Below, piece by piece: positions 1 through 64,000 of a stretch of 64,000 nucleotides of DNA (the stretch's first letter is position 1; each line of letters opens with the position of its first letter). The stretch comes from an uncultured Methylophilaceae bacterium. GTDB lineage: Bacteria; Pseudomonadota; Gammaproteobacteria; Burkholderiales; Methylophilaceae. The DNA lies in contig CAIQFD010000008.1 in the NCBI GenBank assembly GCA_903870995.1, forward strand, positions 1-64,000, read 5' to 3'. Below the pieces are notes generated by a model. It worked only from the letters and a program-made list of their open reading frames with translations. It had not been told where the DNA came from and ran no database searches. The translations under genes were made by a program, and so were the position numbers.

Positions 1-28
1 ACATTTAAATTCTTGGTTTAAAATACAT

Positions 29-113
29 TGGTGGAGGGGGAAGGATTCGAACCTTCGTACTCTGAGAGAACGGATTTACAGTCCGTCGCCTTTAACCACT
101 CGGCCACCCCTCC
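29..113 (-). tRNA. tRNA-Tyr (anticodon GUA)
   Basis: Minus strand reads GGAGGGGTGGCCGAG...CGGACTGTAAATCCG...GGTTCGAATCCTTCCCCCTCCACCA; long variable arm and encoded CCA. Confidence 0.96.
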
Positions 114-127
114 AAACCGAACCCGAG

Positions 128-156
128 ATTATGCAGATATTCGCAGTCAGTGTCAA
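128..156 (-). promoter_or_regulatory. Sigma70-type promoter for tRNA-Tyr
   Basis: Minus strand TTGACA (151-156), 17 bp spacer, CATAAT (128-133), followed by GC-rich discriminator CTCGGG. Confidence 0.7.
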
Positions 157-203
157 TGCCAATATTACGTATTCATGTGACTTTTATATACGTACCATCT
201 ACG

Positions 204-1364
204 TCACTTAAGATTGGGTGGCTTAAGCTCTGGGTAAGCTTTAACGTATATCTCCAAATCAGGATCTAGCGTGTTCCAATTGATAGTTCTTGCGACCATC
301 TTGTAAATAAAATTCACCACTGAGTTTCTATGTTGGCAGTAATTACTTAAGGGGACCATCTCATTGCCCAATTCAATCTTTGGTGCATAGCCAGTTTGCC
401 CACTTTGAATTGAAGTTGCGCCCACACTATAAGACCACTCAACTGCGGCGTCCCAAAGCCTAAAATACAAGAACCATTCTTTTGGCTGACTATAATCAAT
501 ACCAATAAACTTATTCACCACATGCTCACCAAGCTTGAAACAGAGCATAAAAGACAGCATCTCTTTGGATTGGTTTTTCCGCAGAACGACATAATAAGAA
601 TTCTCATGTCGAGATATCTCATTAAAGAATTGACGGTTCAACTGCTCGAATTTCGTATTCCCTTTTTCGTAGGTCTGCCAAAACAAACCAAATATCTCAT
701 CCATCACATCCGTACTTGGCTGGGCAATCACCTCTACATAAACCGGCGCTTCGTTTGCCTGTTTCATCTTCTTTTTCAGCTTATTCCGACGCGAAGCCTT
801 TAGCGAGGCCACATAGTCATTTTTACTTTTACCATCCAAACGCAAGCTAGTCCCAGGAAAACTGACGAGATGGAATAAGCTACCATCCTTCAATAAAGGA
901 TTTAGCGCAGATCCTTGATCATCTGCAAAATCCTTCCAAACGCGCATCGTTGCGCCTAGCGCATCTGCCTGAATACGCATTGATTTATTGATGCACGCAA
1001 AAATCTCAAATACATCTTGCCCTGACACACAGCCAACTCGTCCCTCATCACTACATGGCGAGCCAATAAAGAAAGTGCGCTGATAAAGCAAGGAAGGGAA
1101 AATCTTACCCAATACACTAAATACAGGCAGCAGCGCTGGGGGAATCACTAATGCAATTGGCACATCCATTAAAAATGCTGGCGCAATCGCCACTGGTTTA
1201 TTGTTATATGAAACGAGTCCATACATAAACTTGAATTGGTCATCTAAGCCTGCACGCTCTAGTGCCGCATACCACCACTTACCTTCGTAAGGCGCAGCAA
1301 AGCATTTCTGCCATAGATCCTCAGGAATATCCTCCACCGACTGATGCCACTCTATTTTATACAT
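204..1364 (-). CDS. FemAB/GNAT-like acyltransferase family protein
   Basis: ORF 204..1415; internal Met (MYKIEWHQSV) at 1364 overlaps the upstream gene's stop and is the more plausible start; C-terminal GNAT/peptidoglycan-recognition-like fold by family resemblance. Confidence 0.6.
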   Translation of the reverse strand: MYKIEWHQSVEDIPEDLWQKCFAAPYEGKWWYAALERAGLDDQFKFMYGLVSYNNKPVAIAPAFLMDVPIALVIPPALLPVFSVLGKIFPSLLYQRTFFIGSPCSDEGRVGCVSGQDVFEIFACINKSMRIQADALGATMRVWKDFADDQGSALNPLLKDGSLFHLVSFPGTSLRLDGKSKNDYVASLKASRRNKLKKKMKQANEAPVYVEVIAQPSTDVMDEIFGLFWQTYEKGNTKFEQLNRQFFNEISRHENSYYVVLRKNQSKEMLSFMLCFKLGEHVVNKFIGIDYSQPKEWFLYFRLWDAAVEWSYSVGATSIQSGQTGYAPKIELGNEMVPLSNYCQHRNSVVNFIYKMVARTINWNTLDPDLEIYVKAYPELKPPNLK

Positions 1365-2598
1365 GTGATACTTGCTCCGAAATAACGTCGCATATTTTAG
1401 CGAAATCTCGCTCACTCAACCAAACGCAATTCGTCACAATCAAGGTTTTTGAAGCGAATGCCTGAGCATTAGGGATGTTGGCTTCTAGAAAGTAAGGTGT
1501 CAAATAACCATAATCTTTTAACGCATGGATAAATAGCCGACCTACGCCTAAACCTTTATTCCAGAGCTGTTTCAGAACAGCATCACGGACCACTTCAGTC
1601 GGCATTAATAAAATAAAGAATGGCCATACACCCTCACCACCTACAATGTCATGCATTACCTGAACGTTTGGAATTTTCTTTAATTGCTTCAACCGATTTT
1701 CAGCCAACAATTTCGTTTGCCCAATAAAACTTGGCAAACGATTCGCCGCATTCGCACCAACAAACTTGCGCCAAGCACCCACCTGATGCAGTGGAAACGT
1801 AAAGCTGCAGTCATCTCCCACCGCTTGAATTAAATTGCCTCGTTTCAACTTGCGCCTTAAATGATGTCCAAATGCCAACCCCATTCCAACAGGTCGATAA
1901 AGCATGTAATAGCCAGCCAACTCCACAATGCGTCGCGCTTCCAAGAAACGTTTAGACGGTAGTGCACCACTTGTCCGTCTCAAAGCCTCTCGAAGCATTG
2001 GGTTTTCACTCACAACACAACCGCCAGCAAATATTGTGAGTCCTTTGCCAACGCCTAAACTAAAAAATCCTATATCACCAAATCTGCCAACAGCTTTGTC
2101 ATTCAAATGAGCCCCCATCGACTGCGCGGCATCCTCAATCACGAAAGCACCAACATTCCTTGCAATGGCTATTGTTTTTTGAACATCGGCCACGCGCCCA
2201 GCAAGATGGGTATGAACGACAGCCAACGTTTCATTATTAACGACAGTTTTAAGAGCGCTTTCACAAAAGTCAAAATGACCTGGGCGTGAGTCGGCAAGAA
2301 CTGGAATGAGGTTCGCTTTAAGCACTGCAAGGGCAACCCAAGGACACGTGTAAGCACTAATCACTACATACTTTCTGTCACTTAATGTTTTTATGGCCTC
2401 TAATGCGACGACCAATGCTGCCGTTCCAGAACATTCAATCTGAACCTCATCAACGCCAATAAAATCGGCAATTTTTTGCTCAAGAGAGTGTTTAGGGTTA
2501 CGGGAAAAAATCTGGGGAATAAAGTCACGCCAAGAGAGCGCTAAACCAGCTGTAGGAGATGCTTCAGTGATTTTCAACATTTTCTTGCTCAGCCTCAC
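1357..2598 (-). CDS. DegT/DnrJ/EryC1/StrS-family PLP-dependent aminotransferase
   Basis: ORF 413 aa; ECSGTAALVVALEA, VIEDAAQSMGA, and FFSLGVGKGLTIFAGG with the PLP lysine retained. Confidence 0.85.
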   Translation of the reverse strand: MRLSKKMLKITEASPTAGLALSWRDFIPQIFSRNPKHSLEQKIADFIGVDEVQIECSGTAALVVALEAIKTLSDRKYVVISAYTCPWVALAVLKANLIPVLADSRPGHFDFCESALKTVVNNETLAVVHTHLAGRVADVQKTIAIARNVGAFVIEDAAQSMGAHLNDKAVGRFGDIGFFSLGVGKGLTIFAGGCVVSENPMLREALRRTSGALPSKRFLEARRIVELAGYYMLYRPVGMGLAFGHHLRRKLKRGNLIQAVGDDCSFTFPLHQVGAWRKFVGANAANRLPSFIGQTKLLAENRLKQLKKIPNVQVMHDIVGGEGVWPFFILLMPTEVVRDAVLKQLWNKGLGVGRLFIHALKDYGYLTPYFLEANIPNAQAFASKTLIVTNCVWLSERDFAKICDVISEQVSHV

Positions 2599-2959
2599 TA
2601 AAGCTCAAACAGATAATACCGATCACAATTAATAAAGCCCCAACAATTTGCATGGGCGCAAGTCGGTCTCCAAAATAAACAGCCGAAACAACCAAGACCA
2701 AGACCACCTCTAGGTGGGATGCGGCGAAGGCTGGGCCGACCGGCGCGTGTTTGAGCAATGTCATCCATGCAACAAATGAGCCCAAATAACCCAAAACAGC
2801 ACCATATATCCAAGGCTGAGAGAATATGGATAAGAACCAATCCAAGTGCATGACAAAATCACCACCATGGTTTGAAGCCAGCTTAAACGATATCTGCGTC
2901 AAGGTGTCGCATAACATTAAGGCGGAAAAACCAATCATATAGAATCTGGTTTTTTTCAT
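2564..2959 (-). CDS. Small EamA/SMR-like (ArnE/ArnF-type) membrane protein
   Basis: 131 aa, four hydrophobic segments; GPAFAASHLEVVLVLVVSAVYFGDRLAPMQIVGALLIVIGI typical of single-domain EamA. Confidence 0.75.
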   Translation of the reverse strand: MKKTRFYMIGFSALMLCDTLTQISFKLASNHGGDFVMHLDWFLSIFSQPWIYGAVLGYLGSFVAWMTLLKHAPVGPAFAASHLEVVLVLVVSAVYFGDRLAPMQIVGALLIVIGIICLSFSEAEQENVENH

Positions 2960-3318
2960 GCATACAACCCAACAAAAATAACGCCAATTGTTATTAAGGC
3001 CATCCCCATTAATCGCATACGATCCAATCGTTCCTTAAAGACCAATCGACCTGCGATAACAATAGACACCATATTGATTGCGCCCAATAACACGCCCTGG
3101 GACAAAGATAGCACTGAAAGAAAAGCTAGCCAAACGACAAATTCGAGACAGAAACAAACAATCCCAACCCACAAAGGAAATGAGCCGAACATAGATTTCC
3201 AGCGTTTAATTTCTGTTGATTCTTGTTGATCAGCTGTCGCAGCAAACTTAAGCGCAACGTGCCCAACGGTATCGAGTGTTACATTGATAACCCAAATTAA
3301 AATCGCGATTGATGACAA
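2956..3318 (-). CDS. Small EamA/SMR-like (ArnE/ArnF-type) membrane protein
   Basis: 120 aa, TTG start; four hydrophobic segments; FKERLDRMRLMGMALITIGVIFVG typical of EamA C-terminus; 4-nt overlap with next gene. Confidence 0.75.
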   Translation of the reverse strand: MSSIAILIWVINVTLDTVGHVALKFAATADQQESTEIKRWKSMFGSFPLWVGIVCFCLEFVVWLAFLSVLSLSQGVLLGAINMVSIVIAGRLVFKERLDRMRLMGMALITIGVIFVGLYA

Positions 3319-3346
3319 TAGATTTAGCTTAGGGTGATTAAGGGGG

Positions 3347-3422
3347 TGGTGCCGAATGTCGGAATCGAACTGACGACCTTCGCATTACAAGTGCGCTGCT
3401 CTACCAACTGAGCTAATTCGGC
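3347..3422 (-). tRNA. tRNA-Thr (anticodon UGU)
   Basis: Minus strand GCCGAATTAGCTCAGTTGGTAGAGCAGCGCACTTGTAATGCGAAGGTCGTCAGTTCGATTCCGACATTCGGCACCA; canonical cloverleaf. Confidence 0.97.
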
Positions 3423-3457
3423 AAGTATTAATTAATCAACTACATTTACAACGGACG

Positions 3458-3877
3458 CTATTTTACCAACTTTAGGGTGGTTTTTTTCACTTCTGATGAA
3501 ATATTTTTTTCTTTTTTTTCAGGGGAGTCTATGTCATTGTTTTTTATTTGATTTGCATCCTCAGGCAACACTTCAAAAAACATTCCCTGCCCATTTTCTC
3601 TGGCAAAAATGCCTTTTACTGCACTGATTGGAACATATATATTATTTGAAGCACCTGAAAATCGCGCCGAAAAAGTAATCGCTTCGTTAGTAAAATACAA
3701 ATCCTTTGTGGCCGAATGATTAAGATTTAAAACAATCTCACCATCTTTAACGTAAGCCATCGGAACTCTAGTTTGCGCATTAACCTCAACCAAGAGATGG
3801 GGCGTCAATTGATTATCAACGCACCACTCATGAATTGCCCTAATCATATAAGGCTTGGTTGAGCTAAATTCAGCCAT
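3458..3877 (-). CDS. sspB: ClpXP protease specificity-enhancing factor SspB
   Basis: 139 aa; STKPYMIRAIHEWCVDNQLTPHLLVEV; adjacent to sspA. Confidence 0.92.
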   Translation of the reverse strand: MAEFSSTKPYMIRAIHEWCVDNQLTPHLLVEVNAQTRVPMAYVKDGEIVLNLNHSATKDLYFTNEAITFSARFSGASNNIYVPISAVKGIFARENGQGMFFEVLPEDANQIKNNDIDSPEKKEKNISSEVKKTTLKLVK

Positions 3878-3880
3878 TTT

Positions 3881-4480
3881 TTACTTACGCATCGCTTTTT
3901 CAGATGGCGTCATTGCTTCAATATAAGCTGGGCGAGAGAAAATGCGTTCTGCATATTTCAACAACGGCGCAGCCTGTTTTGGCAATTCAATACCATAATG
4001 ACCCAAACGCCATAATAATGGAGCAATCGCCACATCTAGCATTGAGAACTCGTCACCCAAAATATATTCTTGCTTGCTAAACAAAGGAACGATTTGCGTT
4101 AAATTATCACGAATCGTTGCACGCGCCTTATCAGCAGCTTTTTGGTTGTCCGACTCAAGGTCTTTAATATGATCAAATAACTGCTCTTCAAAATTGTGAA
4201 GAAATAAACGTGCACGCGCACGCATAACAGGATCAGCAGGCATCAATTGTGGATGTGGGAAACGCTCATCAATGTACTCATTGATGATATTTGCTTGCTC
4301 TAACACCAAGTCACGCTCAACCAATACTGGCACAGTGTTATGTGGATTAATCACTGCCAGATCTTCTGGCTTATTTGCCAAATCAACATCAATGACTTGA
4401 AAGTCCATGCCCTTTTCGAACAATACGATACGGCAACGATGGCTATATGGATCGGTAGTACCTGAATAAAGTGTCATCAT
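3881..4480 (-). CDS. sspA: Stringent starvation protein A (GST-fold)
   Basis: MMTLYSGTTDPYSHRCRIVLFEKGMDFQVIDVDL; likely start at 4480 or 4477 rather than 4537. Confidence 0.93.
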   Translation of the reverse strand: MMTLYSGTTDPYSHRCRIVLFEKGMDFQVIDVDLANKPEDLAVINPHNTVPVLVERDLVLEQANIINEYIDERFPHPQLMPADPVMRARARLFLHNFEEQLFDHIKDLESDNQKAADKARATIRDNLTQIVPLFSKQEYILGDEFSMLDVAIAPLLWRLGHYGIELPKQAAPLLKYAERIFSRPAYIEAMTPSEKAMRK

Positions 4481-4509
4481 AATTTTGGTTCCTCGCTTGC
4501 AAAAAGCAA

Positions 4510-4545
4510 AACGGGAAGTACTGCCGAAAAGCAGCACCCCCCGTT
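4510..4545 (-). terminator. Possible terminator/attenuator hairpin between petC and sspA
   Basis: AACGGG...CCCGTT stem with internal pairing, followed by T-rich sequence on the minus strand. Confidence 0.4.
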
Positions 4546-4556
4546 AACTTGTTATT

Positions 4557-5267
4557 TTAGTGTATATCTTTCCAGAATTCTTTTTTCAAATAGTATGTCA
4601 GTACAAACAATAGGCCCAAAAAGGCCAGCACCAATAAACCAAGATGCTTGTCACGTTCTTTATATGGCTCAGCCATAAAGACTAAATAGTTAACCAAATC
4701 TGCGATTGTCTCATCGTATTCTGCCGGCGTCATCGTACCTTGCTTCTCAAGCACTAAGTGATGTGTTTCAGTTTTTTCATCAACCTTTAATACTTGCTCA
4801 CCTTGCAAACTCCAAAGGACGTGCGGCATTGCAACTTTGTCGTAAACCACATTATTCCAACCCGTAGGTCGCGTATCATCACGGTAAAAACCGCGTAAAT
4901 AACTATAAAGCCAATCTGCACCGCGCGCACGAGCCTCAACTGACAAATCTGGAGGCGTTGCACCAAACCAAGCTTTAGCATCGGCTTTTTGGATAGCAAC
5001 AGTCATCGTGTCGCCAACCTTTTCACCAGCAAACATTAAGTTTTCTTTGATTTGTGCATCAGTTAAACCAATATCTTGCAAACGGTTATATCGCATATAG
5101 GCTGCGCTATGACAATTTAAGCAATAGTTAACAAACACTTTTGCGCCGCGCTGCAATGAAGCTTGGTTATTAGGATCGATAGGCGCATGGTCAAGCTTCA
5201 CGCCTTCGTTTGCTATTACCGTTAAAGGTAATAGCAAGGCTAAAACAAATAAAAATTTAGTTTTCAT
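4557..5267 (-). CDS. petC: Ubiquinol-cytochrome c reductase cytochrome c1
   Basis: CLNCHSAAYMRYNR heme motif, C-terminal TM anchor; petABC order. Confidence 0.95.
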   Translation of the reverse strand: MKTKFLFVLALLLPLTVIANEGVKLDHAPIDPNNQASLQRGAKVFVNYCLNCHSAAYMRYNRLQDIGLTDAQIKENLMFAGEKVGDTMTVAIQKADAKAWFGATPPDLSVEARARGADWLYSYLRGFYRDDTRPTGWNNVVYDKVAMPHVLWSLQGEQVLKVDEKTETHHLVLEKQGTMTPAEYDETIADLVNYLVFMAEPYKERDKHLGLLVLAFLGLLFVLTYYLKKEFWKDIH

Positions 5268-6562
5268 TATGCTGTTACCCTTTCTGGCACTGGCTTAGTC
5301 TTATCTTTTTTGGTGTACCAAGGCATCAAGGCAAAGAATGAGAAGTAAACCAAACTAAAGATTCTCGCTACAACTGTTGCACGATCTGCACCACCAACAA
5401 TCAATGTCTCAGGTGAAAACTGACCCCATACGTTTGATGGCTCAGTACCCAAGTAACCCAAGATTACAAAGCTCACCACAAAAGCTGCCAGCCATTTTTT
5501 ATATAAAGTACCGCGATAGCGAATTGATTTCACTGGACTACGATCTAGCCAAGGCAAGAACGCGAAGCTCACCACTGACAAGCCCATCGCAGCCACTCCA
5601 GGGAACTGTGAGTTCAAAATTGGCGGTACTGCGCGCAAGATTGAATAGTAAGGTGTGAAATACCAAACTGGTGCAATATGCGGTGGCGTTTTCAATGGAT
5701 CTGCTGGGATAAAGTTATTTGCTTCAAGGAAATAACCGCCCATCTCAGGTGCAAAGAAAATAATCGCAGAGAACACAATCAAGAAAACTGACACGCCCAT
5801 TAAATCTTTAACGGTGTAGTAAGGATGGAATGCAATACCATCTAATGGAATGTGTGTTTTTGGATCTTTATGTTTTTTAATCTCAACACCGTCAGGATTA
5901 TTAGAGCCGACTTCATGCAATGCAATCAAGTGCGCAACAACAAGACCCAACAAAACTAGTGGCAAGGCAATCACATGGAATGCGAAGAAACGATTAAGCG
6001 TTGCATCAGAAACCGTGTAATCCCCACGCAACCAGAGCGAAATATCTGGACCGATGAATGGAATAGAAGTGAACAAGTTAATAATCACTTGCGCGCCCCA
6101 ATAAGACATTTGCCCCCAAGGCAATAGGTAGCCAAAGAACGCTTCTCCCATCAACACCAAGAAAATGCCTACACCAAACAACCAAATTAATTCGCGAGGC
6201 GCTTTGTAAGAACCATACATCAAGCCGCGAAACATGTGCAAATAAACAACCACGAAGAACATTGACGCGCCAGTGGAGTGCATATAACGAATCAAGCGAC
6301 CCCATGAAACATCTCGCATGATGTATTCAACTGAAGCAAAAGCTAACGAAGCCTCTGGCTTATAGTTCATGGTTAGAAAGATGCCCGTTAGAATTTGTAT
6401 CACTAAAACAAGCGTTGCTAATGCACCAAAGAAGTACCAAAAATTGAAATTCTTAGGTGCATAATATTCAGTGACATGCGCTTTAAGCGTTGAGCTCAAA
6501 GGAAATCGAGCATCAATCCAACCCAATAAGCCTTTAGAATCTTGTTGATTGCTGTTAGCCAT
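5267..6562 (-). CDS. petB: Ubiquinol-cytochrome c reductase cytochrome b
   Basis: 431 aa multi-TM; cytochrome b motifs incl. PPHIAPVWYFTPYYSILRAVP. Confidence 0.97.
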   Translation of the reverse strand: MANSNQQDSKGLLGWIDARFPLSSTLKAHVTEYYAPKNFNFWYFFGALATLVLVIQILTGIFLTMNYKPEASLAFASVEYIMRDVSWGRLIRYMHSTGASMFFVVVYLHMFRGLMYGSYKAPRELIWLFGVGIFLVLMGEAFFGYLLPWGQMSYWGAQVIINLFTSIPFIGPDISLWLRGDYTVSDATLNRFFAFHVIALPLVLLGLVVAHLIALHEVGSNNPDGVEIKKHKDPKTHIPLDGIAFHPYYTVKDLMGVSVFLIVFSAIIFFAPEMGGYFLEANNFIPADPLKTPPHIAPVWYFTPYYSILRAVPPILNSQFPGVAAMGLSVVSFAFLPWLDRSPVKSIRYRGTLYKKWLAAFVVSFVILGYLGTEPSNVWGQFSPETLIVGGADRATVVARIFSLVYFSFFALMPWYTKKDKTKPVPERVTA

Positions 6563-7161
6563 TATGCAACTCCCTTATCGTCAGCACCGATCAGGAGTAC
6601 TGAGTCACTGATATATTTATGTGGTGGAACAACCAAGTTAATCGGCGCTGGAGACCCCTTAAATACGCGCCCTGCCAAATCAAATTTAGATCCATGACAT
6701 GGACAGAAAAAACCACCCGGCCAATCAGCGCCCATATCGGCACCCGTTTGTAATTTTGGCGATGGAGAACAGCCCAAGTGAGTACAGATACCAACCAGCA
6801 CCATGATATTTGATTTAATCGCACGCGCTGGGTTCACACAGTAATCTGGCTGCTGACTAGTCACTTCTAATTTGGGATCTGATAATTTATCGTCGTGCGT
6901 AGCCAAGGTATCCAACATCGCCTGATTGCGATTCACAATCCAAACAGGCTTACCGCGCCACTCAACCGTAATCATTGAACCTGGTTCAATTTTGCTGATA
7001 TCAGCCTCAACTGGTGCACCAGCAGCTTTAGCACGCTCGCTAGGCATCATGCTAGTAACGAAAGGTACCGCAACAGCTGCTGCCGCTACACCACCCGCAA
7101 CTGAAGTTGCAGCAATTAGAAACTTGCGCTTACTCTGATCTACTTCTTGATTCGCCATCAC
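6562..7161 (-). CDS. petA: Ubiquinol-cytochrome c reductase Rieske iron-sulfur subunit
   Basis: CTHLGCSP and CPCHGSKFD Rieske motifs; TM N-terminus. Confidence 0.97.
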
Positions 7162-7303
7162 ATGTCCTTAATTTCTAAACTACATTGACGCTACATTAAA
7201 TTTAACCTCCCATTTTACAGGTTTCAATTGAAAACTTAAACCCTTGAGGACGTTAATTTATGCCGCTTCTATCAAAATTGATCAATTGAATTTAATCGAT
7301 AGT

Positions 7304-8062
7304 TCAAACAGGATTGTGGATATCAATAAATTCATGTGCTAATCCAAACTGGCCAGCAAGATGTTCGCCTAATGCTTTAATGCCATAGCGTTCAGTAGCG
7401 TGGTGCCCTGCGGCAATATAAGCCACTCCAGACTCCATAGCCAAATGTACTGTTTGTTCAGAAATTTCACCGCTAATAAAAACGTCCACGCCTAATTCAA
7501 TCGCATCCGTGATGTATCCTTGCGCACCACCTGTACACCAAGCGATGTTTTTTACTGTGCGACTTAAATCGCCGATAACTAAAGGCGCCCTACCTAACTG
7601 CGCACCTAGATGTTCAGAAAACTTCCCTAATGTTTGCATGCCACTTAAGCTTCCCTGCGCAACTAACCCCTGATTGCCCGAGAACGCTTGCACATTCATG
7701 CCCAATACTTTTCCAAGTTGCGCATTATTGCCAAGTTCAGGATGGGCATCTAGCGGCAAATGATAGGCCAATAGACTCATCTCATTATCGAGCAAAAATT
7801 TAATACGATTGCGCTTTATCCCTACTATGCAAGCCTCTTCATTTTTCCAGAAGTATCCATGATGGACGAGCACAGCATCAGCACCTGCTGACTTTGCAGC
7901 CTCTAAAAAGTCCATGCTTGCACTTACTCCCGTTACAATCTTAGCGACTTGAGATTTACCCTCAACTTGCAAGCCATTCGGGCAGTAATCGGCAAATTTT
8001 TCTACCTGCAAAAATTGTCGGGTATAATTTACTAATTGTTTTAGTTCCATTTTTGATTCCAC
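7304..8062 (-). CDS. Nif3-like dinuclear metal center hexameric protein
   Basis: VHHGYFWKNE, AYHLPLDAHPELGNNAQLG, AAGHHATERYG; start may be 8050. Confidence 0.92.
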   Translation of the reverse strand: MESKMELKQLVNYTRQFLQVEKFADYCPNGLQVEGKSQVAKIVTGVSASMDFLEAAKSAGADAVLVHHGYFWKNEEACIVGIKRNRIKFLLDNEMSLLAYHLPLDAHPELGNNAQLGKVLGMNVQAFSGNQGLVAQGSLSGMQTLGKFSEHLGAQLGRAPLVIGDLSRTVKNIAWCTGGAQGYITDAIELGVDVFISGEISEQTVHLAMESGVAYIAAGHHATERYGIKALGEHLAGQFGLAHEFIDIHNPV

Positions 8063-8099
8063 AATTGTTACGTTAGTTATTTTTATTTTGGCAAATCAT

Positions 8100-9248
8100 A
8101 TGAAGAAGTTTTGGCTCATTTTCGCACAATCCGTCACCATAAGCCTTGCTGTTGTTTTTGTTACACAGATCTTTTACCCAAAATTACTCAATTCAAATCT
8201 TCAGTATATTGAAGACCGTATCGCGAGCCCATCACGAGAAACAAGCAATACTGGCTCTTACAGTGCAGCTGCCCAAAAGGCAATGCCATCCGTCGTCAAT
8301 ATATTTACCAGCAAAAAAAGACCAATAAACCCTCATCAGCAATTCCTTGACGACCCTCTATTCAAACGCTTCTTCGGTGATCAACTTGATGACACAGCTC
8401 AACATGACAACAGCCTGGGTTCTGGCGTAATCGTCAACGAGAATGGGCTCATCCTCACTAATCACCATGTAATTGAAGCCGCGGATGAAATTGAAGTGGC
8501 TTTAGAAGATGGCCGAACAGTGAGAGCGCATATTGTTGGCGCTGATCCAGACACTGACTTAGCCGTATTAAAAATCGACGTCAAAAATTTACCTGCAATC
8601 ACTTTTGCTGACCCAAAGAAAAACAAAGTCGGTGATGTGGTACTAGCAATCGGTAATCCTTTTGGCGTTGGGCAAACTGTAACGCAAGGCATTATTAGCG
8701 CTCTGGGACGTAATCATCTAGGCATCAGTACTTTTGAAAGCTTCATTCAAACTGACGCATCCATCAATCCAGGCAATTCTGGCGGCGCACTTATTGATGC
8801 CGATGGTAATTTAGTCGGGATCAACAGCGCCATCTACTCTCGTAATGGTGGATCAATGGGAATAGGTTTTGCTATCCCCGTTAGCATCGCAAAACAAGTC
8901 ATGGAGCAAATTGTTCGTGAGGGCAGTGTTACTCGTGGCTGGATAGGCATTGAAGCTCAAGACATCACAGCAGAGCTTGCAGATTCATTTAAACTCAAAA
9001 GTCCGCAAGGGGCTTTAATCGCAGGCATCATAAAGAATAGTCCCGCCGAACGTGCAGGATTAAAGGCTGGCGATGTATTGCTGGAGATTAACGGTCTTCA
9101 AGTGATTGATAGTAGCAACATGCTAGGACTCATTTCAGAATTAAAGCCGAACAAACAAGCGTCACTAAAAGTAGAGCGTCATCAAAAAGAGATTAATGTA
9201 CCAGTCTTGATAGGCCGCAGGCCCAAGTTGGAATCGCGTGAGCGATAG
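8100..9248 (+). CDS. HtrA/DegS-like trypsin-family serine protease with PDZ domain
   Basis: Catalytic motifs TNHHVIEAADE, DTDLAVLK, NPGNSGGAL; N-terminal TM; PDZ domain. Confidence 0.93.
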   Translation: MKKFWLIFAQSVTISLAVVFVTQIFYPKLLNSNLQYIEDRIASPSRETSNTGSYSAAAQKAMPSVVNIFTSKKRPINPHQQFLDDPLFKRFFGDQLDDTAQHDNSLGSGVIVNENGLILTNHHVIEAADEIEVALEDGRTVRAHIVGADPDTDLAVLKIDVKNLPAITFADPKKNKVGDVVLAIGNPFGVGQTVTQGIISALGRNHLGISTFESFIQTDASINPGNSGGALIDADGNLVGINSAIYSRNGGSMGIGFAIPVSIAKQVMEQIVREGSVTRGWIGIEAQDITAELADSFKLKSPQGALIAGIIKNSPAERAGLKAGDVLLEINGLQVIDSSNMLGLISELKPNKQASLKVERHQKEINVPVLIGRRPKLESRER

Positions 9249-9251
9249 GAT

Positions 9252-9971
9252 TTACTCCGAACGAGGTTTAACAAACTTTGCGACCAACACCCCGGCCTCA
9301 TATAAAAACCATAAAGGCACTGCCAACATAATTTGTGAAATCACATCTGGCGGGGTCAAAATTGCGCCGACAATAAAAGCGCCGACAATGACATAAGGCC
9401 TGGCCTCTTTTAGCATCTCAATTTTTACGATGTTAAATTTCACCAAAATCACTACCGCAATCGGCACTTCAAATGCTAATCCAAACGACACAAACATCGT
9501 CGTCACAAAATCTAAATAGCTACCAATGTCAGTCATCACAGCCACACCTTTTGGGGCAGACGCCGTGATAAAACCAAATAAAACTGGGAACACCGCAAAG
9601 TAGGCAAACGCCATTCCAGCAAGAAACAACAAAGTGCTTGCCACAACCAAAGGACCAATAAATCGACGCTCATGTGCGTAAAGCCCCGGAGCAACGAATG
9701 CCCATGCTTGATAAAGTGTATAAGGCAAAGAAACCACGATCGCCACTAAGGTAGACACTTTCATTGGCACTAAAAAGGGCGTGGTTACTGCTGTTGCAAT
9801 CATGTGTGTGCCTGCTGGCATTTGACTCAATAATGGCTGTGCCAACCACGTATAAAGCGCATTTGAAAAAGGTAAGAAAGCGATAACGCAAACAACCAAG
9901 CCCAACACAATCTTAAGCAAGCGATTGCGCAGTTCCAGTAAATGAGAAATAAAAGTCTCTGTCACACTCAT
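9252..9971 (-). CDS. tatC: Sec-independent protein translocase TatC
   Basis: Six-TM protein; FISHLLELRNRLLK; downstream of tatA/tatB. Confidence 0.96.
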   Translation of the reverse strand: MSVTETFISHLLELRNRLLKIVLGLVVCVIAFLPFSNALYTWLAQPLLSQMPAGTHMIATAVTTPFLVPMKVSTLVAIVVSLPYTLYQAWAFVAPGLYAHERRFIGPLVVASTLLFLAGMAFAYFAVFPVLFGFITASAPKGVAVMTDIGSYLDFVTTMFVSFGLAFEVPIAVVILVKFNIVKIEMLKEARPYVIVGAFIVGAILTPPDVISQIMLAVPLWFLYEAGVLVAKFVKPRSE

Positions 9972-10306
9972 TTGGGTTGAGTTTTTTTAATTGGTTTGGG
10001 TTTTATTACTGGTTTTTGGTCTTGCAATTCAAGCTCACTTTGAGCCGGAGATGAATCTAAGGAGGTTGGCGCAAGAATACTATTCTCGACTTGTTTGGAT
10101 TGAGCTTGAATTTCTTGCTGCAATTGTTTGAGATCCTCAAATTGCATTTCTCGCTCAACTTCAGATTTTACGTTGGCAACATATCGCTGCATGCGTCCGA
10201 GCAATGCACCAGCAGTTCGTGCTACTTTAGGTAGTCTCTCAGGGCCGATCACAATCATGGCAACAACAGCAATGAGCACCAGCTCTGAAAAGCCTACATC
10301 AAACAT
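9968..10306 (-). CDS. tatB: Sec-independent protein translocase TatB
   Basis: MFDVGFSELVLIAVVAMIVIGPERLPKVART. Confidence 0.95.
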   Translation of the reverse strand: MFDVGFSELVLIAVVAMIVIGPERLPKVARTAGALLGRMQRYVANVKSEVEREMQFEDLKQLQQEIQAQSKQVENSILAPTSLDSSPAQSELELQDQKPVIKPKPIKKTQPK

Positions 10307-10309
10307 AAA

Positions 10310-10504
10310 TTAGTGCTTCGATTTATCAATCACTTCAGCATCAATTGTTTCAACTTTGCGACCTTCTTCAGGCTTAGCTTCATCCTTCATCGCATCCTTG
10401 AAGTTCTTAATAGCGCTGCCTAAATCACCACCAATATTACGCAGTCTTTTAGTTCCAAAAACAACAAGTGCAATCACCAAGATAACGATTAATTCTTTAA
10501 ACAT
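10310..10504 (-). CDS. tatA: Sec-independent protein translocase TatA
   Basis: [38 protein letters not shown]. Confidence 0.95.
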
Positions 10505-10518
10505 AAGAAAACTCCTAA

Positions 10519-10857
10519 TTAAGTCTTGGGTAAAGTTGTTCCGCCACCAAATACATGAATATGAATATGAAACACTTCTTGTCCACCTTCACGGCCTGTA
10601 TTAATCATGGTTCGAAAACCTTTTAAGCCTTGATCTGCAGCCAGCTTGGGCGCTAACAGCAGCATTTTACCTAACAAAGCCTGATGAGATTGATCCGCAG
10701 ATGCAAGGCTATCAATATGTAGCTTTGGAACAATTAAAAAATGAACTGGCGCAATTGGATGGATGTCATGAAAAACAATAACATCTTCATCTTCAAAAAT
10801 CTTTTTTGAAGGGATTTCACCTCTCGTAATTTTGCAAAAAATACAATCTGCGCTCAT
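10519..10857 (-). CDS. HIT family protein
   Basis: [14 protein letters not shown] and HIHIHVFGG histidine triad. Confidence 0.95.
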
Positions 10858-10877
10858 GATCTCTAATCTCGCTGGTT

Positions 10878-11198
10878 CTAATCTTTAGGGCGTGATGCTT
10901 TTTCAGCGATGCCAGACAAACCTTCACGACGCGCCAACTCATCTAAAACATCCTGCGCATTGAGTCCTGCTTGCGCCAACATCACCATGGTATGAAACCA
11001 CAAATCAGCCGTCTCATAAATTAAGTCTTCTTTACTACCATCTTTTGCAGCAATAATAGTTTCAGCAGCTTCTTCACCGACTTTTTTAAGGATGCTATTC
11101 ATCCCTTTACTATAAAGTTTTGCCACATAAGATGTTTGCGGATCAGCGCCTTTTCGCGCTTCCAAAGCCTCTGTCAGGCGCTGAATAATGTCATTCAT
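10878..11198 (-). CDS. hisE: Phosphoribosyl-ATP pyrophosphatase
   Basis: [30 protein letters not shown]; his operon context. Confidence 0.96.
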
Positions 11199-11574
11199 GT
11201 TTGTAAATTTCCTCTGGATTTTTAATCACAGGTTTGTCTGTCGTCCATTCACCATTTTCTAGTTTTTGGAAAAAACAGTCATGTCTCCCAGTATGACAAG
11301 CAATCCCGCCGACCTGTTCAACTGTCATCAAAATAACATCGGCATCACAATCCAAACGCAGCTCATGCACTTTTTGCACATGACCAGACTCTTCGCCCTT
11401 GTGCCAAAGCTTGCGACGCGAACGTGACCAATACACGGCATGCCCCGTTTCCATCGTCAACTTTAAAGCTTCGCGGTTCATGAAAGCAAACATCAATACT
11501 TGATTGGTACCCAGCTCTTGAGCGATGACTGGCACCAGTCCATCAGTCCAACTTATTTTATCCAACCAGCTCAC
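11191..11574 (-). CDS. hisI: Phosphoribosyl-AMP cyclohydrolase
   Basis: [33 protein letters not shown]. Confidence 0.97.
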
Positions 11575-12344
11575 AGCCGAACCTCTATGCCGTGGGCACG
11601 CATGTATTCTTTAGCTTCACGCACAGTGTATTCTCCATAGTGAAAAATACTCGCCGCAAGCACAGCATCGGCACCGCCTAATTTCACACCATCAACTAAA
11701 TGCTGCAAATTACCAACCCCACCAGAAGCAATGATAGGCACATCGACTGCGTCGCTAATTGCTTTATTCAAACCAAGATTAAATCCTATTTTGGTGCCAT
11801 CTCTATCCATACTCGTTACGAGCAATTCACCTGCTCCGAGACTCACCATTTTTCGCGCCCACTCAACGGCATCCAACCCAGTTTCTTTACGTCCGCCATG
11901 GGTAAAAACTTCCCATTTAGGCTGACCTAAATCATCGACGCCAACCTGTTTAGCATCAATAGCCACCACGATACATTGTGACCCATAGCGATCGGAAGCA
12001 TCTGCAACCAACTGCGGATTTACAACTGCGGATGTATTAATGCTCACTTTATCAGCACCAGCATTCAGCAAGCGACGGACATCTTCAACCTCACGAACAC
12101 CGCCACCTACCGTTAATGGGATAAATACTTGCGAAGCCACTTCTTCAATAATGTGCAGAATCAATCCACGATTATCTGAGCTTGCAGTGATATCAAGGAA
12201 AGTTAACTCGTCTGCGCCCTGCTCATCATAACGGCGCGCAATTTCCACTGGATCGCCTGCATCACGCAGTTCAAGAAAATTTACACCCTTCACGACGCGA
12301 CCATCAGTCACGTCAAGACATGGAATGATGCGTTTAGCTAGCAT
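11571..12344 (-). CDS. hisF: Imidazole glycerol phosphate synthase subunit HisF
   Basis: [23 protein letters not shown]. Confidence 0.98.
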
Positions 12345-13084
12345 TAACCGTTCAACTCGTTTGCAAGCGCTTGTGCCGCTTCAAAGTTTAGCGTGCCTTC
12401 ATAGATTGCACGGCCTGTAATCGCGCCCATAATGCCTTCGCTTTCAACAGCACAAAGCTTACGCACATCATCCAAATCGGTAATGCCGCCGCTCGCAATC
12501 ACTGGAATAGTGAGTGCTTGTGCCAAGGCGACCGTTGCCTCGATGTTGACACCACTTAGCATCCCGTCACGACCGATATCGGTATAAACAATCGCTTCAA
12601 CACCATAGTCTTCAAACTTCTTAGCCAGATCAATCACGTCATGACCAGTTAATTTTGACCAGCCATCTACAGCCACTTTGCCATCTTTCGCATCTAAACC
12701 CACCATGATTTGACCTGGGAATGCGTAGCATGCCTCATGTAAGAAACCAGGGTTTTTAACTGCGGCAGTGCCAATAATCACATAATCAATACCATTATCG
12801 AGATAACGCTCGATGGTTTCCAAATCACGAATACCACCGCCCAATTGAATTGGAATTTCTCCACGACAAGCTTCAACAATGGCTTTAATAGCACCTTCGT
12901 TCACTGGCTTACCAGCAAATGCGCCGTTCAAATCAACAAGATGCAGGCGCTTACCGCCTTGATCTACCCAATGACGGGCCATTGCACCAGGATCTTCAGA
13001 AAACACCGTCGCGTCTTCCATCAAACCTTGTTTTAAACGTACACAGTGACCGTCTTTTAAATCGATAGCAGGAATAATTAACAT
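12344..13084 (-). CDS. hisA: 1-(5-phosphoribosyl)-5-[(5-phosphoribosylamino)methylideneamino]imidazole-4-carboxamide isomerase
   Basis: [20 protein letters not shown]. Confidence 0.98.
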
Positions 13085-13125
13085 AATATAAAGGCTGTTT
13101 TACAAATTAAATTGAATAAAGGGGG

Positions 13126-13770
13126 TTAAGAGTTGCCATTCCACTGAACAAAGTTAGATAACAACTGTAATCCAGCGTGCTGACTTTTTTCCGGATGAAA
13201 CTGCACTGCAAAAATATTTTTATATGCAATAGCACCAGTAAAGGTAGCAGGGTACTCAGTCACGCCTGCGATTAAACTCGCATCATCTGGCTGCACATAA
13301 TAACTATGAACATAATAGAATCGCTCGCCATCTGGAATGTCTTTCCACATTGAGTGAGCTTGTTTTTGATAAACCTGATTCCATCCCATGTGAGGAACCT
13401 TTAACTTATTACCTTCTGAATCATGCATCGCTTCAGCTGCAAATCGTTTTACTTTGCCGGATAAAATCCCCAACCCATCTGCATTGCCTTCTTCAGAATG
13501 TTGAAACAATAGTTGCAACCCAATACAGATGCCTAAAAATGGTTTAGTCGCGGCAGCTTTTAAGATTGCATCACGCAAACCTCTAGACTCAAGCTCACGC
13601 ATACAGTCTGGCATAGCGCCCTGCCCTGGAAAAACGACGCGTTCCGCATCAAGAATATCCTGATGACTGCTCGTCACCACAATGTTTTTAGTTGGCGCAA
13701 CGTGCTCTAAAGCTTTTGAGACTGAGCGTAAATTGCCCATGCCATAATCTACAACTGCGATATCAATCAT
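13126..13770 (-). CDS. hisH: Imidazole glycerol phosphate synthase subunit HisH
   Basis: VVDYGMGNLRSV, FLGICIGLQLLF, QFHPEKSQ. Confidence 0.97.
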   Translation of the reverse strand: MIDIAVVDYGMGNLRSVSKALEHVAPTKNIVVTSSHQDILDAERVVFPGQGAMPDCMRELESRGLRDAILKAAATKPFLGICIGLQLLFQHSEEGNADGLGILSGKVKRFAAEAMHDSEGNKLKVPHMGWNQVYQKQAHSMWKDIPDGERFYYVHSYYVQPDDASLIAGVTEYPATFTGAIAYKNIFAVQFHPEKSQHAGLQLLSNFVQWNGNS

Positions 13771-13791
13771 GATACTTTTCTGAAAGTCTTG

Positions 13792-13843
13792 CCATCAATC
13801 ACTCAAGCTCGATTGATGGAAGTTTTGAGTAATAAAAACTCAG
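13792..13843 (-). promoter_or_regulatory. Competing hairpins in the hisB-hisH intergenic region
   Basis: Perfect 9-bp inverted repeat CCATCAATC/GATTGATGG plus TGAGT that can pair with either of two ACTCA segments. Confidence 0.4.
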
Positions 13844-13845
13844 AC

Positions 13846-14433
13846 TTATAAAGTCCCCTTGGTGGAAGGCATAATGCCAGCCATACGGGTGTCTAATTCT
13901 GCGGCCATACGAAGTGCGCGACCAAATGCTTTAAAGATTGTTTCAGCTTGGTGATGTGCATTATCGCCACGCAAGTTATCAATATGCAGGGTCACCAAGG
14001 CATGATTGACGAAGCCTTGGAAGAACTCATGAATTAAATCCACATCAAAATCACCAATGCGCGCACGCTTGAATTCAACACCGAACTCCAAACCTGGGCG
14101 GCCTGATAAATCTAATACGACACGTGACAATGCTTCATCTAAAGGCACATATGAATGTCCATATCGGCGTACGCCTTTTTTATCACCCACCGCTTTTGCG
14201 AAGGCCTGACCGAGGGTGATACCAACATCTTCGACAGTGTGATGCGCATCAATGTGCAAATCACCTTTAGCTTCAATCGTGATGTCCATCATGCCATGTC
14301 TAGCAATCTGATCTATCATATGATCAAGAAAACCTAGCCCACTCGCCAATTGAGAGGCCCCAGTGCCATCAAGATTAATTGAAGCAACAATTTGGGTTTC
14401 TAGAGTATTACGGCTAACTTCAGCTTTACGCAT
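13846..14433 (-). CDS. hisB: Imidazoleglycerol-phosphate dehydratase
   Basis: [47 protein letters not shown]. Confidence 0.98.
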
Positions 14434-14464
14434 GAGAGTATGTTTTCTTTCTTAATTTACAAAT

Positions 14465-14504
14465 AAAAACCGCCGCAAAACGTCATTTCTTGTTTTGCAG
14501 CGGT
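14465..14504 (-). terminator. Rho-independent terminator downstream of hps
   Basis: Minus strand ACCGCTGCAAAAC...GTTTTGCGGCGGT followed by TTTTATTT. Confidence 0.75.
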
Positions 14505-14546
14505 CTATTATGGTCGTTTAGTACCTTTTATTTAGCCAACTTAATA

Positions 14547-15224
14547 TTAGCTAAACAAACCTTTCAACCAACCGAACAAACCACCTGATTTGCCACCGTG
14601 TGCAATTGCAGTAATTTCTGCAGCAGAAGCAGCAGGATCAGCAGCACCGTAGATCGCAGCGCCAGCAACAATGATTGTTGCGCCAGCATCACGTACTTGA
14701 GCAGCTGTAGAAGCTTTAACGCCACCAGCAACAGAAATATCTAAACCAAGGTTCAAGCTAGAAACCATTGCCAAGTCAGCAAAAGGTGTTTGGCCAGCAG
14801 CTTGTTGGTCAAGACCAGTGTGAACGCCAATAATGTGTGCACCTAGCTTAGCCACTTCTTGTGTACGTGCTTTTTTGTCAGCAACGTTGATCAAGTCAAC
14901 TTGAGCTTTTTTGCCGTACTTGTTAGCAACATCGATTACACCTTTGATAGTGCCGATATCTGCAGTACCCAAAACTGTACAGATGTCTGCACCAGCTTTG
15001 TAGAATGGCTCAGCTTCGTAGAAGCCAGCATCCATTGTTTTCAAGTCAACTAAGATCTTGTTGTTTGGGAATTTAGCACGAAGAGTTTCAAGCAATTTGA
15101 TACCGTTGTGCTTAATGCATGGTGTACCAATTTCAAGAATATCAACATGTGGAGCAACTTTTGCAGCCAATGCTACTGTTGCGTCAAAATCCAATGAGTC
15201 TAAAGCCATCTGTGTTAATGCCAT
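14547..15224 (-). CDS. hps: 3-hexulose-6-phosphate synthase (RuMP pathway)
   Basis: 225 aa; HVDILEIGTPCIKHNG, ILVDLKTMDAGFYEAEPFYKAGADICTVLG; strong SD GGAGGAAG. Confidence 0.94.
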   Translation of the reverse strand: MALTQMALDSLDFDATVALAAKVAPHVDILEIGTPCIKHNGIKLLETLRAKFPNNKILVDLKTMDAGFYEAEPFYKAGADICTVLGTADIGTIKGVIDVANKYGKKAQVDLINVADKKARTQEVAKLGAHIIGVHTGLDQQAAGQTPFADLAMVSSLNLGLDISVAGGVKASTAAQVRDAGATIIVAGAAIYGAADPAASAAEITAIAHGGKSGGLFGWLKGLFS

Positions 15225-15297
15225 GTTACTTCCTCCGCTTAATTACACGTTTACAATTTAACTACACGCGTTATGATACATTTTTTTATGAAGTTAA

Positions 15298-15358
15298 TGG
15301 TAAATAGATACTCTTTTACCAAAAGTGACTTTATATAACGATTTCACTATTTGGTCAA
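15298..15358 (-). promoter_or_regulatory. hps promoter with operator-like inverted repeat
   Basis: Minus strand TTGACC (15353-15358), 17 bp, TATAAA (15330-15335), then TGGTAAA-N10-TTTACCA (15298-15321). Confidence 0.7.
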
Positions 15359-15364
15359 AACTCT

Positions 15365-16429
15365 TTACACTTTTAGGATGCTTTTTAGTGAATCTACTAG
15401 GGCTTGACACTCATTATCCGTCCCAATCGTAATGCGCAAAAATTGCGCAACTCTCGTTGGCTTCTTAAAGTGTCGAATAATGATTTTTCTCTCTCTTAAA
15501 GAGGAGGCTAATGCTTCAGCATCGTGATGCGGATGGCGTGCAAATATAAAGTTCGCGCCTGAAGGCAGCACTTCAAATCCCATAGATGTTAAGGATTCAA
15601 CTACAGTATCTCTAGTCTTAATCACGTGCTGGCGAGTTTCTTCAAAGTACGCCTTATCTTGCATCGCGGCAATAGCACCTGCTTGAGCAAATCGATCAAG
15701 CGGATAGGAATTAAAGCTGTCCTTTACGCGATGCAACGCATCGATTAAATCAGGATGCCCGACGGCATAACCTACACGCAATCCAGCCAATGAACGCGCT
15801 TTAGATAAAGTGTGCGTTACAAGCAACTGTGGGTAACGATTCACCAATGCGACTGCAGATTCACCACCAAAATCAACATAAGCCTCATCCACAACAACAA
15901 CCGATTGCGAATTATGTTGTAACAGGCGCTCTATTTCAGACAGTGCTAATAAACGACCAGTCGGCGCGTTAGGGTTAGGGAAAATGATCCCGCCGTTTGC
16001 CTTAAAGTAATCCTCAACTTTAATTTCGAACGCATCATTCAGCGGAATTGTTTCAAACGCAATTTCATACAACCCACAGTAAACAGGATAAAAGCTATAA
16101 GTAATATCAGGAAATAAAATAGGCTTTTCATGTTTTAGCAACGCATTAAAAACATGCGCTAACACTTCATCAGAGCCATTTCCAACAAACACTTGATTGC
16201 TGCTTAATCCATGATACTCAGCAATCGCTTGTTTAAGCGCATCAGAATTAGGATCTGGATAAAGACGTAGGTTATCGGTCGCTTCTTTCTGCAAAGCAGC
16301 AATCACCTTTGGACTGGGGCCATAGGGATTTTCATTTGTATTCAACTTAATGAGGTTGTTGATTTTAGGTTGTTCACCTGGCACGTACGGTGTCAGCGAG
16401 TGAACAAGCTTGCTCCAGTATCGACTCAT
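15365..16429 (-). CDS. hisC: Histidinol-phosphate aminotransferase
   Basis: [45 protein letters not shown]. Confidence 0.97.
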
Positions 16430-17736
16430 TTTTTTAGTCTGTATTCCGCAGATTGAGCATGCGCTTGCAGCCCTTCGCCATAAGCCAAAGTCGCAGCAAC
16501 TTTACCCAATGTTTGCGCCCCCGCTGACGAAACAAAGATTAAGCTTGAGCGTTTTTGGAAGTCATAAACACCTAATGGTGATGAAAAACGTGCAGTCCGT
16601 GAAGTTGGCAGCACATGATTAGGCCCTGCGCAATAATCGCCAAGTGCCTCGCAAGTATCACGACCCATAAAAATAGCACCCGCATGTTTAATTTTTTTGC
16701 TGAATGCGAGCGGATCTTCAAGCGACAGCTCCAAATGCTCAGGCGCAATATAGTTGCTGATTTCAGCCGCCTCATCCAAATCGCGTACTTGAATTAAAGC
16801 GCCTCGATCTGTGAGTGAAGTCGAGATAATTTCTTTACGCGGCATGGTTTGTACAAGCTTTTGGATACTCGCATGCACTTGATCCAAGAATGTAGCATCT
16901 GGACTCAACAAAATTGCTTGCGCCAATTCATCATGTTCAGCTTGACTAAACAAGTCCATCGCCACCCAATCAGGATTGGTTTTACCATCACAAATCACTA
17001 AAATCTCGGAAGGTCCAGCGACCATATCGATACCAACCACACCAAATACACGACGCTTTGCAGCAGCCACATAAGCATTGCCTGGGCCTACGATTTTATC
17101 GACTTGTGGCACCGTTTCAGTTCCGTAAGCCATTGCGCCAACGCCTTGCGCACCGCCAATACAGAACACACGGTCAACACCAGCAATCGCTGCGGCAGCT
17201 AAGACCAATTGGTTTTTCTCGCCATTAGGCGTTGGTACGACCATGATTAACTCTTTAACACCCGCCACTTTAGCTGGAATCGCATTCATCAACACAGATG
17301 AAGGATAAGCGGCTTTGCCACCCGGCACGTAAAGACCTACACGATCTAAAGAGGTCACTTGCTGGCCTAAAATTGTGCCATCCGCTTCCGTGTACTGCCA
17401 CGAAGCCATCAATTGCTTTTCATGGTAAGAACGAACACGATCAGCCGCAGCTTTCAAAGCAGCACGCTGCTCCGCAGGCAGTCCGTCTAATGCAGCTAAA
17501 AGCTCAGCTTGAGGAATTTCCAATTGCGCCAACGAAGTTGCATTGGTTTTATCAAAGCGGTTGGTGTAATCCAAGACCGCGGCATCCCCACGCTTTTTCA
17601 CGTCTTTGAGAATGTTCGCAACCACTTCATCAATGCTGTCGTCTTGTGCAGTTTCAAATGCGAGCAACCCTTTTAATTTGCTATCAAAATCAGCATCTGT
17701 ACTAGAAAAACGTCTTAGTTTAATTTCGGCACTCAT
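16426..17736 (-). CDS. hisD: Histidinol dehydrogenase
   Basis: [41 protein letters not shown]. Confidence 0.98.
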
Positions 17737-17774
17737 AGTCTATTGAACCTGTTTCTAATATCTATTTTAAATAG

Positions 17775-18413
17775 TTACTTACCGATAGCGCCAATAAAAG
17801 CATCCATCATAGGCTGTAATTTTGCACGGTTGAGTTTGTAAGAAGCTTGATTCACGACCAAGCGTGAGCTGACTTCCCCCACTTCCTCGACCGCTTTGAG
17901 ATTGTTTGCGCGCAAGGTGCTCCCTGTACTAACCAAATCCACAATCACATCAGCCAATCCCACTAAAGGGCCAAGCTCCATTGAACCGTAAAGCTTAATT
18001 AAATCCACGTGCATGCCTTTAGCGGCAAAATGCTCACGCGCCGTTTTAACATATTTAGTCACGACTTTCAGACGCGCGCCGCTACGAATAGAAGCAAAGT
18101 AATCAAAATCTTCACGCACTGCGACCATCATTTTGCATTTTGCAATTTGCAAGTCAATCGGCTGATAAAGGCCCTCACCACCATGCTCATCTAGGACGTC
18201 TTTACCTGCGATACCCAAATCGGCAGCGCCATATTGCACGTAGGTTGGCACATCTGAAGCGCGCACAATAATCAAACGCACATCATCGCGGTTAGTCGGC
18301 AAAATCAATTTACGAGATGCTTCTGGATCTTCAAGCGCATGAATTCCTGCCGCCGCCAATAATGGTGTTGTTTCTTGGAAGATTCTGCCTTTTGAAAGTG
18401 CGATGGTAATCAT
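17775..18413 (-). CDS. hisG: ATP phosphoribosyltransferase (short form)
   Basis: [45 protein letters not shown]. Confidence 0.97.
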
Positions 18414-18434
18414 GTTGTCATTAGTTTTCGTTAT

Positions 18435-19700
<1,266 letters not shown>

Positions 19701-20018
19701 TTAAGCAGCCACTTCCGCTAATAGTTTTTGTAATTCACCTTGCTCATACATACTGCGCATAATGTCTGAACCACCAATGAACTCGCCATTAATATAAAGT
19801 TGTGGAATCGTTGGCCAGTTTGCGTAAACCTTAATGCCATCTCGAATCGCTGGATCAGCCAACACATCAACCGCAACTAAATTTTGTACGCCACAGGCTT
19901 GTAAAATCTGAATTGCTAAACCAGAAAAACCACATTGTGGAAATTTTGGACTGCCCTTCATATAAAGCACAACAGGATTGCTAGTTACTTGACTCTTAAT
20001 TGCTGCTTGAACATCCAT
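19701..20018 (-). CDS. grxD: Monothiol glutaredoxin (Grx4/GrxD family)
   Basis: MKGSPKFPQCGFSGLAIQIL; WPTIPQLYINGEFIGGSDI. Confidence 0.94.
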   Translation of the reverse strand: MDVQAAIKSQVTSNPVVLYMKGSPKFPQCGFSGLAIQILQACGVQNLVAVDVLADPAIRDGIKVYANWPTIPQLYINGEFIGGSDIMRSMYEQGELQKLLAEVAA

Positions 20019-20044
20019 ACTAAACTCCTAATAAAAATTCTTTT

Positions 20045-20296
20045 TTAAGCGCGCTTACCATTAGCCTGCCAGGCATCTGGTGTAAAAGTGCGCATTGAAA
20101 GCGCATGTATTTCTGAGCGCATTCTATCGCCCAACGCTTGATAAACTAATTGATGCTGTTGCACCATATTCTTACCTACAAAAGCCGCACTCACAATAAT
20201 GGCTTCAAAATGCTGCCCATCATCGCCAAGCACTGCAACATGCTCGCATGCAAGGCCATTCGTAATATAGGTTTTTAACTCATCCGCACTTAACAT
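20045..20296 (-). CDS. BolA family protein (IbaG-like)
   Basis: HFEAIIVSAAFVGKNMVQQHQLVYQALGDRMRSEIHALSMRTFTP. Confidence 0.92.
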   Translation of the reverse strand: MLSADELKTYITNGLACEHVAVLGDDGQHFEAIIVSAAFVGKNMVQQHQLVYQALGDRMRSEIHALSMRTFTPDAWQANGKRA

Positions 20297-20297
20297 C

Positions 20298-21074
20298 TTA
20301 ACCCCGTAATTTATATCCAGCTTTTAACATACCAATTGTCACCAATGATAGGGCAATAAAGCTCCCTACAACAACACTCAAGCTAAACCAAGCTGAGATA
20401 TCGCCTTGCCCAAAAAAGCCATATCTAAAACCATCAATCATGTAAAAAAATGGGTTCAAATGCGAAACTTGTTGCCAAAATGGCGGCAACGAATGGATCG
20501 AATAAAACACGCCAGATAAGAATGACAGTGGCATGATGACAAAGTTTTGAAAAGCTGCCATTTGATCGAATTTTTCAGCCCACAAGCCTGCAATAATCCC
20601 AAATGCGCCAAGCATTCCGCTTCCAAACAGCGCAAAAGCCAAAATAAACATTGGGTGCACTAGTGGCAAATCAATAAAGCAAATTGCCACTAAATAAATA
20701 CTCAAACCAACCACCAGTCCCCTAATAATGGACGCCGCTAAAAACGCCAAAAAGAATTCCAAATAACTTAATGGTGTCAGTAGTACAAAAATAATGCTCC
20801 CCATTACTTTTGATTGAATAAGGCTTGATGAGCTATTTGCAAAAGCGTTTTGCAAAACAGACATCATAATTAAGCCAGGAATCAAGAATACGGTATAAGG
20901 GACGCCAGGATATACCTCAACACGCCCGCCCAGGACATGAGAGAAGATCAACAAATACAAGAGGGCCGTCATGACGGGCGCTGCTACAGTTTGGAAGCTG
21001 ACACGCCAAAAACGAAGAATCTCTTTTTTGAACAATGTCCAAGGACCACGAAAACGTTGATTCATTAGACTCAT
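20298..21074 (-). CDS. ABC-2 type transporter permease
   Basis: 258 aa, six TM, YadH-like; paired with ATPase gene. Confidence 0.92.
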   Translation of the reverse strand: MSLMNQRFRGPWTLFKKEILRFWRVSFQTVAAPVMTALLYLLIFSHVLGGRVEVYPGVPYTVFLIPGLIMMSVLQNAFANSSSSLIQSKVMGSIIFVLLTPLSYLEFFLAFLAASIIRGLVVGLSIYLVAICFIDLPLVHPMFILAFALFGSGMLGAFGIIAGLWAEKFDQMAAFQNFVIMPLSFLSGVFYSIHSLPPFWQQVSHLNPFFYMIDGFRYGFFGQGDISAWFSLSVVVGSFIALSLVTIGMLKAGYKLRG

Positions 21075-21970
21075 GCTCGCCCCATTAAATCAACAAACAC
21101 GTCTTCTAAATCTGGCTCAATCAATTGCATATCTTCCACGACCACATTGGCACTTCGTAGCTCAGCCAAAACATACTCAACTTGATTAATCGCATTGAGC
21201 GACAGTGTGTAATCTTGTGCTTCTTGATGACGCACCATGCCTTTTAAGGAAGGTGGCAATGCGTTAGCCAATTTGAGTCTTAGCTTTTTACCTGGAATGC
21301 TCGCTAATAAATTTTTTGTGCTATCTAAGGCAATCACTTCGCCTTGTTTTAGAAGGGCAACACGCGAACATAGCGTTTCAGCTTCTTCCAAATAATGCGT
21401 GGTCAGGATGATAGTATGACCTTCGCGATTCAATCGCTTAATAAATTCCCACAACATATAGCGCAACTCAACGTCTACGCCAGCAGTTGGCTCATCCAGC
21501 ACAATCACAGGCGGCTTGTGCGCTAAAGCTTGCGCAATAAGTGCACGACGCTTCATGCCGCCAGACAAGCGGCGCATATTTGTATTCGCTTTATCCGTGA
21601 GCCCCAATGATTCAATCACTTCATCTATCCACGGGTCGTTTTCAGGGCCTTTACCGAAATAACCGGCTTGGAAACGTAACATTTCACGCACATTAAAAAA
21701 TGGGTCAAACACCAACTCTTGAGGCACAACTCCCAACGCGTGGCGTGCTTGGCGATATTGCGCCATCACGTCATTCCCCATCACTGAAAGATTGCCACTG
21801 GAAGGACGCAACAAACCAGCCAGCAAGTTAATCAGCGTTGATTTACCTGCCCCATTAGGGCCTAGTAAAGCAAAAAACTCCCCCTGCTCAATGGTCAAGT
21901 CAACGCCCTTTAGTGCATGCAATGCACCAAACTGCTTGTGTACTTGCTCAATTTTAATTGCGGGAGTCAT
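21071..21970 (-). CDS. ABC transporter ATP-binding protein
   Basis: GPNGAGKSTLI, LSGGMKRRALIAQAL, VIVLDEPTAGVD. Confidence 0.96.
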   Translation of the reverse strand: MTPAIKIEQVHKQFGALHALKGVDLTIEQGEFFALLGPNGAGKSTLINLLAGLLRPSSGNLSVMGNDVMAQYRQARHALGVVPQELVFDPFFNVREMLRFQAGYFGKGPENDPWIDEVIESLGLTDKANTNMRRLSGGMKRRALIAQALAHKPPVIVLDEPTAGVDVELRYMLWEFIKRLNREGHTIILTTHYLEEAETLCSRVALLKQGEVIALDSTKNLLASIPGKKLRLKLANALPPSLKGMVRHQEAQDYTLSLNAINQVEYVLAELRSANVVVEDMQLIEPDLEDVFVDLMGRA

Positions 21971-22006
21971 AGGTTCCTCGGGCTAAAAATTCGCCCAATT
22001 GATAAT

Positions 22007-22315
22007 TTAATGCGTAACTTGGGGAATTAGGTCGGTTACGCCATACAACGCAATCAAACTTAATAAATTCTTAGGGAAATTAGCAAATCGTAAGTCACAC
22101 TTTTTGGCTTTTGCATGACGCAACCACTCAAACATCAGGCTGATGGTTGCTGTGTCAACATGCGTGACTTTAGACAAGTCAACAACCAAGGCACCTGCCA
22201 TCGGCAACTGCTTGGTTTCAATCAAAAGTGCCGGGGCATGATTGATCGTGATATCGCCGTCGACTTCCCAGAGACTATTCGTTTTATCAATTTGCGATTT
22301 ATTAATTTGTGCCAA
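22007..22315 (-). CDS. mlaB: STAS-domain protein MlaB
   Basis: STAS-like VVDLSKVTHVDTATISLMFEWLRHA; mla cluster. Confidence 0.85.
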   Translation of the reverse strand: MAQINKSQIDKTNSLWEVDGDITINHAPALLIETKQLPMAGALVVDLSKVTHVDTATISLMFEWLRHAKAKKCDLRFANFPKNLLSLIALYGVTDLIPQVTH

Positions 22316-22346
22316 TTAAATTCTCAATTAATTTGCTGAAGATGAA

Positions 22347-22964
22347 TTACTTTTTAGCTGCGGCGTTACTTTTATTTTTATCCGCCAATTTTTGAATCAA
22401 GCCATCCATACCGCCTTGACGTACTTCATTACTAAATTGTCCACGGTAATTTGTTACTAAGCTCACGCCTTCAATCGTGATGTCATAGACCTTCCAGACA
22501 TCGCTAATCTGCTCAAGACTGTAGTCCACAGCTAATGGCTGACCGCCAGGCTGTAGAATTTGTGTTTTTACAGTCACTTGCTTGTCATCTGCAGCATCAC
22601 GAAGTGGCTTGTATTCAATTGTCTGATTGCGATATTTTGATAATGCTGAAGCATAAGTCCTAATTAACAAGCTACGAAATTCACGCTCGAAGGCATCCTG
22701 TTGCTCTTTAGTCGCTTTACTAAAGTTCTTACCCAGCACCAATTTGCAAACATGATCAAAGTTGAAATTAGGCACAATCTTTTCTTCAGTCAACGCAAAA
22801 ATCTTGGCTTGATCTCCATTTTGAATGTCTTTATCTTTTTTAACGATAGTCAGCACATCATCAGCAACTGATTTCACAAACACATCTGCTGGGATTGTTG
22901 CTTGCGCAAAGGCTGAACAAGCAAACATCATCAAGCCAACACAAAGAGTGATTACGCATTTCAT
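22347..22964 (-). CDS. mlaC: Phospholipid-binding protein MlaC
   Basis: Signal peptide; FEREFRSLLIRTYASALSKY; mla cluster. Confidence 0.93.
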   Translation of the reverse strand: MKCVITLCVGLMMFACSAFAQATIPADVFVKSVADDVLTIVKKDKDIQNGDQAKIFALTEEKIVPNFNFDHVCKLVLGKNFSKATKEQQDAFEREFRSLLIRTYASALSKYRNQTIEYKPLRDAADDKQVTVKTQILQPGGQPLAVDYSLEQISDVWKVYDITIEGVSLVTNYRGQFSNEVRQGGMDGLIQKLADKNKSNAAAKK

Positions 22965-22965
22965 A

Positions 22966-23454
22966 TTATTCTGCAGCCTTAGTTGATTCAGAAGATTTTG
23001 TATCTGAAGCTTTGTTGTATAAGAATTGACTAATCATTTTTTCAAGCACTACCGCATCTTGCGTATGTGTAATTTTGTCGCCATTTTTAAGCTGAACTTC
23101 TTCACCGCCAGCTTCTAAACCAATATATTGCTCACCAAGAAGGCCTGCCGTATAGATATTCGCAAATGTATCTGTAGGGAATTGATAACGCTTATCGAGT
23201 TTAATAGTGACTTTAGCTTCATAGTCTTTGCTATCGAACACAATGCCATCCACACGCCCAATTACAACACCGGCACTTTTTACTGGCGCATGCGGTTTCA
23301 ATCCACCAATATTTTCAAACGCAGCAGTCACTGTATAAGTGTCGCCAATATTGCTAGAGGTTAGATTGCCGACTTTAAGTGCTAAGCCAAATATCGCAGC
23401 TAGGCCTAAAGCAACAAACACCCCGACCCATAAATCTACTGTTGTGCGTTCCAT
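22966..23454 (-). CDS. mlaD: Outer membrane lipid asymmetry protein MlaD (MCE domain)
   Basis: MCE domain: FENIGGLKPHAPVKSAGVVIGRVDGI. Confidence 0.95.
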   Translation of the reverse strand: MERTTVDLWVGVFVALGLAAIFGLALKVGNLTSSNIGDTYTVTAAFENIGGLKPHAPVKSAGVVIGRVDGIVFDSKDYEAKVTIKLDKRYQFPTDTFANIYTAGLLGEQYIGLEAGGEEVQLKNGDKITHTQDAVVLEKMISQFLYNKASDTKSSESTKAAE

Positions 23455-23490
23455 ACTATCTCCAATTTACTACTATTTCTTTATAAAAAA

Positions 23491-24285
23491 TCAAACGCTT
23501 ATCATAAACGACGTCAGAATAAAATCCAAAGCCAACACTGCCAAAGAAGAATTCACTACGGTTCTTGTTGTAGCGCGACTCACACCCTCAGCGGTTGGCG
23601 GCGCATCGTAGCCTTCAAATAGTGCAATCATGGTACATACAACGCCAAACACGACACTTTTGATGACACCGTTCAAAATATCATCACGAAAATCCACACT
23701 TGCCTGCATTTGGGACCAGAAAGCACCATCATCGACACCAATAATAGGAACGGCGACAAAATATCCGCCTAAAACACCCACCATAGAAAATAGCGCAGCT
23801 AAAATTGGCATAGAAATCACACCAGCCCAAAATCTAGGCGCAATCACACGGGCCACAGGACTCACCGCCATCATTTCCATCGCAGACAACTGCTCCGTAG
23901 CTTTCATTAAGCCAATTTCCGCCGTAATGGCCGTGCCTGCACGACCCGCAAATAATAATGCCGTTACTACGGGACCTAACTCGCGGACTAAAGACAAAGC
24001 CACCAAAACACCAATCGCTTCAGATGAACCATATTTCTGCAACGTGTTATAGCCCTGTAAGCCCAGGACCATGCCAACAAAGAAAGCTGAAACTAAAATA
24101 ATCAGCAACGAAAGCACGCCCGTAGCGAAAATCTCACGCACAATTAAGCGAGGGCGCTTAAAGCTCTCAAAAAGATAGACCCAAACATAAAAAAACAACC
24201 TAGCGGCGGCACCAATACGCCAAACACCCTCTATTGCTCGATGGCCCAAACCTACAAGCGTTGATTGCAATCCTTTAAACATCAT
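23491..24285 (-). CDS. mlaE: Lipid asymmetry maintenance ABC permease MlaE
   Basis: LREIFATGVLSLLIILVSAFFVGMVLGLQGY-type MlaE; ELGPVVTALLFAGRAGTAITAEIG. Confidence 0.96.
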   Translation of the reverse strand: MMFKGLQSTLVGLGHRAIEGVWRIGAAARLFFYVWVYLFESFKRPRLIVREIFATGVLSLLIILVSAFFVGMVLGLQGYNTLQKYGSSEAIGVLVALSLVRELGPVVTALLFAGRAGTAITAEIGLMKATEQLSAMEMMAVSPVARVIAPRFWAGVISMPILAALFSMVGVLGGYFVAVPIIGVDDGAFWSQMQASVDFRDDILNGVIKSVVFGVVCTMIALFEGYDAPPTAEGVSRATTRTVVNSSLAVLALDFILTSFMISV

Positions 24286-25093
24286 GGCCTCTTAACATTT
24301 CACGCTTGTAATCTGGCGCTGGGTAATGGAATGGCACTGGACCATCGGCTTCGCCATGCACGAACTGATGAACAAATGGCATCTCTGAATTACGCAGCTC
24401 ATCTGGCGTACCCTCAGCAACAACAACCCCACCTGATACAAAATAGACATAATCCACAAAAGTGAAAGTTTCATGGACATCATGGGTGACGACAATCGAT
24501 GTTGCGCCAAGCGCATCATTCAAACTACGAATCAAATTGCACACAACACCCATAGAAATAGGATCAAGGCCAGCAAACGGCTCGTCATACATAATAATTT
24601 GTGGATCTAGCGCAACAGCGCGAGCCAATGCAACGCGGCGGGCCATCCCACCAGAAAGTTCTGTTGGCATTAAATTATGGGCACCTCGAAGGCCTACCGC
24701 ATTTAATTTAAGCATCACAAAGTCACGGACCATAGACTCTGGCAAGTTGGTATGTTCGCGAATCGGGAAAGCGACATTTTCGAAGACGGACAAATCGGTA
24801 AAAAGTGCGCCGAATTGAAATAACATGCCCATTTTGCGCCGCAATTGATACAAACCATCACGGCTTTGCTCGTGCACCACATCGCCGTCAACACGCACTT
24901 CACCCACGTTTGGTTTTAGCTGGCCGCCAATCAAACGAAGTAAAGTGGTTTTACCACTGCCGCTACCACCCATAATGGCCACCACCTTGCCACGTGGGAA
25001 CACCATGTTGATGCCCTTATGAAGCAATCGGCCTTTGTAGCCAAACGATAGATTATCAATTTCGACGATGTTGTCGGACATAATATTACGCAC
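24275..25093 (-). CDS. mlaF: Lipid asymmetry ABC ATP-binding protein MlaF
   Basis: GGSGSGKTTLLRLIGG, ELSGGMARRVALARA, MYDEPFAGLDP. Confidence 0.96.
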   Translation of the reverse strand: MRNIMSDNIVEIDNLSFGYKGRLLHKGINMVFPRGKVVAIMGGSGSGKTTLLRLIGGQLKPNVGEVRVDGDVVHEQSRDGLYQLRRKMGMLFQFGALFTDLSVFENVAFPIREHTNLPESMVRDFVMLKLNAVGLRGAHNLMPTELSGGMARRVALARAVALDPQIIMYDEPFAGLDPISMGVVCNLIRSLNDALGATSIVVTHDVHETFTFVDYVYFVSGGVVVAEGTPDELRNSEMPFVHQFVHGEADGPVPFHYPAPDYKREMLRGHDV

Positions 25094-25145
25094 TAAAAGT
25101 ATTACGCTATTTTAATGCATATTGGGTGTGATTGATAATAGAAAT

Positions 25146-25176
25146 GAAAAAGCCCGCCAAAGCGGGCTTGAAAAAC
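25146..25176 (-). terminator. Rho-independent terminator downstream of pseudopilin gene
   Basis: AGCCCGC-TTTG-GCGGGCT followed by TTTTTC on the minus strand. Confidence 0.8.
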
Positions 25177-25186
25177 TCAAATGCCA

Positions 25187-25834
25187 TTAAAACGCCATGC
25201 AAATGGTATATTTAGTTGAGTCATCAATAGTTGGACTATTTCCTATCGAAGTCACAGCAGCAACTGCAGTCACACCAGTCACACTAGAAGCAACCATCAC
25301 ATTACCTCCTGCAGTATTTCCATCATCAAGCGCCGTGTCTAATTGCTTTGCAAATTTACCTAATATGCCCGCAGAGCAAATTGCATAGGACCCCTTTAAA
25401 TTAGCAATCGTTTTATCAGGATTTGATTGAACACCAATACGCCCTCCTTCAGCATTTGTAGGCAAGTAAGTAGCATCAGTCGTAACTGTTGGCCCTGTTG
25501 CCAACCCAGCCAATCTGACATGCTGCCAATAATCAAAAGTTTCACCTGATGCTGCATCCCATGCACCCGATATAAGACCATCGCCATTGCCATCATTCGT
25601 TGCATTCACATGATTTTTCGCTGCACTATCGTCGCCCGGCAATGCCCTGAATTTGTCCTGATAACTATAAATCTGAACCTGTGCATTTCTAAAGTCACTC
25701 GCCATATTTTTAACTTTGGCGCTATTTATCAACTCTTGTCCTTTAAGTACACCGCCAAGCAACAAGCCAATAATCACCAGCACAATGGCTAATTCGATCA
25801 GTGTAAATCCAGATTGTTTTTTCATTTTATTCAT
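25187..25834 (-). CDS. Type IV pilin-like/pseudopilin (prepilin-type N-terminal methylation domain)
   Basis: KKQSGFTLIELAIVLVIIGLLLGGVLKGQELI; two C-terminal region cysteines (CSAG, CMAF); NDGNGDGLIS possible Ca-binding loop. Confidence 0.85.
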   Translation of the reverse strand: MNKMKKQSGFTLIELAIVLVIIGLLLGGVLKGQELINSAKVKNMASDFRNAQVQIYSYQDKFRALPGDDSAAKNHVNATNDGNGDGLISGAWDAASGETFDYWQHVRLAGLATGPTVTTDATYLPTNAEGGRIGVQSNPDKTIANLKGSYAICSAGILGKFAKQLDTALDDGNTAGGNVMVASSVTGVTAVAAVTSIGNSPTIDDSTKYTICMAF

Positions 25835-25930
25835 CCCCGCCTTTCAAGACATTGGTATGGTGTTGATCAGAACCACGATTTAATTGCTTAGAGAGGCCGT
25901 AAGCATCAACCTAAGATTCAATTTTTTCAA

Positions 25931-25959
25931 ATCATAGTTTACTGAACAAAACATTGCAA
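25931..25959 (-). promoter_or_regulatory. Sigma70-type promoter for pseudopilin
   Basis: TTGCAA (25954-25959), 17 bp, TATGAT (25931-25936) on minus strand. Confidence 0.5.
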
Positions 25960-25981
25960 CATAATGATAAATAAACATTTT

Positions 25982-26003
25982 AATTGTTAAATATTTAACA
26001 ATT
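25982..26003. promoter_or_regulatory. 22-bp perfect palindrome AATTGTTAAATATTTAACAATT
   Basis: Perfect dyad; near-identical copy at 38129-38150. Confidence 0.6.
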
Positions 26004-26079
26004 TACGACGGGGTTTATTGCATGAGGTTTGCCTATACTCACAAAAAGTAGCGGCCTAAAAATGGAATGGTAAAAACAA

Positions 26080-26121
26080 AAAATCCTGCGTCATCAGCAT
26101 GTGCTGACTAACGCAGGATTT
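26080..26121 (-). terminator. Rho-independent terminator downstream of ccsB
   Basis: AAATCCTGCGT...GACGCAGGATTT hairpin followed by TTTGTTTTT on the minus strand. Confidence 0.75.
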
Positions 26122-26145
26122 AGAAGAGATTGCGCGATGTTAAAA

Positions 26146-27309
26146 CTATAGCGTGCCGTAAGAATGCAGCCCTGAAAGGAACATATTCACACCCAAGAAT
26201 GCGAATGTTGTGACCAGCAAGCCAATGAGCGCCCACCAAGCCAGCATCGGACCACGCAGACCCTTCACTAAACGCAAGTGCAACCATGCAGCATAGTTAA
26301 GCCAAACAATAAGCGCCCAGGTTTCTTTTGCATCCCAAGACCAATAACCACCCCAAGCTTCAGCAGCCCATACAGCACCTAAAATAGTCGCGATTGTGAA
26401 AAATGCGAAACCTACTGAAATCGCTTTGTACATCAAGTCATCTAATACGTCTGCCGCAGGTAGGCGAGAGACCAAAATTTCTTTATCAACTAACAAATAT
26501 GCACTCGCCACCATTGCTGCCAGTGAAAACGCGCCGTAGCCAATGAAGTTTGCTGGCACATGGATTTTCATCCAATAAGACTGTAGTGCTGGCACCAGCG
26601 GCTGAATGCCATTGGCATGGCGACTAAATGTATACCAAAGAATAAAGCCAACAGCAGCACTCACGACCAACATGACAAAACCACCAAGCTGTTTAGTCGC
26701 ATAGCGTTGCTCGTAATATAAATACATCAATGAAGTTATGAGACAGAACAAGATGAAGACTTCATACAAGTTACTGAGTGGAATATGGCCAACATCTGGC
26801 GCAATCAAGTAAGACTCATACCAACGCACCATTAAGCCTACAAAACCCATCAACACTGCCGCCCACGTAAGGCTTGTAGCGACTTTACCTGTGAAAGCTG
26901 AGCGTGCGAAAAGTGCGAACCAATAAGTGAGCATTGCCAACACAAATAACACATTCATCCACATCACAGCAGTTTGGCTGCCAATTAAAAACTTCAAAAA
27001 GAAGACTTTATTAACGCTATCAAGATCGCCATGATAAAGATTAATTGAGAATAAACTTAAAGTGGCAATACCAACCAACAATAGACGAACAGGCTTCCAG
27101 CACCAACCCAACAAACTAAAAACAACACCCGCACCGAACAAGAATGTCGTTTCGTAAACATCCATAAATTGACTATATTTTGAATAGGCGATGACCGTTG
27201 AGGCTATTAGCACGATTGCATAAAGCCAATCTTTCCAACCAAGCTGGCTAAAAAATGGCACAGGATCGTCGTTGATATTGGTAGGTGTTAGGTTTTGTTT
27301 CGTTGCCAT
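26146..27309 (-). CDS. ccsB: Cytochrome c biogenesis protein CcsB/CcsA (WWD domain)
   Basis: WGGYWSWDAKETWALIVWLNYAAWLHLR. Confidence 0.94.
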   Translation of the reverse strand: MATKQNLTPTNINDDPVPFFSQLGWKDWLYAIVLIASTVIAYSKYSQFMDVYETTFLFGAGVVFSLLGWCWKPVRLLLVGIATLSLFSINLYHGDLDSVNKVFFLKFLIGSQTAVMWMNVLFVLAMLTYWFALFARSAFTGKVATSLTWAAVLMGFVGLMVRWYESYLIAPDVGHIPLSNLYEVFILFCLITSLMYLYYEQRYATKQLGGFVMLVVSAAVGFILWYTFSRHANGIQPLVPALQSYWMKIHVPANFIGYGAFSLAAMVASAYLLVDKEILVSRLPAADVLDDLMYKAISVGFAFFTIATILGAVWAAEAWGGYWSWDAKETWALIVWLNYAAWLHLRLVKGLRGPMLAWWALIGLLVTTFAFLGVNMFLSGLHSYGTL

Positions 27310-27343
27310 GATGTTGTCCTAAGGGGGTGATGACTTTCAATAT

Positions 27344-29299
27344 TTAACGCTGTAAGAGTGCTGAAAGTTGACTTTGATAGCGATTAAATTCAATCTCAAA
27401 ATCACGGTTTTTACGATTTGCCGACATTGCAAACAACACTGTTTGTTGTTGCGGTTTAATTAACAACCAAATCCGCCTTTCGCGAATATAAATCATCGCA
27501 AAGATTCCCAGCACAAGTAAGACCGAACCTGAGTAAACTAAGTTCTTGCCTGGAGAGCGAGTTAACTGCAAACCACTTGCTTCGCGCTGTTCAAATTTGG
27601 TCATTTGCAAATAAATAGGTTCGCCATAAAAGAACAAATCACTTATTGCATTGAGTGAGTCCTGTAAGAATGCTTGCGTATTTTCATCAACTTTTACATT
27701 TTTAATGCCCGCGCGCTCTTGGCTCAACTGATAGGCTTCGGAAGCTACTCCGGTAATAATTTTGATATATGTCTGTGCCGCAGCTTCACGTTGCGCTTTT
27801 GGTACAGACGCATCTATTAACTTAGCAATTTCAGCAAAACCACCATCACCAAACGCACCTAGCAACTGCACCACACTCGCCTCAAATTTAGTCTTAATAG
27901 CGGCATCATCCCCTGGCTTCAGTGCTTTCAATGCAAATCGATGGGCAATTTCTTGGTGAAGTGCTTTATTAAAAAGCACAGCCCTCATCCGCATAAAGCC
28001 TTGCATTTCAAAATTGCTATCTGCTGGAATACGCAAATACTTGAACTCTTCTTGCGGCGATGAACGCATGCCTGAAACAAAATAATATCGGCCATCCAAC
28101 TGCAACGGCTGCATGTAGTTCACATACTCTTTGGCCTGACCTGCAGTATCACGCACCTTAAACGTCACATTAGGTCCAACATTGTGCGGCTTACCTTTGC
28201 CATCAAGACTTAAATTCAAAATATTGAATTTGCGAAAATCAATGAACTCTAGCTGAAGCCCATCTGCACCAGCCCCAAATTCGGTTTTGCCAAAGATAGC
28301 ACCCTCTACAGGGATAGGCTTAGCCTCTGCGCTCAATATGCCCCAAACATCAAAGTTTAGCTTCGAGCCTCCGTCCTGAAAGTCCGACTGATAAATTGCG
28401 ATCCCCTTATAAATTAGAGGATGATTCACGCTAATAGTGTGTTTAAGGGGTTCTTTTAGGTCGGGATCAATAATCACCAAATCACTCTCAAATGACTTGG
28501 GCTGACCCGTTGGGTAATGTTCAATTCTAAAGTCTGTTAGCGCAATGCTAAACGGCAGCTCCTGAACCATATAACCATCACGAACACGCTGAAATGCTAC
28601 ATCAGCACTTGCGCCCTCTGGCAACGTCATATTAGCTCTAAAGGATAAATTACTGACAGACAGGCGACTTTTCTTAGGTACCTCATTTGCAGGGATATCG
28701 CGGGATTCCACTGTTTTTTGTCCGAACAACTCTTCTACTTTGAGTGGCACATTGCCATCCATTAAGCCACCAATACAAATAATGACAATGGCAGCATGCG
28801 TGAAAATGTAACCTAAGCGTTGATAACTCCCTGCCTTAGCAGCAATTAGCTCACTACCATCTTTATGTTTAACCGTTCTAAAACGAAAACCACGGGCAGT
28901 TAAAAAGTGACTCAAATCTTGCTTAGTTTTATCTAAATTCTCACCGGTAGCGTATTCGTGCTGATGACTAAATGCATGTAAAGACTTTTCTGTGACTTGC
29001 TCACGATAAGCGCGAAGCTCTTTGAGCATCAAAGGGGTGTTTCGATAAATACAAAGGCTTGTGGATGCCACTAAGAAAACTAGAATCACCAAGAACCAAG
29101 CGCTATGATAAACATCATAGAGCCCAAGCATTTCAAACAAATCAAACCAAAACTGACCAAACTGAATGACATAATTTGCATAAGGCTCATTTTGCTTGAG
29201 CACCGTACCAATAATCGAGGCAATGCCTAATACTGTCAGCACGCTTACTGCGAAGCGCATCGAGCTGAGTAGCTCATATAATCTTTTAGAATTCGTCAT
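27344..29299 (-). CDS. resB: Cytochrome c biogenesis protein ResB
   Basis: 651 aa; SMRFAVSVLTVLGIASIIGTVLKQNEPYANYV; ISVNHPLIYKGIAIYQSDF. Confidence 0.95.
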   Translation of the reverse strand: MTNSKRLYELLSSMRFAVSVLTVLGIASIIGTVLKQNEPYANYVIQFGQFWFDLFEMLGLYDVYHSAWFLVILVFLVASTSLCIYRNTPLMLKELRAYREQVTEKSLHAFSHQHEYATGENLDKTKQDLSHFLTARGFRFRTVKHKDGSELIAAKAGSYQRLGYIFTHAAIVIICIGGLMDGNVPLKVEELFGQKTVESRDIPANEVPKKSRLSVSNLSFRANMTLPEGASADVAFQRVRDGYMVQELPFSIALTDFRIEHYPTGQPKSFESDLVIIDPDLKEPLKHTISVNHPLIYKGIAIYQSDFQDGGSKLNFDVWGILSAEAKPIPVEGAIFGKTEFGAGADGLQLEFIDFRKFNILNLSLDGKGKPHNVGPNVTFKVRDTAGQAKEYVNYMQPLQLDGRYYFVSGMRSSPQEEFKYLRIPADSNFEMQGFMRMRAVLFNKALHQEIAHRFALKALKPGDDAAIKTKFEASVVQLLGAFGDGGFAEIAKLIDASVPKAQREAAAQTYIKIITGVASEAYQLSQERAGIKNVKVDENTQAFLQDSLNAISDLFFYGEPIYLQMTKFEQREASGLQLTRSPGKNLVYSGSVLLVLGIFAMIYIRERRIWLLIKPQQQTVLFAMSANRKNRDFEIEFNRYQSQLSALLQR

Positions 29300-29334
29300 T
29301 CAAACCTTCAAGCAAATTGGATTTCCAAAAATTA

Positions 29335-29381
29335 AGGGTGGCAGTGCCACCCTCATTCACTTGGTAGCACTTAGCTACCAA
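29335..29381 (-). terminator. Two tandem perfect hairpins between cytochrome c4 gene and resB
   Basis: AGGGTGGC-AGT-GCCACCCT (29335-29353) and TTGGTAGC-N5-GCTACCAA (29361-29381). Confidence 0.5.
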
Positions 29382-29392
29382 ATAGTTTCAAA

Positions 29393-30004
29393 TTAATGCA
29401 AACCCTGAATGTAATCTGCCACTGCTGCCATTTCAGCTTCTGACATTTTCGCTGCAATCATACGCATCACTTTAGCATTGTCATTTGCACGCTCACCAGA
29501 ATAGAACGCCTTTAATTGCGTCACTACGTAATCCGCATGCTGGCCAGATAAACGTGGGAACTGAACTGGCACGCCGGCACCGGTAGCGCCGTGACATGAA
29601 GCACAGGCTGGAACACCAACACTTGCAATACCACCACGATAAATTTTTTCACCTAAAGAGCCTGCCGCGTTTGCTTTAGCGCTACCCACTTTACCTTTTT
29701 GCGCACCAAAATAAGCTGCTACATTGGCCATATCTTCTGGGGAAAGGCTGGCTGCCATGCCAGACATGACAGCATTTTTACGTTCGCCAGATTTAAAGTT
29801 TGCTAATTGCTTAGCGATATATTCAGGATGTTGCTGAGCAAGTTTAGGATTGGTTGTAATCACGCTATTACCGTCAGCGCCATGACACGCCGCACAGACG
29901 CCAGTCACAATTTTTTCACCCGCAGCCGCATTACCAGCCGCTTCCGCAGCTGAAATCAAACCAACAGACATCAGGATAATTGCTAATACGTTACCGATTT
30001 TCAT
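29393..30004 (-). CDS. Diheme cytochrome c (cytochrome c4 type)
   Basis: Signal peptide; CAACH and CASCH. Confidence 0.93.
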   Translation of the reverse strand: MKIGNVLAIILMSVGLISAAEAAGNAAAGEKIVTGVCAACHGADGNSVITTNPKLAQQHPEYIAKQLANFKSGERKNAVMSGMAASLSPEDMANVAAYFGAQKGKVGSAKANAAGSLGEKIYRGGIASVGVPACASCHGATGAGVPVQFPRLSGQHADYVVTQLKAFYSGERANDNAKVMRMIAAKMSEAEMAAVADYIQGLH

Positions 30005-30111
30005 GCTTATTTTCCCTTAAACCTTGTGACTGATACATTTAGAATAATTAAAACATTTTATCGAAAATCGCCTAATCGTGGTAGCATTTTCGGCCTTGAA
30101 AGGGTTATCTT

Positions 30112-30750
30112 ATGCCGTTGTTCCAAAATGCCACGTTTTACATTTCCGCACACCACCTTCGCGACTTGCCAGCACCGGTAGGCATTGAGGTCGCATTTGC
30201 TGGACGTTCTAATGCGGGCAAGTCTAGCGCGCTCAACACTTTGGCCAACCACAATCGCCTTGCATACGTCAGCAAACAACCAGGCCGCACGCAACTTATC
30301 AATTTTTTCAGCCTAGGTAACGATCGATTCTTAGTCGACTTACCTGGCTACGGCTATGCAAAAGTGCCAGCATCAATGCGCGCACATTGGCAAATGACCC
30401 TATCGAGCTACCTAAGCCATCGCTCAACCCTTTATGGCTTAGTATTAGTAATGGATTGCCGTCACCCACTCACACCACTAGACCGCCAAATGTTGGACTG
30501 GTTCTCACCAAGTGGCAGACCTATTCATGTCTTGCTTACAAAATCGGACAAATTATCACGTAATGCTGCAAACCAAACTTTGCAAGCGGTGAAAAAAGAA
30601 TTACAAAGCATATGGGGAAATTGTACGATTCAGCTCTTCTCAAGTTTGAAAAAACAAGGCGTGGAAGAGGCTGAAACCGTAATTGGTGCTTGGCTTAAGG
30701 ACGATCCTTTATTGCCTGATGAAAATCAAATCCCAGACGCCGTGGCCTAA
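30112..30750 (+). CDS. engB: Ribosome biogenesis GTP-binding protein YihA/YsxC (EngB)
   Basis: [40 protein letters not shown]. Confidence 0.96.
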
Positions 30751-31428
30751 CTTAATTCCACGATTTTCAAATTTGGTCAGCGGACGATAAGCTGGCTTGG
30801 GTGCGTAATCTTTTGCTGAGTTAGTGAGCAAAGGCTCCACCTTCAAAATATCCAGCACCCATTCGGCATATTCCTGCCAATCAGTTGCCACATGCAGATA
30901 ACCGCCCTCTTTTAGCTTTGAACATAACAACTTCACAAACTCAGCCTGAATCAATCTACGCTTATGGTGACGCTTTTTATGCCATGGATCAGGAAAGAAA
31001 ATATGAACGCCATCCAAGCTAGCGTCTGCAATCATATGATTAAGCACATCCACAACATCATGCTGAATGATACGAACATTACTCAACGAATTCTCACCAA
31101 TTAATTTAAGCAAACCACCAACGCCAGGCGTATGCACTTCAACGCCCAAGAAATCTCTCTCTGGCATCCCTTCAGCAATCTTCGCTGTGGTTTCACCCAT
31201 GCCAAAACCAATCTCCAAAACTTTGAGGCTCTCTGGTCGACCAAAAGTCTTAGGCAAGTCTAAAATTTCAGGGGAGTAATCAATGCCAAATTGGGGCCAG
31301 TTATCTGTAAGCGCTTTTTCTTGGCCCTTGGTTAAGCGACCTTGGCGCAAAACATAACTACGAATGCGGCGCTGTGTCAGATCTTCTTCTGCTTCAACAT
31401 GTGAGGTGTTTTTATTCATGGGCGGCAT
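30709..31428 (-). CDS. trmB: tRNA (guanine-N7-)-methyltransferase
   Basis: [50 protein letters not shown]. Confidence 0.97.
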
Positions 31429-31439
31429 TATACGTGAAG

Positions 31440-32612
31440 CTACAAAGTATGCGATTTATCACCACTAGAAAATCCAATATAAGGAATATCTAAATTTTTC
31501 TCAAACGCGATGACTTTAAATAAATCGCCCATTTCAGCGGGAGAAAGTAATTTTTGTGCCGATGCCGCCAAAGGGAGATAAGTTGCGGCGTCACTCGCAG
31601 GGGTAGATTGCAGCAATTCAGTAATGCCCGCATTAATTAAAAATTGTGCCTGTGTCAAAAATCCGACCAACTCAAGATCATTCGCCACCCCCGCTTCAGC
31701 CACTCTTGTAAAGTCGACATGCGCCGTAATATCTTGCAGACCAAGATAAACTAAAGGATCACCATGTGAGCGATGTCGGTAGTGGCACATCAATGTGCCT
31801 TGATTCCGCTGTGGATGGTAGTACTCAGCCCGAGAAAAACCGTAATCAATCATCAACAGCATGCCACTCTGCAAACTATTAGCCAGGCTGGAGACTAGGC
31901 CAGATGCGGCCAGACAAATTTCGGTTGTGTAGCCATCCATTAAATGAAGGGCTTCAACAAAATCTTTTAACGCGGGAGATGTCACTGGTGTTTCTTCCCA
32001 AGCCAAACCGTCATGCGCGGAAACCACACCCATTTCAGAAAGACCCTCAAGCGTTTTTTTAACAATATGCACAGGCAAAGCGTCCAACACTTCATTTGCA
32101 AATATAAGCCCGTCAAAATGATTGGGCAGAGCATCCAACCAAACAACGCGCTCGATTAAATCATGAGGCAAAGCAGCCTTTAAGGTTGCTTGCTGTACTT
32201 CACGTAAATGAGCGCTAACTTCTAAAATCATGTACCTTGTTGGTAACTGCTCGAGTTTAGATAACTCCAGCAGTAAATCTTTAGCTAAACGGCCAGTACC
32301 TGCCCCCAGCTCCAAAATATCATTTGGCTTATTTTGTGTTTGAAGCGCGTTTAATACTTGCTGTACTTGCCTTGCAACAGTCTGCGCAAATAAGGGAGAA
32401 ATTTCTGGCGCCGTCACAAAATCGCCACTCAAACCGAACTTTTTGGCGCCGCCGCTGTAATAACCAAGGCCTGGCGTGTATAAAGCCGCGTCCATCAACT
32501 GGGCAAAATTAATCCAGCCACCTTTGCTGGCAATAAGCGACTGGATAGATGAAAGCAATGCCGCACTATGTGCGACTGCATCTGAATCGGGTTGCGGGAA
32601 TGATGTGTGCAT
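31440..32612 (-). CDS. MidA/NDUFAF7-family SAM-dependent methyltransferase
   Basis: [45 protein letters not shown]. Confidence 0.93.
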
Positions 32613-32657
32613 AAAGACTAGATTATAATTGCTGAAGACGAAAAGTCAGGAAAAAAC

Positions 32658-33410
32658 GTGGAAGACAGCTTACAAAACAAAGTTATTTTAATCACTGGCG
32701 GTGCTAAACGCGTTGGCGCGTCTATATGCAGGCTGCTTCATGCAAGTGGTGCGAACTTGATGATTCATTACCGTAGCTCGGTAAAGGAAGCCCGTGCACT
32801 CCAAGCAGAACTCAATTTACAGCGTGCTAATTCCGTTGCCATTATTCAAGCGGATTTACTTAACTTGTCCATTCTGCCTAGCTTGATTCAAGAAAGCATT
32901 CATCATTTTGGGCAATTGGACGTGCTCATCAACAACGCATCAAGCTATTACCCAACTGAGATTGGCGATATTAAAGAGGATCAGTGGCAGGATTTAATGG
33001 GTTCTAATTTAAAAGCACCTTTGTTTTTAGCACAAGCGGCAGCGGTTGAATTGCGTAAACAACACGGCTGCATTATTAACATTACAGACATGCATATAGA
33101 GCGCCCTAAAAAAGGTTATATCGTCTACAGCGTAGCTAAAGCGGGGCTGGTTACCCTCACCAAATCATTGGCGCACGAGCTGTCACCAGAAGTCCGAGTC
33201 AACGCAGTTGCTCCGGGCCCAGTGATGTGGCCTGAAGACAACCCACAGTTTGATGAGCTTTATCGACAACGTGTGATTTCACAAACTTTATTAAAACGCA
33301 TCGGCGAACCCAATGACATCGCAAAAGCTGTAAAATTCCTCATACAAGATGCCCCTTTCATTACAGGTCAAATTATTGCTGTTGATGGTGGCCGTTCCCT
33401 TAATCTATAA
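32658..33410 (+). CDS. SDR-family pteridine reductase
   Basis: VILITGGAKRVGASICRLLH; LINNASSYYPT; YSVAKAGLVTLTKSLA; RVNAVAPGPV. Confidence 0.85.
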   Translation: MEDSLQNKVILITGGAKRVGASICRLLHASGANLMIHYRSSVKEARALQAELNLQRANSVAIIQADLLNLSILPSLIQESIHHFGQLDVLINNASSYYPTEIGDIKEDQWQDLMGSNLKAPLFLAQAAAVELRKQHGCIINITDMHIERPKKGYIVYSVAKAGLVTLTKSLAHELSPEVRVNAVAPGPVMWPEDNPQFDELYRQRVISQTLLKRIGEPNDIAKAVKFLIQDAPFITGQIIAVDGGRSLNL

Positions 33411-33426
33411 AACAAGCTAGCTTTAA

Positions 33427-34341
33427 ATGATCAAACACCTACCAGAAAACGCCTCCAACACCTTTATTCGCCTTCGAAATAGCCTAATTAGCGCAACTGG
33501 CAAGGCGATTGGCGATTACAACATGATCGAAGATGGCGATACCGTTTTGGTATGCATGAGTGGCGGCAAAGATTCACACGCAATGCTAATGATTTTGCTA
33601 GCACTGCAAGAGCGCGCACCAATTGACTTCAAATTAATTGCGATGAATTTGGACCAAAAACAACCTGGCTTTCCTGCGGAGATATTGCCGGCATACTTGG
33701 AAAAGCTTGGTGTTGAATATCGTATTGTAGAAGCCGACACTTATTCCATCGTGAAAGAAAAAATTCCCGAAGGCAAAACTACCTGCTCCTTATGTTCTCG
33801 TTTACGTCGTGGTGTCATCTATCGCACCGCTAAAGAATTAGGCGCCAATAAAATTGCCTTGGGCCACCATCGCGATGACATCGTTGAAACTTTATTCTTG
33901 AATTTATTCTTTGGCGCGAAAATGAAAGCCATGCCCCCAAAACTAGCGACGAATGACAAACAAAATATCGTGATACGTCCACTTGCTTATTGCGCTGAAA
34001 AAGACATTGCCGCTTACGCTCGCCAAATGAGCTTCCCAATCATTCCTTGCGACCTTTGCGGCTCACAAGAAAACTTACAACGTCAAAAAATAAAAGAAAT
34101 GCTACATGCTTGGGAGATTGAACAGCCAGGGCGCGTAAATAATATTTTCCGAGCCATTGGCAACGTTGAGCCTTCACACCTTGCTGATACAAATTTATAT
34201 GATTTTAAAAACCTTAGCCAAGCATCGGCAGAAGATGAAGACCCTTTGTTCGGAGATATTGCCGAAAAAGAAAAGCCTGAAGGCGCACTCAGCCTAGGGA
34301 ACAGCGAAGGCACACGCATCGAATTTATTCGCAATCTTTAG
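33427..34341 (+). CDS. ttcA: tRNA 2-thiocytidine biosynthesis protein TtcA
   Basis: [42 protein letters not shown]. Confidence 0.97.
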
Positions 34342-34467
34342 CAATAAAAACAGTTCGGTTTTAGCAACTCTTGAAAAAATTATTTAAGAACTTGCGCCTC
34401 TCTCCTTGTATAGACAAGGTTTTACTCTTATCATCCCCTCAATTAGCATCATTCTTGTAAAGCGCAC

Positions 34468-37059
34468 ATGTCAAAACTGTTGATTGTTGAATCCCCCTCC
34501 AAAGCCAAAACGCTTGAAAAGTATTTAGGCAAAGAATTCAAAGTACTCGCCTCTTACGGCCATGTGCGTGACCTTATTCCAAAATCAGGCGCAGTAGATA
34601 CTGAAAATGATTTTGCGATGAAATATGAAATTATCGACCGCAATTCAAAACATGTCGATGCCATTACGCGTGCTGTAAAAGATGCTGAAGCCATCTACCT
34701 TGCAACCGATCCGGATCGCGAAGGTGAGGCGATTTCCTGGCACATCGCTGAGATTTTAAAAAGCAAGAATCTCATTAAAAACAAATTAATGAAGCGTGTG
34801 GTTTTCCACGAAATTACTAAAACTGCCGTTCAGCACGCTATCGATGAACCACGCGATATCTTGATGCCGCTCGTCAATGCACAACAAGCGCGTCGGGCAC
34901 TTGATTACTTAGTGGGCTTTAATCTTTCTCCACTGTTGTGGAAAAAGATTCGCCGCGGCCTATCAGCTGGTCGTGTACAAAGCCCAGCACTGCGTTTAAT
35001 TGTTGAGCGTGAGCTTGAGATTGAAGCTTTTAAGAGCCAAGAGTATTGGTCTATCCATTTAGAATCACGCAAGCATCAGCATAGTTTTGATGCAAAATTG
35101 ATTCAACTTGATGGCAAAAAAGTTGAGCAATTTACCGTCATTAACCAAGACCAACAAGCTGATATTGTTGGTGAGTTATTACTTAAAAGCGCGGGCAAAA
35201 CCACTGTTAGCCGCGTTGAGAAAAAGCAACGTAGCCGAAGCCCTGCTGCGCCATTTACCACCTCAACCTTGCAACAGGAAGCCGTTCGCAAACTAGGTTT
35301 CACCACTAGCCGTGCTATGCGTATTGCGCAGCAACTCTATGAAGGTATTGATATTGGCGGCGGTGCAGTTGGTTTAATCACTTACATGCGTACCGATTCT
35401 TTCAGCCTAGCAGCTGAAGCCATTGCGCAGATTCGTGGTTATATTAAAGACAACTTTGCAGCCGACTACTTACCTAAGTTACCGATTGCATACAAAACTA
35501 AATCTAAAAATGCACAAGAAGCCCACGAGGCGATTCGCCCAACTGATATTTCACGCACACCAGCAAGCGTTGAGCAATTCTTAACCCCTGAGCAGTTCAA
35601 GCTTTATGAAATGATTTGGAAGCGCTCTGTGGCGTGTCAAATGGCACCTGCAAAGTTTGATGCAGTCAGTGTTGATTTGGCGATTGGTAGCGATGCCAAT
35701 CTATTCCGTGCTACCGGACAAACGCTAGTATTCCCGGGTTTTATTGGGGTTTACATGGAGGGCGTGGATGATGCGGAAGAAGAAAGCGAAACCAAATTAC
35801 CTGTGCTAGAAACCGGCGAGATACTGGAAGTACAAAAGATCTTCGGTGACCAACATTTCACTGAACCACCACCGCGCTACGGCGAGGCTAGCTTGGTTAA
35901 AGTGCTTGAAGAGTACGGGATTGGTCGCCCTTCAACCTATGCAAGCATCATCTCTACTTTGCAAGACAGAGAGTATGTTTTGTTAGATAAAAAGCGCTTC
36001 ACACCTACAGATGTTGGTCGCGTAGTGAACAAGTTCTTAACTGACCACTTTACCCGCTACGTCGATTACGACTTCACAGCCAATCTTGAAAATCAACTTG
36101 ATAGCGTCGCTGATGGAGAGCATGAATGGATTCCGTTACTCAAAGAGTTTTGGGATGGCTTGCACAAACAAATCGACGACAAAAAAGATGTTGAGCGTCC
36201 TGGTACAGAGTTGTTAGATGAGGCCTGTCCAAAATGCGGGAAGCAACTCTCTAAACAACTCAGCCGTTACGGAAGCTTTATCGGTTGTGTAGGTTATAAC
36301 GACACACCAAAGTGCGACTACAAACGCAATGTAGATGGCGCAGCTGCAATTAGTAGCGAGCCGACGCTCATCGGTGTAGACACCACGTCAGGCAAAGATA
36401 TTCTATTGCTGAATGGCCCTTATGGTCCTTATCTACAACTTGGACTACCAGAAGCCGATGCCAAGAAGAAACCTAAGCGAGTGAGCATCCCTAAAGACAT
36501 TCCACTTGCAAACGTCAACCTAGATGTTGCTCTGCAACTGATAGCATTGCCGCGCGACTTAGGCTTGCATCCAGAAACCAATAAAAAGGTGATTGCTAAT
36601 ATTGGGCGCTTTGGCCCTTACGTGAATCACGATGCAAAATTCAAATCTATTCCAAAAACTGATAGCGTGTTTGATATTGATCTACCCCGTGCAGTTGAGT
36701 TACTTGCACAGGCGAACACTGGTCCAGCGCCTATTCGTGAGCTGGGCAATCACCCAACTGAAGATGGCCAAATCGCCATTTACTCTGGTCGTTACGGACC
36801 CTATGTTCAACACGGCAAGATCAGAGCCACCATTGCAAAGAGCGAAGATCCTGAATCGCTAACCATGGAAGAAGCATTGGAGCTATTAGCTGCAAAAGCC
36901 CTTAAAGATGCCCCAGCTAAAAAGAAACCAGCAGCCAAAAAGAGTGCAGTAAAGAAGGCGGCGCCTAAAAAAGCCGTTGCTAAAAAAACGACAGTGAAAA
37001 AATCCACCGTTAAAAAAGCAGCGCCCAAGAAAGTACCAGCAAAAAAAGCGAACGCATAA
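34468..37059 (+). CDS. topA: DNA topoisomerase I with Lys/Ala-rich C-terminal tail
   Basis: LLIVESPSKAKTLEKYLG; TYMRTDS; C4 zinc ribbon; C-terminal KKAAPKK repeats. Confidence 0.97.
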   Translation: MSKLLIVESPSKAKTLEKYLGKEFKVLASYGHVRDLIPKSGAVDTENDFAMKYEIIDRNSKHVDAITRAVKDAEAIYLATDPDREGEAISWHIAEILKSKNLIKNKLMKRVVFHEITKTAVQHAIDEPRDILMPLVNAQQARRALDYLVGFNLSPLLWKKIRRGLSAGRVQSPALRLIVERELEIEAFKSQEYWSIHLESRKHQHSFDAKLIQLDGKKVEQFTVINQDQQADIVGELLLKSAGKTTVSRVEKKQRSRSPAAPFTTSTLQQEAVRKLGFTTSRAMRIAQQLYEGIDIGGGAVGLITYMRTDSFSLAAEAIAQIRGYIKDNFAADYLPKLPIAYKTKSKNAQEAHEAIRPTDISRTPASVEQFLTPEQFKLYEMIWKRSVACQMAPAKFDAVSVDLAIGSDANLFRATGQTLVFPGFIGVYMEGVDDAEEESETKLPVLETGEILEVQKIFGDQHFTEPPPRYGEASLVKVLEEYGIGRPSTYASIISTLQDREYVLLDKKRFTPTDVGRVVNKFLTDHFTRYVDYDFTANLENQLDSVADGEHEWIPLLKEFWDGLHKQIDDKKDVERPGTELLDEACPKCGKQLSKQLSRYGSFIGCVGYNDTPKCDYKRNVDGAAAISSEPTLIGVDTTSGKDILLLNGPYGPYLQLGLPEADAKKKPKRVSIPKDIPLANVNLDVALQLIALPRDLGLHPETNKKVIANIGRFGPYVNHDAKFKSIPKTDSVFDIDLPRAVELLAQANTGPAPIRELGNHPTEDGQIAIYSGRYGPYVQHGKIRATIAKSEDPESLTMEEALELLAAKALKDAPAKKKPAAKKSAVKKAAPKKAVAKKTTVKKSTVKKAAPKKVPAKKANA

Positions 37060-37073
37060 AAACGCATCTGTTT

Positions 37074-37120
37074 TAGACATAAAAAAAGCGGCTATTTAAT
37101 GCCGCTTTTTTTTATGTCTA
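37074..37120. terminator. Bidirectional terminator between topA and D,D-endopeptidase gene
   Basis: TAGACATAAAAAAAGCGGC-TATTTAAT-GCCGCTTTTTTTTATGTCTA. Confidence 0.9.
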
Positions 37121-37132
37121 TCTGATATAGAT

Positions 37133-38116
37133 TTAACTCATACGTGATGAAAAATTGCGTGCTTCCATCCATTTACGGATACGTTCAGCATCACCAATTC
37201 TCGAAAATTTACCCATCGAATCTAAAAACACCATCACCACAGACTTACCAGAAATTTCTGCCTGCATTACTAAGCAACGTCCAGCTTCACTGATGTATCC
37301 TGTTTTTGAAAGGCCAATCACCCAATTCTGACTGTTATTACGAACAAGCAAATTGGTATTAGAGAAATTGACTGGGTTTCGATAACCATGCACGTTGAAC
37401 TCTTGTGAAGCCGTAGTACTGACTTGTCTTATCTGAGGATAGTTGTAAGCAGCGCGCACCATTTTTGAAAGATCCGCGGCAGTCGATACGTTTTCGCTAT
37501 GTAAACCAGTTGAATCTACAAAATGGCTACTCGACATTCCTAAAGCATGTGCCTTTTCATTCATAGCTGCAACAAATGTAGTAATGCCACCCGGATAATT
37601 ACGTCCCAAAGCTGAAGCCGCTCTGTTTTCAGAAGACATAATGGCCATGTGTAACAATTCAGCACGCGTTAACTGACTGCCTACTGGCAATTTAGAACTA
37701 GATCCTTTAAACGTATCCACATCAGCATCGGTAACTTGCAGGACTTCATCCATAGGCAAGTGCGCATCAAGCATGACCATCGCTGTCATCAGCTTGGTCA
37801 CTGACGCAATAGGCGTTTGCGCATTAATGTTTTTAGCAAAAAGAATTTCACCCGTCGATTGATCCATGACCAATGCTTTTGCTGAGGCTAACTGAGGCTC
37901 ACCAGAAAAAGTGGTTTTTTCAAAACTGACTTGTTGGATATCCTGCTTTCGAGAGGCTATATGCTTATGGGTCTTAACAGAGGCCTTCTTTGCAGAAGCA
38001 TGATCATCAACAACATGATGAACGCGCTGATTGTGTTTTTTGTGTGCGGCTTCGGCAGCACTAAATGGCAGAGCCATTATCAATGCAACACATAGGGCAA
38101 TCTTTTTTGATGTCAT
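37133..38116 (-). CDS. D-alanyl-D-alanine endopeptidase (PBP7-like)
   Basis: Signal peptide from MTSKKIALC (start 38116); ASVTKLM, SENRAAS(A), KTGY motifs. Confidence 0.92.
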   Translation of the reverse strand: MTSKKIALCVALIMALPFSAAEAAHKKHNQRVHHVVDDHASAKKASVKTHKHIASRKQDIQQVSFEKTTFSGEPQLASAKALVMDQSTGEILFAKNINAQTPIASVTKLMTAMVMLDAHLPMDEVLQVTDADVDTFKGSSSKLPVGSQLTRAELLHMAIMSSENRAASALGRNYPGGITTFVAAMNEKAHALGMSSSHFVDSTGLHSENVSTAADLSKMVRAAYNYPQIRQVSTTASQEFNVHGYRNPVNFSNTNLLVRNNSQNWVIGLSKTGYISEAGRCLVMQAEISGKSVVMVFLDSMGKFSRIGDAERIRKWMEARNFSSRMS

Positions 38117-38128
38117 ATAGCGACCTCT

Positions 38129-38150
38129 AATTGTTAAATCTTTAACAATT
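38129..38150. promoter_or_regulatory. 22-bp near-perfect palindrome AATTGTTAAATCTTTAACAATT
   Basis: Differs by one central base from the 25982-26003 palindrome; 12 bp upstream of the likely start codon at 38116. Confidence 0.6.
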
Positions 38151-38281
38151 TTAACGAAATAATCTTGATTTGTCATTAAGATAGCTCATATTGGTAAGCT
38201 ATTTTCTTAGAATAATTAATTTTTATTCATTTTAATGACTTTGTGAGAAAATAATACCCTTATTTATTAAGCCCAGCGACA

Positions 38282-38668
38282 ATGAAGATCGACAACAATT
38301 TGCACTATTCCGGCGAGCATCTTTGGGTCAACACAAACGATCAAGGTGAGTGCTTATCAGGGATTACTGATTATGCGCAAGATCTATTGGGCGACATTGT
38401 ATTTGTTGAGTTTCCAGAAATTGGTGCGCAAATCGAGGCGGGTAAGCCATGCGGCTTAGTGGAGTCAGTTAAAACAGGCTCAGACTTACACGCCCCACTA
38501 AATGGCGTTGTCACTGAAATCAATACAAGCCTTCAAGTTAATCCTGAACAAATTAACGACGCCCCTTATAAAACTTGGATTTTCAAATTCAAACCCAACA
38601 ATCCAGCAGACATTAATAGTCTGATGGATGCAAAGGGCTACGAATCACTACTTGGCCAATCAAGCTAG
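38282..38668 (+). CDS. GcvH-like lipoyl-domain protein
   Basis: GITDYAQDLLGDIVFVEFPE; lipoyl-lysine motif ESVKTGSDLHAPLNG. Confidence 0.88.
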   Translation: MKIDNNLHYSGEHLWVNTNDQGECLSGITDYAQDLLGDIVFVEFPEIGAQIEAGKPCGLVESVKTGSDLHAPLNGVVTEINTSLQVNPEQINDAPYKTWIFKFKPNNPADINSLMDAKGYESLLGQSS

Positions 38669-39642
38669 TTAGGTTCTTCAGTATGCGGTGACACAACTAA
38701 GCGCACCGCATTGATCATCTTTTCAATCTCACCATTCACTTGGACACTGATTTCCTGACGCATTGTTGGCAGTTCGCTAGCAAAAGCCTCATGTATTCTA
38801 TCTTTAAGTAATTGCTCAAGCGCCGGCACTTCACCTTTTAATGCTGTTTCAAATTCTTGCTTTGTTGCGCTTGCAAACGCTGACATCTCAGCAAACAAAT
38901 CCGTTTTTACTTGTGTTGATGCAAGTTCGTAAATGCTTGGCAAGGTCTCATTCATCTTAACGCCAAGTTCTTGACTGGCATCTTCTTGAAGGCTTTTTAA
39001 TTGTTCAGCCAAAGCATCATTTGCTTGCGCGACAATCGACTCATAAATTCCAGGTAAATCACGCGCCAAGTCTTGGCGCATCTGCGCTAAAGTCATCTCA
39101 TGAAAATCAGCCAGCTGTTGCTGCAATGCATCCGTCACTTTCTCAATTGTGGCAGTTTGCAAATCTAGCAATCGAACATTTACTTTTTCCGCCAAGTTAC
39201 TTTCCAGCTGAGGCATCATTTGCTCAAATTCAACACGCAACTGCTCCAAGGTTTGATCCTGAAGTTTACTCAGGCGACCCATCATGTCCGATTGAAATAT
39301 TTCAGCACGCGCTTGATACATTTGCGGAATATCGGTCGCTAGATCAGCTTTGGTTTTATCTATAAAGTCACCCATATCACGCATGAGTTTCTGCTGCGCA
39401 TCCTCAACTCCTTGGGTGACTTGTGATTCAAATTCTTGGCTCAAAGATGGTCGCAACTCCTGCAGAATTTCATTTTTAAGCATCTCACTTTGATGTGTCA
39501 ATGCTGACTCAGCCAAAACCTTTTCTAAATAAGGCATCAGTTGAGCCACCGCAAACTCAAAGAATGCGGGAGTTAATAAAGGAGCTTCTGCGTTAGCGTA
39601 AACCTCAGTCAGTACGGGAATTTTTTCTTGTTTAGACGACAT
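38665..39642 (-). CDS. Hypothetical coiled-coil protein with 38-residue proline-punctuated repeats
   Basis: 325 aa; no recognised domain; prolines at residues 106/144, 197/235/273 spaced exactly 38 aa. Confidence 0.7.
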   Translation of the reverse strand: MSSKQEKIPVLTEVYANAEAPLLTPAFFEFAVAQLMPYLEKVLAESALTHQSEMLKNEILQELRPSLSQEFESQVTQGVEDAQQKLMRDMGDFIDKTKADLATDIPQMYQARAEIFQSDMMGRLSKLQDQTLEQLRVEFEQMMPQLESNLAEKVNVRLLDLQTATIEKVTDALQQQLADFHEMTLAQMRQDLARDLPGIYESIVAQANDALAEQLKSLQEDASQELGVKMNETLPSIYELASTQVKTDLFAEMSAFASATKQEFETALKGEVPALEQLLKDRIHEAFASELPTMRQEISVQVNGEIEKMINAVRLVVSPHTEEPN

Positions 39643-39671
39643 GGGATTCTCAATTAGTCATAACGGGCGGG

Positions 39672-40097
39672 CTAAATGCCTTTGCACGCAGCATCATAGC
39701 TTTTAATTTCATAACCACGGTCGCGGTAAAATTTATACCGAACACGCGCCTCTGTCTTATCCTCTTCATCGCTTCCGACAATTTCAATCAGCCTGCGAAA
39801 TCGACTAAAAAATAAGGGTTGAGGATGCTGCAAGTTAATCAGCACTTCATCATGCAAAAGCTTCTCACCCTGCCAATCAACCACAATCGGTGTTTCAGCC
39901 GCAAGTGGATGATTAGCAGAATGGTTGGGCAAAAACTGCTGTGGCAAACGCCATAGATACTGCGCTATTTCTGTTGCACGGGCATCTGTTTCGGCAAGCA
40001 CCATTAACTTTACATTTTTGGCGATTGCTTTTTCACTTAACTCAGCAAGTTTTTGAAACTTATCTTCCACATTAAAAAAGAACTCAACTCGCGTCAT
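39672..40097 (-). CDS. holC: DNA polymerase III subunit chi
   Basis: TRVEFFFNVEDKFQKLAELSEKAIAKNVKLMVLAETDARA; next to pepA. Confidence 0.92.
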   Translation of the reverse strand: MTRVEFFFNVEDKFQKLAELSEKAIAKNVKLMVLAETDARATEIAQYLWRLPQQFLPNHSANHPLAAETPIVVDWQGEKLLHDEVLINLQHPQPLFFSRFRRLIEIVGSDEEDKTEARVRYKFYRDRGYEIKSYDAACKGI

Positions 40098-40103
40098 TTA
40101 ATA

Positions 40104-41624
40104 CTAAGCCTTTGCCGCACGATGCTTCAAAAACTGCGTTAACAAAGGCACAGGGCGACCTGTTGAGCCTTTTTCTTTACCTGATTTCCAAGCCGTGCCA
40201 GCGATATCCAAATGCGCCCAATGGTACTTTTTAGTAAAACGAGACAAGAAACAAGCTGCAGTAATACTACCGCCAGCGCGGCCACCAATATTGGCGATAT
40301 CTGCAAAATTACTATCCAATTGTGGCTGATACTCTTCCCACAATGGCATGTGCCAAGCACGGTCTAAAGCATCCTCACCCGCGACCAACAACTCTTTAGC
40401 TAAGCGATCTTGATTACTAAACAAACCACTTGCATGATGCCCAAGTGCAATCACGCAAGCACCTGTAAGCGTTGCAATATCAATCACTGCAGATGGCTCG
40501 AATTTTTCTGCATATGTCAGCGCGTCACACAAAATTAAACGACCCTCAGCATCCGTATTCAACACTTCAATCGTTTGACCCGACATACTGGTTAATACGT
40601 CCCCAGGACGAATTGCATCAGCATCAGGCATGTTTTCGCACGCAGGAATGATACCAACTACATTTAATGGCAAATCCATCTCAGCAATCGCTTTGAACGT
40701 TCCCAAAACACTCGCCGCACCGCACATGTCATACTTCATCTCATCCATTTCAGCACCTGGCTTGAGCGAAATACCGCCAGTATCAAAAGTGATGCCCTTA
40801 CCAACCAGCACGACTGGTTTCTGATCTTTTTTGCCTTGATTATGCTGAAGCACAATCAACTTAGGTGGCTGTGCACTACCTTGCGCAACGCCCAAGAATG
40901 AGCCCATGCCTAATTTTTTCAACTCTTCACGCTCAAGCACTTGAACCGTCAATCCATGGGTCTTCACCATTGCCAACGCTTGCTCTGCCAAATAAGTCGG
41001 GGTACAAACGTTTGGGGGCAAATTACCCAAGTCTTTGGCTAGACTCACACCAGATGACACTGCTAAACCTTGTTTGAGTGCTAGTTTTGCATCTTGATTA
41101 TCATCATGCTCTGAGACGTGAATCTCTAGCTTAATCATGCCCTTTTGAGCTTCTTTATCTGACTTGTCTTTTTTACCCTTCATGACATCAAAGCGGTACA
41201 AAGCATCATTCACAGCTTCAACCATTTGTGCAATCTTCCAAGCGGCATCTTGTTTTTTATCGTCCGCATTGAGCACTTCAACTTCAGCTAAAAAGCTCGC
41301 CACGTCATTCGCACCTGTCTTTGCGAGCGCTTTGACAGATGCAATGACCGCCTTGCGATAATTTTTTTCATTCAATTCACCTTGCTTACCCAAGCCTACT
41401 AACAACACGCGTTCAGCATGAATACCAGCGACACTATGGAGTAATAAGCTAGAGGCGACTTTTCCATCCATATCGCCACGCTTTAATACTTTAGTCAGAA
41501 ACCCGTCTGAAGCATGATCAATTGCTTGAGCAGAATGGCTAAGCTTGCCAGATTCGTAAACACCGACAATCACACAATCATTACGTTGTTTTTCCGATTT
41601 ACCACTTTTTATGCTAAATTCCAT
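40104..41624 (-). CDS. pepA: Leucyl aminopeptidase
   Basis: VLVGKGITFDTGGISLKPG; NTDAEGRLILCDALTYA. Confidence 0.97.
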   Translation of the reverse strand: MEFSIKSGKSEKQRNDCVIVGVYESGKLSHSAQAIDHASDGFLTKVLKRGDMDGKVASSLLLHSVAGIHAERVLLVGLGKQGELNEKNYRKAVIASVKALAKTGANDVASFLAEVEVLNADDKKQDAAWKIAQMVEAVNDALYRFDVMKGKKDKSDKEAQKGMIKLEIHVSEHDDNQDAKLALKQGLAVSSGVSLAKDLGNLPPNVCTPTYLAEQALAMVKTHGLTVQVLEREELKKLGMGSFLGVAQGSAQPPKLIVLQHNQGKKDQKPVVLVGKGITFDTGGISLKPGAEMDEMKYDMCGAASVLGTFKAIAEMDLPLNVVGIIPACENMPDADAIRPGDVLTSMSGQTIEVLNTDAEGRLILCDALTYAEKFEPSAVIDIATLTGACVIALGHHASGLFSNQDRLAKELLVAGEDALDRAWHMPLWEEYQPQLDSNFADIANIGGRAGGSITAACFLSRFTKKYHWAHLDIAGTAWKSGKEKGSTGRPVPLLTQFLKHRAAKA

Positions 41625-41747
41625 CAGTACACCCTTTTCGCTAAATATCGTTGAATTATCCTGCGTTTTAGTTTGAAATCAAAATTTTGTACGAAATCAT
41701 TTTTAACCAAACCTAATTAAATAGCCAAATAAAAGCCCAGCCAACTT

Positions 41748-42827
41748 ATGATCTTCAAACGCTCACTTTCAAAAGAGCTGCTTCAAACGGCAATAGGTGC
41801 ATTTGCAATTTTATTTGGCATTGTGATTGCACAGCGTGTCACTTACTACATTGGCATTGCTGCCAGCGGTAGCATTGCTAGCAATGCAATCAACACGCTT
41901 CTTGGTTTCAGCATGATCAAATTCATGCCCATGCTACTTTCTCTTACATTATTTCTCGCGGTATTACTTACATTAACACGCCAACATCGTGACAGCGAAA
42001 TGGTCATTTGGTTTAGTTCTGGGCAAGGATTGGCCGCTTGGATTAAACCAGTATTAACTTTTGCTTCACCTGTAATTGTCTTGATTGCTTTTTTAAGTTT
42101 AATGGTCACCCCTTGGGCAACTAATAAAAGTACAGAATACAAAACCCAACTACAAAAACAAGACGAACTAGCCACCATCACCCCTGGTGTTTTCAAAGAG
42201 TCTAAACAAGCAGACCGTGTTTACTTCGTCGAGAGCTTCAATCAGCTTGGCGCAACCGTAAAAAATATTTTCATTCAGTCCGTACAACATCAAAAACTGG
42301 GTGTGATTGTCGCTAACCAAGGCCACCGTGAAACCATGGCCAATCGTGATAATTTCTTAATCATGGAACAAGGCCGCCGATACGAAGGCAAGCAAGATAC
42401 GGAAGAGTTCACCTCCACATCCTTCGAAAAATACGCGGTCAGGCTAGAAGCGAAAGAGTCAAAGGAAAAGTCTCCCATGGTGATGCAGGCTGTCCCTAGT
42501 AGTGTCCTCTTGAGTCAACACAACCCAGTCAATAACGCTGAAATCCAAGGGCGCATTGCTATTCCAATATCCGCATTTATTTTGGTCTTGCTGGCTATCC
42601 CCTTAAGCTTTGTGGATCCTCGCTCTGGACGCTCCGGCAATATGGCGATGGCTGTTTTAACCTACATCATTTACAACAATATGATTAGCATCACCCAAGC
42701 ATGGTTAACTCAAGGGAAGTTAAACCCGATGATTGGAATTTGGCCAGTACATTTTATATTTCTAACCCTGACGATTTATCTATTTTATCGTCGCGCTTTT
42801 CAGCTACCTGTCGTCCCAAGGTGGTAA
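41748..42827 (+). CDS. lptF: LPS export ABC transporter permease LptF
   Basis: YjgP/YjgQ-type membrane protein; divergent from pepA, followed by lptG. Confidence 0.95.
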   Translation: MIFKRSLSKELLQTAIGAFAILFGIVIAQRVTYYIGIAASGSIASNAINTLLGFSMIKFMPMLLSLTLFLAVLLTLTRQHRDSEMVIWFSSGQGLAAWIKPVLTFASPVIVLIAFLSLMVTPWATNKSTEYKTQLQKQDELATITPGVFKESKQADRVYFVESFNQLGATVKNIFIQSVQHQKLGVIVANQGHRETMANRDNFLIMEQGRRYEGKQDTEEFTSTSFEKYAVRLEAKESKEKSPMVMQAVPSSVLLSQHNPVNNAEIQGRIAIPISAFILVLLAIPLSFVDPRSGRSGNMAMAVLTYIIYNNMISITQAWLTQGKLNPMIGIWPVHFIFLTLTIYLFYRRAFQLPVVPRW

Positions 42828-42831
42828 GCAA

Positions 42832-43902
42832 ATGAACATTATCAAACGACATCTCATTAAAGAAACAACTTACAGCATCCTGCTTATCATGGCTGCATTA
42901 CTTGCGATGTTTGCTTTCTTCGATCTTTTGCAAGAGCTAGAAAGCGTGGGCAAAGGCTCTTATGGCATCGCCAAAATTTTGATTTTCGTTCTGCTAAGTG
43001 CGCCTGGGCATGTCTATGAAATCGTCCCTGTCGCAGTGCTTATTGGGGCGATGTATTCACTCACTCAACTTGCAAAAAACTCGGAGCTTGTGATTCTCAG
43101 AGTCAGCGGCATGTCGACCATTCAGATTGGATTAACGCTGCTACGCATTGGCGTTGTGTTTGCCTTAGTCACTTTCATTATCGGCGAGATGATCACACCA
43201 ATCAGCGCAAAAACTGCTCAACGGATGCGAATAAAGGCGATTGATTCTGTCATTGCACAAGACTTTCGCTCTGGCCTTTGGGTAAAGGATGGCAAAAGTT
43301 TTGTGAACGTAGAACAGGTGCTTCCTGATGCAGAGCTGGTGAATATTCACATTTATGAATTTGATGAAAACTTTCAGATGGTTGCTATTAATCAGGCAAA
43401 AAAAGGGATATTCAATGGTGAAAGCTGGGACTTAACAAGCGTTACACAGACGCACCTAGGAAAGACGAACGTAAAATCTAATCACCTAGACAAGGCACAG
43501 TGGAAATCATTGATTCGACCAGAGTTACTTAGTATTTTATTGGTCGTTCCTGAGAGAATGTCCGCATGGAATCTCTATTCTTACATTTCACATCTGAGTA
43601 AAAACAAGCAAAAAACTTCACGCTATGAAATCGCCTTGTGGGCTAAATTAGTCTACCCAATGGCTTCATTGGTGATGGTCATGCTTGCATTACCATTTGG
43701 ATTTTTACAACAAAGATCGGGAACAGTCACCACCAAGATTTTCATGGGAATTTTGCTTGGTATTTTGTATCAAGTATTAAACAAAGTCTCTCTGCATTTA
43801 GGCTTGTTGAACGACTGGAATGCATTCTCAAGCGCAGTGATGCCAACTTTCTTATTTTTTATCGCCAGCATACTGATGCTGATGTGGGTAGAAACACAGT
43901 AA
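42832..43902 (+). CDS. lptG: LPS export ABC transporter permease LptG
   Basis: YjgQ-type membrane protein. Confidence 0.95.
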   Translation: MNIIKRHLIKETTYSILLIMAALLAMFAFFDLLQELESVGKGSYGIAKILIFVLLSAPGHVYEIVPVAVLIGAMYSLTQLAKNSELVILRVSGMSTIQIGLTLLRIGVVFALVTFIIGEMITPISAKTAQRMRIKAIDSVIAQDFRSGLWVKDGKSFVNVEQVLPDAELVNIHIYEFDENFQMVAINQAKKGIFNGESWDLTSVTQTHLGKTNVKSNHLDKAQWKSLIRPELLSILLVVPERMSAWNLYSYISHLSKNKQKTSRYEIALWAKLVYPMASLVMVMLALPFGFLQQRSGTVTTKIFMGILLGILYQVLNKVSLHLGLLNDWNAFSSAVMPTFLFFIASILMLMWVETQ

Positions 43903-43915
43903 TAAAAAGGTAACT

Positions 43916-44332
43916 TTATTTCGCTTTGCTGCTTTTTGGCACTGCGATCAAACGCCCTCCCGTGAATCTGTCGTGTAAATACAAACCATCTCGGTCAAAG
44001 ATCGCCCACAAAAAACTAACGCCAAAAAACAAACTTGCGAGAATGTAACGCTGCACCGCTTGCAACGCCGTCAATCTGGAGCCGTCTTGGCTGGTTAATT
44101 GAATACGCCATGTCTGCATTGCTAATGTTTGGCCACTTTTTGCCCAACAAAATACAAAATATGCACCCGCAACCGTCCAAGAGTAGATAAAAAATGTATT
44201 ACGCTGGAGGTCTGAAATGGGGTCACCAAAGATGGCACGATAAATAATGCCAGCCACAAATAAAATAGCGAAGACCAAGATACTTTCATAGAGCACGCAA
44301 GCAATACGCTTAAATAGAGAAATTGAATGCAT
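43916..44332 (-). CDS. RDD family membrane protein
   Basis: RIACVLYESILVFAILFVAG; LYLHDRFTGGRLIAVP. Confidence 0.9.
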   Translation of the reverse strand: MHSISLFKRIACVLYESILVFAILFVAGIIYRAIFGDPISDLQRNTFFIYSWTVAGAYFVFCWAKSGQTLAMQTWRIQLTSQDGSRLTALQAVQRYILASLFFGVSFLWAIFDRDGLYLHDRFTGGRLIAVPKSSKAK

Positions 44333-44782
44333 TTAGTGCTCGAGGTCTTCCGTACCGAATATTTCAGGATGTTGCGCTCTCAATTCCAGTCTTTTTTCTG
44401 GCGAAGCTTCTCGGTACTCATGCCACTTTTTACGTAACTCTTCTTTTTTTTCCGGAGGTAACGATTTGAATTGTTGATATCGTTTACGTGCGTTTTCACG
44501 TTCAAATGGGGTCATTCGACTCCAACCAGATAACCGATTTTGAACACGGCTTTGATGTTCAAGCGTCATTTTTGGATAATCGCGTGCAATCTCAAGCATA
44601 CGCTCACGTTGCCACGGCCTCAAACTATCCCACTCATCTGACAATGGCGCCAACACTTGTCTTTGCTGATCATTGAGAGAAGACCAAGCCTTGTCTGCGC
44701 CATCTTCAGCGTTCACCAAATGCGCAAAGAAAGCAAGCGCACAGCAAACAATGATTATTGCTGTGTGTTTTCTGACAACCAT
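44333..44782 (-). CDS. DUF3106 domain protein
   Basis: LNDQQRQVLAPLSDEWDSLRPWQRERML...FKSLPPEKKEELRKKW. Confidence 0.85.
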   Translation of the reverse strand: MVVRKHTAIIIVCCALAFFAHLVNAEDGADKAWSSLNDQQRQVLAPLSDEWDSLRPWQRERMLEIARDYPKMTLEHQSRVQNRLSGWSRMTPFERENARKRYQQFKSLPPEKKEELRKKWHEYREASPEKRLELRAQHPEIFGTEDLEH

Positions 44783-45165
44783 ATACCAAAACCCTCGTTC
44801 AAATAAGCTTCAGGAGGCAAGTCTGAAGCCAATAAATAAGCATCCCCTTGCTCGGAAATATCTTGATTAACAATATTTTGCATTGTGAATAACGCAACAA
44901 GACCTAAGCCACACATCAGTAACATCACCAAAAGACGATGCTGATGCCAATAATCACCGAACAGTTGTATCACGCCATTTTGGCTGATTGCCATTGCTGA
45001 GGAAGGCCTAGCCATATTGGCTAGCGCTTGTTGACGTGCATAGCTCAACTGCGAGTCTACCTTTGCATCGACATTTGAAGCGCGCTCATCCAAAAGCAAA
45101 GCAATACGCTTAGCGATTTCTTGACCTCGCAACACATTTTCTTGATTTTCAATTTCACTCTTCAT
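44755..45165 (-). CDS. DUF3619 family protein (putative anti-sigma factor)
   Basis: One central TM segment; overlaps sigma factor gene. Confidence 0.7.
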   Translation of the reverse strand: MKSEIENQENVLRGQEIAKRIALLLDERASNVDAKVDSQLSYARQQALANMARPSSAMAISQNGVIQLFGDYWHQHRLLVMLLMCGLGLVALFTMQNIVNQDISEQGDAYLLASDLPPEAYLNEGFGIWLSENTQQ

Positions 45166-45772
45166 TCTCTACTCCTTTCTTGGACGACAAAGGCCTAGCC
45201 AACAGATGTTCAGCCAACCCATGCTCCTCTAAAGTCGCCGCCATTGCGCGTACTGCACGTGAGCAATGCGTTTTCACGCTGCCTTGTGAACAACCCATAG
45301 CCGCAGCAGTGTCAGCAACGTCCATATCCTCCCAGTAACGCATTACAAAGGCTTCTCGTTGACGTGTTGGAAGCTTCGTCAACGCATCCTCAATGAGCGC
45401 CAAAGTCTGACGTTGCTCCAACTGAACCTCAGGTTCGTCACGGGCATCATGATTTGATCCGGCGAGCACCTCTAAAGGATCAGAGTCCTCACCATCCTCG
45501 CCAACTACGCTAAAAGAGGATAATAAAGTCGTCCAAACATTTCGTACTTTTTGGCGACGCCAATAATCACGCATCGTGTTTTGCAAAATTCGCTGAAACA
45601 ACATAGGAAATTCACTCGATGGGCGTAAAGCATACTTCTCGGACAATTTCATCATGGCATCTTGCACAATATCCAATGCAACATGATCATCACGGACAGC
45701 ATAGGCAGTTTGCTTAAAAGCACGACGCTCCACTTGCGTGAGAAAATCCGATAGTTCTTGTCGAGTAGCCAT
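45155..45772 (-). CDS. RNA polymerase sigma-70 family (ECF-type) factor
   Basis: ALDIVQDAMMKL region 2; LPTRQREAFVMRYWEDMDVADTAAAMGCSQGSVKTHCSRAVRAM region 4. Confidence 0.92.
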   Translation of the reverse strand: MATRQELSDFLTQVERRAFKQTAYAVRDDHVALDIVQDAMMKLSEKYALRPSSEFPMLFQRILQNTMRDYWRRQKVRNVWTTLLSSFSVVGEDGEDSDPLEVLAGSNHDARDEPEVQLEQRQTLALIEDALTKLPTRQREAFVMRYWEDMDVADTAAAMGCSQGSVKTHCSRAVRAMAATLEEHGLAEHLLARPLSSKKGVENEE

Positions 45773-45909
45773 TATCTTAATGTATCGTGTTCACACAAAA
45801 AAGCAAAGCATCTTCATCAAATCTAAATTAAACATTCTCATTGGTAGCGGACCCATAATTTAGCTACAATCTACGACGGAATTATTTTCAAGATGCTATT
45901 AAAGAAACC

Positions 45910-47244
45910 ATGACCACAAAACCCACCTGTTTGATCGTTGACGACGAACCCGATTTGTCAGAGTTCATTGCCATGAATCTAGAGAAAATGGGAATTAAGA
46001 CAGATTGCTCTGAAACAGTTGCCGACGCAAAACATATGCTTGCCCACCGTCGCTACGACTTTTGTTTAACCGATATGCGCTTACCAGATGGAAATGGTTT
46101 AGATTTAGTCAAACATATTGGATTCCAACATGCAGGCCTACCAATTGCAATCATCACAGCCTTCGCCAACTCTGATAACGCTGTAGCGGCACTAAAAGCT
46201 GGGGCGTTTGATTACTTAAGTAAACCAATCGCATTGCCACAACTACAAGCTTTAGCAAAAGCAGCGATTAAGTTTGGGCAAAGTCACGAGCAAAAAAATG
46301 TTCAAGTATCTTTGTTAGGCAATTCAAAGCGGATGAATGATATCCGCCAACAGCTTGAAAAAATTTCTCGTAATCAATCTCCATTATTAATTACAGGCGA
46401 ATTAGGCACAGGTAAAGAGTCAGCCGCAAGACTCATCCACCTGAACAGTTCAAGACACGAGCATCCATTTATCAAAGTAAATTGTGCAGTACTTAATCCA
46501 GAAAGTGCAGAAAAAGCATTTTTCGGACAAGCTCAACATTCCGAGCTCCCAAAAGAAAAAGAAGGGTTTCTTCAAGCCGCCAAGGAAGGGACGCTTTTTT
46601 TAGACAATGTTGAAAAACTGCCAGTCCGAATTCAAAACCAACTGCTCGATCTGATGCAGGAGAACAGCTTTAATTCCTGCTTAATCGGAGCAACGCACCA
46701 AGACCTAAGCCTCTTAATGGAGCAAGGATTATTCAACAAAGACTTTTATTACCAGCTAAATGTAATGAGCTTACAGATGCCGACACTGCGTGAAATACCA
46801 GAGGATATTCCTGTGATTGCGCAGCACTTGTTAAGACAAATAGCAGGCACTTATGGCAACGAGAATGCAACACTGTCCGAATGTGCATTATCCAAATTAA
46901 AAACCAGCCAATTTTTGGGAAATGTACGTGAGTTAAGAAACACGCTAGAGCGTGCGATTACTTTATGCGAGGGCAGTATTATTAGAGCGGAAGACTTGCT
47001 GGTCAAAGAAAAGATAGCGCTACCAGACCAATTAAAGTTAGATATTTCGAAATTACCACTGCCAGATTATTTGGAAAAAATTGAGAAGCAAGCCATTCTA
47101 GAAGCACTCACAAAAACACGCCAAAACAAAACAGCTGCTGCTAAATTGTTAGGCGTGAGTTTTAGAACGCTACGCTACCGTCTTGCTAAACTAGGGATGA
47201 GTAAAGAAAATACATCATTCCCTATCGAAGACGAATTAACTTAA
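45910..47244 (+). CDS. NtrC/PilR-family response regulator with degenerate AAA+ domain
   Basis: Intact receiver (VDDEPD, LTDMRLPDGNG, LSKPI) and Fis HTH; AAA+ domain with altered motifs (see findings). Confidence 0.9.
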   Translation: MTTKPTCLIVDDEPDLSEFIAMNLEKMGIKTDCSETVADAKHMLAHRRYDFCLTDMRLPDGNGLDLVKHIGFQHAGLPIAIITAFANSDNAVAALKAGAFDYLSKPIALPQLQALAKAAIKFGQSHEQKNVQVSLLGNSKRMNDIRQQLEKISRNQSPLLITGELGTGKESAARLIHLNSSRHEHPFIKVNCAVLNPESAEKAFFGQAQHSELPKEKEGFLQAAKEGTLFLDNVEKLPVRIQNQLLDLMQENSFNSCLIGATHQDLSLLMEQGLFNKDFYYQLNVMSLQMPTLREIPEDIPVIAQHLLRQIAGTYGNENATLSECALSKLKTSQFLGNVRELRNTLERAITLCEGSIIRAEDLLVKEKIALPDQLKLDISKLPLPDYLEKIEKQAILEALTKTRQNKTAAAKLLGVSFRTLRYRLAKLGMSKENTSFPIEDELT

Positions 47245-48237
47245 TGCCAACACTAAATAGGCGATGTACATTAAACCGTTTACCCAAACATGCCAAACTC
47301 GTAGCTGTCCGCGAGAGATCATCCAGCGTAACCAAAGCACACCGAGCAAAGTAACTACCACACCAGCAAACACTTCCTTTTGAGGAACCCAAGGAGTCAA
47401 CATAATGCCAATCGCTGGCAACAGAGTCCCTTGAAATACCAAAGCGCCCGTAATATTACCGAAAGCCAATGTGTCTTTCCCTTTGCGCACCCACAAAATA
47501 CTATTCACCTTTTCAGGCAACTCTGTCGCAATTGGAATCACCAATAAAGAAAGTAACAAAGGCGTAATCCCTAGCAACTCAGATGCACCCTCAATACCAG
47601 AAATAAAGCCTTTAGCCCCAGAGATCAACAAACCCAAGCCCATTAACAATTGCAGCATGACTACACCCATATGATTAGGGAGACCTAGTCGACATAAGAA
47701 CATTGGGTTTTCTGCCTCAGTCGCGTGGCCATCTGCAACAAGATTTTTAGAGGCGCGCAAAGTCAGCATGATGTAAATAAAGTAAATCATGACCATCACA
47801 AAACCTATGCCGTATCGCACAGCTTTAATTTCATGCGGCACAAACAGCGCTAGTGTTGCAAAACCAAAAGCCACGAGAAAGAAATTTAAATCACGCTTAA
47901 GACCAGTTTTCTCAGGATGAAAATGTCCAGTCGCTTTTCTGTTTTTCAATACAGCAAATGCCAAAAGTGAAATAGACAATGTTGAAAGCATTAGTGGCGC
48001 ACCCAGAATTGCACCAACACCAATCTCTTCGTTAACATGGGCATCACTGGTACCCGCCATCAAGGCTAAAAGTGGAACTGATGTTTCTGGCAACGCGGTT
48101 CCAACAGCAGCAAATAATGATCCCGTTACCCCTTCTGAAATGCCTAGTTTTTCACCTAAGTGCTCAAGTGCATTGGTAAAGACTTCGGCAGCAATTAGAA
48201 TAACGATTAAGAATAAGAGTAATTCAGCGAAAATCAT
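47236..48237 (-). CDS. Sodium/calcium exchanger-like cation antiporter
   Basis: FTNALEHLGEKLGISEGVTGSLFAAVGTALPETSVPLLA; second repeat PLLLSLLVIPIATELPEKVNSI. Confidence 0.85.
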   Translation of the reverse strand: MIFAELLLFLIVILIAAEVFTNALEHLGEKLGISEGVTGSLFAAVGTALPETSVPLLALMAGTSDAHVNEEIGVGAILGAPLMLSTLSISLLAFAVLKNRKATGHFHPEKTGLKRDLNFFLVAFGFATLALFVPHEIKAVRYGIGFVMVMIYFIYIMLTLRASKNLVADGHATEAENPMFLCRLGLPNHMGVVMLQLLMGLGLLISGAKGFISGIEGASELLGITPLLLSLLVIPIATELPEKVNSILWVRKGKDTLAFGNITGALVFQGTLLPAIGIMLTPWVPQKEVFAGVVVTLLGVLWLRWMISRGQLRVWHVWVNGLMYIAYLVLALS

Positions 48238-48291
48238 GGAAATTCCTCAAAAATGATTAGCTGAATTTTATCGGATAAGCGATGATTAAGC

Positions 48292-48828
48292 ATGCAAAAT
48301 CTTCAAATCAATCAGAATGGCCTTTGTGTTCAAGCGACGTTTATCGCATCACCGAACGTAGATCCACGACCATCCACTGAGGATATTTCACTTATTGTGA
48401 TCCACAATATTAGCCTCCCGCCCAATCAGTTCGGGGGCAATGGTGTAATGGAACTATTCACCAACCAACTTAATCCGAATGCACATCCTTATTACGCTGA
48501 AATCGCACATCTAAAAGTTTCATCGCACTTTTTTATTCGTCGGGATGGGCTGTTATTACAATTTGCATCCTGTAATGACAGGGCTTGGCACGCAGGCGTT
48601 TCAACTTGGGAGGGCCGTGAGCGATGTAACGACTTCTCTATTGGCATTGAATTAGAGGGGAGTGATTTTGAAGCTTTTGAACCTCAGCAATATGAAACAC
48701 TCCAATCACTCATCAGCAGCATTAAAAGTCACTATCCAATTAGAGAAATCGTAGGCCATTCGGAAATTGCACCAGGAAGAAAAACAGACCCTGGCCCCTA
48801 TTTTGATTGGTCTTGCATCAAGACTTAA
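48292..48828 (+). CDS. ampD: 1,6-anhydro-N-acetylmuramyl-L-alanine amidase AmpD
   Basis: LIVIHNISLPPNQFGG; SSHFFIRRDG; WHAGVSTWEGRERCNDFSIGIELEG; GRKTDPGPYFDW. Confidence 0.95.
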   Translation: MQNLQINQNGLCVQATFIASPNVDPRPSTEDISLIVIHNISLPPNQFGGNGVMELFTNQLNPNAHPYYAEIAHLKVSSHFFIRRDGLLLQFASCNDRAWHAGVSTWEGRERCNDFSIGIELEGSDFEAFEPQQYETLQSLISSIKSHYPIREIVGHSEIAPGRKTDPGPYFDWSCIKT

Positions 48829-48888
48829 TCACACTTTTTCGATGACTATCGCTATACTCTAGCCAATATTTAATGAAAGTAACTTCGC

Positions 48889-50013
48889 ATGTTATCTAAG
48901 CAATATTATTCAACAAGTAGAAAATCAACACTGCTTCTGATTGCCATTACTTTATCGATGAGTTTTGCGTTGATTGCTTGTGGCAAAAAAGAAACTGACC
49001 AAGAGACTAAAAAGAAATCCCAAACCGCCCTGATTAGTACAACGACCGCTGAATCCAGGTCATTGGAAATTCGAGAAGAATCCATTGGCACGCTAGAAGG
49101 GTTGATTGACCCAACAGTGGCTGCTGAAGCAGCAGGGCGGGTCACTAAAGTCTTTGCACATCCTGGGCAAGCCGTAAAAAAAGGGGAAACCTTAGTATTA
49201 ATTGATGCAACTGATTACAACCTGCAACGCGTCCAAACCCAAGCCGAGGTCGCCAGATTAGAAGCGCTCACTATCAATCAAAGCCGCATTGTTGATAGAA
49301 ATCAAGTATTAGTCCAAAAGAAATTCATATCGCAAAATGCGTTAGACGATGTGACCACACAACATGCAGCGCTACAACAAGAACTTGATGGCGCAAAGGC
49401 ACAGCTCGCAATCATTGACCATACTCGAACCAAAACAACGATTACTGCACCGATTGATGGCGTCGTTCAAAAACAAATTGTTTCCACTGGTGACTTTGTC
49501 AAAATTGGCGACCCTTTAATCCAAATCATCAGCAAACAAAAACTCCGGGCACATTTACCTTTACCAGAAAATATTGCTGCAAAAATTCATGCGGGAATCA
49601 AAGTACGTTTGAGCACCCCAACATCGACGAATGAAGTCATCAGCACCATCCATGAACTAAAACCACTCATTAGTGAAACCAGCCGTGCCGTTGATGTGAT
49701 TGCTGATGTCAACGACCAGTCAGGTTGGCAACCTGGCGCTAGCGTTAAAGGAGAAATCATTTTAGGTGAACATGCTAATGCAGTTCTAGTACCTGAGCAG
49801 TGCATCGTCCTTCGCCCAGCAGGCGAAGTGGTTTATGTTGTGCAAGATGGTGTAGCGCTTCAAAGAATCGTTAAAACAGGAATGCGCCAAGATGGGAAAA
49901 TTGAAATCACAGAAGGTTTAAGTGCCGGTGAAGTTATTGCTAAAGATGGGGCAGCCTTCCTCACAGACAAGGCTAAAGTAAAAATCGAAGCCAAAAAACA
50001 AGCTAAAGAATAA
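48889..50013 (+). CDS. RND efflux membrane fusion protein (lipoprotein)
   Basis: Lipobox LIAC; HlyD-type biotinyl-lipoyl-like halves. Confidence 0.93.
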   Translation: MLSKQYYSTSRKSTLLLIAITLSMSFALIACGKKETDQETKKKSQTALISTTTAESRSLEIREESIGTLEGLIDPTVAAEAAGRVTKVFAHPGQAVKKGETLVLIDATDYNLQRVQTQAEVARLEALTINQSRIVDRNQVLVQKKFISQNALDDVTTQHAALQQELDGAKAQLAIIDHTRTKTTITAPIDGVVQKQIVSTGDFVKIGDPLIQIISKQKLRAHLPLPENIAAKIHAGIKVRLSTPTSTNEVISTIHELKPLISETSRAVDVIADVNDQSGWQPGASVKGEIILGEHANAVLVPEQCIVLRPAGEVVYVVQDGVALQRIVKTGMRQDGKIEITEGLSAGEVIAKDGAAFLTDKAKVKIEAKKQAKE

Positions 50014-50026
50014 AAGAGAAAATTGC

Positions 50027-53000
50027 ATGAACTTGCCTCAGCTTTCCATTAAGCGCCATGTCTTTGCATGGATGCTGTCTGCCGTCATCGTATTATTTGG
50101 TGTTATTTCTTACCAGCGCATTGGGATCGACCGCATTCCATCGATTGATTTTCCTATCATCATGGTCAACACCACGCTTAAAGGTGCAAATCCCGATGTA
50201 ATGGACTCGAGCATTACTAGCGTCATTGAAGCAGCGATCAATACAACACCTGGCATTGAGCATATTCAGTCATCATCATCCCCTGGCGTTTCAACGATTA
50301 CAATTACTTTTGCGCTCAATAAAAATATTGATGTTGCTTATAACGAAGTGCAATCAAAAGTCAGCCAAGTATTAAAAAAACTACCCAACGACACTGACCC
50401 ACCAACAATTCAAAAAGTAGACTCAAATGCACAGGCTGTTATCTGGCTTGCCTTAACGGGCGATCGTACCATCCAGCAACTGAACCTTTATGCGCTCAAT
50501 GTGCTAAAAAAGAAATTTGAAACGATCAACGGCGTCGGTGAAGTCACCCTAGGTGGCCGTCGTGACCGAGTAATTCGGGTTAGCCTCTCACCAGAACGGA
50601 TGGCAGCTTATAAACTCACGGCTAGCGATTTAATCAACGCGCTCAAGCGTGAACATGTTCAGCTCCCAGGCGGATTTTTAGTCAGCGCCCAAACCGAGAA
50701 ATTGGTAAAACTCGATTTAGAATTTCATAACATAAAAGATTTGGGTGAACTCATCATTAATCATAAAGATGGCGCCCCTGTTCGTCTTCAAGACATCGCA
50801 ACCATTACCGACAGCATTACTGACAATCGACAAGTAGCTCGCTACAACGGCAATCCAACCGTTGGCTTAGGCATGGTCAAGATTGCTAACGCCAATACCG
50901 TAGAGATTATCAAAGAGGTTGAGCGTCGATTGGATGAGGATATACGGCCAAACTTACCACCTGGGATGAAACTAGAAATCTCCACTAATGATTCGATTTT
51001 TATTAATCAAATGGTGGCGTCGCTAAAAGAGCATTTATTCACAGGCACTCTGCTTGCAGCGCTGATTGTATTTATTTTCTTGCGCTCCATGCGTTCAACC
51101 TTAATCATTGCGACAGCTATTCCCGTTTCATTATTGGGTGCTATTGCGGTGATGTACTTCTCTGGTTATACCTTCAACTCAATGACTTTGCTTGGCTTGC
51201 TTCTGCTCATTGGTGTGGTTGTGGATGATGCCATCGTCGTGCTAGAAAATATTTTCCGCCACCGAGAAAATATTGATAAAGACCCGATCAGCGCAGCGAT
51301 TAATGGATCCAGTGAAGTCACTTTTGCAGTGATTGCAGCATCACTCTCATTGATTTGTATTTTTGCGCCAGTGATTTTTATGGATGGCATTGTCGGCATG
51401 TTCTTCAAGTCATTTGGCGTAGTTGTGACCTTTGGCGTACTTGCCTCGTTATTCGTTTCTCTCACGCTAACGCCTATGCTTTGCTCGCGCTACTTGAGCG
51501 TTGGCCACAAAGAAAATAAATTCTATAGCGCAATTGAAAGAAATCTTGCCAAAATCGATAGTGCTTATGACTACTTACTCAACTTAAGCCTCAATCATCG
51601 CTGGCGCGTGCTGATTATCACCATACTATTTGTGATTCTAGGTGGCGGCTATGCCATGAAAAATGTACAAAAGGACTTTGTACCAGAAGCAGATGAAGGA
51701 AGCTTTACCATCAGCGTTAAAACCCCACTTGGCTCAAGTCTAGAATATACAAACTCACGTTTAAAATTAGTTGAAGCGGCGATCGCCTCACACCCGAAAG
51801 AAGTCGCCAGCTACTTTTCAACGATTGGTGCAGGCTCACGCGGTCAAGTGAACCAAGGTAATATCAACGTACGCTTAGTTTCTAAAACTGAGCGCGCACT
51901 AAGCCAAAAAGCACTCATCAAAACGCTTAAAAAACAGTTCGACCAAATCCCTGGTGTAAAGGCAATCCCATCTCCTGCATCGATTGCAAAAGGTCAGCGC
52001 TCAGAAAAACTGCAGTTCATTATCACCGGTCCGAGTCTTGAAGAAATTGGCAGTCTTTCTAAAAAAATACAGCAAACATTGTCTAAAAATACTGAAATGG
52101 GCAAGGTGGACTTAGATGTTCAGCTAGACCTGCCTCAACTAGAAATGAATATTGACCGAAGCCGCGCATCGGCATTGGGACTGAGCGCGAACGACATCGC
52201 AGGCGCTGTGAGCTTATATGCAGGCGGTCTTAATGTTGCCACATTTAACGATAGTGACGGTGATGGCCAACGTTATGACATTCGTATAAAAGCAAACGAA
52301 GATGAATTCAAGCAAACAACAGATCTCAGCAAAATCTACTTAAGAAGCGCCAGTGGCGAATTGGTACGTCTTGATACAGTTGCTAGCTTCAAACCATCAC
52401 TAGGCGCTGCTGTAATTGGCCGCTACGATATGCAATACTCTGCCAACTTTTATGCCAATCCAAGCATGCCGTTAGGAGACGCCGTTACGTTGGTAAAAGA
52501 GACTGCTACCAAAACATTGCCGACAAATTACACACTCAAAATGTCGGGCCAAGCAGAAGAGTTTGGGAAAACATTTAAGAATATTAAGTTTGTGTTTATT
52601 CTCGCCTTCATCTTGCTTTACATGGTGCTGGCAAGCCAATTCAATTCTTTTGTACAGCCTGTCATCATTATGTTGGCACAGCCGCTTGCAATTATCGGTG
52701 GCTTAATTGCACTTCTGCTTTCAGGCGATTCGTTGAACATTTACTCGATGATTGGATTGGTGCTGCTGATTGGATTGGTCGCAAAAAATTCTATCTTGCT
52801 AGTGGATTTAACGAATCAGCTACGTGAACGTGGTGCAAGCATCAACGATGCACTTAAAGAAGCTTGTCCGATTCGTTTACGTCCAGTGGTAATGACCTCG
52901 CTCACCATCATCTTGGCGCTTCTGCCTGCCGCTTTGGGTTTAGGTGCTGGCAGCGAGACCAACAAGCCTCTTTCCGTCGCCATTATTGGCGGGATGATTT

Positions 53001-53089
53001 CATCAACCTTGCTGACGTTGGTAGTCGTACCAGCTGCCTACTCTTTGGTGATGAATGGTCTAGAAAAGTGGAAAGCAAGAAAGCATTAG
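50027..53089 (+). CDS. RND (HAE1/AcrB-type) efflux transporter
   Basis: 1020 aa; GVVVDDAIVVLENI; two TM blocks. Confidence 0.96.
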   Translation: MNLPQLSIKRHVFAWMLSAVIVLFGVISYQRIGIDRIPSIDFPIIMVNTTLKGANPDVMDSSITSVIEAAINTTPGIEHIQSSSSPGVSTITITFALNKNIDVAYNEVQSKVSQVLKKLPNDTDPPTIQKVDSNAQAVIWLALTGDRTIQQLNLYALNVLKKKFETINGVGEVTLGGRRDRVIRVSLSPERMAAYKLTASDLINALKREHVQLPGGFLVSAQTEKLVKLDLEFHNIKDLGELIINHKDGAPVRLQDIATITDSITDNRQVARYNGNPTVGLGMVKIANANTVEIIKEVERRLDEDIRPNLPPGMKLEISTNDSIFINQMVASLKEHLFTGTLLAALIVFIFLRSMRSTLIIATAIPVSLLGAIAVMYFSGYTFNSMTLLGLLLLIGVVVDDAIVVLENIFRHRENIDKDPISAAINGSSEVTFAVIAASLSLICIFAPVIFMDGIVGMFFKSFGVVVTFGVLASLFVSLTLTPMLCSRYLSVGHKENKFYSAIERNLAKIDSAYDYLLNLSLNHRWRVLIITILFVILGGGYAMKNVQKDFVPEADEGSFTISVKTPLGSSLEYTNSRLKLVEAAIASHPKEVASYFSTIGAGSRGQVNQGNINVRLVSKTERALSQKALIKTLKKQFDQIPGVKAIPSPASIAKGQRSEKLQFIITGPSLEEIGSLSKKIQQTLSKNTEMGKVDLDVQLDLPQLEMNIDRSRASALGLSANDIAGAVSLYAGGLNVATFNDSDGDGQRYDIRIKANEDEFKQTTDLSKIYLRSASGELVRLDTVASFKPSLGAAVIGRYDMQYSANFYANPSMPLGDAVTLVKETATKTLPTNYTLKMSGQAEEFGKTFKNIKFVFILAFILLYMVLASQFNSFVQPVIIMLAQPLAIIGGLIALLLSGDSLNIYSMIGLVLLIGLVAKNSILLVDLTNQLRERGASINDALKEACPIRLRPVVMTSLTIILALLPAALGLGAGSETNKPLSVAIIGGMISSTLLTLVVVPAAYSLVMNGLEKWKARKH

Positions 53090-53116
53090 TTTGAGGACCT
53101 TAGCAACTTACAAATG

Positions 53117-53638
53117 CTAACGACGAATCAATTTAACTAAATACTCCAAGGCCAAATCTTGGACTTTAGGTTGCCATAATGATGGATTTTGTGGGAAGTC
53201 TTCGAACTGTCCTGACCGCTCAAAACCTAAGCGCTCGTAGAATTCAATCAACTCATTCCGCAAGGTAATCACCGACAGATAAAAGCCAGCTACGCGCCAT
53301 TCTCTTGCGGTAATAGCTTCAGCCGCTTGAATCATCTCGCGCCCATAGCCCTTGTTCTGCAATGAGGGCTTCACTGAGATCAAACCAAACTTTGCTGTAT
53401 TTTCATTGTGTTCACAGGCAATACAAGCCACTACCTGATCACGCAGTACGCCAACCAACACAAATGCATCATCACGCCGAATTAACGTAGCAATTTCTGG
53501 GGTGGTAATGCGCAGGCCATCTAATAAATCCGCTTCTGTTGTCCAGCCTACACGACTACCCTCTCCACGATAGGCTGAGTTAACCAAATCAGCAATTGCG
53601 GAGGCATCATTTAACTCTGCTTTGTGAAAGCTAAGCAT
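53117..53638 (-). CDS. GNAT N-acetyltransferase
   Basis: LISVKPSLQNKGYGREMIQAAEAIT; LIEFYERLGFERSG. Confidence 0.93.
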   Translation of the reverse strand: MLSFHKAELNDASAIADLVNSAYRGEGSRVGWTTEADLLDGLRITTPEIATLIRRDDAFVLVGVLRDQVVACIACEHNENTAKFGLISVKPSLQNKGYGREMIQAAEAITAREWRVAGFYLSVITLRNELIEFYERLGFERSGQFEDFPQNPSLWQPKVQDLALEYLVKLIRR

Positions 53639-53641
53639 CGC

Positions 53642-54874
53642 TTATCGATTCACTAGTTTTTGAACGACCAAACTACCCACCATATCACCTTGAACATTGA
53701 CTGTAGTGCGAAGGGTATCAAGCAGTCTATCTATCGGTAACAAAATCGCAATCGCCTCTGCAGGCAAGCCAACTGACTGTAAGACCATGACCATCGTCAC
53801 CATGCCAGCACTTGGAATCCCAGGCGCACCCATCGCAGCAATCATGGCGGTAAAGAAGACAATAAATTGCTGTGCAAGACTTAAATCAATACCTGCAAGG
53901 TTTGCAATAAATAACGCAGCAGCAGCCTCGTAGAGGGCTGTGCCATCCATATTAATGGTTGCGCCAAGCGGGATCACAAAGCCTGCAATTTCGGGCTTAA
54001 CATGTAAATGTTGCGTGACACAACGAAGCGTCACTGGCAAAGTGGCTGAGCTTGAGCTCGTAGCAAAAGCTGTCACTAATGCCTCTCTAGCCCCACGCCA
54101 AAACCATAATGGGGACTTACCCGTAAAGACAAATAAAATCAGTGGAAGGACAACGACACCATGGAATAAAGTTGTTCCTAATACCACCGAGACAAACTTT
54201 CCCAATGTACTTAACATTGCTAAATCTTGAAGAGCAACTAATTTAAGCAACAGTGCAAAAATGCCTAATGGAGCTAAACGCATAATCCAACTGACGATGC
54301 GCATACAAACTTCCAATGCCTCTTGTAGCAAGACCAAGATATTTTTGTAACGCTCACCACCCATCACTAATGCGACACCCAAAATCAATGCAAAAACAAC
54401 GACTGCAAGCACATTCCCTTGAGAGAGTGCAGTAAATGGGTTAAGGAAAATGCTGTGTAGAAACTGCGCAAAGAACTCAGGCAAAGGCAATTGCTTTGCT
54501 TCAAAGTTTTGCATGTCATCAGCGAACATCGCCAAGTGTAAGCCAGCACCAGGTTTAAAATAGTTGCTAGCGAATAAACCTAATGCAATCGCAATGGCCA
54601 TAGAGATGACAAAAAAGCTAAGCGTAGCAACCCAAACCTTGTGCATTTGCTGATGCTGACGCAAATTGGCGATGCCAACCACAATCGAGCAAAACACCAG
54701 AGGAATCAGAATCATTTTCAGCAAGTCAATAAACAAAGTAGCGACCAAACTTGCTGAATACAAGCCTAGTTTAACCACCTCATGCTCAACGCCAAGCCCG
54801 TGAAAGTACCAGCCTAAACCGATGCCTGTTAGGGCGCCAATCAGTATTTGTAAATTAAGGCTTGGTGATTTCAT
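53642..54874 (-). CDS. Dicarboxylate/amino acid:cation (DAACS) symporter
   Basis: AFATSSSSATLPVTL; VIPLGATINMDGTALYE. Confidence 0.95.
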   Translation of the reverse strand: MKSPSLNLQILIGALTGIGLGWYFHGLGVEHEVVKLGLYSASLVATLFIDLLKMILIPLVFCSIVVGIANLRQHQQMHKVWVATLSFFVISMAIAIALGLFASNYFKPGAGLHLAMFADDMQNFEAKQLPLPEFFAQFLHSIFLNPFTALSQGNVLAVVVFALILGVALVMGGERYKNILVLLQEALEVCMRIVSWIMRLAPLGIFALLLKLVALQDLAMLSTLGKFVSVVLGTTLFHGVVVLPLILFVFTGKSPLWFWRGAREALVTAFATSSSSATLPVTLRCVTQHLHVKPEIAGFVIPLGATINMDGTALYEAAAALFIANLAGIDLSLAQQFIVFFTAMIAAMGAPGIPSAGMVTMVMVLQSVGLPAEAIAILLPIDRLLDTLRTTVNVQGDMVGSLVVQKLVNR

Positions 54875-54877
54875 TAT

Positions 54878-56311
54878 TTAAACTTTTGCCTTTTTTGGTG
54901 CCGCTTTTTTAGCAGTTGATTTTGCAGCTGCCGCTTTTGTTAGTGCTTTAGATTTAGAAATTGCCGCCTTTTTTCGTTCAGCTTTCACTATTGCCTCGTC
55001 TGGCTCGTTAGCAACTTCAACCAGTTCTGATTTGTCTTCTGCAGTTGGTTTTACTGGCATCGTTTTTTCAAACACGGCCGCAAAGAAGCCATCCGTTTGG
55101 TGCAAATGGGGTAATAATTTTAGATAATTACCCGTATCCAAATTGATTTGCTGTTGCGCCAAAATGCTGTTCGCTGGCACTAATACAAACTCAGGATTTA
55201 CTTTCAAGAAAGCTTCTGCGATTTGTTCGTTTTCATCTTGCAATAAACTACATGTCGCATAAATTAAACGCCCGCCAGCTTTTACCAATTTAGCAGCGCG
55301 CGCTAAAATATTAGTTTGCTTCACCGTTAACTCTAATACGTCTTGTGGTTTTTGACGCCATTTCAAATCTGGGTTGCGACGCAAAGTGCCGAGTCCACTG
55401 CAGGGCGCATCGACTAATACACGATCAAATTTACCATTAAGACGTTTTAATTTGGGGTCAGCTTCGCTACTGATTAATTGGCTATGCAAATTCGATAGGC
55501 CTGAACGCTTTAAGCGTGTACCTAAGTTTTGCAAACGTTTTTCTGACACATCAAAGGCATAAATTCTGCCAGAGTTGCGCATTAAAGCACCCATCGCCAA
55601 ACTCTTACCGCCAGCACCAGCGCAGAAATCAGCGACCATTTCACCACGGCGTGGGGCGACTAACTGCGCCAACAATTGACTGCCTTCATCTTGCACTTCA
55701 ATCTTGCCTTCAGTAAACAGCACATGGCGGCTAATAGTCATTTTTTGCGGCATACGCAAACCATTTGGAGAGTACGGAGTTGGCACAACTTCAGTATTTT
55801 CGGATGCAAATTTAGCCATTACATCTTCACGCGTCGCTTTAACCAAATTCACACGCAAATCCAGAGCAGCTGGCTGGTGCATACTTCTAGCGATTGTTAG
55901 CGCTTGCTCTTCACCATATTGCTCAACCAATTTATCCCAAAACCACTCTGGCAAATCAGCTTGCATGGCTTTACTAATATCATCCGTTTTCTTCGCTTTA
56001 ATTTCCAACGCCCACTCTTTTTGTTGAGCATTTAAGGTATCAGCTAAGTCACGCGTACTCATGCCAAGCACACGCACCAAATAAGCCACTAAGAGCTTAC
56101 GCGGATCATCGCCACCAGCTACATAAGTCAAAAATGATTTACGGCGCAAAACACCATAAGCTGACTCAGCAATAAATGCTCGGTCTTTAGTGCCCAAATC
56201 ACGATTTTGCTTGAAGAACCAACCGAGTTTTACGTCAGCAGGGCCCGTGTTAGAGAGCACGTCTGAAAGCGCCACGCCAGCGAGTCTTAAGAGATTAGGG
56301 TTTATTGTCAT
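54878..56311 (-). CDS. RsmB/NOP family (cytosine-5) RNA methyltransferase with Lys/Ala-rich tail
   Basis: DFCAGAGGKSLAMGALM; VLVDAPCSGLGTLRRNPDLKW; YATCSLLQDENE. Confidence 0.93.
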   Translation of the reverse strand: MTINPNLLRLAGVALSDVLSNTGPADVKLGWFFKQNRDLGTKDRAFIAESAYGVLRRKSFLTYVAGGDDPRKLLVAYLVRVLGMSTRDLADTLNAQQKEWALEIKAKKTDDISKAMQADLPEWFWDKLVEQYGEEQALTIARSMHQPAALDLRVNLVKATREDVMAKFASENTEVVPTPYSPNGLRMPQKMTISRHVLFTEGKIEVQDEGSQLLAQLVAPRRGEMVADFCAGAGGKSLAMGALMRNSGRIYAFDVSEKRLQNLGTRLKRSGLSNLHSQLISSEADPKLKRLNGKFDRVLVDAPCSGLGTLRRNPDLKWRQKPQDVLELTVKQTNILARAAKLVKAGGRLIYATCSLLQDENEQIAEAFLKVNPEFVLVPANSILAQQQINLDTGNYLKLLPHLHQTDGFFAAVFEKTMPVKPTAEDKSELVEVANEPDEAIVKAERKKAAISKSKALTKAAAAKSTAKKAAPKKAKV

Positions 56312-57360
56312 TTTGCGATATCGGTATCTATGCGAGTGGCGATGAATTCGTACCCGCTACCGTCCTTTGCTATTTTTAAAATTTTAATGGGGATAAATCG
56401 ATAATCTTCCGCTAACCAGACATCGGTTTTTTCTTCTGCATCACCGCTACTTTTAGCAATGTGATACGTATTAATTTGGCCAAACTTAGTTGCAATTACT
56501 TCCTCAGAAATAAACTGATAGTTATAAACGCGCACCATTTTTCCATTAGTTAAAGGCCACTCCATCCTCTCTAGAGGTGGCACAAACATAAACTGATACA
56601 TAAAGCTTAAAAAGTCCTGCGTGCCTTCTGGCAACTCTTCTACCACTTCTGTTTTTGCATTTTTGAGGGTCAATTTATAATTAACCCAATCAAAATTCGC
56701 TGCCTGCAACTTGTCAGGCTTGCCTGTCACTTCAACGCGATAAGCTTCTGGCTGAAGGCCCTGCTCCATTATTTTTCCGATGCTGGTTTCAATACGTTTT
56801 CCAGCAAAAGCAATCGAGGCCAACCCTACCGCTTCCATCTCACTACGCAAGCTATATCGACCTTGTGGGTCAGCTTGATAACGATAATGCGCACGGCCAC
56901 TGCCAAAACTATTCACGCGTTTTACATCAAAATCCATATCCACAAATGAAGGTGGCGGTAATCGCGGCATCTCTTCGTATGCAGGTCTATCTTCCTCGCG
57001 CCATAATGGCTCAGTTACTTGAGGCGCTTCCGCCTGCAAAGAGGTATTTGGTTTTATTGACTCACGTCTAATTTCATGGGGGTCAGCCAAATGCCTTGCT
57101 GGCTTATGTGCCTTTTTAGCCGATGGCAATGGCTTTTTCACAGGCGGAGGAAGCAACTCAGCCTCTATCAAATGCGATGACGATTCGAAGTTCGGTAGCA
57201 CAAAACTCCAACCACCAAGCAATAAAATATGTAACAACACCGACAGCAAAATTGCCCACAGCCAGCGTTGTGGCACACGAATTTGATGCAATTGAAGTGT
57301 TAAAAATTTGCTATTTTTCAAATGATGTTTTACTGATGGTTCAAAACACAAAACAATCAA
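56308..57360 (-). CDS. DUF3108 domain protein with TonB-like N-terminus
   Basis: N-terminal TM and Pro-rich segment; DUF3108-like C-terminal domain related to the next gene. Confidence 0.8.
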   Translation of the reverse strand: MIVLCFEPSVKHHLKNSKFLTLQLHQIRVPQRWLWAILLSVLLHILLLGGWSFVLPNFESSSHLIEAELLPPPVKKPLPSAKKAHKPARHLADPHEIRRESIKPNTSLQAEAPQVTEPLWREEDRPAYEEMPRLPPPSFVDMDFDVKRVNSFGSGRAHYRYQADPQGRYSLRSEMEAVGLASIAFAGKRIETSIGKIMEQGLQPEAYRVEVTGKPDKLQAANFDWVNYKLTLKNAKTEVVEELPEGTQDFLSFMYQFMFVPPLERMEWPLTNGKMVRVYNYQFISEEVIATKFGQINTYHIAKSSGDAEEKTDVWLAEDYRFIPIKILKIAKDGSGYEFIATRIDTDIAK

Positions 57361-57366
57361 AAATCA

Positions 57367-58065
57367 TTAATCTATATGCATGCTGGTCAGCGTTTGTTCG
57401 ATAGTCGCGCCATTTTCTTCGCGAATGATGATTTTTACTGGCAAATAAAAGTGCTCTAACGCCAACCAAAATTCTTTTTCGTTACCACCACCACTTTCAC
57501 TCGCATTACTTAAATGCAAAGTCTTAAATTGACCAGAGTCCATCTTCAAACTCACATCACGCTCAACTGCTTTGTAACTATAAACACGCTGCTTTTTACC
57601 TGTGGTAATTGGCAAGCTCACCTCATCCCCTTTGGGTGGAAATAGCATCCATTGATAAGGAAAACTCACCACGTCTTGCGTGCCTTTGACTAAAGGCTCT
57701 GTGATCACACTTCCTTTATTTTTCATGCTTAATTGATTCGCTACCCAATCAAAATCAGCATAAACAGCCTTTTTTTCGTTATCACCTTGATGTTGCTCAA
57801 AGTGCTTAGGCTGAAGACCATCAGCAGTAATAACACCCTCACTCTTCAAAATACGTTTACCAAATAGCGCAGCTAAACCAACGCCTTCAGTGACACTTTC
57901 AATGGCATACTGATTGCCTGTTTGCTTAAACGTCTCGGTAACATTTGCAAAAGGTTTACCATTACGTGTGGCTTGATAAGTCAGCACTACATTGTTTGGC
58001 GCAGCAAACACAAGGTTTGCTGCGACCAAAAAACTGAGCAGTACTAATTTAGCCGCAGTTTTGAT
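57367..58065 (-). CDS. DUF3108 domain protein (start uncertain: ATC at 58065 or TTG at 58029)
   Basis: ORF track starts at TTG 58029; in-frame upstream sequence (I/M)KTAAKLVLLSFLVAANLVFA looks like a complete signal peptide. Confidence 0.7.
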   Translation of the reverse strand: MKTAAKLVLLSFLVAANLVFAAPNNVVLTYQATRNGKPFANVTETFKQTGNQYAIESVTEGVGLAALFGKRILKSEGVITADGLQPKHFEQHQGDNEKKAVYADFDWVANQLSMKNKGSVITEPLVKGTQDVVSFPYQWMLFPPKGDEVSLPITTGKKQRVYSYKAVERDVSLKMDSGQFKTLHLSNASESGGGNEKEFWLALEHFYLPVKIIIREENGATIEQTLTSMHID

Positions 58066-58066
58066 A

Positions 58067-59119
58067 TTAAACTACCACCGTTGGCGCTTCGCCCGCTTGT
58101 TGCTTGCGGATAAAGCCAATCTCAAACACTTGTTCGCCTTCAGCTTTCAATAAATCCATCGCAGCTTTTGCTTGGTCTTTAGAGACAATCACCACCATGC
58201 CAATACCGCAGTTAAAAGTTTTGTGCATTTCACTTTCAGCGACGTTGCCTTGTGCTTGCAACCATGTGAATAAAGGTGGCATATCCCAGCTACCTTTTTT
58301 GATTTCAGCCGTTAAACCTTCAGGCAATACACGAGGCACGTTTTCTGTGATGCCACCGCCAGTGATATGTGCCATGCCTTTGACGGTCATGGATGAAATT
58401 AACTTAAGCAAAGGTTTTACATAAATACGCGTTGGCGCCATCACTACGTCTTTAAATGGTTTACCGTGAAAGTCTGCATTAAAATCAATCCCTGATTTCG
58501 CAATCAATTTACGAATCAATGAATAGCCGTTTGAATGTGCACCGCTTGAACCTAATCCCAACACCACATCGCCTTCAGCGATTGTTTTGCCAGTGATCAG
58601 ACTCTCTTTATCTACACACCCTACCGCAAAACCGGCTAAATCGTATTCACCTGCCGGATACATACCTGGCATTTCAGCCGTTTCACCGCCCACCAATGCA
58701 CAACCTGACTGTTCACAACCTTCGGCAATGCCTTTAATCACTTGGGCTGCAGTGCCTACTTCAAGCTTGCCACATGCAAAATAATCTAAGAAGAACAATG
58801 GCTCAGCACCCTGCACCAAAATGTCATTCACACTCATCGCAACAAGGTCGATACCGACGGTATCGTGTTTGTTCAGTTCAAAAGCGAGTTTTAGTTTAGT
58901 ACCTACTCCATCAGTGCCAGAAACTAAGACTGGGTTTTTAAATTTTTTCGGCATCTCAAACAATGAACCAAAACCGCCAATCCCACCCAAAACCTCAGGC
59001 CGCATCGTACGTTTTGCGAAAGGCTTAATCTGTTCAACCAGCGCGTCACCCGCCTCAATATCCACCCCAGCATCACGGTAGCTAATAGATGTATTGCTTG
59101 ATTGGTCGTTCGAATTCAA
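58067..59119 (-). CDS. purM: Phosphoribosylformylglycinamidine cyclo-ligase
   Basis: [45 protein letters not shown]. Confidence 0.97.
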
Positions 59120-59287
59120 AGCTTTCTCGCTTTCTACAAGATAAAAACAAATAAAAGGTTAAAATACACACTTATCGCGTATTTTTTGTAATACCCGAAT
59201 TTTAACCTAAATGACGACCAAACGAGAAAAGACTGAACGATAAAAGCTGAGTTATTCCGCTTTGAATTGCTTTGTAAGATTAAATAA

Positions 59288-59908
59288 ATGAAACAACTGC
59301 TCCTAGACATCCAGCCAGACGCATTGCCCAGCATTGCCAACTTCGTCGTTGGTCGCAATGCAGAGGCTTTGCACAGCTTAAATCAAGCACTGCAAATTGG
59401 CGCTGAGAGCCGTTTCATTTACTTTTGGGGTGCTGCGGGCAGTGGCAAAACCCACCTACTAAAAGCGGCCCAGGAATTAGCAAAGGCATCAAACATCAAC
59501 CTCGTCACAGCAGATAATGTGAACTTACTGAATGAAGAAGCACAAATCGCTTTATTCGATGCTTACAACCAAACACGCGCAACAAGCGGCGTGCTACTTG
59601 CAGCGGGAAACGCTTCGCCTAACCAAATGCATTTGCGTGATGATCTCGCAACCCGCTTAGCTTGGGGGTTAACTTACCAATTGCATCCGCTAACCGATGA
59701 AGAAAAAGCGCAAGCACTGCAAGCTCATGCTTTAGAACGCGGCATGAAATTGCCTGTTGAAGTCGTGGATTATTGCTTGCGCTATTTGCGTCGTGATTTG
59801 CCTAGCTTGATGGCAATTTTAGATGCGCTAGATGAATGGTCGCTCACTGAGAAACGTCCTGTGACAGTGCCACTTCTTAAAAAACTTCTTCAACTACCGC
59901 TTATTTGA
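59288..59908 (+). CDS. hda: DnaA regulatory inactivator Hda
   Basis: DnaA-like ATPase only, 206 aa; FYFWGAAGSGKTHLLKAA-type Walker A; between purM and other genes as in many betaproteobacteria. Confidence 0.9.
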   Translation: MKQLLLDIQPDALPSIANFVVGRNAEALHSLNQALQIGAESRFIYFWGAAGSGKTHLLKAAQELAKASNINLVTADNVNLLNEEAQIALFDAYNQTRATSGVLLAAGNASPNQMHLRDDLATRLAWGLTYQLHPLTDEEKAQALQAHALERGMKLPVEVVDYCLRYLRRDLPSLMAILDALDEWSLTEKRPVTVPLLKKLLQLPLI

Positions 59909-59930
59909 CCTTAATAAAAAATTAAAAAAT

Positions 59931-61562
59931 ATGTTACGCGCATCCGAAATTAAACTACCTTTAGATAATGCTACCTCACTTCATCACGAACCCGAGGTAA
60001 TTCAGGCCGCGCTTATTAAAAAACTTGGCATTCCAGCCAGTGATTTAATCAGCATGGCGATTTTTAAGCGCGGGGTAGATGCGCGCAAATCGCACGCAAT
60101 TTTGTTTGTTTATACGCTCGATATTGAAGTGAAAAACGAAGCAAAAATTTTAGCAAAGTTCAAAAAAGACCCGCACGTCAAAGTGGCGCCTGACACCTCT
60201 TATCACTTTGTGGCAAAGGCCCAGGAATCAAACAAAGCCCCGCGCCCAGTGATTGTGGGGTTTGGTCCATCGGGTATTTTTGCGGCACTCATTTTGGCGC
60301 AATCGGGGTTTAAGCCGATCGTCCTAGAACGTGGCAAAGCGGTGCGCGAACGCACCAAAGACACATGGGGTTTGTGGCGTAAAAGCGTACTCAATCCAGA
60401 ATCTAACGTACAGTTTGGTGAAGGTGGTGCCGGAACTTTTTCAGATGGCAAACTCTACAGCCAAATTAAAGATTCTAAACATTATGGCCGCAAAGTGCTC
60501 AATGAGTTTGTCAAAGCAGGTGCGCCAGAAGAAATTTTGTACGTGAGTCATCCGCATATTGGAACATTCCGTTTAGTTGGGATGGTGGAAGAAATGCGTA
60601 AAAATATCATCGAGCTTGGCGGCGAAATACGCTTTCAAAGTCGCGTAGATGATATTGAAATTGAAAGCGGCCAAGTCCAAGGCGTAGTTCTACAAAACGG
60701 CGAGCGCATCACCACGAATCATCTTGTATTAGCGGTCGGTCATAGCGCCCGTGACACCTTTGAGATGATTCACAAACGTGGGATTTATATTGAAGCAAAG
60801 CCTTTTTCTATTGGTTTTCGTATTGAACATCCACAATCGCTCATTGACCATGCACGCTTTGGGCCAAATGCCCATCACCCCGTCTTAGGAGCAGCTGATT
60901 ATAAGCTCGTGCATCATGCCAAAAATGGACGAAGTGTGTATAGCTTCTGCATGTGCCCGGGCGGAACAGTTGTCGCAGCAGCTTCCGAAGAAGGTCGGGT
61001 TGTCACTAACGGTATGAGTCAATACTCACGTAACGAACGTAATGCAAATGCTGGCATCGTCGTAGGGATTAACCCAGAACAAGACTATCCAGGCGATCCA
61101 TTAGCTGGCATGGAATTTCAACGAAAATGGGAAGCACGCGCTTTTGAGCTCGGTGGCAGAAATTACAAAGCCCCCGGACAACTCATCGGCGACTTTATTA
61201 ATGGCGAACCCTCTACCGAATTTGGCGCGGTACAGCCTTCATACACACCAGGCGTGCACCTCACCGATTTGAGCACCGCATTGCCTGAATATGCAATTAC
61301 TGCCATTCGCGAAGCACTCCCCGCGTTTGCTAAACAGATTAAAGGCTTTGATCTGCCCGATGGCGTACTAACAGGTGTAGAAACTAGGACATCCTCACCG
61401 ATTAGAATTAAACGTGACGACGAAACGCTACAGAGCATCAACACCAAAGGCCTTTACCCAACGGGTGAAGGTGCTGGCTATGCAGGGGGGATTTTATCTG
61501 CAGCGGTGGATGGGATTAGGATCGCTGAAGCAGTAGCATTAAGCGTAACAGCACAGACTTAA
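59931..61562 (+). CDS. FAD-dependent NAD(P)/FAD oxidoreductase
   Basis: VIVGFGPSGIFAALILAQSGFKPIVLERG; QFGEGGAGTFSDGKL; PTGEGAGYAGGILSAAVDG. Confidence 0.92.
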   Translation: MLRASEIKLPLDNATSLHHEPEVIQAALIKKLGIPASDLISMAIFKRGVDARKSHAILFVYTLDIEVKNEAKILAKFKKDPHVKVAPDTSYHFVAKAQESNKAPRPVIVGFGPSGIFAALILAQSGFKPIVLERGKAVRERTKDTWGLWRKSVLNPESNVQFGEGGAGTFSDGKLYSQIKDSKHYGRKVLNEFVKAGAPEEILYVSHPHIGTFRLVGMVEEMRKNIIELGGEIRFQSRVDDIEIESGQVQGVVLQNGERITTNHLVLAVGHSARDTFEMIHKRGIYIEAKPFSIGFRIEHPQSLIDHARFGPNAHHPVLGAADYKLVHHAKNGRSVYSFCMCPGGTVVAAASEEGRVVTNGMSQYSRNERNANAGIVVGINPEQDYPGDPLAGMEFQRKWEARAFELGGRNYKAPGQLIGDFINGEPSTEFGAVQPSYTPGVHLTDLSTALPEYAITAIREALPAFAKQIKGFDLPDGVLTGVETRTSSPIRIKRDDETLQSINTKGLYPTGEGAGYAGGILSAAVDGIRIAEAVALSVTAQT

Positions 61563-61591
61563 CCCAACCGCCACAGTTCAAAACCTAAAAC

Positions 61592-61924
61592 TTAAGCTAG
61601 CGTTACCGCAATCTCTCCAACACCTGTTTTGCCTTGGTTATCTGTCCAATTGACCCGCACAATATCGCCAACTTTTGCACCCCGCAAATGAAAAGTGAGA
61701 TAAGGGTTTTTAGAAATACCTGTTCCCCACTGCGCCTCTAGTACTTGATTTCCATTAAGGCTAGCACTCACTAACTGAATGAAGTTGGCAGGAATGACAT
61801 CACCAGAATCACTCTTACGACGCCCTGTTTCCATGGGGTGTGTCATCAGCACTTTCACTTCTGTCGTATCCCCCTTAAGTTGGGCACGCATACGCATATT
61901 TTCAGCCATATTAGCCACATCCAT
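61592..61924 (-). CDS. soxZ: Thiosulfate oxidation carrier complex protein SoxZ
   Basis: MRMRAQLKGDTTEVKVLMTHPMETGRRK; SKNPYLTFHLRG. Confidence 0.94.
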   Translation of the reverse strand: MDVANMAENMRMRAQLKGDTTEVKVLMTHPMETGRRKSDSGDVIPANFIQLVSASLNGNQVLEAQWGTGISKNPYLTFHLRGAKVGDIVRVNWTDNQGKTGVGEIAVTLA

Positions 61925-62351
61925 TCTCTAAAACTTCTACCCGTTTTTTGGCAGAAAAGTAACGATTTCCTGATTTAATCACCGCTAGCACATCTGAGGT
62001 TTCCGCCATTTTGATACGCGTCACCACAAAGCCCTCGGCACCTTCGCCAAACAAAAAGTTGGCAATTAAGGCCGTAGGATTATTCTCCACAAAGATGGTG
62101 ATAGATTCGGTATTAGGGATACGGCTCATTACTTCTATTTGCACCACCGCGCCATTTTCAGCTTTGTCTGGAGCGATGATTTGAATGTCGTTGGATAACG
62201 TAACATTGCTAATTTGCAAAGCGGCCATGGCCTCTTGTAATTTGGTGGCTTGAAAAGCAGGCGTATTCCACATGGCGGCGAATGCTTTAATTGGCACGAG
62301 CGCCAAAGCGCTCGCAGCGAATAAGGCCTTAATAAACTTTCTGCGTTGCAT
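61911..62351 (-). CDS. soxY: Thiosulfate oxidation carrier protein SoxY
   Basis: Tat-like RRKFIK signal; C-terminal NGCG; adjacent to soxZ; likely start 62351 (ORF track 62360). Confidence 0.9.
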   Translation of the reverse strand: MQRRKFIKALFAASALALVPIKAFAAMWNTPAFQATKLQEAMAALQISNVTLSNDIQIIAPDKAENGAVVQIEVMSRIPNTESITIFVENNPTALIANFLFGEGAEGFVVTRIKMAETSDVLAVIKSGNRYFSAKKRVEVLENGCG

Positions 62352-62371
62352 CCTGACCACTCCTTTTATCG

Positions 62372-63811
62372 CTAGTTAAACCAGCCACCTTTTTTTGGTT
62401 CATCAATTAAACCACGAAGCTCTTTTAGTCGAGCTTCGACAATGGATTGCTGATAAAAATCAGCATCGCCAGACTTTACTGCTAAGTCCATCTGCTCTAG
62501 AGCTTTCGGCACATTGTAACGCCTAAAATAGGCTTCACCTTGCGCTTGATGGCTAAGCAAGTTTTTTCCCAATGCGGCGTAACCTTTCGCCTTCAATTCG
62601 TAAATATAAGGATCGCTAGGATATAAGCTTTGTTTTTCATTCAGCAATTGCAACGCTTGTTGTGACTGACGAATACGCAAGAAATGCTCAGCATATCCGT
62701 AAATTAAAGCGCGACTACCTGGATAAATGACTAAACCTGCTTGATAAGCTTTTGCGGCTTGCGTTGGATTATCACGAGCCACTTCAATATTAGCTGCAAG
62801 GCTGGCAAAAAATGGGTGGCTGGGCGTATTGGCACTTAGCCAACTTAACTCGTTACTTGCTCCATCCACATTGCCAACACGCAACATTGCAATCGCAAGT
62901 CCATAATGCTGAGCACTTTCGCTGATGTAACGTCTATCTATCAAATTGGCTTGAAATAAACTCACTGCCTCATTTGCAACACCACCACTCGCCAGCACCT
63001 TGGCTCGCACCAAGTCAAAATCTGGTGAATATGGCGCCATCCGATAACGGCTATTCGCAGTGCGCGCAGTTACATCAGCAATACGCTCACTAGTAATTGG
63101 GTGGGTGCGTAAAAAAGCCGGTGCACTACCTTCCACATAGCGAGTACCTTTTTGCATGATTTGAAAAAAGCTCGCCATCCCATGGGTGTCGTAACCCGCG
63201 CTTTCCAAAATTGAAATGCCAACACGGTCAGCTTCGCGTTCATGATCGCGTGTGTAATCCAATTGCTTTTGCACAGAACCTGCGGATGAGGTCATCATGG
63301 CAGCGCTAGCAAGCTGTGGATTTGCGCGTGCGGATAAAATCGCTAATGCCATCCCCGCCATACTAATCAAAGAATCATTTTTCTGCTGGGCCATCATTCT
63401 CGCCATATGATGTTGCACCACGTGACCGATTTCATGACCAATCACACCTGCCAATTCAGATTCGTTGGTAGCGGCCACAATCAGGCCTGTATGCACGCCA
63501 ATCACCCCACCAGGCATCGCAAAAGCATTAATGCTGTTGTCCTTAACCACAAAAAAGTTAAACCACTGCGTTTTGTCTGGGCCGTTACTCGCTAAGCGCA
63601 TGCCAAGATTTTGAATGTAATCGGTAATTTCTGGGTCGGAAAGCACCTCATCGCTCGACATCACGCTACGCATGATTTGGTCAGCAATTTTCTTTTCTTG
63701 AAGTGGCGAAAGCACAGTCGCTGAGACATCGCCCAAATCAGGCAAATCATCTGCTAATGCGATAGGCGCAAATAAGGAAAACAACAGAAGGCTATAAACA
63801 AGTTTCATCAT
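62372..63811 (-). CDS. M48 family metalloprotease with TPRs (BepA-like)
   Basis: Signal peptide; GHEIGHVVQHHMARMMAQQ HExxH motif; C-terminal TPR-like repeats. Confidence 0.93.
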   Translation of the reverse strand: MMKLVYSLLLFSLFAPIALADDLPDLGDVSATVLSPLQEKKIADQIMRSVMSSDEVLSDPEITDYIQNLGMRLASNGPDKTQWFNFFVVKDNSINAFAMPGGVIGVHTGLIVAATNESELAGVIGHEIGHVVQHHMARMMAQQKNDSLISMAGMALAILSARANPQLASAAMMTSSAGSVQKQLDYTRDHEREADRVGISILESAGYDTHGMASFFQIMQKGTRYVEGSAPAFLRTHPITSERIADVTARTANSRYRMAPYSPDFDLVRAKVLASGGVANEAVSLFQANLIDRRYISESAQHYGLAIAMLRVGNVDGASNELSWLSANTPSHPFFASLAANIEVARDNPTQAAKAYQAGLVIYPGSRALIYGYAEHFLRIRQSQQALQLLNEKQSLYPSDPYIYELKAKGYAALGKNLLSHQAQGEAYFRRYNVPKALEQMDLAVKSGDADFYQQSIVEARLKELRGLIDEPKKGGWFN

Positions 63812-63967
63812 TGCGTATGATAACGTTACTCACTAGGTCCATGAGAGCTTTTTGATGCTCTCAAGTAGTAAAATAATAGTACACGATGTTATAACGACAT
63901 TACGAAGCAAGTTCACCGTTCACATCGAAATTATCATGCGAACAAGTTAAATAAGAAAGCAACATTG

Positions 63968-64000
63968 ATGAGCGAACTTACCCATTTTGATAGCCAAGGC
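63968..64000 (+). CDS. moaC: Probable cyclic pyranopterin monophosphate synthase MoaC (partial, runs off window)
   Basis: MSELTHFDSQG resembles MoaC N-termini; only 11 codons visible. Confidence 0.5.
   Translation, partial: MSELTHFDSQG

Follow-up and report, generated by a model that had tools for sequence, protein, structure and literature searches.

A four-gene locus within a tRNA cluster of Methylophilaceae as a possible half of a split pathway for a cationic amphiphile

The window analyzed here, a 64-kb stretch of DNA from an uncultured Methylophilaceae bacterium, carries close to one end a compact block of four genes, termed locus A. Two encode small EamA/SMR-like membrane proteins (EamA1 and EamA2); the others encode a DegT-fold aminotransferase and a FemAB/GNAT-like protein. 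What might such a set make, and what might the transporter pair carry? A preliminary description had proposed a minimal four-gene pathway modeled on L-Ara4N synthesis, with DegT in the place of ArnB and the EamA pair in that of ArnE/ArnF. The analysis below favors another reading, to which we assign a probability of roughly 45%: locus A represents half of a conserved pathway divided between two loci, the product of which is a cationic amphiphile flipped by the EamA pair.

Locus A and its tRNA setting

The four ORFs lie on the minus strand in the order EamA1, EamA2, DegT, FemAB/GNAT (Table 1). ORF calls and Pfam searches bore out the tight coupling reported earlier, with overlaps of 4 bp between EamA1 and EamA2 (2956-2959), at 2564-2598 between EamA2 and DegT, and at 1357-1364 between DegT and FemAB/GNAT. 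Both EamA proteins score above the Pfam EamA cut-off. As called, the FemAB/GNAT ORF spans 204-1415 with a GTG start at 1415; the true start is most likely the ATG at 1364, because the overlap with DegT implies this codon and the homologues start alike. The window starts at the first base of its contig, and the draft genome amounts to 1.7 Mb.

Table 1. Features of locus A and its flanks, numbered as in the 64-kb window
Feature	Position	Strand	Description
tRNA-Tyr (GTA)	29..113	-	downstream flank; in relatives tRNA-Gly and tRNA-Thr(GGT) come next
Promoter-like site TTGACA-17-CATAAT	128..156	-	before tRNA-Tyr, just past the 3' end of the inserted locus A
FemAB/GNAT	204..1364	-	386 aa; putative aminoacyl- or acyltransferase; FemAB_like 1e-7
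DegT	1357..2598	-	413 aa; DegT/DnrJ/EryC1/StrS-fold PLP aminotransferase; DegT_DnrJ_EryC1 (PF01041) 8e-43
EamA2	2564..2959	-	131 aa; second single-domain EamA/SMR-like subunit; Pfam EamA 1e-9
EamA1	2956..3318	-	120 aa, TTG start; single-domain EamA/SMR-like membrane protein; Pfam EamA 9e-9
tRNA-Thr (TGT)	3347..3422	-	directly upstream of locus A; 28-bp gap to EamA1

Locus A is inserted in a tRNA cluster, between tRNA-Thr(TGT) and tRNA-Tyr. Relatives without the module at this site have tRNA-Thr(TGT) followed, about 75-190 bp on, by tRNA-Tyr, tRNA-Gly and tRNA-Thr(GGT). The same arrangement of tRNA-Thr and module is found in sister genomes, and in a second genus of the family (G004) the module occupies the same site behind a 328-bp leader. 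Because no promoter-like site was detected in the 28-bp gap between tRNA-Thr and EamA1, locus A is probably co-transcribed with tRNA-Thr and driven from upstream of the tRNA gene. Its expression would then be steady rather than stress-induced, unlike that of clusters accompanied by a two-component system. The tRNA-Tyr gene keeps its own near-consensus promoter-like site, and a similar sequence precedes tRNA-Tyr in module-free genomes.

Co-conservation of the four genes elsewhere had been set beforehand as a test capable of refuting the proposal. A gene-order search showed the order to be kept in related genomes; within the genus it is identical, at 67-91% identity. Chance would not account for conservation of this degree.

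Partner genes at a second locus

The genome of the window contains a second operon, locus B (G000:C18:1712-6205), encoding a HAD phosphatase, a class III aminotransferase (AT3), an alpha/beta hydrolase (ABH), an ACP and a FabF-type ketosynthase (KAS). In the complete sister genome G020, about 320 kb separate locus A from locus B. Elsewhere the two halves are joined in a single cluster: in other Methylophilaceae, in Novimethylophilus, many Rhodanobacteraceae, Xanthomonas sacchari and some Acidobacteria/Thermoanaerobaculia. The full cluster comprises the EamA1-EamA2-DegT trio, an MtnX-like HAD phosphatase, AT3, ABH, ACP, the FabF-type KAS and FemAB/GNAT. With five partner genes in another operon of the same genome, clustered with the locus A genes in other bacteria, the notion of a minimal four-gene pathway had to be given up. 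Locus A appears instead to belong to a larger set of some ten bacterial genes, widespread and, it seems, not described before.

Often the cluster also includes a two-component system, a gene for an arginase-fold protein and a pump of the ABC-HlyD-TolC or RND type; neither an arginase-fold nor a two-component gene lies beside locus A or B in the genome of the window. De novo clustering of the flanking ORFs yielded no further gene conserved over the whole set. Subsets of the cluster, with no ACP or ketosynthase beside the trio, are found on plasmids of Roseomonas and bat Bartonella and in Pigmentiphaga. Very large ORFs adjoining AT3 in some genomes proved to encode a duplicated UvrA-like protein or an FAD/Fe-S oxidoreductase and are not pathway enzymes.

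Of 80 named genome loci, 76 have the trio as an unbroken run; having been fetched via DegT, the 80 loci are silent on the frequency of the other genes without DegT. All four exceptions come from one lineage, 'Ca. Methylopumilus' and its relatives, where the neighbor of DegT is a gene for an outer-membrane efflux or RND pump; the single genome of this lineage that was examined in full has a divergent EamA pair within its AT3 operon. Such contiguity argues against the EamA pair being a plain metabolite or polyamine exporter of the MdtI/MdtJ kind, placed by chance beside unrelated enzymes, as does the finding that clusters devoid of DegT keep the pair interleaved with HAD, AT3, arginase, ABH, ACP and KAS. 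The paired SMR-like genes with acidic TM1 residues do resemble the polyamine exporters described in PMC9574504; nevertheless, we regard a chance neighborhood of this sort as very improbable.

The two halves co-occur across genomes. In a phylum sample of 398 genomes, the DegT subfamily was detected in 13 and AT3 in 28, and every one of the 13 DegT carriers was among the AT3 carriers (p = 4.5e-17, hypergeometric, uncorrected for relatedness and with the window's own genome included). The overlap in the Methylophilaceae family sample was 17/21 (p = 2.7e-9, again uncorrected for relatedness and including that genome).

The halves also disappear together. One genome of the same genus (G037) is without both loci. 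In another (G049), DegT of locus A is frameshifted and locus B is represented by a HAD remnant of 58 aligned residues, with no AT3, ABH, ACP or KAS at the expected place; G049 being a draft genome, the lone frameshift could be a sequencing error, of which the deletion at locus B is independent. As the unlinked loci are retained and lost together, there is good evidence that A and B share a joint function.

Enzymes and transporter pair

The DegT protein was correctly described as retaining its PLP lysine: a comparison of 13 diverse homologues showed K185 to be invariant, together with Asp156, Gln159 and Ser180, as befits a fold type I PLP site. It represents a distinct subfamily with the N-terminal motif ExPPTAGLPL. 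Sugar-aminotransferase models gave 56-66 bits, against cut-offs of 435 for WecE and 631 for ArnB; the score with the ArnB model NF008658 was 65.6 bits, which does not support an assignment to the ArnB type. The closest solved relatives are 2-deoxy-scyllo-inosose aminotransferases (2c7t, 5w71), which match the N-terminal half only. A phage origin was considered and dropped, only weak, unrelated DegT matches having been found.

In the sister genome G076 the module reads EamA1-EamA2-FemAB; DegT has been cleanly lost, while AT3 and HAD are kept. Clusters lacking DegT also occur in four Methylophilaceae (G001, G104, G007 and G083) and on several rhizobial/agrobacterial plasmids, in the order HAD-AT3-arginase-EamA1-hydrolase-(ACP-KAS)-FemAB-EamA2. 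DegT is accessory to the conserved core and dispensable, since these otherwise complete clusters and the G076 module do without it yet keep the EamA pair. The analogy with ArnB is thereby weakened, because the counterpart of ArnB is the very part that can be dispensed with.

The arginase-fold family was also considered as a decayed homologue. This was rejected: the aligned metal-ligand motifs GSGDxHH, DNHPDN and SIDKD are conserved, and the enzyme is for that reason probably active. Its closest solved match, a weak one (E 0.0075), is 3-guanidinopropionase.

The FemAB/GNAT profile gave no match to PDB sequences. An AlphaFold2 (AF2) model (pLDDT 89.6) was compared by Foldseek, the alignments for structure prediction having been made with rows from annotated plasmid records left out. 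The best match was FemX (2.4e-13), followed by MprF-type L-PGS/A-PGS domains (2e-11 to 2e-10), with TM-scores near 0.5. Further matches were Sba18/Sbb17, recently solved aminoacyl-tRNA-dependent peptide synthases, and CoA-dependent tandem GNATs that use acetyl-CoA and myristoyl-CoA. As modeled, the protein has two fused GNAT domains and thus the double-GNAT fold of the Fem/MprF kind. It is a putative aminoacyl- or acyltransferase, the predicted fold being found among users of aminoacyl-tRNA and of CoA donors.

Both EamA proteins are assigned by Pfam to the EamA family and are single-domain, SMR/EamA (DMT)-like proteins. The AF2 model of EamA2 (pLDDT 87) has four long helices, and its best PDB matches are EmrE and Gdx-Clo, with TM about 0.6 and probability 1.00 at weak E-values of 0.015 and above. 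EamA1 aligns with EmrE at 23% identity. Its Asp16 and Lys24 are invariant in 96/96 aligned homologues, as are Asp18 and Lys26 of EamA2 in 97/97, and each of the two aspartates aligns with Glu14 of EmrE. According to a review, SMRs for guanidinium, drugs and polyamines cannot do without the central glutamate, and lipid SMRs often carry Asn in its place (PMC9574504). Given the invariant TM1 Asp in both subunits and the need for an acidic residue in cation-transporting SMRs, the pair looks built for a cationic substrate. In Gdx, as the same review notes, an alkyl tail reaches out via a membrane portal (PMC9574504). We infer that EamA1 and EamA2 form a heterodimer, and likewise infer the direction of transport.

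The pair has in common with EmrE, Gdx and MdtI/MdtJ the four-helix fold and an acidic TM1 residue followed by Lys, and the genes for MdtI/MdtJ are also paired. It differs from them in having Asp for Glu, in its place within a biosynthetic operon and in its low sequence identity. The proposed equivalence with ArnE/ArnF fared less well. In the alignment, E. coli ArnE/ArnF have no acidic residue at the position of EmrE Glu14, and the EamA proteins scored 21-29 bits with ArnE/ArnF-type models, the cut-offs of which are 92 and 99.

A candidate pathway and its alternatives

The nature of the product is suggested by three features taken together, which point to a cationic amphiphile in the envelope. 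Some rhizobial clusters contain a fatty acid desaturase inside the operon, in some cases also a CFA synthase, and then a MipA/OmpV gene; the ACP and ketosynthase imply acyl chemistry; and the two-component regulators beside clusters resemble PmrA, their best scores being with PmrA, TctD and QseB/QseC models, all below cut-off. Among the variants, only those of alphaproteobacteria showed the desaturase and the CFA synthase.

The probable outcome of the pathway is a lipid-like molecule with a positive charge that is passed through the inner membrane. An amine-bearing head or backbone would be provided by AT3 together with the HAD phosphatase. The acyl part may come from the ACP and ketosynthase or, in rhizobia, from the general pool of fatty acids, together with a desaturase and a cyclopropane synthase of a dedicated kind. 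FemAB/GNAT would then load the amine with an aminoacyl or acyl group. DegT might, in some lineages, add a further amino group and the arginase-fold enzyme hydrolyze another. Finally, the EamA1/EamA2 pair would move the cationic amphiphile across the inner membrane, its TM1 aspartates binding both cation and proton. The order of these steps is provisional, and the product could serve in envelope protection.

The main rival is a secreted amine natural product (an antibiotic, metallophore or signal), exported by the EamA pair and a neighboring pump and sensed by the two-component system. An ACP, a ketosynthase and two PLP aminotransferases do give the cluster the look of a compact set of biosynthetic genes, many genomes have ABC-permease/ATPase/HlyD/TolC or RND pumps beside it, and the distribution is patchy, with carriage on plasmids. 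Nevertheless, in the window's genus neither locus has a pump next to it, the ACP and KAS are absent from the rhizobial clusters, and the rhizobial desaturase, CFA synthase and MipA/OmpV point to the membrane. A secreted product therefore appears rather unlikely, if a serious contender.

The original proposal, taken as a lipid-linked aminosugar pathway in which DegT makes the sugar amine and the EamA pair flips an undecaprenyl-linked sugar as in L-Ara4N synthesis, can be weighed in the same way. In its favor, a DegT fold with its PLP lysine does adjoin a paired SMR-like transporter, locus B has a gene of the UDP-glucose dehydrogenase family beside it, a distant ArnT-like protein (31% over 307 aa) is encoded elsewhere in the window's own genome, and an undecaprenyl-diphosphate phosphatase gene adjoins the Roseomonas clusters. 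A search of the same genome with ArnA gave distant relatives only, separate formyltransferase-like and SDR-like proteins about 30% identical, which speak against a true ArnA. The conserved cluster genes include no glycosyltransferase and no ArnA, ArnC, ArnD or ArnT. Together with the dispensability of DegT beside a persistent EamA pair, and with TM1 aspartates that ArnE/ArnF do not have, this makes an aminosugar quite improbable. What stands of the preliminary description is that an SMR-like pair, an aminotransferase and a FemAB-type transferase are co-conserved and most probably act on an envelope amine; the completeness of the four-gene set and the close parallel with ArnB/ArnE/ArnF do not.

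In its likenesses to the L-Ara4N pathway (E. coli arnBCADTEF), the cluster is limited to the paired small SMR-like proteins, the DegT-fold aminotransferase and a PmrAB-like regulator near many clusters. It is set apart by its ACP, ketosynthase, class III aminotransferase and HAD phosphatase, by an optional DegT and by the TM1 Asp of the EamA pair. Like MprF/LpiA, an aminoacyl-phosphatidylglycerol synthase with its own flippase, locus A combines a double-GNAT Fem-like transferase with a membrane transporter, here in separate proteins. Unlike MprF/LpiA, it has a four-helix SMR-type pair in place of the MprF flippase domain and is joined by extra biosynthetic genes, and its use of aminoacyl-tRNA is only putative.

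A bolder version of the preferred reading would make this an undescribed, horizontally mobile pathway for a new class of cationic amino lipid, flipped by a dedicated SMR-type pair with aspartate in place of glutamate, and a third way, besides L-Ara4N-lipid A and MprF, of making membranes less negative. We consider so much to be speculative and, as a whole, unlikely. If a cationic amphiphile is indeed made, this would be a widespread but nameless envelope pathway, with carriers among bacteria of soil and fresh water, rhizobia associated with plants, Bartonella of bats and Roseomonas associated with humans. The SMR family, in which the lipid transporters form a poorly understood branch, would also gain a flippase with a distinct acidic residue. 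Split and unsplit versions, with or without DegT, ACP/KAS or the arginase-fold enzyme, offer a ready comparative design for a search for the product by lipidomics.

No description of this cluster turned up among the papers searched by gene name. A Trichoderma RB-TnSeq study that came into consideration concerns an ordinary arn operon (PMC10516422).

A further known system has several gene types in common with the cluster. In exosortase A (PEP-CTERM) gene sets, an ACP likewise occurs with alpha/beta hydrolases, a PLP enzyme and a protein related to FemAB. Neither an exosortase nor an acyl-CoA ligase is among the conserved genes of the loci studied here, unlike in those sets; the gene types listed are shared, and the alpha/beta hydrolase of the cluster gives a weak match to TIGR03101.

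Joint decay in a sister genome

The DegT-fold aminotransferase gene and the HAD phosphatase–class III aminotransferase (AT3)–alpha/beta hydrolase–ACP–ketosynthase operon have decayed jointly in G049, a sister genome within the window's genus.

Decayed genes of the two operons
Feature	Locus	Coordinates
DegT, frameshift-split	L042 (G049)	1317-2557
HAD remnant, at the expected place of the HAD–AT3–ABH–ACP–KAS operon	L149	9534-9707

Genes adjoining the ketosynthase and AT3

Within the window's genus, the ketosynthase gene of locus B is followed by a UDP-glucose/GDP-mannose dehydrogenase family gene (L144, 522-1778). AT3 is adjoined, in two genomes belonging to the same order, by an open frame of ~1,930-1,980 residues (L191, 14122-19899; L194, 3008-8959), in which UvrA-type domains are duplicated.

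Setting and variants of the four-gene locus

The four genes lie in a tRNA cluster interrupted by coding genes (29-3422; tRNA-Thr, four genes, tRNA-Tyr-Gly-Thr). As the coding genes begin 28 bp behind tRNA-Thr, they are probably co-transcribed with a tRNA gene. EamA2 is adjoined by a DUF2147 protein gene in two distant lineages (L147, 4665-5102; L182, about 5152-6285), and this protein is a possible further member of the system.

The FemAB/GNAT proteins comprise at least two types, QSGQTGYAPKIELGNE in the window versus AGWTDPExKxxLGA in L024, L037, L063, L075, L096 and others. No arginase-fold protein is encoded alongside the window's type, whereas such a gene adjoins that of the AGWTDPExKxxLGA type.

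Follow-up and report, generated by a model that had tools for sequence, protein, structure and literature searches.

Among the closest described systems is PilSR of P. aeruginosa and Kingella (Npa/Nps in commensal Neisseria), whose PilR resembles the regulator studied here in architecture, in its HTH and, we predict, in its target pilA; relatives of our organism carry a pilS-pilR locus with ampD nearby. The system described below differs from PilSR in that its PilR is without GAFTGA, the Walker B Glu and the arginine fingers, and in that PilS and the -24/-12 box of pilA are missing. NtrC-family proteins that have no GAFTGA and act at sigma70 promoters are documented (PMC10274813). Rhodobacter capsulatus NtrC, Caulobacter NtrC and V. 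cholerae VpsR (spelled VspR in PMC10274813) act at sigma70-type promoters, and our PilR is like them in having lost GAFTGA while keeping receiver and HTH; they belong, however, to other subfamilies with other targets, and Caulobacter NtrC still needs Walker A and Walker B. NtrX, found in Brucella and other proteobacteria, provides the nearest solved full-length fold, but it forms a separate subfamily and keeps its dedicated kinase NtrY, whereas our PilR has no PilS. On the promoter side, the major pilin gene of pathogenic Neisseria (pilE) shifted in some lineages from sigma54 to sigma70 control (PMC6755734, PMC6528607). In that case it was rpoN that decayed, and pilE still carries a -12/-24 sequence that is not used; our organism has both rpoN and NtrC intact and lost the PilR motor together with the pilA box instead. 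A search of open-access literature, which leaves out most subscription journals, found no report of a PilR with GAFTGA loss or sigma54 independence. The kind of change has precedents (R. capsulatus and Caulobacter NtrC, NtrX, VpsR); for PilR it is, as far as we found, new.

The window analysed here is a stretch of 64,000 nucleotides from an uncultured Methylophilaceae bacterium, a freshwater methylotroph, whose draft genome (G000) has 1.7 Mb in 62 contigs and is 93% complete. Judged from sequence comparison, the window PilR is probably a sigma54-independent regulator of pilA that sets transcription without ATP hydrolysis. Our best reading is further that it has become an orphan, without PilS, in a genus that is streamlining its genome, and that it is near loss, with broken frames in two of three sister copies. 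The features of the locus are as follows.

45155..45772, minus strand: gene for a sigma-70 family factor (PRK09047 equivalog), bordering the ancestral pilSR locus on the left (Pfam/NCBIfam, synteny)
45773..45909, no strand: intergenic stretch at the position of pilS in other genera (synteny; no PilS in genome)
45910..47244, plus strand: pilR ortholog with degenerate AAA+ domain, 444 aa (ORF, Pfam, PilR tree)
45922..46260, plus strand: receiver domain, aa 5-117 (Pfam, alignment)
46396..46422, plus strand: Walker A GELGTGKES, retained (ortholog alignment)
46528..46563, plus strand: site of the lost GAFTGA (L1) loop, aa 207-218 (alignment; AF2 pLDDT <50 at 209-214)
46588..46611, plus strand: Walker B GTLFLDNV, Glu to Asn (alignment)
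46657..46662, plus strand: position in the pre-sensor I segment at which 11 residues present in orthologs are missing (alignment)
46732..46764, plus strand: arginine-finger region FNKDFYYQLNV, both Arg changed (R to N, R to Q) (alignment)
47071..47199, plus strand: Fis-type HTH, aa 388-430, 74-88% identity to PilR of other genera (Pfam, alignment)
47236..48237, minus strand: Na/Ca exchanger gene (cax), right flank (Pfam, synteny)
48292..48828, plus strand: ampD-like amidase, right flank (Pfam, synteny)

The 444-aa frame has zero internal stops. Pfam finds Response_reg (8-115), Sigma54_activat (135-288), AAA_lid_14 (294-363) and HTH_8 (388-428) in the protein, and an NCBIfam scan gave no equivalog above cut-off. 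The receiver keeps the phospho-acceptor Asp55 (46072-46074), the acidic pair, Thr83 and Lys105. The initial annotation had described a retained Walker A and a motor otherwise dismantled, and the ortholog alignment agrees on every point: of the sigma54-activator (bEBP) features Walker A is present, and GAFTGA, the Walker B Glu and both arginine fingers are absent. The GAFTGA segment reads AFFGQAQHSELPKEKEG in the window PilR and EFFGYKKGAFTGA in orthologs, Walker B reads GTLFLDNV instead of GTLFLDEV, and the arginine-finger stretch reads LFNKDFYYQLNV instead of FRQDLYYRLNV. The missing residues are not supplied elsewhere in the protein. The damage had in fact been understated, since a gap of 11 residues after Walker B was overlooked (LLDLMQ-----------ENSFN vs LLRAIQEKKVRMVGGTQEESVD in orthologs). 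The AlphaFold2 model (25 sequences; mean pLDDT 84.8, pTM 0.55) consists of three confident domains, with the former L1 region below 50 pLDDT, and its nearest solved full-length fold is Brucella NtrX (5m7n/5m7o/5m7p).

The window gene falls with Methylophilaceae PilR in a tree built with the trait columns removed, and it shares with PilR orthologs the receiver, AAA+ and Fis HTH architecture and the conserved locus. In relatives the genes run sigma factor, pilS-pilR, Na-Ca exchanger (cax) and ampD; the window genus has these flanks around pilR, and pilS is cleanly gone. pilS adjoins pilR in every ortholog outside the window genus for which the upstream flank was examined, and it is absent beside all four window-genus pilR copies and from their genomes. 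A PilS query against the window genome returned only matches of ∼21-29% identity in the catalytic part of other kinases, ruling out a PilS encoded elsewhere in that genome. The absence of PilS is a loss within the family and no bar to PilR orthology. The statement that no histidine kinase gene is adjacent was correct, and the term orphan holds for the window genus; it does not hold for the other genera without GAFTGA, where PilS is retained. Control by phosphorylation, which the initial annotation also claimed, may or may not apply: the receiver retains its catalytic residues, but the cognate kinase is deleted in the window genus. The window genome contains rpoN and an intact GAFTGA NtrC with NtrB; loss of rpoN is ruled out as the cause of the change.

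Other genes around pilR, and one elsewhere on the same contig, were recorded. A cluster encoding the sigma-70 family factor (PRK09047), DUF3619, DUF3106 and an RDD membrane protein occupies 43916-45772 (minus strand) of the window, and the sigma factor and DUF3619 genes adjoin pilSR in other genera as well. RND efflux adaptor and pump-like genes, assigned by eye only, follow ampD on the same strand (48889-53089). Another NtrC-family regulator, its AAA+ domain reduced still further, lies at L080:11964-13235 (minus strand; G000 contig C8, ∼96-97 kb); its best model is NtrX, and it adjoins a kinase frame of 730 aa. The window genome thus encodes, besides one intact NtrC, two regulators of the NtrC family that are without a motor.

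Sigma54 activation might persist in an unorthodox way, for example with PilR as a subunit of mixed hexamers with NtrC; the presence of rpoN and NtrC and the retained Walker A speak for this. We regard this as highly improbable: GAFTGA, the Walker B Glu, both arginine fingers and the pre-sensor I segment are all gone, and the window-genome pilA has no -24/-12 box within 400 bp.

Domain identities differ between intact and damaged copies. When intact PilR is compared across genera, identity is 83-88% in the AAA+ domain and lower, 67-81%, in the receiver. Between damaged and intact PilR this ranking is reversed, with 58-60% for AAA+, 75-80% for the receiver and 86-95% for the HTH; for the window PilR the values are 42-45%, 57-62% and 74-88%, respectively. 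Compared with the other window-genus copies, the window PilR has 81-84% identity in the receiver, 88-91% in the HTH where readable and 58-60% in AAA+. These identities indicate that constraint has been released from the AAA+ motor and not from the signal-input or DNA-binding end. In every domain for which dN/dS could be measured, it lies far below 1 (0.03-0.17 where computable; dS is near saturation within the window genus and the values there are indicative only).

Decay is nevertheless a serious rival, because the frame is broken in two of the three sister copies, a point that the initial annotation did not notice. According to this explanation, PilS was lost during genome streamlining and PilR is now functionless and awaits deletion. 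pilR is missing in six of the ten genomes of the window genus, some of them incomplete; sister G001 carries an in-frame TAG in the receiver, and in sister G002 the frame shifts after residue 360, beyond which the HTH can still be read in a different frame. The stem branch of the genus is long (1.25 changes per column in the PilR tree), and loss of motility and of two-component systems is known from pelagic Methylophilaceae (PMC6794327). Sister G005, assembled as one contig of 1,754,988 bp, and G001 keep pilR (L009 and L010, respectively) in genomes where no pilA or true pilB was found. The stop, the frameshift, the six genomes without pilR and the two without pilA/pilB count against our best reading, though single frame breaks could be explained by draft assemblies. 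The window copy itself, against the two broken sister copies, has an intact frame and domain-specific constraint; neutral decay does not give the pattern of identities seen within the genus, and the low dN/dS values, near saturation of dS as they are, also speak against it. Weighing the sister frame breaks, the missing copies and the absence of pilA/pilB from G005 and G001 against a window genome that keeps the type IV pilus genes pilA, pilB and pilC, we consider a relic unlikely, though far from negligible.

The distribution of GAFTGA loss across the family bears on the same question. The motif is absent from all four window-genus (g1) copies, from g5, g2 and g17 and from three g18 species, which together form one clade (SH-aLRT 94), and from four of the six species of g15; all other in-family PilR orthologs read have an intact loop (GAFTGA or GSFTGA). 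Sequencing error, or damage restricted to one strain, is ruled out, the losses being common to the genus and to other genera; pseudogenisation in this strain only, which the initial annotation had raised as an objection to its own view, was not borne out. All lineages without GAFTGA retain PilS except the window genus, and among the genera read, loss of the arginine fingers and of PilS is confined to that genus. That genera with PilS share the change had escaped the initial annotation. In g18 the loop is deleted, Walker B reads FFKE and PilS is next door; the receiver, the AAA+ domain and the HTH all have dN/dS (NG86) of 0-0.06, and this GAFTGA-less PilR is under strong purifying selection, against what a relic would predict. 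Because GAFTGA is also missing in other genera, loss of the sigma54 contact must predate the window genus, and it is compatible with retained function.

Next, the upstream regions of pilA were compared in 48 genomes, 36 with intact PilR and 12 with a damaged loop. The -24/-12 consensus was scored over 250-400 bp upstream of pilA, and a score of at least 10/12 was taken as a box. A box was present at one or more pilA copies in all 36 genomes with intact PilR. Among those with a damaged loop it was found in two (G023 and G209) and in none of the other ten; in the window genome the best score within 400 bp, with GG and GC demanded, was 6/12. Fisher's exact test of box against loop gave p = 1e-8, and the tree allows just two or three independent losses; a formal test of phylogenetic independence has too few pairs for significance. 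The correlation is therefore a strong pattern that is unproven against phylogeny, and the small number of losses counts against our best reading. So do G023 (L163) and G209 (L165, L166), where the PilR loop reads GAIANA/GAVANA and pilA keeps a good -24/-12 box; they possibly represent an intermediate stage, or a second activator. A scan with the sigma70 consensus upstream of pilA found no promoter above shuffled sequence, which also counts against that reading.

The enriched-word search upstream of pilA yielded a palindrome, TGACA-N5-TGTCA, with an A/T-rich spacer. It is present at 9 or more of 10 positions in all 12 genomes with damaged PilR (10 exact; G000 and G002 at 9/10) and at 9-10 positions in 32 of the 36 with intact PilR. 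From its position and co-conservation, we infer that this palindrome is the PilR operator; that the assignment goes by association counts against our best reading. The TGTC half-sites are similar to the GTCT/TGT elements given for PilR sites of P. aeruginosa (PMC6058289). No exact copy occurs in the window genome. With one mismatch allowed there are only two sites, one inside a coding gene and the other, CTGACGAAAATTGTCA, upstream of pilA; the mismatch in the window-genus operator is a further point against our best reading. Between G000 and G002 the operator stands out as a conserved block within a diverged upstream region. Second pilA copies, in tandem or nearby, were seen at L126 (G002), L127 (G204), L144 (G013), L161 (G190) and L188 (G194), and have neither palindrome nor -24/-12 box. 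Two genomes with intact PilR and PilS, G011 (L014) and G033 (L015), have no detectable pilA, and G011 has no pilB above cut-off.

A regulator that is independent of sigma54 might instead serve mainly targets other than pilA, or act as an unphosphorylated repressor or competitor at shared NtrC-family sites. P. aeruginosa PilR affects other genes (PMC6058289), and G005 and G001 retain pilR without pilA. In these two genomes, however, no palindrome precedes a common gene, the single shared match lying in coding sequence, and the pilA site is the sole intergenic near-copy in the window genome. We judge this alternative improbable.

The preferred reading remains sigma54-independent control of pilA by PilR. 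The GAFTGA loop, the pilA -24/-12 box and the strong AAA+ constraint were lost in the same clades, while HTH, receiver and palindrome were kept. The view of the initial annotation that the protein is a sigma54-independent DNA-binding regulator is well supported, and more firmly than that annotation could know, by the vanished -24/-12 box and by the retained HTH and putative operator. In the mechanism we propose, PilR is the response regulator for pilA, a type IV pilus gene, and would have stopped being an ATP-driven sigma54 activator. A PilR dimer would bind the putative operator upstream of pilA, and pilA would be transcribed by a sigma70-type RNA polymerase, with PilR acting by direct contact or as a repressor. 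The retained Walker A may serve nucleotide binding, by analogy with R. capsulatus NtrC. Without PilS, PilR would be constitutive, or would be phosphorylated by another kinase or a small-molecule phosphodonor.

For the family, there is about an even chance that the whole Methylophilaceae clade moved PilSR-pilA from sigma54 to sigma70 control in a staged series, in which the operator, the HTH and, outside the window genus, the kinase were kept and rpoN is still used elsewhere. The stages, to which the same even chance applies jointly, would run from the intact system to a damaged loop with the box kept (G023, G209), then to loss of loop and box with PilS kept, and finally to loss of PilS. GAFTGA-less sigma54 activators are known singly, and the rewiring of a sigma54 circuit with its target kept is poorly documented. 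The order of events and the mode of the stripped regulator are directly testable because regulator, kinase, operator and promoter can be read across 48 related genomes, which include apparent intermediates. The data suggest a rewired genetic switch caught in mid-change; if true, the series would show how an ATP-driven switch becomes an ordinary one.
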